This document shows positions 1-40,850 of a DNA stretch of 40,850 nt, in pieces. Every line of letters begins with the position of its first letter. Position 1 is the stretch's first letter. Made by a program: the position numbers and the translations under genes. This stretch comes from an uncultured Clostridia bacterium (lineage in GTDB: Bacteria; Bacillota; Clostridia; Lachnospirales; CAMVHY01): the NCBI GenBank assembly GCA_947073045.1, contig CAMTJU010000012.1, positions 1 through 40,850 of the forward strand. The letters run 5' to 3'. A model generated the notes under the pieces. That model searched no databases. It saw only the letters and a list, made by a program, of their open reading frames with translations, and was not told the origin of the DNA.

Positions 1-2005
1 CCGCCTTTTTTATATTTGCATAAATTCCACGACCTTCCCTGACAGCTTCTACTATTGTAGAAAAATTATCGTCGGTTAAAATCATGTCGGCTGCACTTTT
101 TGCAACATCCGTTCCAGTTAAACCCATTGCGCAACCAATATCAGCTATTTTTAAAGCTGGTGCATCATTTACTCCATCGCCTGTCATAGCTACAACAGCT
201 TTATTATTTTGAAATGCTTTTACGATTTTAACTTTGTGCTGTGGCGAAACTCTGGCAAATACACTGTAATTAAAAATTTTTTTGCTAAGCTCACTATCGC
301 TTATTTTTTCAAGCTCACTTCCATTCATAGATTTATCAGTTGATTGCATAATACCAAGTTTTTTTGCAATAGCTTCGGCAGTTATGACATGATCACCCGT
401 AATCATAACAGGTTTAATTCCGGCTATTTTGCATTCTTTTACAGCTAAAGCAACTTCTTGGCGCGGTGGATCTATCATTCCAATTAGACCTGAAAAAATC
501 AAATCATTTTCAATTTTAGAATCACCTTCGCGAAAATAATTTGACTTTTTATATGCAATTGCCAAAACTCTCAAAGCTTTTGAAGCCATATTTTTATTGT
601 CAGTGGCAATTTTTTTTCGCATATCAAAATTCAATTCACATATTTCGCCATGCTTGAAATAATATTTGCAATGTGAAAGCAAAACATCTGGCGCACCTTT
701 GGTAATTATAAAATATTCATCATTTTTTTTATGTATAGTTGTCATTAATTTTCTTTGAGAATCGAAAGCAATTTCACTCACACGCAAATATTCTTTTTCC
801 AAAATATTTTTATCTATCCCAGAATCTATTGCCGCTAAAACTAGAGAAGCTTCTGTAGCTTCACCTATTGTTTCATATTCCTGATTAGAATTTTTTTTCA
901 ATACAACATTATTGCATAAACATGCTTGTTTTAAAATTTCATTCTCATTGTCCAAATAATTTTTTATTTCAACCACACGCATTTTATTTTGAGTAAGAGT
1001 ACCTGTTTTGTCAGAACATATTACATTTGCACAACCTAATGTTTCTACTGCAGGCAATTTTTTTACAATTGCATTTTGTTTTGCCATACGCCTTACTCCT
1101 ATTGCTAAAACAATTGTGACGATAGCGGGTAATCCTTCAGGAATTGCAGCAACTGCCAAACTTACACTCGTCATAAACATTTCAAATGGAGCAACTTTGC
1201 GAAATAAACCCATTAGAAAAATAATTGCGCATATAAAAAGTGCGCCAATACCAAGAATTTTTCCAGTATGGTCCAATTTTTTTTGAAGCGGCGTTTGGAC
1301 GTTGTCGTCCGACATAATCATATCCGCTATTTTTCCAACTTGTGTATCCATACCCGTTGCAACTACAAGCGCTTTTGCACGACCATAACTTACGTAACTT
1401 CCGCAATAAATCATATTTATTCTGTCAGCTAAAAGAGTGTCTGTATCGAGCACCTTTAATGCATTTTTTTCACTAGCTATAGATTCGCCAGTAAGTGCAG
1501 CTTCCTCAAGTTTTAAATTTACACTTGAAACAAGCCTTGCGTCTGCGGGGACAAAATCTCCTGTTTCAACTACAATTAAATCTCCAACAACTATTTCATG
1601 TGCACAAATATTTTTTATTATTCCATCACGAATAACTTTTGCATTTGGGACCGTCATTTTTTTTAAAGCTTCTATTGAGCGCTCTGCCTTGTTTTCTTGC
1701 ACAAATCCCATTATTGCGTTGGCAGTTACAATTACCAAAATTATTATTGGATCTATGTAATCATTATTATGCTCGATAAAGCTTACTAAAAATGAAATTA
1801 GTGCCGCAATTAACAAAACAATAACCATAAAATCGTTAAACTGAGCAAAAAATTTTTTTAACATGCTGTTTTTATTTTTTTCTTGAATAATATTGGGGCC
1901 ATTTTTTTTCAAGCGCCTGTCAGCTTCAAAGCTATTCAATCCATTTTTTATATCCGTTTTTAAAATATTTGATATGTCAGGCAAATTTTTATCATGATAA
2001 TTCAT
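1..2005 (-). CDS. Calcium-type P-type (P2) cation-transporting ATPase, partial
   Basis: An ATP-driven membrane pump, probably moving Ca2+ out of the cytoplasm. About 668 residues are visible; the C-terminal membrane helices (M5-M10) lie beyond the window. In order the protein shows an N-terminal cation-ATPase domain, membrane helices M1-M2, an actuator domain with LTGES, helix M4 with PEGLPA (the glutamate is a Ca2+ ligand in this family), the phosphorylation loop DKTGTLTQNK, a nucleotide-binding domain with KGAPD, and the hinge motif TGDGVNDAP. PEGLPA with this loop order fits the P2A/PMCA-like pumps common in Firmicutes; it lacks the CPC motif of heavy-metal P1B pumps. The ATG at 2003-2005 follows a GGAG about 7 bases upstream that lies inside a hairpin (2014-2039). 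Ion specificity cannot be settled without the missing helices. Confidence 0.93.
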   Translation of the reverse strand, partial: MNYHDKNLPDISNILKTDIKNGLNSFEADRRLKKNGPNIIQEKNKNSMLKKFFAQFNDFMVIVLLIAALISFLVSFIEHNNDYIDPIIILVIVTANAIMGFVQENKAERSIEALKKMTVPNAKVIRDGIIKNICAHEIVVGDLIVVETGDFVPADARLVSSVNLKLEEAALTGESIASEKNALKVLDTDTLLADRINMIYCGSYVSYGRAKALVVATGMDTQVGKIADMIMSDDNVQTPLQKKLDHTGKILGIGALFICAIIFLMGLFRKVAPFEMFMTSVSLAVAAIPEGLPAIVTIVLAIGVRRMAKQNAIVKKLPAVETLGCANVICSDKTGTLTQNKMRVVEIKNYLDNENEILKQACLCNNVVLKKNSNQEYETIGEATEASLVLAAIDSGIDKNILEKEYLRVSEIAFDSQRKLMTTIHKKNDEYFIITKGAPDVLLSHCKYYFKHGEICELNFDMRKKIATDNKNMASKALRVLAIAYKKSNYFREGDSKIENDLIFSGLIGMIDPPRQEVALAVKECKIAGIKPVMITGDHVITAEAIAKKLGIMQSTDKSMNGSELEKISDSELSKKIFNYSVFARVSPQHKVKIVKAFQNNKAVVAMTGDGVNDAPALKIADIGCAMGLTGTDVAKSAADMILTDDNFSTIVEAVREGRGIYANIKKA

Positions 2006-2013
2006 TTGTAATC

Positions 2014-2039
2014 ACTCCATTAAAAATTTTCTATGGAGT
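2014..2039 (-). promoter_or_regulatory. Hairpin covering the ribosome binding site of the P-type ATPase gene
   Basis: Read on the minus strand, ACTCCAT and ATGGAGT form a perfect 7-bp stem around a 12-base AT-rich loop. The right arm contains the GGAG Shine-Dalgarno sequence of the downstream ATPase gene. Pairing would hide the ribosome binding site. A role in translational control is inference. Confidence 0.45.
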
Positions 2040-2142
2040 ATTTATATTTTTTTTAGGACAACTTTATGACAATATTTTATTAGGGATAATGTTTTTTTGT
2101 TTCTTTTTTTTATAAAGAGCTCGTTTTGTTTTTCCAAAACAA

Positions 2143-2172
2143 AAATTTTATTTCTTACTTTAAATAAAATTT
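2143..2172. repeat. Perfect 11-bp inverted repeat with 8-base spacer
   Basis: AAATTTTATTT and AAATAAAATTT flank the spacer CTTACTTT. It lies between the rplT terminator and the ATPase gene. It is all A/T in its arms, so it may be a weak second terminator structure or a chance palindrome in AT-rich DNA. Confidence 0.35.
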
Positions 2173-2179
2173 ATCAATG

Positions 2180-2218
2180 CACAAAAAAAAGTAAGGAAAA
2201 TAATTTTTTCCTTACTTT
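2180..2218 (-). terminator. Rho-independent terminator of the infC-rpmI-rplT operon
   Basis: On the minus strand AAAGTAAGGAAAA pairs with its exact complement around a 5-base loop (2188-2218), followed by a run of eight T. It sits about 30 bases after the rplT stop codon. Confidence 0.9.
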
Positions 2219-2248
2219 GCGCTAAAAATTCAAATCAAAATTTTTTAT

Positions 2249-2602
2249 TTAATTTTTTTTGATAACCTTTTCAACAAGATTCGCAAAAGCTTTTGAATCA
2301 TTTACGGCTAATTGAGCAAGCATTTTTCTGTTTATGTTTATATTAGCCTTTTTTAATCCATTCATAAGCTTGCTGTAAGAAACGCCATTTTGACGGGCTG
2401 CTGCATTTATTCTTACAATCCACAAACGACGATATTCTCTTTTAGTTTGCTTGCGACCTGCAAATGAACTAGCCAATGCCCTCATAACAGATTGCTTAGC
2501 AATTCTGTACTGTTTACTTCTTGCTCCAACAAAACCTTTTGCAAGTTTTAATATTTTCTTATGTTTTTTTCTGGCATTTAAAGCACCTTTTACTCTTGCC
2601 AT
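2249..2602 (-). CDS. rplT: Large ribosomal subunit protein bL20
   Basis: 117 residues, the usual length for bL20. The very basic N-terminus ([19 protein letters not shown]) and the internal segment [19 protein letters not shown] are typical of the family. It binds 23S rRNA and is needed early in 50S assembly; in Bacillus it also represses its own operon by binding the infC leader RNA. It is the last gene of infC-rpmI-rplT and is followed by a strong terminator. A GGAGG motif just upstream supports the ATG start. Confidence 0.98.
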
Positions 2603-2615
2603 TTTAAATCCTCCT

Positions 2616-2804
2616 CTATATCATTTTTTTGTATTGGTTTTCAAAAGCAGAACTTATAAGCGTAGATTTTCTTAAATTTCTTTTGCGCTTTGAATTTTTA
2701 AATCCTAAGATATGTTGCTTATTAGCCTTATATCTTTTTAATTTACCGCTACCAGTTAATTTAAAACGTTTTACAACTGCCTTTTTAGTTTTAATTTTAG
2801 GCAT
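2616..2804 (-). CDS. rpmI: Large ribosomal subunit protein bL35
   Basis: 62 residues starting [18 protein letters not shown], the standard bL35 N-terminus, with the conserved basic core ([17 protein letters not shown]). A longer in-frame reading upstream exists, but the ATG at 2802-2804 is preceded by GGAGG at the right distance and gives the family's normal length. It sits between infC and rplT. bL35 is a small structural protein of the 50S subunit. Confidence 0.98.
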
Positions 2805-2820
2805 TATAATTCCCTCCAAA

Positions 2821-3333
2821 TTATTTTTTTGTAATTGGTGCAAGTATAAGAAATACACTGCGGTTTTCAAAAGTTGCCGGTTTTTCAATCAAACAAATTC
2901 CATTTAATTTATCAATAAATTCTCTTATAAGTGCATTTGCAGATTCTTTGTGACCCATCTCGCGTCCACGAAATTTTATTGATAATTTGACTTTGTTGCC
3001 TTCATTCAAAAACTGAATAGCTTTTTTAATTTTTACTTCTAAATCATGTGTATCAATATTTAATGAAATTCTAATTTCTTTTACAACAAATACCTTTTGC
3101 CTTTTTCGAGCTTCCTTTTCCCTCTTTATTTGCTCATATCGATATTTACTGTAATTAATAATTTTACAAACCGGTGGTTTTGCATCAGGTGAAATCTTAA
3201 CTAAATCTAATTGTTTTTCTTGCGCAATCTTTCTTGCCTGCGCAATCGGCACAATACCTAACTGAGTTCCATCAGAATCAATTAAGCGTACTTGTTTATC
3301 GCGAATCCTTTCGTTAATAAATAAATCTGTAAT
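2821..3333 (-). CDS. infC: Translation initiation factor IF-3, ATT start codon
   Basis: 170 residues. IF-3 binds the 30S subunit, prevents premature 50S joining and checks start codon and initiator tRNA. The N-terminal domain ([18 protein letters not shown]) and C-terminal domain with the KEIRIS and [14 protein letters not shown] segments are complete. No ATG or GTG lies at the expected N-terminus: the first standard start, a GTG at 3252, would remove 27 conserved residues. An ATT at 3331-3333, eight bases after GGAGG, starts the protein exactly where IF-3 begins. AUU is the known start of infC in Escherichia coli, where it lets IF-3 discriminate against its own mRNA. First gene of infC-rpmI-rplT, behind a structured leader. 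Confidence 0.96.
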
Positions 3334-3477
3334 AATTTACACCTCCATTTAAAATTAAGCAAAAAAAAACTGACAAAAAGATGTCAGCCGATAGTAAACT
3401 ATCATATGAAATAACCAGACACTATAAATAAGTGCAAGGTGAAAAGCCAACACTTTTTCTTTTTATTATTAAACACG
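3334..3477 (-). ncRNA. Structured 5' leader of the infC operon (L20-leader type)
   Basis: About 145 transcribed bases separate the infC promoter from the start codon. The leader contains a GTGTTGGCTTTTCACCTTGCAC segment, a hairpin GATAGT/ACTATC (3390-3403) and, just before the ribosome binding site, a terminator-like hairpin CTGACA/TGTCAG with a T9 run. In Bacillus subtilis, L20 binding to such a leader attenuates infC-rpmI-rplT. The family assignment rests on position and general appearance; a covariance-model search would settle it. Confidence 0.6.
3361..3387 (-). terminator. Attenuator hairpin upstream of infC
   Basis: CTGACA and TGTCAG (3370-3387) form a 6-bp stem with a 6-base loop, followed on the minus strand by nine T. 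It lies only about 20 bases before the infC ribosome binding site, so it must be conditional rather than a plain end of transcription. Confidence 0.7.
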
Positions 3478-3483
3478 AGTTTA

Positions 3484-3512
3484 ATTGTAACACAAAAAAA
3501 TATTTATGTCAA
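3484..3512 (-). promoter_or_regulatory. Promoter of the infC operon
   Basis: On the minus strand TTGACA (3507-3512), a 17-base spacer and TACAAT (3484-3489) form a near-consensus housekeeping sigma promoter. Transcription would start near 3477. Confidence 0.85.
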
Positions 3513-3513
3513 A

Positions 3514-3541
3514 CATAAAAAAAGAAGGACAAATGTCCTTC
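3514..3541 (-). terminator. Rho-independent terminator after mutS
   Basis: GAAGGACA and TGTCCTTC (3524-3541) form a perfect 8-bp stem with a 2-base loop, followed by seven T on the minus strand. It closes the mutS transcription unit and abuts the infC promoter. Confidence 0.88.
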
Positions 3542-3566
3542 ATAAAATTAATCTCAAAAAACATTT

Positions 3567-6152
3567 TCAAACTTTATTTTGTAGAACAGTAATTGTGCGT
3601 AAAATTTCGCGTACGGACATTTTTTTTATGTCTATTTTCTTCAATTCTTTTATAATTATGCGATTGGCTTCTTCATCAAAGGGTTTTTTAACTGCATAAA
3701 ACACTTCTTTTGCTTCTGAATTATTATTTTTTTCCTTGTCATTGTCATCAAGCATTGCAAAAATTTCCTGTGCACGCTTTACAATTTGTTCTGGCAATCC
3801 CGCCAATCTTGCAACATAAATTCCATAGCTATGATTAATATCGCCAGGAACAATTTTTCTCAAAAAAATAACATTGTCGCCATCTTCTTTAACAGCTGCA
3901 CAATAATTTTTTACTCCGGAAATTTTACCTTCCAGCTCCGTCAATTCATGATAATGCGTAGCAAAAAGAGTTTTGCAGCCAAGATTTTGTGAAATATATT
4001 CAATAACTGACCAAGCTATGCTTAATCCATCATAAGTTCCCGTACCGCGCCCAACTTCATCTATTATAACCAAACTGTTTTTAGTAGCACAATGCAAAAT
4101 ATTTGCAACTTCATTCATTTCAACCATAAAAGTACTTTGGCCGCTTGCTAAATCATCTGAGGCCCCTACCCTGGTAAAAATTTTATCAACAACGCCGATA
4201 GAAGCACTCGAAGCTGGAATAAAGCAACCAATTTGTGCCATTAAGACAATTAATGCAATTTGGCGCATATAAGTTGATTTACCTGCCATATTAGGACCAG
4301 TTATAACAGATAATCTGTCATTACTCAAATTTAAAAATGTGTCATTAGGAACAAATGCGGAGCCTATAAATTTTTCAACAACCGGATGACGACCATCCTT
4401 TATGTCAATAACTCCAGAGTTATTGACAATCGGCTTGATATATTTATTTTTATCTGAGACATCTGCAAATGATAAAATTACGTCAATTACTGAAATCAAA
4501 TAAGCAGTTTTTTGAATCCGCGAAATATGCATCGATATATTTTTTACAACATCCATAAATATTTCATATTCAAGCTGATTTATTTTTTCTTGGGCATTAA
4601 ATATATCGTCCTCAATTTTTTTAAGCTGTTCAGTAAAAAATCTCTCGCAGTTAGCAAGAGTTTGTTTTCTTATGTAATAATCCGGCACTAAATCTTTATA
4701 TGAATTACTAATTTCTATGTAATAACCAAAAACTTTGTTGTTTCTTATTTTTAATTTTTTTATACCAGTTTTTTCGCGCTCACTTTCTTCTAAATCCGCA
4801 ATTATTTTTGCACTATTTTCACGAATCTGACGCAAATCATCTAATTCTTTATTGAATCCAGATTTTATAAAATTTTTTTCTCGCACATTAAAAGAAGCTT
4901 CCTGAACAATTGAAGATGTAATAAGATTATAAATATCCTCGAGAATATCAAACTGGTTATAAATTTGCACTGCGTATTCTGACTTAAACATTCCTATAAT
5001 ATTTCTGATATCAGGCAAATGCTTAAGGGAATTACCTAAACAAATCAAATCTTTTGCATTTGCACTATTCATTGCAACCTTGCTAAGTAATCTTTCAATA
5101 TCATAAATAGTATTAAGCAATTCTTTTAGTTCTTCACGAGAAATATTGTCATTTAAAAATTCATCTGTAAAATCCAATCTTTTATTTATTTCATAAACAT
5201 TTATAAGCGGTTGCTCAATCCATTTTCTGATTAATCTTGAACCCATAGCAGTTTTTGTTTTATCAAGAACCCAAATGAGTGAACCTTTTTTGGATTTATC
5301 ACGATTTGTTTGCGTAAGCTCCAAATTTTTTCTTGAGGCAATATCAATTATCATAAAATCACTGTTAAAATATTTTTTCAAATCAGTTATTTGTGCCTGG
5401 AAACTTTTTTGTATTTGATAAAGATATTCCAATAAAGCACCTGATGCAATAATACAAAGATTATCTGATTTTTGATTTTCGAAGCCAAACCCATAAAGAT
5501 TTAACGTTTTAAAATGCTCACATAAATTATTGTAAGCTGTATCAAAATTAAAAGCCCAATCAAAAAATTTTTCAGCTTTGACGTTAAATATATCATAGAA
5601 AGATTTTTCAAGTTTAGAGCATTCATCATTTATAATAATCTCGGCTGGGTTGAATTTAGCTAACTCATCCAAAACTTTTCTTTCGTCTACTTGTTCCAAA
5701 GCTAATGTCAAAAACTCGCCCGTTGTCACATCAACAGCCGAAATTCCATAATCATCACTTTTTTTATAAACACAAACAATATAATTATTTTTTGATTCAT
5801 CCAAAACATTTGTATCATCTAAAGTACCTTTGGTAACTACGCGAATAACTTGGCGCTTTACCAAAGTTTTAACTTTTTTTGGATCTTCCACTTGTTCCGC
5901 AATAGCAACTTTATAACCACGCTCAACAAGTTTAGCAATATAACTATCAGCCGAATGATAAGGCACACCGCACATTGGTGCACGATCTTTTTGCCCACAT
6001 TCTTTACCTGTCAAAGTTAATTCAAGTTCTTTAGAAACAATAACTGCATCGTCAAAGAACATTTCATAAAAATCGCCAAGCCTAAAAAAAAGAATACAAT
6101 CTTTGTATTCATTTTTTATATCCATATATTGTTGCATCATTGGTGAAAACAT
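3567..6152 (-). CDS. mutS: DNA mismatch repair protein MutS
   Basis: 861 residues, normal for MutS1. It binds base mismatches and small loops and starts repair. The N-terminus carries the mismatch-reading motif in GDFYEMFFDDA (F-x-E), followed by connector, lever/clamp and ATPase domains. The ATPase shows Walker A GPNMAGKST near residue 620, the signature and Walker B in IIDEVGRGTGTYDG near 700, and the conserved FATHYHELTEL. The signature serine of the usual GRGTST is glycine here. The start MFSPMMQQYMDIKN aligns with the family N-terminus. It lies eight bases after radC and is probably co-transcribed with it and the DUF402 gene. No mutL is visible; in many Firmicutes it follows mutS, but here a terminator and infC follow. 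Confidence 0.98.
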   Translation of the reverse strand: MFSPMMQQYMDIKNEYKDCILFFRLGDFYEMFFDDAVIVSKELELTLTGKECGQKDRAPMCGVPYHSADSYIAKLVERGYKVAIAEQVEDPKKVKTLVKRQVIRVVTKGTLDDTNVLDESKNNYIVCVYKKSDDYGISAVDVTTGEFLTLALEQVDERKVLDELAKFNPAEIIINDECSKLEKSFYDIFNVKAEKFFDWAFNFDTAYNNLCEHFKTLNLYGFGFENQKSDNLCIIASGALLEYLYQIQKSFQAQITDLKKYFNSDFMIIDIASRKNLELTQTNRDKSKKGSLIWVLDKTKTAMGSRLIRKWIEQPLINVYEINKRLDFTDEFLNDNISREELKELLNTIYDIERLLSKVAMNSANAKDLICLGNSLKHLPDIRNIIGMFKSEYAVQIYNQFDILEDIYNLITSSIVQEASFNVREKNFIKSGFNKELDDLRQIRENSAKIIADLEESEREKTGIKKLKIRNNKVFGYYIEISNSYKDLVPDYYIRKQTLANCERFFTEQLKKIEDDIFNAQEKINQLEYEIFMDVVKNISMHISRIQKTAYLISVIDVILSFADVSDKNKYIKPIVNNSGVIDIKDGRHPVVEKFIGSAFVPNDTFLNLSNDRLSVITGPNMAGKSTYMRQIALIVLMAQIGCFIPASSASIGVVDKIFTRVGASDDLASGQSTFMVEMNEVANILHCATKNSLVIIDEVGRGTGTYDGLSIAWSVIEYISQNLGCKTLFATHYHELTELEGKISGVKNYCAAVKEDGDNVIFLRKIVPGDINHSYGIYVARLAGLPEQIVKRAQEIFAMLDDNDKEKNNNSEAKEVFYAVKKPFDEEANRIIIKELKKIDIKKMSVREILRTITVLQNKV

Positions 6153-6160
6153 AATATCAA

Positions 6161-6859
6161 CTACTTTCTGTCATATTCAGCAAGAGTATTTCTCTCGACA
6201 AAACTATAATAATCATTTCCTGAAACAACTATATGATCAAGAACTTCAATATTAAGTGGCTCAAGTGCTCCAATTATTTTTTTTGTTGATTCAATGTCAG
6301 CTTTTGAAGGCAAAAATGAACCACTTGGATGATTATGTACAAGTACAATACTAGTTGCTTGATATTTAAGAGCAATCTCAACAATCTTTCTAGGATAAAT
6401 TGGTGTTTCATCAACTGTGCCTACGGTAACCAAAACTGACTCAATTAATTTTCTTTGTGCATTGAGGCAAATTATAAAAAAGTGTTCGACAATTCTTCCA
6501 AGCATTAATGAAACTGAGTAATTGCCAATCTTTTTTGTTGAATTCAAAATTGGTTTTTCAAACAAAAATTTATTTGTAGAATATCTTCTGGCAAGTGATG
6601 GAATCATTGCAATCAAAACTGCCGTATTAAGGCTGACATTGCATTTATTCATAATAACAATTGGATCAGCTTCAAACAAATTTGTAAGTGAGCCAAATTC
6701 ATCAATCATCTTATGCGCTAATTCATTTGTATCACGCATCGGCAGACAATAAAACAAAAGCAATTCTAAAACTTGATGATCGTCAAACGAATCCAATCCA
6801 TAATCAATAAAACGCTTGCGGACACGTTCTCTGTGCCCTTTATGTAAATTTTTTTTCAT
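6161..6859 (-). CDS. radC: RadC/JAB-domain protein
   Basis: 232 residues. An N-terminal helix-hairpin-helix-like region (residues about 1-100) is followed by the RadC JAB1/MPN metalloprotease-like domain with HNHPSG near residue 175 and the downstream S-x-x-D ligand in PSKADIESTKK. The fold and zinc ligands are those of the family, but its biochemical role remains unclear and a DNA repair function has been questioned. An AGGTG eight bases upstream supports the ATG. It lies between the DUF402 gene and mutS with very short gaps, so the three probably form one operon. Confidence 0.95.
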   Translation of the reverse strand: MKKNLHKGHRERVRKRFIDYGLDSFDDHQVLELLLFYCLPMRDTNELAHKMIDEFGSLTNLFEADPIVIMNKCNVSLNTAVLIAMIPSLARRYSTNKFLFEKPILNSTKKIGNYSVSLMLGRIVEHFFIICLNAQRKLIESVLVTVGTVDETPIYPRKIVEIALKYQATSIVLVHNHPSGSFLPSKADIESTKKIIGALEPLNIEVLDHIVVSGNDYYSFVERNTLAEYDRK

Positions 6860-6870
6860 ATGTCAAACAC

Positions 6871-7326
6871 CTAGAAATCAGTAAATTTATAAAAAATATT
6901 GTTATAAATCAAATTAAGCAATCGATTCGTTTTTCTTAATGCATCTTTAGCCATTTCGACAGTAATTAAATTAAGATCCATAGCTTGTGCTATTTCATCT
7001 AAATCTAAAACTCTAACTTTTCCATCACTTTCTATTATAACATCTGCAAGTAAATCTTCAACTACATAATTATTTTTATCAATAACCACATTAACAATAT
7101 CGCAATAATAAAATAAGAAACGTTTATCTTCATCATAAAGTTTGCTTACTTTAAAACCTTCCTTAATAAAAACACAAGATCGCCCACTAGAAAAATTTTT
7201 TTTAGTATTTAGTGTAGTATTCCATTTTGTAATTATGACATCACTATCAACACGAAGTATATCATCACTGAGCAAAATTTTTTCATCAGGGATAAACCTT
7301 CGCCGATATAGATTAATTTTTTGCAA
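6871..7326 (-). CDS. DUF402 family protein
   Basis: About 151 residues with a DUF402-type core: an aromatic-rich strand (FLFYYCDIVNVVID) leads into NYVVEDLLADVIIESDGKVRVLDLDEIAQA. Family members of this fold include nucleoside tri- and diphosphate phosphatases and RNA-binding FAU-1-like proteins; which activity applies here is unknown. A longer reading starts at GTG 7350, but that codon lies only a few bases from a -10-like TAAAAT (7360-7365). The TTG at 7324-7326 has AGGTGA five bases upstream, so I prefer it. First gene of a likely operon with radC and mutS. Confidence 0.82.
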   Translation of the reverse strand: MQKINLYRRRFIPDEKILLSDDILRVDSDVIITKWNTTLNTKKNFSSGRSCVFIKEGFKVSKLYDEDKRFLFYYCDIVNVVIDKNNYVVEDLLADVIIESDGKVRVLDLDEIAQAMDLNLITVEMAKDALRKTNRLLNLIYNNIFYKFTDF

Positions 7327-7489
7327 AATAATCACCTGCCCAAGTTTCACTTTGGTAATATTTTATCACAAAATGACAAATATTGCGCAAAGAAAAACTT
7401 TAAAAGCATTTGATTTATAAATACATTGACTTTTTTTTGAAAGAAATTAATTAAAAATATGCACGCAATTATTTTGCATTCATAAGCAA

Positions 7490-8755
7490 TTAAACCAATT
7501 CGGCCAATTTTTCAACAGCTACATATATATCAGAAATTTTGTACCACGTTCCAAAATCAACAAGACCTGTCGATGGCAAATAAAATATTTGCTGAAAAGT
7601 TTGTACAGCTCTGCGCGTCATGTCTCCAAATATTCCATCAACTCTTAATTTTGGAATTGCGGGATAATTTCTGCTTATTGCCAGCAATTGATTTTGTATT
7701 GTACGTACGTCATTTCCTCGCGACCCAACTTGCAAAACTGTTCCTGGAAAAGACGATGGAACTCCAGAAACTTTTCTAGCTTGTTCAAGATAAATATCTT
7801 GCCCGTAATAATTGCGCAAAATATTTATTGCGTTATATCCTTGATCACCAAGATATTTTGAACCCCATTGCGACATCCAATTCGGACAACTTACTCTAAT
7901 TCCGTCACAATATTGAGCTAAAAGCGGCTGGCGTATTCCAAACTTCGTTATATAAGTATTAAACATTTCGTCTACTATAACCGATATTGATTTATAAATA
8001 TTTCTGCCATAAATAAAAGCGTGATCGTATGCTGTAGAAGAAGTAATCGTAAAATTATAACCTTTGTTTCTATACCATTCGGTAAACACGCGATTCAATG
8101 CAAACGAAATTATTGCAAGAACATTAGCACGAATAGTTGCGTCTGGCCAGGTTGAATAAATCTCGCTGCACGCAACATTTTTTATATAATCCTTAAACAA
8201 AATATAATAATTAGAAGCTGAAGTATCGCTTGGAACTCCATCATGCACTACTATATATTCTGGAATAACGACTTCATCTAAAACAATTTCACCAGTTGGA
8301 GGATTCAATGGCTTTACTGCATCCTCAGGAATTTTTGGATCATAATTACCCCACAAAGTATTCGGACCAATATTAATTACAATAGGTGCAGCATCTTGCG
8401 CTCCAGTTTCTGTATTTATCTGCTGCAATGCCATTGAGTTAGATAAAATTTGTGTTCCGTTAACATCTACATTCCTGTATCCTTGCATTTTTGTTTCTAT
8501 ATTGTATGTTGCATATGGTTTTACGCTTTGCTCCGATTCAAGTGAATATTCCTCAGGTGGCGCAGGTAAATTTATTATAGGCGTTTGGCCGGATTCATCC
8601 GTTATTAATTCCTCGACTATATCACCATTGTCATTTTTCACTGTAACCTGAACATTTGCAAGCGGCATTCCAATACTTATATCATTGACTTGAATCTGCA
8701 AACTACCTGTACTTTCTTGCATAGCATCAAAATATCTTTTGCTCAAATTTTGCAT
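7490..8755 (-). CDS. sleC: SleC-like spore cortex-lytic protein with SpoIID/LytB and peptidoglycan-binding domains
   Basis: 421 residues, close to clostridial SleC. The N-terminal part (about 15-180) is a carboxypeptidase-regulatory-like/prosequence region with no signal peptide. Residues about 185-330 form a SpoIID/LytB-type domain: VACSEIYSTWPDATIRANVL holds the expected catalytic glutamate, and SSTAYDHAF, QYCDGIRVSCPN and MSQWGSKYLGDQGYNAINIL follow. Residues about 340-400 are a PG_binding_1 repeat (VGSRGNDVRTIQNQL, VDGIFGDMTRRAVQTFQ). SleC is made as a precursor in the spore, activated by Csp proteases, and cleaves cortex peptidoglycan during germination. No csp gene is in view. A very strong GGAGGGG precedes the ATG. 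The gene could instead be a SleC relative with another sporulation role. Confidence 0.8.
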   Translation of the reverse strand: MQNLSKRYFDAMQESTGSLQIQVNDISIGMPLANVQVTVKNDNGDIVEELITDESGQTPIINLPAPPEEYSLESEQSVKPYATYNIETKMQGYRNVDVNGTQILSNSMALQQINTETGAQDAAPIVINIGPNTLWGNYDPKIPEDAVKPLNPPTGEIVLDEVVIPEYIVVHDGVPSDTSASNYYILFKDYIKNVACSEIYSTWPDATIRANVLAIISFALNRVFTEWYRNKGYNFTITSSTAYDHAFIYGRNIYKSISVIVDEMFNTYITKFGIRQPLLAQYCDGIRVSCPNWMSQWGSKYLGDQGYNAINILRNYYGQDIYLEQARKVSGVPSSFPGTVLQVGSRGNDVRTIQNQLLAISRNYPAIPKLRVDGIFGDMTRRAVQTFQQIFYLPSTGLVDFGTWYKISDIYVAVEKLAELV

Positions 8756-8849
8756 AATAAAACCCCTCCAAAAAAATGATATATAATTATTTATGTAAAA
8801 TAGAAAAAAAGCGTTACAAATTTATTTTGATAACAGGAGAAATTTTAAT

Positions 8850-9419
8850 ATGAAATGGCTTATAGATACCGATTCACCATTGTATAACATAATGAATTTT
8901 TTTGCAGATGTAATTATTTTTGCCCTTATATTTTTCTTGTGCAGTATACCTATATTTACAATCGGTGCTGCAAATTGTGCAATGTATTACTGTGCACAAA
9001 AAAGAATATTTGAAGAAAAAGCCAGTTTAAGAGATTTTTTTGGCGCATTTAGAAAAAATTTTATTATTGCCACATTAATCTGGATATGGACATTAATAAT
9101 ATTTTTTGCACTATTGATAATATGGATAAATTTCTCGCAAGTTTATGCTTTAATACCAATATTAATTTTTTTGCTGCTAGAATTAATTTTCACCTGCATA
9201 TACATTTTTCCAATAATAAATAGAAACTGCAAATCAATCAAACTTTCGTTAATAATTGCGCATAAACATTTGCCTACAACTCTACTATGTACAATAATTG
9301 CAGTCATAATAATGATAACATGCGCTTTTTATCCATTACTAATATTAATAAGCGGCGGATTGTATAATTTTTTAACAGCTTATTTTATAGAAAAAATTTT
9401 TCGAAATTATAAAATCTAA
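8850..9419 (+). CDS. YesL/DUF624 family integral membrane protein
   Basis: 189 residues with about five hydrophobic segments (near 20-40, 70-90, 95-120, 145-165 and 165-180). The N-terminal pattern of helix, cysteine and SIPIFTIGAANCAMYYCAQK matches the YesL family. Members are small membrane proteins of unknown mechanism, often near carbohydrate-uptake genes in Firmicutes, which is not the case here. It is divergent from the sleC-like gene across about 95 bases and stands alone, with two terminator hairpins downstream. A CAGGAGAAAT just before the ATG supports the start. Confidence 0.85.
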   Translation: MKWLIDTDSPLYNIMNFFADVIIFALIFFLCSIPIFTIGAANCAMYYCAQKRIFEEKASLRDFFGAFRKNFIIATLIWIWTLIIFFALLIIWINFSQVYALIPILIFLLLELIFTCIYIFPIINRNCKSIKLSLIIAHKHLPTTLLCTIIAVIIMITCAFYPLLILISGGLYNFLTAYFIEKIFRNYKI

Positions 9420-9509
9420 ACTCTGCTACATCTTGAAACAAGTAAAAAATACACGCTTCAAAAATACAAATTCAGTTAAAATTCCTTCTACATCAATATA
9501 AAAAAAATT

Positions 9510-9539
9510 ATTGGACAATAAAATATTTTTTCGTCCAAT
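9510..9539. terminator. Hairpin downstream of the YesL-family gene
   Basis: ATTGGAC and GTCCAAT form a 7-bp stem around a 16-base AT-rich loop that is itself partly palindromic. On the minus strand it is followed by AATTTTTTTT, and on the plus strand by an A/T tract. It could terminate the YesL-family gene or act as a second stop for transcripts from the giant gene. Confidence 0.5.
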
Positions 9540-9559
9540 AAAATAAATTTAGACAACAA

Positions 9560-9598
9560 AAAAGCCGTAAGATTACTAAAATCTTACGACTTTTTTTT
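9560..9598. terminator. Bidirectional terminator between the YesL-family gene and the giant gene
   Basis: CGTAAGATT (9566-9574) and AATCTTACG (9580-9588) form a perfect 9-bp stem with a 5-base loop. A-rich sequence lies on the left and eight T on the right, so it can stop transcription in both directions. It separates the two convergent genes. Confidence 0.88.
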
Positions 9599-9647
9599 AT
9601 TTAAATCATTTTTGGTAGTGAGCTGATTAGATGTAATATTAAGTTGT

Positions 9648-12600
9648 TTATTGAGCACGAGCTAATCTAGATCTTGATGCTCGAGAGTTTTGAAGTTCTT
9701 GACTATCCCGTAATCCCAAAATAACTTTACTACATAGATTTACATAATCATTTGATATAGCAATTGTACGTTTTTTATCAGATTCATCAAAGAAATTATT
9801 AATACCAGTATAAACAAAAATTGCGGTATTCAAACTATCAAGAAATTTTGGCAATGAAAGATTTACTTTTTTATTATCGTCTAAATACCACGAATACACC
9901 TTATTTGTACAAATAGAATGCACACAATATAATTTATCATACAAAAGAATATCATATTTTTTATCAACTTGATTAACATTATCTTCTGTAGACTGTTGAC
10001 TTTCTGCAGATTGATTAATAGTAGTATTTGTATTTTGATCTGTAGGTTGTGATAACTCTCCTTGATTATTATTATTTACTGTAGGCTGTTGAATTTCTGT
10101 AGAAGAATGAGGATCAGATTTTTTAAGCCACCCAATTTCAGCAAAATTATTACAATAACCTTCTATTACTTTTTTTAAATTACTTTCTAATAAATTCTTG
10201 CTTTCTGTATTTAGCTCAAAAATCGATAATAAAGGTGAAATAATTTCATATAATATTTCAGAAATATTTTTAGCATTCTTTGATTTGTATGGATCACAAA
10301 TAAATGATTGACAAATATTTAAAAATCCATTTTTACTTTTTTCTAAAAATTTTCTATCACTATAACACAAAAATGACTTATCTATAATTTGTTTCTTAGA
10401 TTGCCAATTACTCTCTATTTTCGTTTTTTCTTCACTTAAATTTTGGATTTTAATATTTAGATCTGAATTTTCATTTGAATCTTTTAAAAGAACGTTTTTA
10501 TTATCTAATTCATTTTGAATTGAATTTACTTTATTAGTATTAAGTAAACTAATTCTATTAACTAATACCTTTCTATATTCATTATAAAATGTTATATATT
10601 TTTCGCCATACATTGAAATGTCTTCAGTTTTATCTGATCTTGTACATTTAGAAAGAAACATACGATATGTCATGTAATCAAATAATTCCACAAACTCATT
10701 AATATTGTTATTAAATTCTGTATCAGAATTATTATTAATAGAATCAAAAATTAATTTAGCTAATAAATTAATAGAATTAGCTGGACAATTATTATCAATC
10801 TCAATATAAGAATTAATCTTAACATCGTTTTCTATATTCAATTTTAATTTTTCAAAAAGTTTACTTGAAGCCAATTGACTTTCAAAATATTTTAAACCTT
10901 TCAAGTTTTGAGAAATTGAATCAAGCCGAGTTAATTTGTCGTTTATATAACTATTTGAATGACTGAAACTATTATTTTTATTCATTGCCTCCATATCATT
11001 AAAATAAAGTTTAATATCTGTCAAAAAATCATTTTTTCTATAAACAGGAATTTCTATATTTCTTTTTTTACATAAATATCTTGCAATTAATGCAGTCTTA
11101 AATTTTATATCACTAATGTTAAATTTATCATTTTCAAATTTATTATTTTGGGAATCATAATATTGACTAAATAATTCCGTTAACATTTCAAATACTTTTC
11201 CAGGGTTATCTAATTCTTCATTCGAAAGTTGATTTAATCTCATATAAAGTGCATAAAAATTTTTCCATTCCTGATTATTATTTTTATCGCTAATTTTTGA
11301 AAAATCTACTGGAATACATGACTCCAATTTCAATTCTTTTAATACCTTACTTATTTCATAAAGATCTGCGAATACCTTCTTGCTATCTAAATTAACTGAC
11401 CTTAAAAGTTTTATTTTTTTATATTCTGGAGTATCTTGAATAAAAAAATTATTTTCATTTCCCATAGTAAAATTATCAATTACATTATTTATAATTTCGT
11501 TATTGGCCATATTATATGTGGCAACTATTTGATTGACCATACTGAAAATTTCGTCAACTGGAATATTTAATTCACTTGGATAGAGTTTGTTTAAAATATA
11601 CGAAGCATCTCTTAAAATAAGCAAACAATATATATTGTCTTTAAACAGACCGGCATTTAATAATATCTGTAAAAGATTTCTGTTTTCAGTGTTATCATTA
11701 TCAGCAAAAAGATTAAGCAAAACATTTGATATTTCTGGTTGATTTCCAAAAGAATCAGTTAATTTAAACAAAATATTTTCATATAAATTTTGTTCTGAAA
11801 TACCACTTGACAAAGAATAAACTGAAACAAAAAACTTAACTATATTTTCTATTTCAACTCTCATTGCCTTATATCTACTTTTATCAAAACGCTTTGTAAT
11901 AGAAAATTGTGTTTTTATATTCTCTATTCCATTATCAATTATTTTATTCATTTTTCTATAACTCATAGTATGGATATCTTTGTCTTCAGTAAATTGAATT
12001 GCGCTTAAAATTGCACAATGCAAACTTAAATTTTTAAAAAAATCACACTTACCGTATTCGTTACTTTTAACATGTTTAACTCCTACATCAGGCACACCTT
12101 TGGCAATGTCAAATAATTCTTTTATTTTTTCCTCAGATATAAAAATAAGACTATAAAGTTCAGGATATATAAAAGCTAATCTTTCAAAAACAAGTTTTAT
12201 AATTTTTGGACCTAGGTCAAAAATATTACGAATCCTCTCTGATGAATCCTTATAATTATTAAAAATTAGATTCATGACTAAGTTTGCAATCATTTGTTTG
12301 TTTTCCAATTTGATTGCTGCATCCATTCTTATACGCCAATTATTTGTAATTGGTAAATCTGTCTCAGTTATATCCAATAATCGCTCTAAAGCGTTACAAA
12401 TACGATTTATTTGTCTATAAGATAAATTGCCACCGGAAGTAAAATTAAAATATCTACAAACATATTTCATAAAATCTTCGCGCGAACCAAAAAAAGTTCT
12501 AGCAAAAAACAATTCAATTATAGTTTCACGAACACGTGCATTTTCATCACGGAAAAAAACATTAATATAATTATTAATCAATAACATATTTGGGCTCTGA

Positions 12601-15600
12601 ACTTTATCTATATCCTTATTTTTTTCTACGATTTCATTAGTTATAGCAAAAAAGCTTTCTTCAGTTCTTTCTGCATCTTTTGCTATCTTTAAAAAGTCAT
12701 CGTTTTTTCTTTTAAGTTGATCTGATTTGTAATCTATATATAATTCTAAATCGCGCGCAAAACTACTAACATCATTTCTTTTAGCATTTGTATTATACGA
12801 ATTGCAGCTAATTTTACTAAATTCAAATTTATTATTTTGGTATTCAACAGATTTATTTCTATTAAAGTCATCTCTTAAACGCCAAATTTGAAATTTTTCC
12901 CACAACATAATTGGTGGCAAAACACCACAAGTCTTACGAATCATATAATATTCATCTGGAGAAGAAAAAATACCTGCATTGTAAGCATCTGCTAAAATAT
13001 TTAACAATAACAATTGCTTTGCATATTTATTATCTTCTATAACTTCACCATTTTGAGCTTGTTTATCAAACTCAGCGATATTTATCTCTCTGTTTTCAAT
13101 GAATGCGTAGGGTCTTGTGTAAATTGAATAAAAAAGTTCAAATGTTGCTTTTAATTGAGCATTTATATTACAACTAGTTAAATACTGCTTTACTTTGAAA
13201 TCGGAATATGACTTATCCTTCATTAAACGGTACATCTCATTATAAATTTTTATTGTATCTTCTTTTTCCTTCGTTTCACTGTTTTGACATTTTTTATAAA
13301 ACATCAACAATGAAGTTCTAAATATATGAAAGATTCTGTTTTTAATTGCTTCAATATTTTTTTCCTTAACAGCTAATTGTATTGGACAAGTTATATCTCC
13401 ATTTGCAATATCAAGTAATTCAATATCAGCATCAGTATTTTTACAATCTTCTTCAAATTTTCCAAGACTAAAATCAAAAGTGTTAGTTGGATAAAAAGTT
13501 AAATCTACAAAATCCGAATAATTTACATTTTTTAAATATGAATTCACTACCTTCATATATTGTGAATCTTTCGTTATATTAAAAACACCGTTTTGATCGC
13601 AAACATTATTCCAGAAAATATCTGGTTGTAAATTTTCATTTGCTATATTATTTATTTTTGCCATTTTAGATACATCGTTCATATTACCTAATATATTTTT
13701 CTTGTCTATTTGGTCAGAAATTTTTTTTCTTTCATCGTTTATCTCTTTTTGCAATAAATTTTTATAATTATCAAACTTAAACCTAATATCAAAATTAAAT
13801 TTATCGTTATCGTTAAAATCAAATTGTTTAACAAAATTTTCATACATAATTCTTTCGTTTTTACGCTTTTCAAAGTTTTTTTCAGTTGTGGCGTAATCTT
13901 TATTATTATTTCGTTGTTTTTTAAATTCATCTCGAGCAGATTCAAAAAACTTTAAATTAAATTCATCATAAAATTTTTCTACAGTAATAAAATCTTCAAA
14001 AAATTTCCTTAAATTTTTATTTTCGGGCTCTATTTTTTCACTTATCTTTGAAATTATAAAATTAACTGCCATAACCATAGCATATATTAAATTTTTTGCA
14101 TCATTATCTAATTTTTCATCATTATCTTGCTCTTGCACAGCATACTCCGATAAAATTTTATAAGATTCCTGCATCATAATAGATCGTATATATACGCTAA
14201 ATTCTTTAATATTTTTATAATTAATCTGCGATAAAATTTTTTCAAAACCAAGATAAAGTTCAGGAATTATTCTTTCAACAAATGGATACACATAACGTAA
14301 TGATTCACTATCAGCATTTTCATTATTTGTGTTTTCATTTATTTTGTTAAGAGATTTGTTTAATTCATCTAAAATTTTTCTTAAACTCATATCATCAGTT
14401 GTTTTGCTTTGTAATTCCATTTTTGGCAGTTTTTGTTCTATGAATTCATTTAAACTGTTTATTACTTCTGAAAAATAACATTCTTTATCTTTATTAAATT
14501 CATCTCTTAATAAATTATAAATTAAACTAAGTTCTTGTTTAATTTCCGGATAATTATTGCAAACTTCATCACTTCTTGTTTTATTAAATAAAATTTCTTT
14601 ATAAATATACTCACCATTTAAATACAAACTAGGATTATTTAGATAATTTTTTTCTAAAAGAACCATTTTTACAATTTTGGTCCCATATAATTCTTCTCCT
14701 TGAAAATCCATAAAATTAATCAATTGGTTAATTGAACCCTTCGCTACATTAATGTCAATCTCTTTACTAATAAATTTTTCAATTATTGAATTTATTATAA
14801 TACGTACTCTTTCGCACATTTTTGTTTTACTAACTGTACTTATATCCAAAAGCAGTTCGTGGTAATTTTCATTAAGAACATTGCTATAAAAACTCATACT
14901 AAGTTTGTAAATACAATCACTGTTTAATTCACTAAATTCACCTTTATTGTAATTTTCAACATCACCTTTTGAAAGTGTATTAGAATAGTCTTCAGCCTCA
15001 AATAATTTATAATCAAATTTAAATAAAGAATTTATTTTATTTTCTTCTTTATTTTCTGTTTCTTCAATATTTGCATCTAGTGCTTGAATAACATCTTCAA
15101 ATTTTTGTTTATCTTCAGATTTAATTTTTTTATTATTTACATCTTGCATAGCAGTTAAAACTTCTATTTCATCATTTTTATATTTTAATCCATGAAAAAC
15201 CAATTCAGAAGTTGGCATATTACTATTCTGTATATTTACAAAACCACCTGTGCTATTACAATTTTTTGCAATAATTCTATAAACATAAGCTGTGTCTTGA
15301 AGTTGTATATCTGCATTTTTGCTTTTATTTGATACATATGACACAACACTATCTACACAATCATGTAAACTTACAGGCAATAAACATAAATAATTTTTAT
15401 TTTTATCGTCAGTTTTCATGACATTTATCAATGTCTGAACTATATTAAAGTTTAATATTAATGATTTATCTCCTTTATTATTTTTAATAGCTATTCCCAA
15501 TTTTTCAACTTTGTCTTTAAAAAATTGTTGACTATAATCGATATCACCTGCCCACACTCGTACAGCATAATGAATCCATTTTTCTGCTTTAAATTCCACG

Positions 15601-18600
15601 GTGTATCCTAATTTTTGATAAATATCAATAATTGTAGATACCAAATATAATTTTATCTCATCATTTAGCAAACCTTTTTCTTTGAATTTCTTAAAAACTT
15701 CATACACATTTTCAAAGTTTTTAATATAAAACTTAATGTCAGTTTTCTCAAATTTATTATTTAAACCATTTAGAAAATAGAGATACGTTTTAAAAAACTT
15801 CAAATTTTCTTCGCTATAAACTAGCTCATTTGGTACATAAATATTATCTAATACAAAATTTAAAAATTGTGCAGAATCAGCTTTCAAATCATTATTTATA
15901 TCTCCGGAAATTTCTATACATTTTAACTTTAACTGCAAAATAAGTTTATTTAAAACGCTTTTCTTGCCTCCATATTCCAGATATTTTTTGGCAAATATAA
16001 TATTAACAACTGCAATGATTTCTTCTCTTCTAACTTTGTCTTTTAAATCTTTCATTTCTTTCAATTTATCAAATAATGTATTTAAATTAAGTTTAAAATA
16101 ACAAACAAGCCACAATGAATGTTTTGAGTTCTCTTCCATATCATTATATTTTTGTAATTTGCAAATACACTCATCTGGATTTATAACACTTCTTTTAGGT
16201 CTATTATCAATCAAATCTCTAAATATCGCTAAATTAATTAAATTACTATCTATTTTTACCTTTTCATCAATTAGTGTAGTAAACTCATTTTCATTATTCA
16301 TGTATTCCCCAAATATATATGGTCTCAAATTATCGTTTTTGGCAATAGCTGCAAAAAGGGGTTGGAATTTTTCAAAAGCATTATCTGCAATTGAATAATT
16401 GTTTTGATCGACGGAATCGAAATAAGGTTTCAAAATTTCCAAACAATTATTTTCATTTACCTGTACCGCCTGACTATTGTCTTGAGCAAAAAATCCAATA
16501 AAATGTTGAAATTCTTCAAGGTAATTGTTATTAGCAGTTTTTTCATCTTTTATTTTTTTATCATAATAATATTTTAATTTGTCATACAGATTCCTCAAAC
16601 CAGATTTAAAGATTTTATATTCATATTCCACAAAATTACAATTTTTTTTATCTTTGGAAGCATCGGAAACAAAAAAGTTTTCATATACTTTTATTTTTTT
16701 AGCAAAATTATCACTATCCATATTAAAAAATTTCGATAAATCTCCTTTATCAAAAATTCTATTTTTACATTCAATTAGCAAGAAAGCATCTTTTACTGCG
16801 CATTCTACAGCAAAATCAAATTTATTAGTTTCTTCATTATATTGAATCTCCCCATTTGACACCTGACTCGTTAAATATTTATCTTTAACCAATATATCTA
16901 TAACTTTAGCGTTTATAGTTGACTTCAATGAATTAAGAAAATCACGATTATTTATTTTCAAATTATCAGCTAAAGCCAATAGATCTTCAATTGTTTCTAT
17001 TTTATTGTTTATAAAGTTTTTAAAGTTTTCTTCTCCAAATTCGAAAAAATTCAAACCTTTACTATTATATTCTTCAAAAAGTTTCTGATTAACAATTTTA
17101 TTTATTTCTTGAAGCATTTTTTTATCGTATTCTTTTTTTTGACTTTCGTCTGCACTTGAATAAACTACACTATTAAATTTTTCCTTTATACTCTTATTGT
17201 TATCAACTAATAGCTTGAAAATTTCTGCTTTCATATTCATTAACTTTGGCGTGTTTGCATCTTCTTGAAATTCAAAAACACCCTTACCAATTTTATAAAT
17301 TACAGACTCATTATTAAATAAGTTTTCTTTTTCCACATCTTCTTTTTTTAATAAAGCTATAAAAAATTTGTATTTAAAATATAAAACATCTAATTTACTT
17401 ATTTTATCATTTTCGCTTTCAATTTCATCTAATTTTGCCACAATAATACTTAGTATACCATTAACATTATTTTTTTCATTGCTAAAGCAACTAAATTGTT
17501 CTTGCAAATCATTTATATCATCATCAGAAAAATTTGTTAATTCATTAAATTGAACATCAATTAATTTAGCAAGTTCAGCTCTTTTTGATGACAATTTAAT
17601 ATCTATATAACTTTTTAAGCTTTCACTCCACTTTTCTATTGCAGGTATTGCAATTTGCATTGAGCCATTTTCAAAACAACTTGGATCTTTAAAAATTCCA
17701 CTTGCATTTTTTAATTCTTCAATATCGAACAAAACTTTAGGCAATTTTTTGAATTTACTTGATAAAGCTGATTTTTGCCACATTAAACAATTTTCTAATA
17801 TTACATTTTTTTGATCTGGACAAACGTGAATTAATATAGCTGTACAAATTATAGAATATATATTTATTTTATTTCTATCTTGATTATTTTGAATTAAGAC
17901 TAAATAATTTAATACGGAATTTAAAACTCCAAAAAATTTTTTATCAGAAAGAATCTCTTTTGCTGTTAATTTTGATTTTTCCATTGCCAATTTTACTTTC
18001 TGCAATTCTTCATTAGCTGCCCTAATTTCACTAGCAATTGTAGTAGAAACTGAATTTTGTTCAGAAATTGAGGTAATTGAAGATGAACTTGAACTTTGAA
18101 TTAGAGATACATTTTGATTTGATTCAGATTTTTTTTGTTCAAATTGTCCCGATTTTTTCTTCAATGAAGCATTAAGACTTGCACAAATATTTTTCATCCT
18201 ATTATCTTTACCGTCATCTTGTACAGAATTAAATGCACTTATTTCTTCATGCTCTCTATAAATATTTTCTATTTTAATAATTGCATCACATAACAATTCA
18301 TTTTTCTTATCAGTATTGCAAAAAGGGAAAAGCAGATTTATACAATTATTTACAAAATTAAATTCATCTTCATTTGATATTTGATTTTGATTTAAATTTA
18401 CACCATACTTTTTGCCAAATTCATCTTGGTTTATCTCGCCTAAGTATAATTTTGATATGTCATCAATATTTGTTTCAGTAATTTTTTCTAAATATTTTTT
18501 ACTTGGATAGAATAAATTGATTCTGTTGTTAAGTTCTTCTTTATTATATTGTAAATTATTTTTTTTATTGTTCAAAATATACCAATACTGTAATTTAAGA

Positions 18601-21600
18601 AAATCTTGATTAGTTTCGTTTGAAATCCAAGTACTTAATTTTTCTTTCTCTTTTTCATCGATAAAACATTTTTGTTTAACAAATTTATGATCATAATTAT
18701 CAATCAATAATTTACAAAAAAATCCCCACTCATATGCTTGATGTTTTTCTGAATTTACACTATTATTACTTTCATTTTTATTTGGGTACATTTCATCATA
18801 AACTTGTTTAACTTCATCATAAATTTTATTATTTTCTTCGTTTAATTCTGATGAATTTCCATAACGCCAGTCGTCATATCCAAGTTTACGTAATACGTCA
18901 TTACACACTGAATTTAAAATTTTATTACCTGTTTGTCCTTTTTGATTATCTCTTATTATTTCTTCAATAATATATCGCTTTTTAATATATTCGAATATTG
19001 TATCATCACAAAACTTTCCATTTTCTCTACTGTCATTTTCTTTATCAAATTTTGATTTCAATATTTCATAATATGCATCATCTTTTTGATAGATACTTTC
19101 ACTAAATGCACACATATAACCAATAATTATATCTTTGTTTTTATCTTGGTAATCTTGAATCCAAGGATAAATTTTTTCTGTAATATTTTTTGGAACTAAG
19201 AAAAATTTTTGAATCAAATTTATTTTTTCTTCTTCAGATGATAAATTTAATAACATGCTTTTTGTAATCTCAAAAATGTCATCAAAATTCAATCGCAGAA
19301 AAATATTTCTATATTCCTTTAAGCCTAAATCAAAATTATACTGTTTCATGTTCAATCCATTTTCATTTATTAAATCTATAAAAGCATTAACAATTTTTGC
19401 TGCAAGATCTATTGAATCTTCATTCAAGCTACTATTTATTGTTTCTCCTTTATAATTCAATATACTTATAACCTCAGCAATATCTTGTGACACTCTTTCA
19501 GTAACATTTTTATAAAATTCTAGAAGTTGATTGCTATCCGCTGCCATAAATTGATTAATTAATTTTTGAATACATAATATATTTTTTTTGATTTTCTCTT
19601 TTTTTTGATTTAGAGGTAAGCTAATAAAATCATTTGATTCAACATTAATTTTTTCTAAGCTTTTTAAACTTTCTATTTCTTTTTTTATATCCACTTTTGA
19701 TTTGAGTAAAATACTTCCTACTACTTTCATTGCAATACTAATTAATTCATTTGCAAAATTATTTAATTCTTCTGGATTTTTTAGCTCTGATATTTTTGTA
19801 TTTAATTTATTAAAATCCTTTTGCTCTAAATTAATTTGCATATCTCTTGAAATTTTTTCAATTTCTATTATAATTTCACTTATAATTTCACTAATATTTT
19901 TTAGATTTTTCATATCATCTGTATCATTTTTGTGAATTACATTTACTATATCATTCAAATTTTTAAAAACTTTTGCTATTGATCTAGTATAACTTTTTTC
20001 TGCAAATTCGTTATATATACTTATAAATTTTGATTTATCTGCTCTTTCATCACTTTCAAAAAAATAATTACTTAAATCATTGGATTTAATCAAATCATTT
20101 AAATTTTGCTGAATTTTATCACGTAAAATTGAAGAAGCAACATAATCATTTGCAGAATTTTCAGAATAATAACACAGCATATTAGTCAGTATTTCTAAAA
20201 AGTCATTATAAGTTTTGCAAAAATTTAATTTGTCAAATTCTTGCATTTTTCTTATAATTTTTTCATTTCCATCGTTGCATTTTAAAATTTCATTAAATTT
20301 ACTAACTTTCTCACCAAAATTTATTTTTTCTTTATTTATCACATTTCCAATATTTACCTCAATATTTTCATAAGTACCTGGTATAGCTTTACTTATATCA
20401 CCTTTAATCTTATTAATATCTTCTTCATTAAACCAATTGGTTGAATTTTCATCAGTATCATTAGTAATTTCTACAATATTACCAATAATACCATTTGCAA
20501 TATTTAAAATAGCTGTAAAAGCATCACCACTTTGAAGATCTACAGAAAAATTGCTATTATTAACTTTTTCAATAATTTTATCAGCAATACTTTTAACTTT
20601 ATCAGGTGCAAAATTAATAAAAATTCTTTTCATAATCGCAACAAAATCATTTAAACAACCACACATAACATAATTAACAAAAAGTTCAATATTTATATCA
20701 TATGAATCACAAAATCCATTGATAACATTACCTTCATGATTACCTGTATTAACTATACTTAAAATTTTTGTAATAATACCTTCTTTAATATTATTAATAT
20801 CTTCATTAAAAACAGCAAAAGTTCCATAATCATTAGAACTTACTTTAAAATAATTTTCAATTTCGGCAGAAATAAGACTTGCGTTAAGTTTACGAACAGC
20901 ATCTTTTCCATCTTCAGACTTCTTAATACTATCAAATACAATATTTGCAATATCTGTTTTCCTTTCATAAAATGGATCCCCTTCTTGTGCATTTAATCTT
21001 TCATTAAAAAAATTTAATTTATTTTGAGCATTTCTGTAATCATAAAAAATTTCAGCTTTATTAGATTCATCAGCAAATTTTTGTACATCATCAATTTTTT
21101 TACAAAGTTCTTTATATTTTTTTTCAGCCTCTTCAAAATTTTCTTTAGCAGATTCAACTTTTTCATTTAAATCTTTAATTATTGAATTGTCATAAACCTT
21201 ATTGGTATTAAATACTGATGCAACAGCCTCATTAGACTCATTAATACAATCTACATAGATTTGGCGAATTTTATTTCTATATGCTTTAGCCGATTCTTCT
21301 ATTTTTTTTTGGGCAGTTTGAAATTCTGTACTATTTCTTAAAGACCTTGTTCTAGGTAAGCTACTAGGGCTATTCGCTCCAGAATTTAATAAATCACTAG
21401 AAGAAATACTAATATTGATTTCAGTATTGCTTGAATTACTACTAAGTTCACCATTTGAAGCATTTGAATTACCTTCAATATTAGCAAGCTCACTATTAGA
21501 AGCATTTAAATTCTCCTCGGACTTAGCCAAATCCGATTTTCCTCCAAGAAATTTGTTTTTAAGCAAATCATTATACTTAACCTGATATTCCTCTTCTATT

Positions 21601-22190
21601 GATTTTAAATTTCCCAACAAATTATTAAGTTTATTGTCTTTTTTTAACTCATTCACTTTAATTTTCAAATTATCTTTAACACTATTTTTAAAAACTTTCA
21701 ATGCAAAATTAACAACTTCATCAGGGTTTACATTTTCAGTAATTTTGTTAGATCCCTCTTTACTAAAATTATTCAAAATTTTAAAAACATCATTAATTCC
21801 TTTATTTTTGTTATTATAGTCTTCCTTTATTTGTTTTTGAAAATCATTTTTAAATTTTTCATCTACAAGTAATAATTTATGAACAAAATCTTCGATTGGC
21901 TCAATTTTTTCAGTTTTTTCTTCATTAAACATATTTAAAGTTAACTTTTTAAAGTTTACTAAATCTTTTATATCTTCATTTTCTTCAAACGTTTCTTTAA
22001 CTGCCTTTAATACTTTCGAATCAATTGATTCTTGCACATTAGCAGACGCATCTGATGTTATTATATCAGTTAATACTTCTTGTATCGTCGCTGACATATT
22101 TGTCTGTGTAGACGCAGAGGTTCCACCTCCTGTTTCAGGTGTCCCATTTTCTACATTATTTTCAGTTCCGCTTGTATTTGTCTCTTCCAT
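9648..22190 (-). CDS. Giant protein of unknown function, 4180 residues
   Basis: A single open frame of 4181 codons. I do not recognise a family. The protein is dominated by N, K, E, D, I, L and S and reads as mostly helical with many coiled-coil-like stretches. Low-complexity linkers occur at residues about 1-35 (T/G/N/S), 215-285 (S/N, with an imperfect 14-residue tandem repeat NxNASNxEL), 1345-1385 (Q/S) and 4025-4070 (Q/N/T). The last about 110 residues form a separate segment ending in a basic, S/R-rich tail. The region near 3200-3560 looks the most globular. I see no signal peptide, membrane helix, LPxTG, Walker A or recognisable toxin motif, so a cytoplasmic or non-classically exported protein is likeliest. 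It has its own promoter, a GGGAGGG ribosome binding site about 8 bases before the ATG, and a terminator, so it is monocistronic. Its base composition matches or exceeds the AT richness of its neighbours. Confidence 0.9.
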   Translation of the reverse strand: MEETNTSGTENNVENGTPETGGGTSASTQTNMSATIQEVLTDIITSDASANVQESIDSKVLKAVKETFEENEDIKDLVNFKKLTLNMFNEEKTEKIEPIEDFVHKLLLVDEKFKNDFQKQIKEDYNNKNKGINDVFKILNNFSKEGSNKITENVNPDEVVNFALKVFKNSVKDNLKIKVNELKKDNKLNNLLGNLKSIEEEYQVKYNDLLKNKFLGGKSDLAKSEENLNASNSELANIEGNSNASNGELSSNSSNTEINISISSSDLLNSGANSPSSLPRTRSLRNSTEFQTAQKKIEESAKAYRNKIRQIYVDCINESNEAVASVFNTNKVYDNSIIKDLNEKVESAKENFEEAEKKYKELCKKIDDVQKFADESNKAEIFYDYRNAQNKLNFFNERLNAQEGDPFYERKTDIANIVFDSIKKSEDGKDAVRKLNASLISAEIENYFKVSSNDYGTFAVFNEDINNIKEGIITKILSIVNTGNHEGNVINGFCDSYDINIELFVNYVMCGCLNDFVAIMKRIFINFAPDKVKSIADKIIEKVNNSNFSVDLQSGDAFTAILNIANGIIGNIVEITNDTDENSTNWFNEEDINKIKGDISKAIPGTYENIEVNIGNVINKEKINFGEKVSKFNEILKCNDGNEKIIRKMQEFDKLNFCKTYNDFLEILTNMLCYYSENSANDYVASSILRDKIQQNLNDLIKSNDLSNYFFESDERADKSKFISIYNEFAEKSYTRSIAKVFKNLNDIVNVIHKNDTDDMKNLKNISEIISEIIIEIEKISRDMQINLEQKDFNKLNTKISELKNPEELNNFANELISIAMKVVGSILLKSKVDIKKEIESLKSLEKINVESNDFISLPLNQKKEKIKKNILCIQKLINQFMAADSNQLLEFYKNVTERVSQDIAEVISILNYKGETINSSLNEDSIDLAAKIVNAFIDLINENGLNMKQYNFDLGLKEYRNIFLRLNFDDIFEITKSMLLNLSSEEEKINLIQKFFLVPKNITEKIYPWIQDYQDKNKDIIIGYMCAFSESIYQKDDAYYEILKSKFDKENDSRENGKFCDDTIFEYIKKRYIIEEIIRDNQKGQTGNKILNSVCNDVLRKLGYDDWRYGNSSELNEENNKIYDEVKQVYDEMYPNKNESNNSVNSEKHQAYEWGFFCKLLIDNYDHKFVKQKCFIDEKEKEKLSTWISNETNQDFLKLQYWYILNNKKNNLQYNKEELNNRINLFYPSKKYLEKITETNIDDISKLYLGEINQDEFGKKYGVNLNQNQISNEDEFNFVNNCINLLFPFCNTDKKNELLCDAIIKIENIYREHEEISAFNSVQDDGKDNRMKNICASLNASLKKKSGQFEQKKSESNQNVSLIQSSSSSSITSISEQNSVSTTIASEIRAANEELQKVKLAMEKSKLTAKEILSDKKFFGVLNSVLNYLVLIQNNQDRNKINIYSIICTAILIHVCPDQKNVILENCLMWQKSALSSKFKKLPKVLFDIEELKNASGIFKDPSCFENGSMQIAIPAIEKWSESLKSYIDIKLSSKRAELAKLIDVQFNELTNFSDDDINDLQEQFSCFSNEKNNVNGILSIIVAKLDEIESENDKISKLDVLYFKYKFFIALLKKEDVEKENLFNNESVIYKIGKGVFEFQEDANTPKLMNMKAEIFKLLVDNNKSIKEKFNSVVYSSADESQKKEYDKKMLQEINKIVNQKLFEEYNSKGLNFFEFGEENFKNFINNKIETIEDLLALADNLKINNRDFLNSLKSTINAKVIDILVKDKYLTSQVSNGEIQYNEETNKFDFAVECAVKDAFLLIECKNRIFDKGDLSKFFNMDSDNFAKKIKVYENFFVSDASKDKKNCNFVEYEYKIFKSGLRNLYDKLKYYYDKKIKDEKTANNNYLEEFQHFIGFFAQDNSQAVQVNENNCLEILKPYFDSVDQNNYSIADNAFEKFQPLFAAIAKNDNLRPYIFGEYMNNENEFTTLIDEKVKIDSNLINLAIFRDLIDNRPKRSVINPDECICKLQKYNDMEENSKHSLWLVCYFKLNLNTLFDKLKEMKDLKDKVRREEIIAVVNIIFAKKYLEYGGKKSVLNKLILQLKLKCIEISGDINNDLKADSAQFLNFVLDNIYVPNELVYSEENLKFFKTYLYFLNGLNNKFEKTDIKFYIKNFENVYEVFKKFKEKGLLNDEIKLYLVSTIIDIYQKLGYTVEFKAEKWIHYAVRVWAGDIDYSQQFFKDKVEKLGIAIKNNKGDKSLILNFNIVQTLINVMKTDDKNKNYLCLLPVSLHDCVDSVVSYVSNKSKNADIQLQDTAYVYRIIAKNCNSTGGFVNIQNSNMPTSELVFHGLKYKNDEIEVLTAMQDVNNKKIKSEDKQKFEDVIQALDANIEETENKEENKINSLFKFDYKLFEAEDYSNTLSKGDVENYNKGEFSELNSDCIYKLSMSFYSNVLNENYHELLLDISTVSKTKMCERVRIIINSIIEKFISKEIDINVAKGSINQLINFMDFQGEELYGTKIVKMVLLEKNYLNNPSLYLNGEYIYKEILFNKTRSDEVCNNYPEIKQELSLIYNLLRDEFNKDKECYFSEVINSLNEFIEQKLPKMELQSKTTDDMSLRKILDELNKSLNKINENTNNENADSESLRYVYPFVERIIPELYLGFEKILSQINYKNIKEFSVYIRSIMMQESYKILSEYAVQEQDNDEKLDNDAKNLIYAMVMAVNFIISKISEKIEPENKNLRKFFEDFITVEKFYDEFNLKFFESARDEFKKQRNNNKDYATTEKNFEKRKNERIMYENFVKQFDFNDNDKFNFDIRFKFDNYKNLLQKEINDERKKISDQIDKKNILGNMNDVSKMAKINNIANENLQPDIFWNNVCDQNGVFNITKDSQYMKVVNSYLKNVNYSDFVDLTFYPTNTFDFSLGKFEEDCKNTDADIELLDIANGDITCPIQLAVKEKNIEAIKNRIFHIFRTSLLMFYKKCQNSETKEKEDTIKIYNEMYRLMKDKSYSDFKVKQYLTSCNINAQLKATFELFYSIYTRPYAFIENREINIAEFDKQAQNGEVIEDNKYAKQLLLLNILADAYNAGIFSSPDEYYMIRKTCGVLPPIMLWEKFQIWRLRDDFNRNKSVEYQNNKFEFSKISCNSYNTNAKRNDVSSFARDLELYIDYKSDQLKRKNDDFLKIAKDAERTEESFFAITNEIVEKNKDIDKVQSPNMLLINNYINVFFRDENARVRETIIELFFARTFFGSREDFMKYVCRYFNFTSGGNLSYRQINRICNALERLLDITETDLPITNNWRIRMDAAIKLENKQMIANLVMNLIFNNYKDSSERIRNIFDLGPKIIKLVFERLAFIYPELYSLIFISEEKIKELFDIAKGVPDVGVKHVKSNEYGKCDFFKNLSLHCAILSAIQFTEDKDIHTMSYRKMNKIIDNGIENIKTQFSITKRFDKSRYKAMRVEIENIVKFFVSVYSLSSGISEQNLYENILFKLTDSFGNQPEISNVLLNLFADNDNTENRNLLQILLNAGLFKDNIYCLLILRDASYILNKLYPSELNIPVDEIFSMVNQIVATYNMANNEIINNVIDNFTMGNENNFFIQDTPEYKKIKLLRSVNLDSKKVFADLYEISKVLKELKLESCIPVDFSKISDKNNNQEWKNFYALYMRLNQLSNEELDNPGKVFEMLTELFSQYYDSQNNKFENDKFNISDIKFKTALIARYLCKKRNIEIPVYRKNDFLTDIKLYFNDMEAMNKNNSFSHSNSYINDKLTRLDSISQNLKGLKYFESQLASSKLFEKLKLNIENDVKINSYIEIDNNCPANSINLLAKLIFDSINNNSDTEFNNNINEFVELFDYMTYRMFLSKCTRSDKTEDISMYGEKYITFYNEYRKVLVNRISLLNTNKVNSIQNELDNKNVLLKDSNENSDLNIKIQNLSEEKTKIESNWQSKKQIIDKSFLCYSDRKFLEKSKNGFLNICQSFICDPYKSKNAKNISEILYEIISPLLSIFELNTESKNLLESNLKKVIEGYCNNFAEIGWLKKSDPHSSTEIQQPTVNNNNQGELSQPTDQNTNTTINQSAESQQSTEDNVNQVDKKYDILLYDKLYCVHSICTNKVYSWYLDDNKKVNLSLPKFLDSLNTAIFVYTGINNFFDESDKKRTIAISNDYVNLCSKVILGLRDSQELQNSRASRSRLARAQ

Positions 22191-22245
22191 ACCGTTTCCC
22201 TCCCAAATATTTTTATAATAAAAAATATTACACTTACCTACTTAT

Positions 22246-22274
22246 ATTTTATTTCATAAAGTCGCAATAGTCAA
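22246..22274 (-). promoter_or_regulatory. Promoter of the giant gene
   Basis: On the minus strand TTGACT (22269-22274), a 17-base spacer and TAAAAT (22246-22251) form a good housekeeping promoter about 55 bases before the start codon. It implies that this 12.5-kb gene is transcribed on its own in growing cells. Confidence 0.75.
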
Positions 22275-22325
22275 TAGTTAAACAACAATTTTGAAAAATT
22301 TATATAACATTTTAAGAATTTTTTT

Positions 22326-22352
22326 TTGATAATTTCAAAAGCCTGTTATAAT
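22326..22352 (+). promoter_or_regulatory. Probable promoter of era
   Basis: TATAAT (22347-22352) carries an upstream TG (22344-22345), making an extended -10. A weak TTGATA lies 15 bases upstream. It would drive era and possibly yqzL and recO, and is divergent from the giant-gene promoter. Confidence 0.6.
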
Positions 22353-22383
22353 TAATTAAAATTTCAAAAAAAGGATGATCAAA

Positions 22384-23286
22384 ATGGAAAATAAATTTCG
22401 TTCAGGATTTGTAAGTTTAATTGGAAAAACAAATGTTGGTAAATCAACACTAATGAATAAATTCATAGGCGAAAAAATTTCTGTTACTTCAAATAAGCCA
22501 CAAACTACACGCAATAAAATTTTGAGTGTTCTAACGGATGATAAAGCGCAAATAATATTTTTAGATACGCCGGGAATTCATAAACCAAAATCAAAACTTA
22601 GTGAATTTATGCTCAAGAGTGCAGAAAACACATTAAATGAAGTAGACCTAATATTATTTTTAATTGAGCCAGAGAATAAAATATCGACTATTAATAATAA
22701 TATATTAATGAAACTGAAAAAAATTTCTTCACCAATCTTTTTAGTCATAAATAAAATTGACAACATCAAATCAAACAAGCAACTTATTTTGCAAACAATA
22801 GAAATTTACAAAGACTATAATTTTGCACAAATAATACCTGTATCAGCATTAACTGGGGAAAATACACAAACTTTGTTAGATTTAATAAAAAAAGAGTTGC
22901 CCATAGGCCCAAAATATTTTCCAGAAGATACATTAACTGATATGCCCGAGCGCCAAATAATCTCAGAGATAATTCGAGAAAAGATATTAATTTTCATGCA
23001 AGATGAAATTCCTCATGGAAGTGCCGTTGAAATAAATGAGATGAAAAAGCGCAAAGACAAAAATCTTATTGATATTGACGCAACTATTTATTGCGAAAAA
23101 GAATCACATAAAAAAATAATAATTGGGAAAAATGGAGAGATGCTAAAAAAAATTGGAACATCTGCAAGAATTGAATCAGAAAATTTGCTCGGTTCAAAAT
23201 TAAATTTAAAATTGTGGGTCAAAGTTAAAAAAAACTGGCGCAATAATAATTTCTACCTCAAACAATTTGGATACAAACTTGATTAA
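22384..23286 (+). CDS. era: GTPase Era
   Basis: 300 residues. Era is an essential GTPase that binds the 3' end of 16S rRNA and helps 30S maturation. Visible are the G1 motif GKTNVGKST (residues 14-22), G2 region KPQTTRN, G3 DTPGIHKP, G4 NKID and the C-terminal KH domain (about 200-290) with IIGKNGEMLKKIG. An in-frame ATG at 22375 overlaps the AAGG ribosome binding site, so the ATG at 22384 is preferred and gives the normal N-terminus. It is followed by yqzL and recO, the classic Firmicute order. Confidence 0.97.
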   Translation: MENKFRSGFVSLIGKTNVGKSTLMNKFIGEKISVTSNKPQTTRNKILSVLTDDKAQIIFLDTPGIHKPKSKLSEFMLKSAENTLNEVDLILFLIEPENKISTINNNILMKLKKISSPIFLVINKIDNIKSNKQLILQTIEIYKDYNFAQIIPVSALTGENTQTLLDLIKKELPIGPKYFPEDTLTDMPERQIISEIIREKILIFMQDEIPHGSAVEINEMKKRKDKNLIDIDATIYCEKESHKKIIIGKNGEMLKKIGTSARIESENLLGSKLNLKLWVKVKKNWRNNNFYLKQFGYKLD

Positions 23287-23374
23287 TATCAAAATTAAAT
23301 TTTGCATGAGCCTAGTTTGAATTTTTTTTGATTTGTTTTAAGAAAGTAAAATAATTTAACGAGGTGAACTTACA

Positions 23375-23473
23375 TTGGATAAAAAAAAATTGTGGGAAAA
23401 ATTTTATAAATCCGGAAACATTGATGATTATCTTGAATACAAAAATTATAAAAATGATGAGGAAGAAAATTAA
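23375..23473 (+). CDS. yqzL: YqzL family small protein
   Basis: 32 residues read from a TTG start: MDKKKLWEKFYKSGNIDDYL followed by an acidic tail. The LWexFxxSGxIxDYLxYK pattern and the position between era and recO match YqzL, a very short protein of unknown function conserved in Bacilli and Clostridia. A GAGGTGA about eight bases upstream supports the TTG start; no ATG is available. Its stop lies two bases before recO, suggesting translational coupling. Confidence 0.88.
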   Translation: MDKKKLWEKFYKSGNIDDYLEYKNYKNDEEEN

Positions 23474-23475
23474 AA

Positions 23476-24210
23476 ATGAACCTAATTAAAAAAACAGGGA
23501 TTGTTATTTGTCAAAGAACTTATCGTGAATCTGATAAAATGCTTACTTTATTCTTAAAAGATCTTGGCAAAATAAATTCATACGTACACGGAGCAAAAAA
23601 ATTAAATAACAAACTTTTTTGTGCATCACAAACTTTTTTGTATGCACAATTTTTGTTGCGTGAAAATAAAAATTTTTACTCAATTGACCAAATCGATATA
23701 ATTGAAAATCTGTCACCAAAAAATTATATTAATTTTTGCTATGCAACATATTTTTGCGAACTAGTTGATAAATATTTAATGCAAAACGAACCCGCAAATA
23801 ATATATTAATTTTGTTAGTTAAGACACTAAAGATTTTAAATTCTCAAATCGATACGCAATACATAGCTAGAATTTTTGAATTTAAATTTATGAAACTAAA
23901 TGGATTTGAGGCACAAACAAATTTTTGTCATAACTGCCATCAGTTAAAAAATCAAATGTATTTTGATGAAAATGGTGTTGTTTGTAAAAACTGCCTCGAT
24001 CCTACAAAAACTTTTTGTAAGATTTCACCAAATGCCATTAACCTTTTAAATCATCTCGTACATACAAAATTTAATGAGCTCATTACTTATTCTTTTGAAA
24101 AATCAATTATAAAAGAATTAATTACGCCATCGAGAATTTTTATTTACTCAAATCTCGAAATTAATCTTAACAGTAAAAAATTTATATGCGAGATAGAAAA
24201 TTCTAAGTAA
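23476..24210 (+). CDS. recO: DNA repair protein RecO
   Basis: 244 residues. RecO works with RecF and RecR to load RecA on gaps coated with single-strand binding protein and to anneal DNA strands. The N-terminal OB-fold begins KTGIVICQRTYRESDKMLTLF, and the helical C-terminal domain carries the zinc-binding cysteines in CHNC and CKNC (about residues 155-178). The ATG uses the GAGG within the end of yqzL as its ribosome binding site. It is the last gene of era-yqzL-recO before the rnpB promoter. Confidence 0.96.
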   Translation: MNLIKKTGIVICQRTYRESDKMLTLFLKDLGKINSYVHGAKKLNNKLFCASQTFLYAQFLLRENKNFYSIDQIDIIENLSPKNYINFCYATYFCELVDKYLMQNEPANNILILLVKTLKILNSQIDTQYIARIFEFKFMKLNGFEAQTNFCHNCHQLKNQMYFDENGVVCKNCLDPTKTFCKISPNAINLLNHLVHTKFNELITYSFEKSIIKELITPSRIFIYSNLEINLNSKKFICEIENSK

Positions 24211-24248
24211 AATATATACATATTATTTTTTGTGATAAATTTTTGTGG

Positions 24249-24254
24249 TAAAAT
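24249..24254 (+). promoter_or_regulatory. Extended -10 of the rnpB promoter
   Basis: TGGTAAAAT gives an extended -10 element; the -35 region is a T-rich stretch without a clear hexamer. The predicted start, about seven bases downstream, coincides with the 5' strand of RNase P helix P1 at 24262, which supports both calls. Confidence 0.6.
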
Positions 24255-24261
24255 AAAAATT

Positions 24262-24600
24262 GCAGTAAGTAAATTGAGTAGTCGCATATATGAAAATATA
24301 TGAGGAAAGTCCGAGCTCCATAGAGCAATGTGCCGGATAACGTCCGGTGAAGGCAACTTCAAGGCTAGTGCAACAGAAATAAACCGCCATTGAAAAATGG
24401 TAAGGGTGGAAAGGCGAGGTAAAAGCTCACCGCTTTGTTGGCAACAACTTAGGCTCTGTAAACCCCACATGGAGCAAGATTAAAAGTATATAAAAAGCTG
24501 CTCGCTTTACTTTTTATAATATCGCATGAATATATTGGCAACAATATATCAAGATAGATGACTACTCGCGACAGAACTCGGCTTATAGATTTGCTTATGC
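24262..24600 (+). ncRNA. rnpB: RNase P RNA, type A
   Basis: The catalytic RNA that removes 5' leaders from precursor tRNAs. The 5' universal block GAGGAAAGTCCGAGCTCC is followed by GTGCCGGATAACGTCCGG, ACAGAAATAAACCGCC, AAGGGTGGAAAGGCGAGGTA, AAACCCCACATGGAGCAAGA and the 3' block GACAGAACTCGGCTTATAGA, in canonical order. The ends GCAGTAAGTAAAT (24262-24274) and ATTTGCTTATGC (24589-24600) pair as helix P1 with one bulge and a G-U pair, defining the mature ends. The AACCCCACATGGAGCAAGA block and overall layout fit type A rather than the Bacillus type B. It lies between recO and dnaJ, with its own promoter and terminator. Confidence 0.97.
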
Positions 24601-24672
24601 AATAAAAATAAACACCACTTTTCTGAATTCACAATAAAAAATCAGAAAAATGGTGTTTTTTATTGCAATAAA
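24601..24672 (+). terminator. Long hairpin terminator after rnpB
   Basis: AACACCACTTTTCTGA (24611-24626) pairs with TCAGAAAAATGGTGTT (24642-24657) with one mismatch around a 15-base loop, followed by a T run. The outer sequences GCAATAAAAA and TTTTTATTGC extend the symmetry, making an arm unusually long for a terminator. Confidence 0.85.
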
Positions 24673-24717
24673 TCTAATTCAAAAAATCTTACATACGTTC
24701 TGCAAACAACAATTAGA

Positions 24718-24746
24718 TTGACTAAGAAAGATTTTTTTGATAGAAT
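24718..24746 (+). promoter_or_regulatory. Promoter of dnaJ
   Basis: TTGACT (24718-24723), a 17-base spacer and TAGAAT (24741-24746) form a good housekeeping promoter about 40 bases before the dnaJ start. No CIRCE inverted repeat (TTAGCACTC/GAGTGCTAA) is present, so HrcA control of dnaJ is not indicated here. Confidence 0.78.
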
Positions 24747-24783
24747 TTAATAATTGGAGAAAATAATCTGGAGGCAAAATGAA

Positions 24784-25914
24784 ATGGCTGCAAAAAAAGA
24801 TTATTATGAATCACTCGGATTGGATAAAAACGCAACCGATGAACAAATAAAAAAAGCATATAGGAAATTGGCTAAAAAATATCATCCCGATGCAAATTCA
24901 GCAGATAAAAATGCTGAAGCCAAATTCAAAGAAATTAGTGAAGCTTACGCGGTCCTTAGTGACCCACAAAAACGTGCTACTTATGATCAACTTGGTCATT
25001 CAGCTTTTGATGGAAGTGCTGGCAGTGCTTATAATGCTGCCGATTTTGATTTTAATGATATATTTGAATCATTTTTTGGTGGATTTTCTGATATGTTTAC
25101 GGGCTCGCGTTCAAGAAATCGCGCTTATCCCGGTTCAAATATACATACTAATATACAAATTGATTTTGAAGAAGCTATATTCGGCACCAAAAAAAATATA
25201 CGTGTTTCTCTGTATGACGTGTGTGAAGTCTGTAGAGGCACTGGCGCAAAACCTGGAACAATACCTGAAAATTGTAGAAAATGTGGTGGAACAGGTCAAA
25301 TTCGCATTCATCAACAAACTATGTTCGGCACAATGACTAGTATTCAAACTTGTGATGTGTGCCACGGAGAAGGTAAAGTAATAAAAGAAAAATGCCCCAA
25401 GTGTTATGGAAGCGGCCGTGTCAAAAAAGAAAAAACATTGGAAATTGAAATACCAAAAGGAATTAATAATAACCAAAGTATAAGAATTGCAGGAAAAGGT
25501 GAAGCAGGAAAAAATGGTGGTCCAAACGGAGATTTATTAGTAACAGTTTATGTCAAGCCACACAAATTTTTTGTTCGAAAAAACAATGATTTATACTTAG
25601 ATGTTCCAATTGAATTTATTCAAGCAGTTTTGGGAGACGAAATAGAAATACATACTGTTTATGGCAAGGAAAAAATTAAAATTAAACCCGGTACACAATC
25701 TGGTACTGTAATTACTTTAAAAGGCAAAGGCGTTCCAAATGTAAATAATAATAAAATTGTCGGAGATTTGTTCTTAACTTTAAATGTTTGTGTTCCGACT
25801 AATGTTTCTGATAAACAAAAACAATTGCTTATTGAATTTTCTAACGAAGATAACAAATCAAATGAAAAAAAGAAAAGCTTTTTTGATAAACTCAAAGAAA
25901 CATTTAAGCAATAA
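24784..25914 (+). CDS. dnaJ: Chaperone protein DnaJ (type I Hsp40)
   Basis: 376 residues. DnaJ delivers unfolded proteins to DnaK and stimulates its ATPase. The J domain (residues about 3-68) contains the HPD tripeptide in [10 protein letters not shown] short G/F region with [10 protein letters not shown] follows, then the zinc-binding domain with four CxxCxGxG-type repeats ([32 protein letters not shown]) and the C-terminal substrate-binding barrels. The ATG at 24784 has GGAGG nine bases upstream; an in-frame ATG at 24754 adds ten untypical residues. It stands apart from dnaK and grpE, which usually precede it in Firmicutes, and has its own promoter. Confidence 0.97.
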
Positions 25915-25975
25915 ATGAATAAAAATTCTTTTTGCGGTCAAAATAATTATCAACAAATCTTGTGAGGTGTTGATA

Positions 25976-26131
25976 ATGCAAAATTGTAAAATGAAAAAAT
26001 ATTGCTCGCAAAATAAAATCACAAGCTATGATAAAACTTCTATTCTTAATGAAAATGCAGGAAATGAAAAATGTTACGACTGCATATATTTTTATTCTAA
26101 AAATTGCAAGTCAAACCCAATAAATCTATAA
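25976..26131 (+). CDS. Small cysteine-rich protein of unknown function, 51 residues
   Basis: Reads MQNCKMKKYCSQNKITSYDK and continues to a C-terminal half with CYDCIYFYSKNC. Five cysteines (4, 10, 33, 36 and 44), including a CxxC, suggest a small metal-binding or redox-active protein. A good GAGGTG lies about seven bases before the ATG and a strong terminator follows, so the ORF sits in a plausible transcription unit 60 bases after dnaJ. I recognise no family. It could be spurious, but the ribosome binding site and cysteine pattern favour a real gene. Confidence 0.55.
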   Translation: MQNCKMKKYCSQNKITSYDKTSILNENAGNEKCYDCIYFYSKNCKSNPINL

Positions 26132-26192
26132 AATTCGTTAAAAATAAAATTGCGTGGCTTACAAATTTTATTGTAAATAAATTTAAAATTTC

Positions 26193-26235
26193 AAGGAATG
26201 AGATCTATCTCAAAAAGATTTCATTCCTTTTTGTT
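26193..26235 (+). terminator. Rho-independent terminator after dnaJ and the Cys-rich ORF
   Basis: A 13-bp stem (26193-26205 with 26217-26229, one G-U pair) around an 11-base loop is followed by a T run. It ends the dnaJ transcription unit ahead of the helicase gene. Confidence 0.88.
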
Positions 26236-26337
26236 TGCTTTTGTGTTTTAATCATAAAAACATTTTTTTGTTTTTTAATCAACAATAAAATTTGTTTTGC
26301 TTTTGTAAAATTTTATTGAAAATAAGGAGTAAAGTCA

Positions 26338-28152
26338 ATGTATGAATTAAATGAAAGACAAAGTGAAGCAGTTCATCATTTTGAAGGTCCAATGATGGTT
26401 TTAGCTGGACCTGGAAGTGGAAAAACCACTATAATTACTCACAGAGTTAAATTTTTATTAGAAAAATGCAAAATAGCAGATAAAAATATTTTAGTCATAA
26501 CCTTCACAAAATCAGCAGCAGATGAAATGTCATTAAGGTTCAAAAATATTTATGGAGAAAACAAAGTTTCGTTTGGTACATTTCATTCAGTATTCTTTAG
26601 AATTATCCGTAGACACTGTAATTATTCAATAGAAAATGTATTGAAGGAAGGCGAGAAAAAATTAATTTTAAAACAAATTATCGCTAACAATTTTGATTTT
26701 GATACCGACAATGAATTATTAGATTCAATTTCAAATGAAATATCACTTTTGAAGAATGAATTGTTCGACATTAATTTTTATAATAGTAATTCGTGCGGCA
26801 GTGATGATTTTAGAAAAATTTATTTTGAATATGAAAAATACAAGTCACAAAAAAATAAGATTGACTTTGACGATATGCTGGTTGTTTGCTATAAATTATT
26901 GCTTAGTAACGAAAACGTCCTCAATTTTTACAGACAACTTTATAAATTTGTCTTGATTGACGAATTTCAAGACATAAATCGTGCACAATATGAATGTATA
27001 AAATTATTAGTAAGAAAAAATTTATTTATAGTCGGCGATGACGATCAGAGCATTTATAAATTTCGTGGAGCTTGCCCCGAATTCATTTTAAATTTTCCTA
27101 AAGATTACCCCAATACAAAAATAGTTAAGCTTAATAAAAATTACCGCTCAAGCGAAAAAATAATTTCATTTTGTAATAAAATTATCTCTCAAAATAAAAA
27201 TAGATATGAAAAAAATATCTCTGGCGTCGGCAGGATTGGCAATAATGTACATATTATTAAATTTAAAAATATAACGGATGAATCAATAAAGATTGCGCAA
27301 ATGATTAAAAAAAATCCACTACAATTAAACGACACAGCTATTATTTTTCGTACAAATATTCAAGCACAATCTTTTATAACTAATTTTATGAATATGAATA
27401 TACCTTACAAATTGAAGGATGAAGTTTTGAGTTTATATGAACACTGGGCAGTAAAAGATATTTTGGCGTATTTAAAATTTTCTTTGGATAACAGCGATAA
27501 CAAATCTTTGTATAAAATAATTAATCGCCCTAATAGATACATAAGCAAAACAATGCTTGTAAAAGCTGCAAAAAAATCGTACAATATTTTAGATAACTTA
27601 TTTCATGACAAAACTTTACCGCTTTTCAGGCGTACTCCTATTGAAGAATTATTGTTTCACTTTGATGAATTAGCATTGAAAAATCCGTACGATGCAGTAA
27701 AATACGTACGAAAAATAATTGGATATGACAACTACATAAACGAATTTTCTAAACTTCAGAATATAAATTCTAAATGGATTTTTGAAATTATGGATGAATT
27801 TTGTGAATCGGCAAAAAATTTTTCTTCAATCAAAGATTTTATTTATTACGCCCAAAATTTTTCTTCCAACATAAAAAATGATTCTAATGGCGTAACCTTA
27901 ACGACAATGCATAGCTCAAAAGGTCTGGAATTTGATACAGTATTTTTAATTAGCTGCGTCGAAGGTATAATCCCACATGAAAAAAGCAAAACTGATTCAC
28001 AAATTGAAGAAGAATTAAGATTGTTTTATGTTGGACTTACACGCGCTAAAAATAATTTATACATTTCATTAATCGAAAATAGGTATGAGTTAAATGCAAA
28101 GCCATCGCGTTTTTTAACAGCTATCAATGAACCTAAAGGAGAATCTTTATGA
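26338..28152 (+). CDS. UvrD/Rep-family DNA helicase
   Basis: 604 residues. A superfamily 1A 3'-5' DNA helicase: the Q motif LNERQSEAV, Walker A GPGSGKTT (residues 24-31), motif Ia VITFTKSAADEM, motif II DEFQDINRAQYE, motif III VGDDDQSIYKFRGA, motif IV region LNKNYRSS, motif V LTTMHSSKGLEFD and motif VI EEELRLFYVGLTRAK are all intact. It is about 100-150 residues shorter than PcrA or UvrD and lacks their C-terminal extension, so it is a shorter paralogue of the family rather than clearly PcrA. Likely roles are recombination or repair. AAGGAGT precedes the ATG. The stop codon overlaps the start of a 34-residue membrane peptide gene. Confidence 0.94.
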   Translation: MYELNERQSEAVHHFEGPMMVLAGPGSGKTTIITHRVKFLLEKCKIADKNILVITFTKSAADEMSLRFKNIYGENKVSFGTFHSVFFRIIRRHCNYSIENVLKEGEKKLILKQIIANNFDFDTDNELLDSISNEISLLKNELFDINFYNSNSCGSDDFRKIYFEYEKYKSQKNKIDFDDMLVVCYKLLLSNENVLNFYRQLYKFVLIDEFQDINRAQYECIKLLVRKNLFIVGDDDQSIYKFRGACPEFILNFPKDYPNTKIVKLNKNYRSSEKIISFCNKIISQNKNRYEKNISGVGRIGNNVHIIKFKNITDESIKIAQMIKKNPLQLNDTAIIFRTNIQAQSFITNFMNMNIPYKLKDEVLSLYEHWAVKDILAYLKFSLDNSDNKSLYKIINRPNRYISKTMLVKAAKKSYNILDNLFHDKTLPLFRRTPIEELLFHFDELALKNPYDAVKYVRKIIGYDNYINEFSKLQNINSKWIFEIMDEFCESAKNFSSIKDFIYYAQNFSSNIKNDSNGVTLTTMHSSKGLEFDTVFLISCVEGIIPHEKSKTDSQIEEELRLFYVGLTRAKNNLYISLIENRYELNAKPSRFLTAINEPKGESL

Positions 28153-28253
28153 AAAAAGAAAAAAAAGATAAAAAAAGAATATTTGTTTCTGTTATTTGTA
28201 TTTTTCTTGTTGTTGCTTTAATTTTTACAATGATTGTTCCGTTTTTTATGTAA
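28149..28253 (+). CDS. 34-residue single-pass membrane peptide
   Basis: A lysine-rich start (MKKEKKDKKR) precedes one hydrophobic helix of about 22 residues (IFVSVICIFLVVALIFTMIV). Its ATG overlaps the helicase stop in the form ATGA, and the helicase end supplies AAAGGAGAATC as a ribosome binding site, so the two are translationally coupled. Function unknown. The N-in, C-out orientation follows from the positive-inside rule. Confidence 0.65.
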   Translation: MKKEKKDKKRIFVSVICIFLVVALIFTMIVPFFM

Positions 28254-28270
28254 ATGAACTGATTTTATGC

Positions 28271-28306
28271 ACAAAAAAAGCGTAGCTAAATTGCTACGCT
28301 TATTTC
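28271..28306. terminator. Bidirectional terminator between the helicase operon and the small membrane ORFs
   Basis: AAGCGTAGC (28278-28286) and GCTACGCTT (28293-28301) form a perfect 9-bp stem with a 6-base loop. The minus-strand side has seven T and the plus-strand side a TTATTTCATTTT tail. The stop codon of the 46-residue minus-strand ORF overlaps the stem. Confidence 0.88.
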
Positions 28307-28440
28307 ATTTTCTTATATATTTTATACAAAATAAAAGCTATAAAAATGTAATAACCTATAGATACTACAACCCCTACAATTTGAACTACATTTAAAGTAA
28401 TCATTTGCCAACCATTTGAAAAACTAATTATTTTATCCAT
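28300..28440 (-). CDS. 46-residue single-pass membrane peptide
   Basis: Reads MDKIISFSNGWQMITLN followed by a hydrophobic stretch (about 17-39) and a basic end KIYKKMK. AAAGGAG lies four bases before the ATG. It starts nine bases after the stop of a similar 32-residue ORF and ends in the shared terminator, which argues for a genuine small operon. Size, one helix and a lysine-rich C-terminus resemble type I toxin peptides and other bacterial micro-membrane proteins; no antitoxin RNA is evident. Function unknown. Confidence 0.6.
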   Translation of the reverse strand: MDKIISFSNGWQMITLNVVQIVGVVVSIGYYIFIAFILYKIYKKMK

Positions 28441-28449
28441 AAATCTCCT

Positions 28450-28548
28450 TTATTTTCTTGTTAATTTTATTATTATCTTCGCCAAGAAGAAAACAAACGA
28501 AATTAAACACAATATATTAAAAATTTGCCAAAAAATCTGTAATAACAT
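28450..28548 (-). CDS. 32-residue hydrophobic membrane peptide
   Basis: Reads MLLQIFWQIFNILCLISFVF and ends in KIIIKLTRK: one hydrophobic helix with a positively charged C-terminus. GAGG lies eight bases before the ATG. It directly precedes the 46-residue ORF with the same topology and a W-Q near the start of each helix. No clear promoter was found in the 165 bases upstream. Function unknown. Confidence 0.5.
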   Translation of the reverse strand: MLLQIFWQIFNILCLISFVFFLAKIIIKLTRK

Positions 28549-28716
28549 AAATAACGCCTCACTTTAAAATACATTTACTGTTCCTGATATGCTAACAGAT
28601 TGAGAATAGAGTTTTATAAATCCATAAATTAATAAATAATAATCAAGTTGTCCATTTGTCTATTCATCAAAACTTTTAGCATTAGAAAGTTCAACAAAAA
28701 AGAAATAATAAAAAGC

Positions 28717-30810
28717 TTAAAACAATTTAAATGAATCCTTGCCAAGTTTTTTTGTTTGATAAAGAGCTTCATCTGCATTTTTATAAAGCTGTTGAAAATT
28801 CAAACCATCTTTAGGATAAATTGCAACACCAATGCTTGATGAAATCTTGCATTTTTTATTATTATCAATTGTAGAGCGAACAGTGTTTAAAACATCGTTC
28901 GCTTTTTTTTGTGCAAACTGTTTGGATGAAATATTTTTAATAAACACAACAAATTCATCCCCGCCAAAGCGTCCGATAATATCGGATTGACGAAACAATT
29001 TTTTTAATTTGTTTGCAATATCAATCAAAACTTTATCGCCTGCAAGATGCCCCAAAGTATCATTTACATCTTTGAAATTGTCAATATCGATAGCAAAAAT
29101 TGCGCTTGTATTTTTACTGCCCTCCCCTTCTATATATTCATCAATTAATTTTTGCGTTGTAATTTTGTTGTAGAGTCCTGTCAATAAATCAATTTGTGCT
29201 CTTTGCTTTAAATTTTCTTGCTCAATTTTCCAATCATTTATATTTCTAATTTTACCAATAGCTTTAAGCGGCCGCTTGTTTTCATCCAAAATTAATTTCA
29301 CAACAAGACGGCACCAAATTAATTCACCATTTCTATTTATTATTCGAAATTCATTTTCTAAATCTGATTGACCTATTTTAAGATTATTCATCAAATCTAA
29401 TAAAATTTGTATGTCTTCATTGTAAATCAAATCCTGGTCAATAAGACTTTGTGGGAAATTTTGAATATGGACATCGAATCCAAAAATTTTTTTAAAATTT
29501 TCAGATGAATACGCAGCACCACTTTTTATATTAAATTCAAAAACAACGTCATCTACATCTTCAGAGATTAATTTGTAACGTTGCTCACTGATTTTTAAAC
29601 CATCCCATATTTTTTTTAATTCAGTTATATCGATTATAACACTATACACCAAATTATTAATCAATTGACCGCGTTCAGTAATCCAAATTATTTGGCCGTT
29701 TTTTTTAACTATGCGATATTCCATTTTAAAATGTCGATCAACATTCAATTGCTTGGCAATACTTTTTTTAACTAATGGAATATCTTCAAAATAAATCAAA
29801 GCAATATATTTATTATCAAAAAAGTTTAAAAACTCATCCCGATCATATCCTGTTATTTTTAAAAACCCATAGCTTAAGTAACTTAAAGTAAAATCATTAT
29901 CATTCAATCTAGTTTGCACACAACCAGGAATATTTTCAGTAACAACTTCTAATTTTTGATTGATAGATGAAATTTCACGAATACGTTTGTTATCAACAAT
30001 AATTATATAAAATATCAATAGCACTATTGAACTCAAAATTACAAACAATAAATATGTTGCTGCCCGAACAACATTATCGATTTGCTCGATGGCAACCTTT
30101 TTTGGTATTGAGCAAAATATATACCAATTATTTATCCCAAGTGGCTCATAATTTACAATTTTGTCCTCATAATCGTAATTACACTCGGCAAATCCACCAA
30201 GATTATTTTCTAAATTTGTAATCATATTATAAAAATCATCATCGTTTTTAAATTCACTTTCAGTATAAATTGCAAATAAATTATCTGAAATATCATCTGC
30301 TGATGAAAAAATTATCTGTCCGTTTGACTGAGTAATATAAGTTGATACGTTTGCAGAAAAATTTTTAGAATGAAAAACATGTTTCAAATCATTTGCATTA
30401 AATATTCCACGCACAACGTAATCTTTTTTATATACTGCAATAAAAATTTTTTTTACATTATTTTGTATAAATGGTTCACTAATATAAATTTTATCTTTTA
30501 TCAATTGATTGTAATAAATTTCGTTTGATAAGTCAGATGTATCAAAAAATTCAATATCTGAAAAATATTTTTTACTACCAAATTCATCAGCACTTGAAAA
30601 TTTATTTAAAGCACGCAAAAATTCTATACGATTTTGTATATCTTTTTTTAAATCATTTATACTCTCGCTTGTATTTTCGGATAAAAGATTAAGAGTTGAA
30701 TTGTTTATCGTTTTACTTACATAACTATTGTAACTAAATACAGTGCAAATAATAATAAAAATAATTGCGCCAATGAACAAAAATAATTTTTTGCAACTAT
30801 ATCTTTTCAA
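28717..30810 (-). CDS. Membrane-bound diguanylate cyclase with sensor, two PAS domains and GGDEF
   Basis: 697 residues; makes the second messenger c-di-GMP from two GTP. A TM helix (about 8-27), an extracytoplasmic Cache-like sensor region (30-240) and a second TM (248-270) are followed by two PAS domains (about 285-395 and 410-530, the second with a PAC-like segment) and a GGDEF domain (535-697). The active site RFGGDEFVVF lies near residue 617, and RQSD five residues before it is the RxxD inhibitory site, so feedback inhibition by c-di-GMP is expected. Start is TTG at 30810, preceded by GGGAGG. It follows the prepilin peptidase gene by 18 bases, in one operon. No EAL or HD-GYP domain is present. 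Confidence 0.95.
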   Translation of the reverse strand: MKRYSCKKLFLFIGAIIFIIICTVFSYNSYVSKTINNSTLNLLSENTSESINDLKKDIQNRIEFLRALNKFSSADEFGSKKYFSDIEFFDTSDLSNEIYYNQLIKDKIYISEPFIQNNVKKIFIAVYKKDYVVRGIFNANDLKHVFHSKNFSANVSTYITQSNGQIIFSSADDISDNLFAIYTESEFKNDDDFYNMITNLENNLGGFAECNYDYEDKIVNYEPLGINNWYIFCSIPKKVAIEQIDNVVRAATYLLFVILSSIVLLIFYIIIVDNKRIREISSINQKLEVVTENIPGCVQTRLNDNDFTLSYLSYGFLKITGYDRDEFLNFFDNKYIALIYFEDIPLVKKSIAKQLNVDRHFKMEYRIVKKNGQIIWITERGQLINNLVYSVIIDITELKKIWDGLKISEQRYKLISEDVDDVVFEFNIKSGAAYSSENFKKIFGFDVHIQNFPQSLIDQDLIYNEDIQILLDLMNNLKIGQSDLENEFRIINRNGELIWCRLVVKLILDENKRPLKAIGKIRNINDWKIEQENLKQRAQIDLLTGLYNKITTQKLIDEYIEGEGSKNTSAIFAIDIDNFKDVNDTLGHLAGDKVLIDIANKLKKLFRQSDIIGRFGGDEFVVFIKNISSKQFAQKKANDVLNTVRSTIDNNKKCKISSSIGVAIYPKDGLNFQQLYKNADEALYQTKKLGKDSFKLF

Positions 30811-30828
30811 TTTTTCTTCCTCCCTTCA

Positions 30829-31596
30829 TTAGTAAATCATAAATAACGAAAGATAACATTTGATTATTTGACTGCCATAAAATAACGCAATAAAAATTCC
30901 AATACAAAGATGTGGACCAAACGGAATATGACTTTTAATAGTTTTTTTCTTGCTGAGCAAAAGATAAATTGAAACACTGCAAGCAGTTAATAATGAAATA
31001 AAAAAGGCAAGCAAAATATTTTGCCAACCCAAAATAAATCCGCAAACTGCAATTAATTTTATGTCGCCACCACCAAAACTGTCTTTCACAATATAATTAA
31101 TAATCAGCATTAATAAACTAATTGAAAAAAATCCGATAATTCTCGAAACCAAATTTACGTTTGAAAAAACAAACAAAAAAACAATTGCAATAGCACACAA
31201 AAACATAATAAATTCATCAGGTATTGTAATTGTGTCTAAATCTATAAAAAATATTAGTATAAGCAAGCACAAAAATAAAAATACAACAAATGCATTTATT
31301 GTAAAACCAAATTTATATACGCAAAACAAAGAAAAAAATCCAGTAACTAATTCTATTAACGGATATCTCAAACTAATTTTATTATTGCAATTTCGACATT
31401 TGCCTCGAAGAATTATGTAACTAATCAATGAGAGCAAGTCGCGATATTTTATGCTTTCTTTGCATTTTGGACAATATGAATGTCCTTTCACAATAGAAAT
31501 ATTTTGTGGAAGGCGATATATTATTACATTCAGGAAGCTGCCGCAGCAAACACCAAATACAAAAACAAAAAACAAATCAAACCCAAACATTTTCAT
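30829..31596 (-). CDS. pilD: Prepilin peptidase (type IV leader peptidase/methylase)
   Basis: 255 residues, polytopic inner-membrane aspartyl protease that cleaves the leader of type IV prepilins and methylates the new N-terminus. The N-terminal GSFLNVIIYRLP, the zinc-binding CPKC and CRNC pairs (residues about 40-73) and the two catalytic aspartate motifs (FFIDLDTITIPD and SFGGGDIKLIAV) are all present, so it should have both activities. It heads a two-gene operon with the diguanylate cyclase and lies next to pilT. No prepilin, pilB or pilC gene is in this window, so they must be elsewhere. Confidence 0.94.
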   Translation of the reverse strand: MKMFGFDLFFVFVFGVCCGSFLNVIIYRLPQNISIVKGHSYCPKCKESIKYRDLLSLISYIILRGKCRNCNNKISLRYPLIELVTGFFSLFCVYKFGFTINAFVVFLFLCLLILIFFIDLDTITIPDEFIMFLCAIAIVFLFVFSNVNLVSRIIGFFSISLLMLIINYIVKDSFGGGDIKLIAVCGFILGWQNILLAFFISLLTACSVSIYLLLSKKKTIKSHIPFGPHLCIGIFIALFYGSQIIKCYLSLFMIY

Positions 31597-31626
31597 TCTT
31601 CTTTCAATGAATAAATATAATTACAA

Positions 31627-31655
31627 AGTATAACAAAAAATGATATAAGCAGCAA
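31627..31655 (-). promoter_or_regulatory. Probable promoter of the pilD-diguanylate cyclase operon
   Basis: On the minus strand TTGCTG (31650-31655), a 17-base spacer and TATACT (31627-31632) lie about 30 bases before the pilD start, between pilT and pilD. The -35 is only a partial match. Confidence 0.55.
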
Positions 31656-31671
31656 TTGATCTAATCAGTCT

Positions 31672-32724
31672 TTATAAAAAATATTGTTTATATTCATTTT
31701 TGTCGTTTGATGCTTCAAGACCTTTTTCATACGTAATCTTATTTTGTTTAACCAAATTTGCAAGATATAAATTAAGTGTATTCATTCCGTCATTCATTCC
31801 TGTTTGCATTACAGATTTTAATTGATGACATTTATCAGTGCGTATTAAATTTGAAACAGCATCAGTACCTATTAAAATTTCTAATGCCGCAATACGGTCA
31901 CTCAAATCGCTCAGTGGAACCAAAACTTGCGAAATTACACCTTTTAATATCGTCGACAACTGCACACGAATTTGCTGTTGACTGTGTAAATCAAATGCAT
32001 TTATAATTCTGTCAATTGCATTTGCCGCACCGTTTGTATGCAGTGTAGACAAAACTAAATGACCAGTTTCAGCAGCAGTTATTGCAGCACTTATTGTTTC
32101 TAAATCCCGCATCTCGCCAACCAAAATTACATCAGGATCTTCACGCAATGCAGAACGCAATGCCTCAGAAAATGATTTAGTGTCCGTTCCAACTTGTCTT
32201 TGATGTATCATAGATTTTTTATGTTTGTAAACATATTCAATAGGGTCTTCAATGGTTAATATATGGCAACTTCGAGTTTCATTTATATAATCTATCATAG
32301 ATGCAAGAGTTGTAGATTTACCACTTCCCGTTGCTCCAGTCACAAGAATCAACCCATTTGTTTGACTTGCCAAGTTTTTAATTATTGGTGGAAATTTCAA
32401 CTCTTCAAACGATGGAATTTTGTCATTTAAAATTCTTATTGCTGCGCAATATTGATTCTGTTGTTTGTAAACATTAACACGTTGCCGAAACCCATCGACA
32501 CTTGTATAACAAAAATCAATATCAAATCCTTGTTCAAGAGTTTCAATTTGATTTTGAGTTAACAAACTACGTATTAAATCAAAATTTTGCTGTGTGCTCA
32601 TTTTGAAATTGCTTTCAAAAAGCTCACCATTTTTACGAAAAACCGGTCCCAAATCACAAGTAATATGCAAATCCGAACAATTATTCTGACGTGCATAATC
32701 TATTAATTGCGAAAATTTATCCAT
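31672..32724 (-). CDS. pilT: Type IV pilus retraction ATPase PilT
   Basis: 350 residues, a hexameric cytoplasmic ATPase that powers pilus retraction and twitching. Visible are the N-terminal PAS-like domain, Walker A GATGSGKSTT (near residue 130), the Asp box and Walker B (LREDPDVILVGEMRD), the His box (TAAETGHLVLSTLHTNGA) and the C-terminal AIRxR-equivalent region. AAGGATG before the ATG supports the start. It follows alaS after a terminator with only about 45 bases for a promoter, and I do not see a clear one there. Together with pilD it points to a functional type IV pilus system. Confidence 0.95.
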   Translation of the reverse strand: MDKFSQLIDYARQNNCSDLHITCDLGPVFRKNGELFESNFKMSTQQNFDLIRSLLTQNQIETLEQGFDIDFCYTSVDGFRQRVNVYKQQNQYCAAIRILNDKIPSFEELKFPPIIKNLASQTNGLILVTGATGSGKSTTLASMIDYINETRSCHILTIEDPIEYVYKHKKSMIHQRQVGTDTKSFSEALRSALREDPDVILVGEMRDLETISAAITAAETGHLVLSTLHTNGAANAIDRIINAFDLHSQQQIRVQLSTILKGVISQVLVPLSDLSDRIAALEILIGTDAVSNLIRTDKCHQLKSVMQTGMNDGMNTLNLYLANLVKQNKITYEKGLEASNDKNEYKQYFL

Positions 32725-32768
32725 GTTTTACATCCTTCTTCCTAAATTAATAAAAAAAATAATTAAAA

Positions 32769-32805
32769 AAAAATAGCGTTTCACAATAAGCAAAACACTA
32801 TTTTT
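32769..32805 (-). terminator. Rho-independent terminator after alaS
   Basis: A 13-bp stem (32769-32781 with 32793-32805, one G-U pair) with an 11-base loop is followed by a T run on the minus strand. It separates alaS from pilT. Confidence 0.85.
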
Positions 32806-32828
32806 TAATTTTGTCAAGTATTATTAAT

Positions 32829-35453
32829 TTACATAGAGCAATCTATTTTCGATTTAATCGCATTTATAATTTTGTCAGTTTCATTTACCAAAAAGCCGCC
32901 TGCTTGAGCACTGTTTTTTTTACCGCCGCCCTTTGCACCAAATTCTTTTGCTATTTCTTTTATTATTTGACCTATGTTTAATGGTATATCATCGCTCGAA
33001 GAAGCTATAATATTTAATTTGTCATTAATATTGTTTAGAAGAAATATTGCACAAGAATCAAGCATGTTTTTAATTTCGTCTGAGACAAGACGCAAAAAAT
33101 CAACGTCCAAATTTTTTTCAATATGAAAAACAACATTTATATTATTTATAACTTGTGCATTTTTAATCAAGTCTTTTGCAACATTTTTTGCTTTATATGC
33201 ATTCAACTTCTTCAATTTTTCATTTAGACTTTTATTTTCGTCTATAAGTTTATTTGTTTTAGTCAAAACATCATTTCTGTTTGTCTTTAGCAATGAGCAA
33301 ATTTCATTGAGATTATTTTCGGCATTTGAAAAATAATTTAATGCAGCATTTCCCGTAACGGCTTCAATTCTTCTTATTCCTGAAGATATACTAGCTTCAG
33401 AAATTATTTTAAAAATTCCAGCTTGCGCGCTATTTTTCAAATGTGTACCGCTGCAAAGTTCTATACTATAATCTCCAATATTTACAACACGTACAATTTC
33501 ACCATATTTTTCACCAAACAAAGCTGTTGCCCCTAATTTGGCAGCTTCATTAATAGTTTTCTCAAACGTTGATACCCCCAAACAATCAAAAATTTTTTCG
33601 TTCACAGTATTTTCAACAAGTTCAATTTCATTTTTACTGAGTGCTTTCGGGCACAAAAAATCAAATCTTAATCGATTTTCATCTACATAAGATCCCATTT
33701 GTTTTATGTTTTTATCTATTTTTTCACGCAATACTTTATGCAGTAAATGAGTTGCTGTATGATTTTTTGATATAGCAAGTCTTTTTTTTGTATTTACTTG
33801 AAGAGTTGCTATTTGATTTGTTTTTATTGTTCCACTTATTATTTTTCCTATATGCTCAAATTTATTAGCAAATATTTTTTGGCAATCATTAATTTCTACA
33901 ACACCAGTTTCAGTTTTTAAAATGCCACTGTCCGCAATTTGTCCCGAACTTTCTGCAAAAAATGGAGTCTTATCCAAAATAAATGAAACATTTTCCTTGG
34001 TATCTGTTTCATTTTCAATTTCATTATTTAATATAATAGCTAAAATTTTTGCATCACAAATTTGATTTTCATCATATCCAACAAATTTTGTATCAGACAA
34101 TTGCTTAATTTTTTCTTGCGCTTGCAATGATAAATTATTTTTATTTGTATCTTTTTGAGTATTGCGTGCAAGTTGCTTTTGTTTTTCTAACTCAATCTCA
34201 AATTCCTTCTCATTTATATCAATATCATTTTTTTCTGCAATTTCTTTTGCAATATCACTAGGGAATCCAAATGTATCATGCAATTTAAAAATTGTTTTTC
34301 CAGAAATAATTTTCTTGTTCTGAGATTTCAAATCGTTTATTACTTCATTTAACATATTCATTCCTGTCAAAAGAGTATCAGAAAATTTTTTTTCTTCATC
34401 TGAAATTATCGTAAATATTTGCTGCTTTTTTGTTTCAAGATTCGGATAAACATCCTTGAAATTTTGTATTATGTTATTTGATATTTGACAAAGAAAATCT
34501 TTTTCTATGCCTAAAAGTTTTCCATGGCAAATAGCACGTCTTAAAAGACGGCGAAGTACATATCCGCGTCCTTCATTTGATGGAAAAATTTCATCACCTA
34601 TCATAAATGTAATAGCTTTAATATGATCGGTTATTATTCTTATTGATGTGTCATTTTTTTTGTCATGACCGTATTCTATATTTGCCAGCTTACAAATTTC
34701 ATCACGTACAGATTTTACACAATCTATATCGAAAATTGAATCTACATTTTGCATAATCGTACTTATTCTCTCAAGACCCATTCCTGTATCTATATTGCAT
34801 TGGCTTAATTTTGAATATGAACCGTCAGAATTATGATTAAATTGTGTAAACACAAGATTCCATATTTCAATAAATCTGTCGCATTCGCAACCCGGGTGAC
34901 AATTTGAGCATCCAAATTTTTCACCACGGTCAAAATATATTTCGGAACAAGGTCCACAAGGTCCTGTTCCTATTTCCCAAAAGTTATCATCTTTGCCCAT
35001 GCGAAAAATTTTCGATTCATCAAGACCAATTTTATTATGCCAAATATCAAATGCTTCATCGTCTTTTTCGTAAACCGTAACTGATAATTTATCATACGGC
35101 AATTTTAAAATTTGAGTTATAAATTCCCAAGCCCAAGTTATTGCCTCATACTTAAAATAATCACCAAAAGAAAAATTGCCGAGCATTTCAAAAAAAGTTG
35201 CGTGACGCGATGTTTTCCCAACATTATCAATATCATTTGTACGAATACATTTTTGGCAAGTAGTAACTCTTTTTGAAGGCGGAATTTCCTGCCCCGAAAA
35301 ATACGCCTTAAACTGAGCCATCCCCGAATTTATTAATAAAAGACTACTATCGTTATAAGGAATAAGGGAAGCGGATTCCAATTTCAAATGATTTTTGCCT
35401 TCAAAAAAATCTAAAAACATTTCTCGAATTTGTGATAAAGTATATTTTTGCAT
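32829..35453 (-). CDS. alaS: Alanine--tRNA ligase
   Basis: 874 residues, complete. It charges tRNA-Ala and clears mischarged Ser or Gly. The catalytic domain starts with IREMFLDFFEGKNHLKLESASLIP and carries the class II motifs (RHATFFEMLGNFSFGDYFK; GRGYVLRRLLRRA). The editing domain shows HTATHLLH near residue 565 and CSGTH near 668, which coordinate zinc. The C-terminal oligomerisation domain ends in a glycine-rich GGGKKNSAQAGG motif. AGGAG stands eight bases before the ATG. It has its own extended -10 promoter and terminator. No T-box leader is evident in the roughly 130-base upstream gap. Confidence 0.98.
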   Translation of the reverse strand: MQKYTLSQIREMFLDFFEGKNHLKLESASLIPYNDSSLLLINSGMAQFKAYFSGQEIPPSKRVTTCQKCIRTNDIDNVGKTSRHATFFEMLGNFSFGDYFKYEAITWAWEFITQILKLPYDKLSVTVYEKDDEAFDIWHNKIGLDESKIFRMGKDDNFWEIGTGPCGPCSEIYFDRGEKFGCSNCHPGCECDRFIEIWNLVFTQFNHNSDGSYSKLSQCNIDTGMGLERISTIMQNVDSIFDIDCVKSVRDEICKLANIEYGHDKKNDTSIRIITDHIKAITFMIGDEIFPSNEGRGYVLRRLLRRAICHGKLLGIEKDFLCQISNNIIQNFKDVYPNLETKKQQIFTIISDEEKKFSDTLLTGMNMLNEVINDLKSQNKKIISGKTIFKLHDTFGFPSDIAKEIAEKNDIDINEKEFEIELEKQKQLARNTQKDTNKNNLSLQAQEKIKQLSDTKFVGYDENQICDAKILAIILNNEIENETDTKENVSFILDKTPFFAESSGQIADSGILKTETGVVEINDCQKIFANKFEHIGKIISGTIKTNQIATLQVNTKKRLAISKNHTATHLLHKVLREKIDKNIKQMGSYVDENRLRFDFLCPKALSKNEIELVENTVNEKIFDCLGVSTFEKTINEAAKLGATALFGEKYGEIVRVVNIGDYSIELCSGTHLKNSAQAGIFKIISEASISSGIRRIEAVTGNAALNYFSNAENNLNEICSLLKTNRNDVLTKTNKLIDENKSLNEKLKKLNAYKAKNVAKDLIKNAQVINNINVVFHIEKNLDVDFLRLVSDEIKNMLDSCAIFLLNNINDKLNIIASSSDDIPLNIGQIIKEIAKEFGAKGGGKKNSAQAGGFLVNETDKIINAIKSKIDCSM

Positions 35454-35479
35454 AGTTATTCTCCTATTTTTTTCTTTTA

Positions 35480-35485
35480 ATTATA
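35480..35485 (-). promoter_or_regulatory. Extended -10 promoter of alaS
   Basis: TGCTATAAT on the minus strand, with a weak TAGGCA 17 bases upstream as -35. Its start site gives a leader of only about 20 bases before the ATG, which leaves no room for a T-box. Confidence 0.65.
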
Positions 35486-35508
35486 GCATTAAAAAATAAA
35501 ATTGCCTA

Positions 35509-35556
35509 ACAAAAACGTTTTATTTACGCTATAAAAGCAAAAAAAATTATAAACGT
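35509..35556. repeat. Inverted repeat between ribF and alaS
   Basis: CAAAAACGTTTTAT and ATAAACGTTTTTG are near-perfect inverted arms around an AT-rich loop of about 20 bases, just upstream of the alaS promoter and after the ribF stop. It may terminate the ribF operon, although the T run after it is poor. Confidence 0.45.
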
Positions 35557-35585
35557 TTTTGCATAAAGCAATTTGTTAGTTAAAA

Positions 35586-36470
35586 TTATTTACTTTGAAC
35601 ATAAAATATATCTTTTTGGATTTGTGCTTTTAGTTTTTCCGTAGAATCAAATTTAATTTCGCCACGAATAAATTCATTAAAATAAACAATGGCATTTTGG
35701 CCGTATACGTCTTTTGAAAAATCGAGAATGTGGGTTTCAACCGAGCGAAACTCATTCTCAACAGTTGGATTGTATCCGATATTTGTTAAGCTTTTGTATT
35801 TATAATTATTTATTAAAGTAGTTGTATAATAAACTCCATCACCTGGAAGTAATTTATTTTTATCTGTAATAAAATTTATAGTGGGAAATGCAACACAACG
35901 TTTTTGACCATGAAGAATTTTCTCCATAATGAAATATTTTGCACCGAGCAACTTTTCTAATTGCTCAATTTTTTTTTCTTTTACCAATTTGCGTATATAA
36001 GAGCTGCTAAGTTTTTCATTATCAAAAGTAACACTCTCAACATTTTCTATAACAATCTTATTTTTATATTTTTGCATAGCAAAATTAGAATTGTCACAGC
36101 CGAATTTATAATTGTTGCCTATTACAAGCGCTATACAATTTAGATTTTCAATAATCAAATTCAAAAATTCATCAGTTTTCATTTTTGCAATATTAAAATC
36201 AAAAGGCATCTCCAATAAATAATCAATGTTCAAACCTGACAAAATCAATCTGCGCTCATCATTGGTATAAATAGTTTTAAAACTGGTATCTTTTAAAATT
36301 TGTAATGTATGCGGACAAAAAGAAAAAACTAATGATTTGGCATTTAACTTTTTTGCCATAATCTTAGTTTTTTCTATTAATTTTCTATGCCCAATATGTA
36401 CACCGTCAAAATTACCTATCGTTATAACAGTTTTGCAATCTAATTTTTCAAGTTTATTTAGAATTAGCAT
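35586..36470 (-). CDS. ribF: Bifunctional riboflavin kinase/FAD synthetase
   Basis: 294 residues. It phosphorylates riboflavin to FMN and adenylates FMN to FAD. The N-terminal FAD synthetase domain has TIGNFDGVHIGHRKLI near residue 20 and the SSYIRKLVKEKKIEQLEKLLG segment before the C-terminal kinase domain, which has AFPTINF and VETHILDF. The phosphate-binding segment of the kinase is somewhat divergent (HGQKRCVAFPT). A GTG start nine bases further upstream is possible, but the ATG at 36470 has GGGTGA at a suitable distance. It overlaps the end of truB by 17 bases and closes the rlmB-nrnA-truB-ribF operon. Confidence 0.95.
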   Translation of the reverse strand: MLILNKLEKLDCKTVITIGNFDGVHIGHRKLIEKTKIMAKKLNAKSLVFSFCPHTLQILKDTSFKTIYTNDERRLILSGLNIDYLLEMPFDFNIAKMKTDEFLNLIIENLNCIALVIGNNYKFGCDNSNFAMQKYKNKIVIENVESVTFDNEKLSSSYIRKLVKEKKIEQLEKLLGAKYFIMEKILHGQKRCVAFPTINFITDKNKLLPGDGVYYTTTLINNYKYKSLTNIGYNPTVENEFRSVETHILDFSKDVYGQNAIVYFNEFIRGEIKFDSTEKLKAQIQKDIFYVQSK

Positions 36471-37365
36471 CAAAATCACCCAAAAGCATTCTTAAAGGTT
36501 TTAAAAAATTATCCTGGCGAATATATATACCGACTAAATTTTTTTGACAATCAAAAACCAATAATTTTTCATCAGCAAAAATTTTTTTATTGCCAGTTAC
36601 AAATTTCAAATCAATTTTGTTTCCATTATAAAGAAAATTATTTGCGTAATCATCAATAAATATTTTTTTAAACTCAAGTGCATTTTCAATCTTAATTATT
36701 TTTTCATCGGCCAAATTTTTATCAACAAGACTTTCAAATTCATCCAAAGTAATACTTTTGTCAATAGAAAATTGTCCACACTCAGTTCTAATTAAATCAA
36801 AAAGACATGCCCCACACCCTATTGCATTGCCAATATCATCACACAGAGAACGAATATAAGTTCCCTTCGAACATTTTACATCAATTACGATTTTATTTGG
36901 AAAAACAAAATTTACAAAATCAAGCTTAAAAATATTAACCAATCGTTTTTCACGTTCAATGTTAATTCCATCGCGCGCTAATTCATATAATTTTCTGCCG
37001 TTTTTTTTAATAGCAGAAAACATTGGCGGAATTTGATAATATTCTCCGCGAAATTTGTTTAATGTAGATAAAATTTCGTTATGATTATATATAAAATTTT
37101 TTTGTGACAAAATTTTGCCCGTTATATCTAAAGTATCAGTCGTTGTTCCCATTAACATTGTTGCAGTATAGCGTTTTGTTTGCGAGAGTATATATTGCGA
37201 AATTTTCGTTGCCTTCCCTATGCAAATTGGTAAAACTCCTGTTGCAATTGGGTCAAGCGTACCAGTATGCCCTACTCTTTTACCTAACATTTTTTTTATC
37301 TTATATACAACATCGTGCGAAGTAAAATTTTTCGCTTTGTTTATATTTATTATACCATCTCGCAT
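36454..37365 (-). CDS. truB: tRNA pseudouridine(55) synthase
   Basis: 303 residues. It makes pseudouridine 55 in the T loop of tRNAs. The catalytic motif GHTGTLDPIATGVLP holds the nucleophilic aspartate at residue 38; KATKISQYIL, KGTYIRSLCDDIG and the C-terminal PUA-like region (about 240-300) follow. Its start overlaps the end of nrnA by 16 bases, with AAAGGA as ribosome binding site inside the upstream gene, and its end overlaps ribF. In many Firmicutes truB and ribF also follow rbfA in the nusA-infB cluster; here that cluster is not upstream. Confidence 0.97.
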   Translation of the reverse strand: MRDGIININKAKNFTSHDVVYKIKKMLGKRVGHTGTLDPIATGVLPICIGKATKISQYILSQTKRYTATMLMGTTTDTLDITGKILSQKNFIYNHNEILSTLNKFRGEYYQIPPMFSAIKKNGRKLYELARDGINIEREKRLVNIFKLDFVNFVFPNKIVIDVKCSKGTYIRSLCDDIGNAIGCGACLFDLIRTECGQFSIDKSITLDEFESLVDKNLADEKIIKIENALEFKKIFIDDYANNFLYNGNKIDLKFVTGNKKIFADEKLLVFDCQKNLVGIYIRQDNFLKPLRMLLGDFDANSK

Positions 37366-38303
37366 TGTGAATTTTCCTTTATAATTTTTATTATTTTTTC
37401 TTTTGTCTCACGGATGTTTGCATTTATAATTCCGCCTGCAGCTAATTTATGACCACCACCGTTAAATTCTTTAGCTATTTTGTTTACATCCGTATAGTTT
37501 GAACGAAAGCTTAATTTACATGAGCCATCCTCATTTTCAATAATCATTACGGCAATTTCTATACCGTATATATTTTTAATAAAATCAACTAATCCACCCG
37601 TAAATTTGTTGCTGACACTATTTATTTGTTCAAATGTTAAAAAAGATATTGCTAAATGATACGGCTTTATTATTTCAAGATTGTTTATTACCATAGATAA
37701 ATATTTTATTTCGTCTACAGTTTTTTCCATCATTAATTCATTATATATGCGAGTAAATGGAAAATTAAATATAAGTAATTCTGAAACTATCTTATGTGTT
37801 TTAGAAGTAGTGCATGCATGGCGAAAGCCGCCCGTATCGGAAATTATTCCGGCATACAAAGCAGCTGCAATTTTTTCATCCATCAAATCCATTTTTTTTA
37901 TAAATTCATAAATTATTTCGCAAGTAGAAGATGCATTTGAGACGACATAATTATAATTAGCAAAATTGGTATTGCTAATATGATGGTCGATATTGATAGT
38001 GACTTTATTATCAATAATGTACTCAAATTTGCCGAGCCGATTTTCATTGCCACAATCTAAAATAATTACCAAATCAATTTTGTCTTTATCGACGTTATGT
38101 GAAATTTTTGAGGTAGAAATTAAATTAAATTTTTGATTGTAATCCTCAAACAAAATCTTAACACACAAATACGAAATTTTTTTTAATGCTGCTGCAAGCG
38201 CAAAAACAGCTCCTGCTGCATCACCATCAGGTTTTTTATGAGTCAGGAGCAAAATATTTTTATGATTTTTTATCAAACTTATTATTTCATTTTGAATTAA
38301 CAT
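37350..38303 (-). CDS. nrnA: DHH-family nanoRNase/pAp phosphatase NrnA
   Basis: 317 residues. It degrades 2-5 nt RNAs and dephosphorylates 3'-phosphoadenosine 5'-phosphate in Firmicutes that lack Orn. Visible metal-binding motifs include THKKPDGDAAGA, VIILDCGNENRLG and NIDHHISNTNFANYN in the DHH domain, and FNGGGHKLAAGG in the DHHA1 domain. NrnA also hydrolyses pGpG, the breakdown product of c-di-GMP, so it may link to the nearby diguanylate cyclase. The start overlaps rlmB by 17 bases with AAAGGA as ribosome binding site. Confidence 0.95.
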   Translation of the reverse strand: MLIQNEIISLIKNHKNILLLTHKKPDGDAAGAVFALAAALKKISYLCVKILFEDYNQKFNLISTSKISHNVDKDKIDLVIILDCGNENRLGKFEYIIDNKVTINIDHHISNTNFANYNYVVSNASSTCEIIYEFIKKMDLMDEKIAAALYAGIISDTGGFRHACTTSKTHKIVSELLIFNFPFTRIYNELMMEKTVDEIKYLSMVINNLEIIKPYHLAISFLTFEQINSVSNKFTGGLVDFIKNIYGIEIAVMIIENEDGSCKLSFRSNYTDVNKIAKEFNGGGHKLAAGGIINANIRETKEKIIKIIKENSQCEMV

Positions 38304-39048
38304 TTAAATTTCCTTTCATTGTTCTTTGGCGAACTATTTCATACATTAAGATACTGGCGGCAACAGATGCATTTAATGACTCAATTTTACCCGACATAGG
38401 TATTTTAGCTTTGAAGTCGGAATTTTGGGCAATAAGTTTTCCAACGCCAAATCCTTCACTTCCAACAATTAGAGCAGTCGGAATTTTAAAATCGAGATTG
38501 TACATAATCTCACCATTCATATCGGCACACGTTATCCATAATCCATTTTTTTTGAGTTTATCAATGGTATTAACAAGATTAGAAACTTTAGCAATTAATA
38601 CATGCTCGAGTGCACCTGCAGAAGTTTTGCTAACAATACCGGTCAAGCCAGAATTTCTGTGCTTAGGGATAATAATTCCGTGAACAGCGCAGCATTCTGC
38701 AGTTCTAATAATTGCGCCAAAATTTCTAGGATCCGAAATTTCATCCAAAATTAAAATGAATGGCTCTTCATTTTTACTTTTTGCATTTTCCAAAATATCT
38801 TCCACTGTACAATAATTTTTAGCTGGAGACAATGCTATTATACCTTGATGATTTTTAGATTGCGAAATGTAGTCCAGTTTATTTTTATTAACTTCCTGAA
38901 CGACAATACCAATTTTTTTTGCCTTAGCAACAATAGATTTCAATGAACCCTCGGCATATCCTTTCTTAATCATTATTTTATCAATTGCCTTGGAATTATT
39001 AAGAGCTTCCAAAACTGCATTTTTTCCTTCCAGTTGTAAGTTATCCAT
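38287..39048 (-). CDS. rlmB: 23S rRNA (guanosine-2'-O-) methyltransferase RlmB/TrmH family
   Basis: 253 residues from the ATG at 39048. A short N-terminal substrate-binding domain (LEGKNAVLEALNN, residues about 5-75) precedes the SPOUT domain with LDEISDPRNFGAIIRTAE, the S-adenosylmethionine-binding VGSEGFGVGKL and IPMSGKIESLNASVAASI, which form the trefoil knot. It likely methylates 23S rRNA or a tRNA. A frame open back to 39132 would add 28 untypical residues and begin only a few bases from a TATAAT box, so it is not used. The ribosome binding site (CAGGG) is weak. First gene of the overlapping operon. Confidence 0.93.
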   Translation of the reverse strand: MDNLQLEGKNAVLEALNNSKAIDKIMIKKGYAEGSLKSIVAKAKKIGIVVQEVNKNKLDYISQSKNHQGIIALSPAKNYCTVEDILENAKSKNEEPFILILDEISDPRNFGAIIRTAECCAVHGIIIPKHRNSGLTGIVSKTSAGALEHVLIAKVSNLVNTIDKLKKNGLWITCADMNGEIMYNLDFKIPTALIVGSEGFGVGKLIAQNSDFKAKIPMSGKIESLNASVAASILMYEIVRQRTMKGNLNVNSK

Positions 39049-39082
39049 TTTTTTACCCTGAAATATTTTATTATTATGTACG

Positions 39083-39112
39083 AAAAAAAACAAGCTATTT
39101 ATATTTAGCTTG
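39083..39112 (-). terminator. Terminator-like hairpin in front of rlmB
   Basis: CAAGCTA and TAGCTTG (39091-39097 with 39106-39112) form a 7-bp stem with an 8-base loop, followed on the minus strand by eight T. It lies between a TATAAT box (39137-39142) and rlmB, so it is either an attenuator of the rlmB operon or the end of an upstream or small transcript. Confidence 0.72.
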
Positions 39113-39136
39113 CTGATTAAGTATAAATTCATATGT

Positions 39137-39142
39137 ATTATA
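39137..39142 (-). promoter_or_regulatory. Possible -10 element of the rlmB operon
   Basis: A perfect TATAAT on the minus strand with only a weak TTTTCA-like -35 about 16 bases upstream. It would give a leader of about 80 bases containing the terminator-like hairpin. Confidence 0.45.
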
Positions 39143-39198
39143 AAATTAATCGAATAAATGAAAATTACTTATTCATTTTTCCACACACATGCACGTCT

Positions 39199-39217
39199 GA
39201 AATTTAAGCTAAATTTC
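39199..39217. repeat. Perfect 8-bp inverted repeat near the mobile-element junction
   Basis: GAAATTTA and TAAATTTC flank AGC. It lies about 20 bases on the chromosomal side of the composition change, in the 270-base gap between rlmB and the recombinase gene. It could be part of an attachment site or a chance AT-rich palindrome. Confidence 0.35.
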
Positions 39218-39276
39218 ATAAAAAACTCAAAAAAAAATCAAGGTTTGCGGTGATAAGGAAGTAATTTCAGATTAGG

Positions 39277-39307
39277 CGGTATAGCCCCGATTTCAAGGGC
39301 TGTACCG
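39277..39307. terminator. GC-rich hairpin at the end of the recombinase gene
   Basis: CGGTATAGCCC and GGGCTGTACCG form an 11-bp stem with one G-U pair and a 9-base loop, 14 bases after the recombinase stop. A short TCTTTT follows on the plus strand only. It may be a weak terminator or an element-end structure. Confidence 0.5.
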
Positions 39308-39320
39308 TCTTTTCGAGTTT

Positions 39321-40850
39321 CTATGCGCCTTGCCGTTTGGATTGCGTGGCAGAAAGGAAATTGATTTCCCCAACAAAGTTGAAAACAATATCCACTTTCT
39401 GTACCCGCTTCCCGTCCACCTTTTCCGGCGCATGGACTATGATTTTCTTGATAAATTCATTGACGATTGCTGGAGTGAGTTCCTTTATCCCAACATACTT
39501 ACGGATAATTGCGAAAAAGCTATCAAAGTCGCTCTTGCTCTGTTCGTAGGTATCGACTTCCTGCTGGTCTGCATTGACCTTTTCTTCCAGTTCCTGTTGT
39601 TCTGCTTCATACTCTGCGGACAGCTTCAAAAACCTGTCGTGGCTGATTGTGCCGCTGATGTCGTCCTCATAAATCCGCTTGAAGATACGGTCAAGTTCCG
39701 CTATCCGTTTCCTCGCCTGTCCGACTTCCCGCTTCCTGCGTTTCATTTCCTTTTCCGTTTCAGCAGAGCGTTGTGCGTACATCATTTCCTTAAATGCTAT
39801 GATGTCATCAAAGAAAAGGGCGGTCACGTCAAATATCCTGCTCCATACTATCTGCTTCAATACTTCCTCGCGGATAAAGTGCGCCGTACAGTTTCCCGTA
39901 TTGCTCTTGTACTTTGCACAGCGGTAATGGTCTTGTGAGCCGTTAAAACTCTTGCAAGTGGCGAAGTGTAATTTGCTCCCACAGTCGGCACAGTATACCA
40001 AGCCGGAGAATAGTCGCTGCCGATCTGCTTTTGTGGGGCGGCATTTGTTTGCCCTTAGTTCCTGTACCCGTTCAAATACAGCGTCCTCGACAATGGCTTC
40101 ATGGGTATTGTAGAAAATTGCCTGCTGTTCCTTTGTGGTAGGAATCCGCTTTTTCAGCTTGTGGGATTTGGAATAGCTTTTGAAGTTTACTGTATGCCCG
40201 CAGTAGTCCATACGCTCCAAAATACCAACAATGGTACTATCCCTCCAATCATAGGGATTTTCGGGAAATGGATTTCCTTTTTTCTTTGCATAGTAGGCTT
40301 TGGCAGTCAGCACTTTATCTTCCTTGAGGATTTTTGCTATCTGCATGGGACCTTTCCCGCCGATACATAAATCAAAAATCCGTTTCACCACAGCGGCGGC
40401 TTCTTCGTCCACAATCCATTGCTTTTTGTCCATAGGACTTACTATGTAACCGTAAGGCGGCTTTGTCAGATGTTCCCCCGCCTGTCCCTGCGCCCGTTTG
40501 ATTGCCCGTACCTTTTTGCTTGTGTCTTTGGCGTAAAAATCGTTAAACAGGTTGCGGAACGTGGTAAAATTGTTGTCGCCTTTTGCACTGTCTACACCAT
40601 CATTGATTGCGATATATCTAACGTCACGCTCCACGAAAAAGATTTCCGTATAGTAGCCGACTTTTAGATAATCACGTCCCAACCTTGACATATCCTTGAC
40701 AATGACCGTCGCCACGTTTCCCGCTTCAATCTCTGCAATCATACGGTTAAAATTTGGTCTGTCAAACGTCACACCCGATACACCGTCGTCAATGAAGAAA
40801 ACGGGATTGGAAAAGCCGTTGTCCGCCGCATATTTGGAGAGGACTGCTTT
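39321..40850 (-). CDS. Large serine recombinase, DUF4368 type, 5' end outside the window
   Basis: 509 residues are visible; the N-terminus with the catalytic serine lies beyond the window. The frame is open from the edge, so the GTG at 40772 is internal and not a start. Remaining parts of the resolvase domain include FIDDGVSGVTFDRPNF and KDMSRLGRDYLKVG. They are followed by the recombinase domain (KPPYGYIVSP...), a zinc ribbon with YCADCG and a downstream YRCAKYKSNTGNC, a coiled coil (residues rich in E, R and K) and a C-terminal DUF4368 domain. This layout is that of TndX/TnpX-like recombinases, which excise and insert conjugative or mobilisable transposons. Codons are G/C-ending far more often than in any neighbour, showing recent transfer. 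Confidence 0.93.
   Translation of the reverse strand, partial: KAVLSKYAADNGFSNPVFFIDDGVSGVTFDRPNFNRMIAEIEAGNVATVIVKDMSRLGRDYLKVGYYTEIFFVERDVRYIAINDGVDSAKGDNNFTTFRNLFNDFYAKDTSKKVRAIKRAQGQAGEHLTKPPYGYIVSPMDKKQWIVDEEAAAVVKRIFDLCIGGKGPMQIAKILKEDKVLTAKAYYAKKKGNPFPENPYDWRDSTIVGILERMDYCGHTVNFKSYSKSHKLKKRIPTTKEQQAIFYNTHEAIVEDAVFERVQELRANKCRPTKADRQRLFSGLVYCADCGSKLHFATCKSFNGSQDHYRCAKYKSNTGNCTAHFIREEVLKQIVWSRIFDVTALFFDDIIAFKEMMYAQRSAETEKEMKRRKREVGQARKRIAELDRIFKRIYEDDISGTISHDRFLKLSAEYEAEQQELEEKVNADQQEVDTYEQSKSDFDSFFAIIRKYVGIKELTPAIVNEFIKKIIVHAPEKVDGKRVQKVDIVFNFVGEINFLSATQSKRQGA

Follow-up and report, generated by a model that had tools for sequence, protein, structure and literature searches.

The window, the whole stretch of DNA analysed here, is the entire contig C12 of 40850 bp, from an AT-rich, small genome of 1.17 Mb in 36 contigs that is marked as 100% complete. 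It ends inside the gene of a large serine recombinase of the DUF4368 group (39321-40850, minus strand), which is cut by the contig end so that its first residues, where the catalytic serine region would lie, fall in an assembly gap beyond 40850 (about 280 bp between C12 and contig C5 of the same genome). The open reading frame (ORF) carries Resolvase, Recombinase, Zn_ribbon_recom and DUF4368 domains, all above the Pfam cut-offs, and is the one DUF4368 match in its own genome; a full-length relative is found at locus L003. A preliminary description of this DNA had placed a DUF4368-group recombinase at an element end, and both the domains and the position of the gene next to the right end bear this out. 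On the host side, the element is adjoined by the gene of an rlmB-like 23S rRNA methyltransferase (38287-39048, minus strand, start codon assumed), named on the basis of the preliminary description and the gene neighbourhood. An rlmB match is present in 36 of the 37 genomes searched, its own genome counted. Between rlmB and the element, on the rlmB strand, the second terminator-like hairpin of this region is visible by eye at 39083-39114 (CAAGCTA...TAGCTTG and a T-run) and is possibly a leader or attenuator. A bacterial class A RNase P RNA (24266-24601, plus strand, 285.9 bits) is the sole Rfam match in the window at gathering thresholds, and the last 11 kb of C5 has none.

The composition profile steps from a GC content of 0.300 at 37000-39237 to 0.461 at 39238-40850, and GC3 is 0.53 in the recombinase ORF compared with 0.19-0.25 in its five host neighbours rlmB, nrnA, truB, ribF and alaS. 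The sharp step reported earlier near 39.23 kb and the G/C-ending codons of the recombinase are therefore real, although the element side has 46% GC rather than "near 50%". The step coincides with the end of nucleotide similarity to relatives.

Boundaries, core and cargo of the element

Recombinase relatives number 176 in GTDB species genomes, and the best 80 of these form our locus set, which by titles belongs mostly to Lachnospiraceae, Oscillospiraceae and other gut Clostridia. The alignment to relatives ends at window 39230-39242 in 61 of these 80 loci. Among the other 19, seven extend a few to about 30 bases beyond (L021, L030, L031, L038, L053, L070, L077), three end at 39250 and nine end earlier, either at a contig end or as distant or partial relatives. 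DNA past the right end varies among hosts, except in groups with a common target. The junction upstream of rlmB had been proposed as an insertion site and is supported as such: it is here that the alignments end and that the terminal motif and core lie. We set the element edge at the core dinucleotide, 39239-39240. The closest DNA, about 88-93% identical, is in Lachnospiraceae, Oscillospiraceae and other gut Clostridia, which makes higher-GC gut Firmicutes the likely donor range, as previously suggested. Plasmid and phage sequences show no megablast match to window 38900-40850, and viral contigs contain one confirmed relative. Scaffold KE159795.1 holds three recombinase loci of the same family (L049, L050 and L065).

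The other end of the element and its cargo, which the preliminary description had proposed to look for, are both located on C5. DNA 5' of the recombinase in L002 matches C5:70670-71022, and as C5 is 71022 bases long this match ends together with the contig; in L002 coordinates 279 bases are absent between C5 and C12. The right terminal motif (39247-39263, minus strand) repeats the left one, at C5:64292-64308, in inverted orientation, and these two are exactly the matches to the motif in the genome with up to one mismatch. A right 10-nt arm, CCGCAAACCT on the minus strand (39241-39250), adjoins the core in the register of 30 paired ends. The element thus spans C5:64284-71022 (6739 bases), a gap of about 279 bases, and C12 from 40850 down to 39239 (1612 bases), or about 8.6 kb in all, with the C5-C12 join being the presumed connection. 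Among the best 80 of 176 recombinase loci the left end is within the fetched locus in 21, and left-end motifs occur in 23 of the 27 host genomes searched.

The core register, chosen after the ends were seen, places 10 nt between the core and the end of ACGG. In this register the same dinucleotide stands at both ends in 30 of 30 paired insertions, being TT in 28 and TG in two (L051 and the window); L052, which has a left motif without a right motif, was left unpaired. The core of the window's copy is TG at 39239-39240 (minus strand), with the same dinucleotide at C5:64284-64285, and seven right ends are of the TG type (L030, L032, L040, L051, L058, L062 and the window). A freely varying core, considered from the first flanks, was dropped in the light of the 30 paired ends. 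The GA core typical of TnpX and TndX had been expected at this junction, and GA is indeed common to the window's two ends within CTTGAT. It is missing in one of the seven TG-type right ends (L032), however, so a GA core is disfavoured and TG would appear to be the reading that keeps the family register.

The left part of the element on C5 encodes a D12 methylase (64424-65272), which matches PADLOC PD-Lambda-5_B with an E value of 1.6e-114, and an AAA ATPase (65305-66960) with weak PADLOC matches to several defence ATPases; among 25 of its 80 PADLOC matches listed there is no PD-Lambda-5 partner. PD-lambda-5 is a phage defence (PMC9519451), and this methylase and ATPase pair in the left cargo slot is likely a phage defence of the PD-lambda-5 type. 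Some elements carry, close to their left end, one or two copies of a repeat around GTTACGCAATAGAAC (L003 at 523 and 943; C5 at 67070), which seems to bound a cargo slot. To the right follow a sigma-70-region-4-like ORF below family cut-offs (67497-67955), two ORFs of 247 aa with MatE domains in Pfam (68242-68985 and 68997-69740), an AraC-type regulator of 159 aa (70048-70527) and an ORF of 118 aa without a Pfam match (70597-70953), next to which lies the recombinase. In an alternative numbering of this cargo as locus L118, 4424-6960 corresponds to C5:64424-66960 and 8242-10527 to C5:68242-70527. The methylase and ATPase pair has a host-like GC content of 0.30-0.32 compared with 0.42-0.43 for the sigma-like and AraC ORFs, a contrast from which the two cargo blocks probably differ in history. 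In relatives whose right-hand cargo is similar, the ORF at the MATE position is longer, with 465 aa in both L045 and L027 (342 and 363 aa in L062 and L067), and the regulator has 285 aa in L045, L062, L030 and L026 compared with 159 aa here; to judge from these lengths, the right-hand cargo (MATE, AraC) looks decayed in this genome. The seven ORFs of 100 aa or more called on C5 between the two ends contain nothing that Pfam assigns to a conjugation or relaxase family.

Insertion targets in the window and across the family

The window's insertion splits an intrinsic terminator, the right half of which, a stem end and T-tract, lies at 39229-39238 (minus strand) and the left half at about C5:64265-64283. 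When joined, the two host flanks read AAAAAAATCAAGC-TTA-GCTTGATTTTTTT, with a 13-bp stem and then more T, about 20 nt downstream of the stop codon of an SLH-domain gene on C5. The 63-nt joined site has a minimum free energy (MFE) of -13.4 kcal/mol with a z of -2.58 (4 of 200 shuffles are as good), and its terminator score is -11.5 under the relaxed rule described below. The fold of the joined hairpin is more stable than that of 27 of the 28 mismatched joins on one strand and of all 28 on the other, and the core is some 5 nt away from the apex of the hairpin. An empty copy of this site did not turn up among the relatives drawn, which include one genome of the same family, and there the region upstream of rlmB is by eye unlike the target.

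Close relatives are inserted at many sites: the 68 right ends among the best 80 of 176 loci occupy 51 distinct right-flank sites. Read separately, 52 right flanks and 29 left flanks give nearly the same half-site. Outward from the core it approximates G-N-N-TTT-N-C-GGG-N-TTTT, with mostly T at positions 4-6, C at 8, G at 9-11 and T at 13-16, and its palindrome has the shape of a bidirectional terminator. Matched-flank tests used 29 non-duplicate paired sites, from which L025 was dropped as its target is the same as that of L003; since some of these share one flank (for example L012 with L073, and L016 with L038), the 29 sites are not fully independent. The joined flanks have a mean MFE of -11.46 kcal/mol when matched compared with -7.84 ± 0.53 when permuted, and of -12.58 compared with -8.28 ± 0.54 on the opposite strand, with none of 20,000 permutations reaching the matched value in either case. 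Ungapped symmetry alone is weak (10.41 compared with 9.76 ± 0.24) and is reached by 101 of 20,000 permutations. Flanks of one insertion therefore pair beyond the consensus, which argues that many targets are real hairpins.

A hairpin with a T-tract scoring -10 or below is present at 11 of the 29 sites (L002, L003, L004, L015, L017, L021, L029, L041, L043, L051 and the window); the other 18 sites fall short of -10. Such hairpins occur in 73 of the 812 mismatched joins and in 24 of the 870 random windows taken from flanks. Noncoding positions reach this score in 66 of 1661 cases, and those at most 70 nt after a stop codon in 114 of 1622. These counts come from a rule that was relaxed after a stricter one had missed the window's site, and the relaxed rule was applied to sites and controls alike. 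The strict rule, with even hairpin lengths of at least 16 nt and an immediate T-run, gives 8 of 29 sites at -12 compared with 2 of 174 mismatched joins and 5 of 348 random windows. Lenient cut-offs do not separate matched from mismatched joins (16 of 29 and 471 of 812 at -2 or below; 15 of 29 and 381 of 812 at -4 or below), and random windows are lower than both (134 and 101 of 870, respectively), such that the consensus alone already yields weak terminator-like shapes. At -6 and below, matched sites exceed mismatched flanks. We read a large part of the actual targets as strong hairpins beyond the half-site shape. A search of 397 genomes from the family of G043 found the right motif in 8 and the left motif in 13 genomes, with two new pairs on the same contig; as their targets are the same as those of L004 and L017, this search is no independent replicate.

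The surroundings of the targets were surveyed at the 51 distinct right flanks, a set from which three loci whose core reads AA (L034, L035, L067) and nine that lack a right motif were left out. By naive ORF calls with a minimum length of 100 aa, the closest ORF has its end facing the element in 26 flanks, and in 10 it begins there and is read in the other direction; the junction lies inside an ORF in 8, the ORF is far in 5 and the flank is too short in 2. Among 23 loci scanned, tRNA genes stand just beyond the right end in L010 (Cys), L058 and L062 (Asn) and L059 (Arg), and just beyond the left end in L017 (Lys). The joined sites of L003 and L021 lie, by eye, at what we take to be the 3' end of a ribosomal-protein-S9-like gene, and the L003-type flank is common to 8 of 68 right ends. 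The L026/L036 group is presumably at the end of a lysS-like gene, identified from the protein tail; L036, the only member with both ends, is without a strong hairpin. Uninterrupted versions were found for both joined sites searched. That of L003, split in its own genome by about 7.2 kb, is whole in G094 (86% over bases 1-172 of 178; 81 genomes searched), where by eye one stem position is changed on both sides with pairing kept. That of L051 is whole elsewhere in the same genome (93% over 131 of 131 bases) and is also present in G159 at 81% (100 genomes searched).

Known systems, competing explanations and meaning

The multi-targeting clade of large serine recombinases described by Durrant et al. 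consists mostly of DUF4368 proteins and includes TndX-like enzymes (PMC10083194). The published members (PMC10083194; the MTI_2871 type of PMC13137831) share with the family studied here the domain set, many targets and T- and A-rich outer ends. One example has a TT core with T- and A-rich ends, and the clade is read as having relaxed specificity (PMC10083194); insertion by a TT-core member was close to random in Streptomyces, and such recombinases are presented as genome-writing tools in development that need little more than a TT core (PMC13137831). The TT core is also that of most relatives here, whereas the window's copy and six other right ends have TG, and TT is no requirement of the group given that published DUF4368 members have other cores too (PMC13137831). 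Unlike in these accounts, the targets are here read as bidirectional intrinsic terminators. The word "terminator" is absent from the main text of both papers and from the text available of the clostridial-element papers PMC3158075, PMC5704250 and PMC4430133, and appears in that of PMC3783163 once, as part of an assay. Within the literature searched on serine recombinases or integrases and terminators, covered as titles and abstract openings, none makes the link, and we did not find there that natural targets of DUF4368 recombinases are often terminators. A preference for hairpins such as gene terminators is known from group IIC introns, which are RNA-based retroelements with an unrelated enzyme and chemistry (PMC3898094).

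Our results suggest, with good though not full confidence, that the window ends in the right end of an integrated element of about 8.6 kb, present once in the genome and belonging to a DUF4368 family of cargo-carrying elements with a terminator-shaped attB, and that its target was a terminator now split in two. The preference of its clade relative TndX for Fic-domain genes in C. difficile (PMC4430133) and the nearly random insertion of the TT-core member in Streptomyces (PMC13137831) weigh against this reading. The recombinase would bind an attB motif with the form of a bidirectional terminator and synapse it with attP (right end, core and left end). Exchange would occur at the 2-bp core, in or near the loop, leaving the terminator halves on either side. 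The element would so land between transcription units, where terminators lie and where insertion should cost the host little. As no conjugation family is seen, transfer from cell to cell would need outside help.

The published reading of the multi-targeting group (PMC10083194, PMC13137831) offers the main alternative, in which the recombinase has only a relaxed specificity for A/T-rich sites whose core is TT or TG, and terminators stand out because selection removed the insertions made elsewhere. The 8 of 51 right flanks that begin inside naive ORFs and the 18 of 29 sites with no strong hairpin are consistent with it. However, the excess of strong hairpins persists against noncoding positions at most 70 nt after stop codons (11 of 29 compared with 114 of 1622) and against mismatched flanks at -6 and below, and the half-site has G at 10-11 and T at 13-16 at a fixed distance on both sides, which makes relaxed specificity on its own rather unlikely. 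The pairing of matched flanks beyond the consensus could instead mean that the recombinase or a partner recognises an extruded hairpin or a terminating transcription complex beyond the base sequence. This we regard as improbable, as the half-site sequence may suffice for binding and some used sites are without a hairpin.

The same domain group, the GA within CTTGAT and a sigma-like ORF might also point to a remnant of a Tn5397- or Tn4451-like transposon with a GA core. TndX (Tn5397) and TnpX (Tn4451) are large serine recombinases of the same clade with several targets and a 2-bp core (PMC10083194, PMC4430133, PMC3158075), and for TndX a central GA is reported, together with its preference for Fic-domain genes (PMC4430133). 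Tn5397 is a Tn916-like element of 21 kb, as opposed to the approximately 8.6 kb, TG core and lack of any transfer family seen here. With TT or TG at both ends in the family register, a TG-type right end without GA, and neither conjugation nor relaxase families among the seven element ORFs, such a remnant is very improbable. Even less credence is given to a misassembly in which a foreign contig was glued onto a low-GC host contig, a worry already raised in the preliminary description and in keeping with the sharp GC step and a contig end within a gene common to many gut genomes. The junctions at C5:64284-64285 and C12:39239-39240 are on two separate contigs at two inverted terminal motifs with the same core, which argues against a chimeric contig. 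The genome has exactly one left and one right motif, and the rejoined hairpin beats all but one of the 28 mismatched joins on one strand and every one on the other. The worry is largely answered, with the C5-C12 join remaining the inferred part.

More tentatively, and with slightly less than even confidence, the whole "promiscuous" serine recombinase clade may be a natural terminator-targeting system, its attB being the generic shape of a bidirectional intrinsic terminator. If this holds for the clade, almost every operon in any host would have a safe landing site beside it, which would explain both the spread across gut Clostridia and the multi-targeting. In the organism studied here, what is likely a phage-defence module came with the element into a genome that is small and AT-rich. 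For the family, a preference for terminators, if true, explains how such elements spread without breaking genes, makes their landing sites in new hosts predictable and provides a rule for choosing safe insertion sites, and a protein enzyme would join the mobile systems that target terminators.
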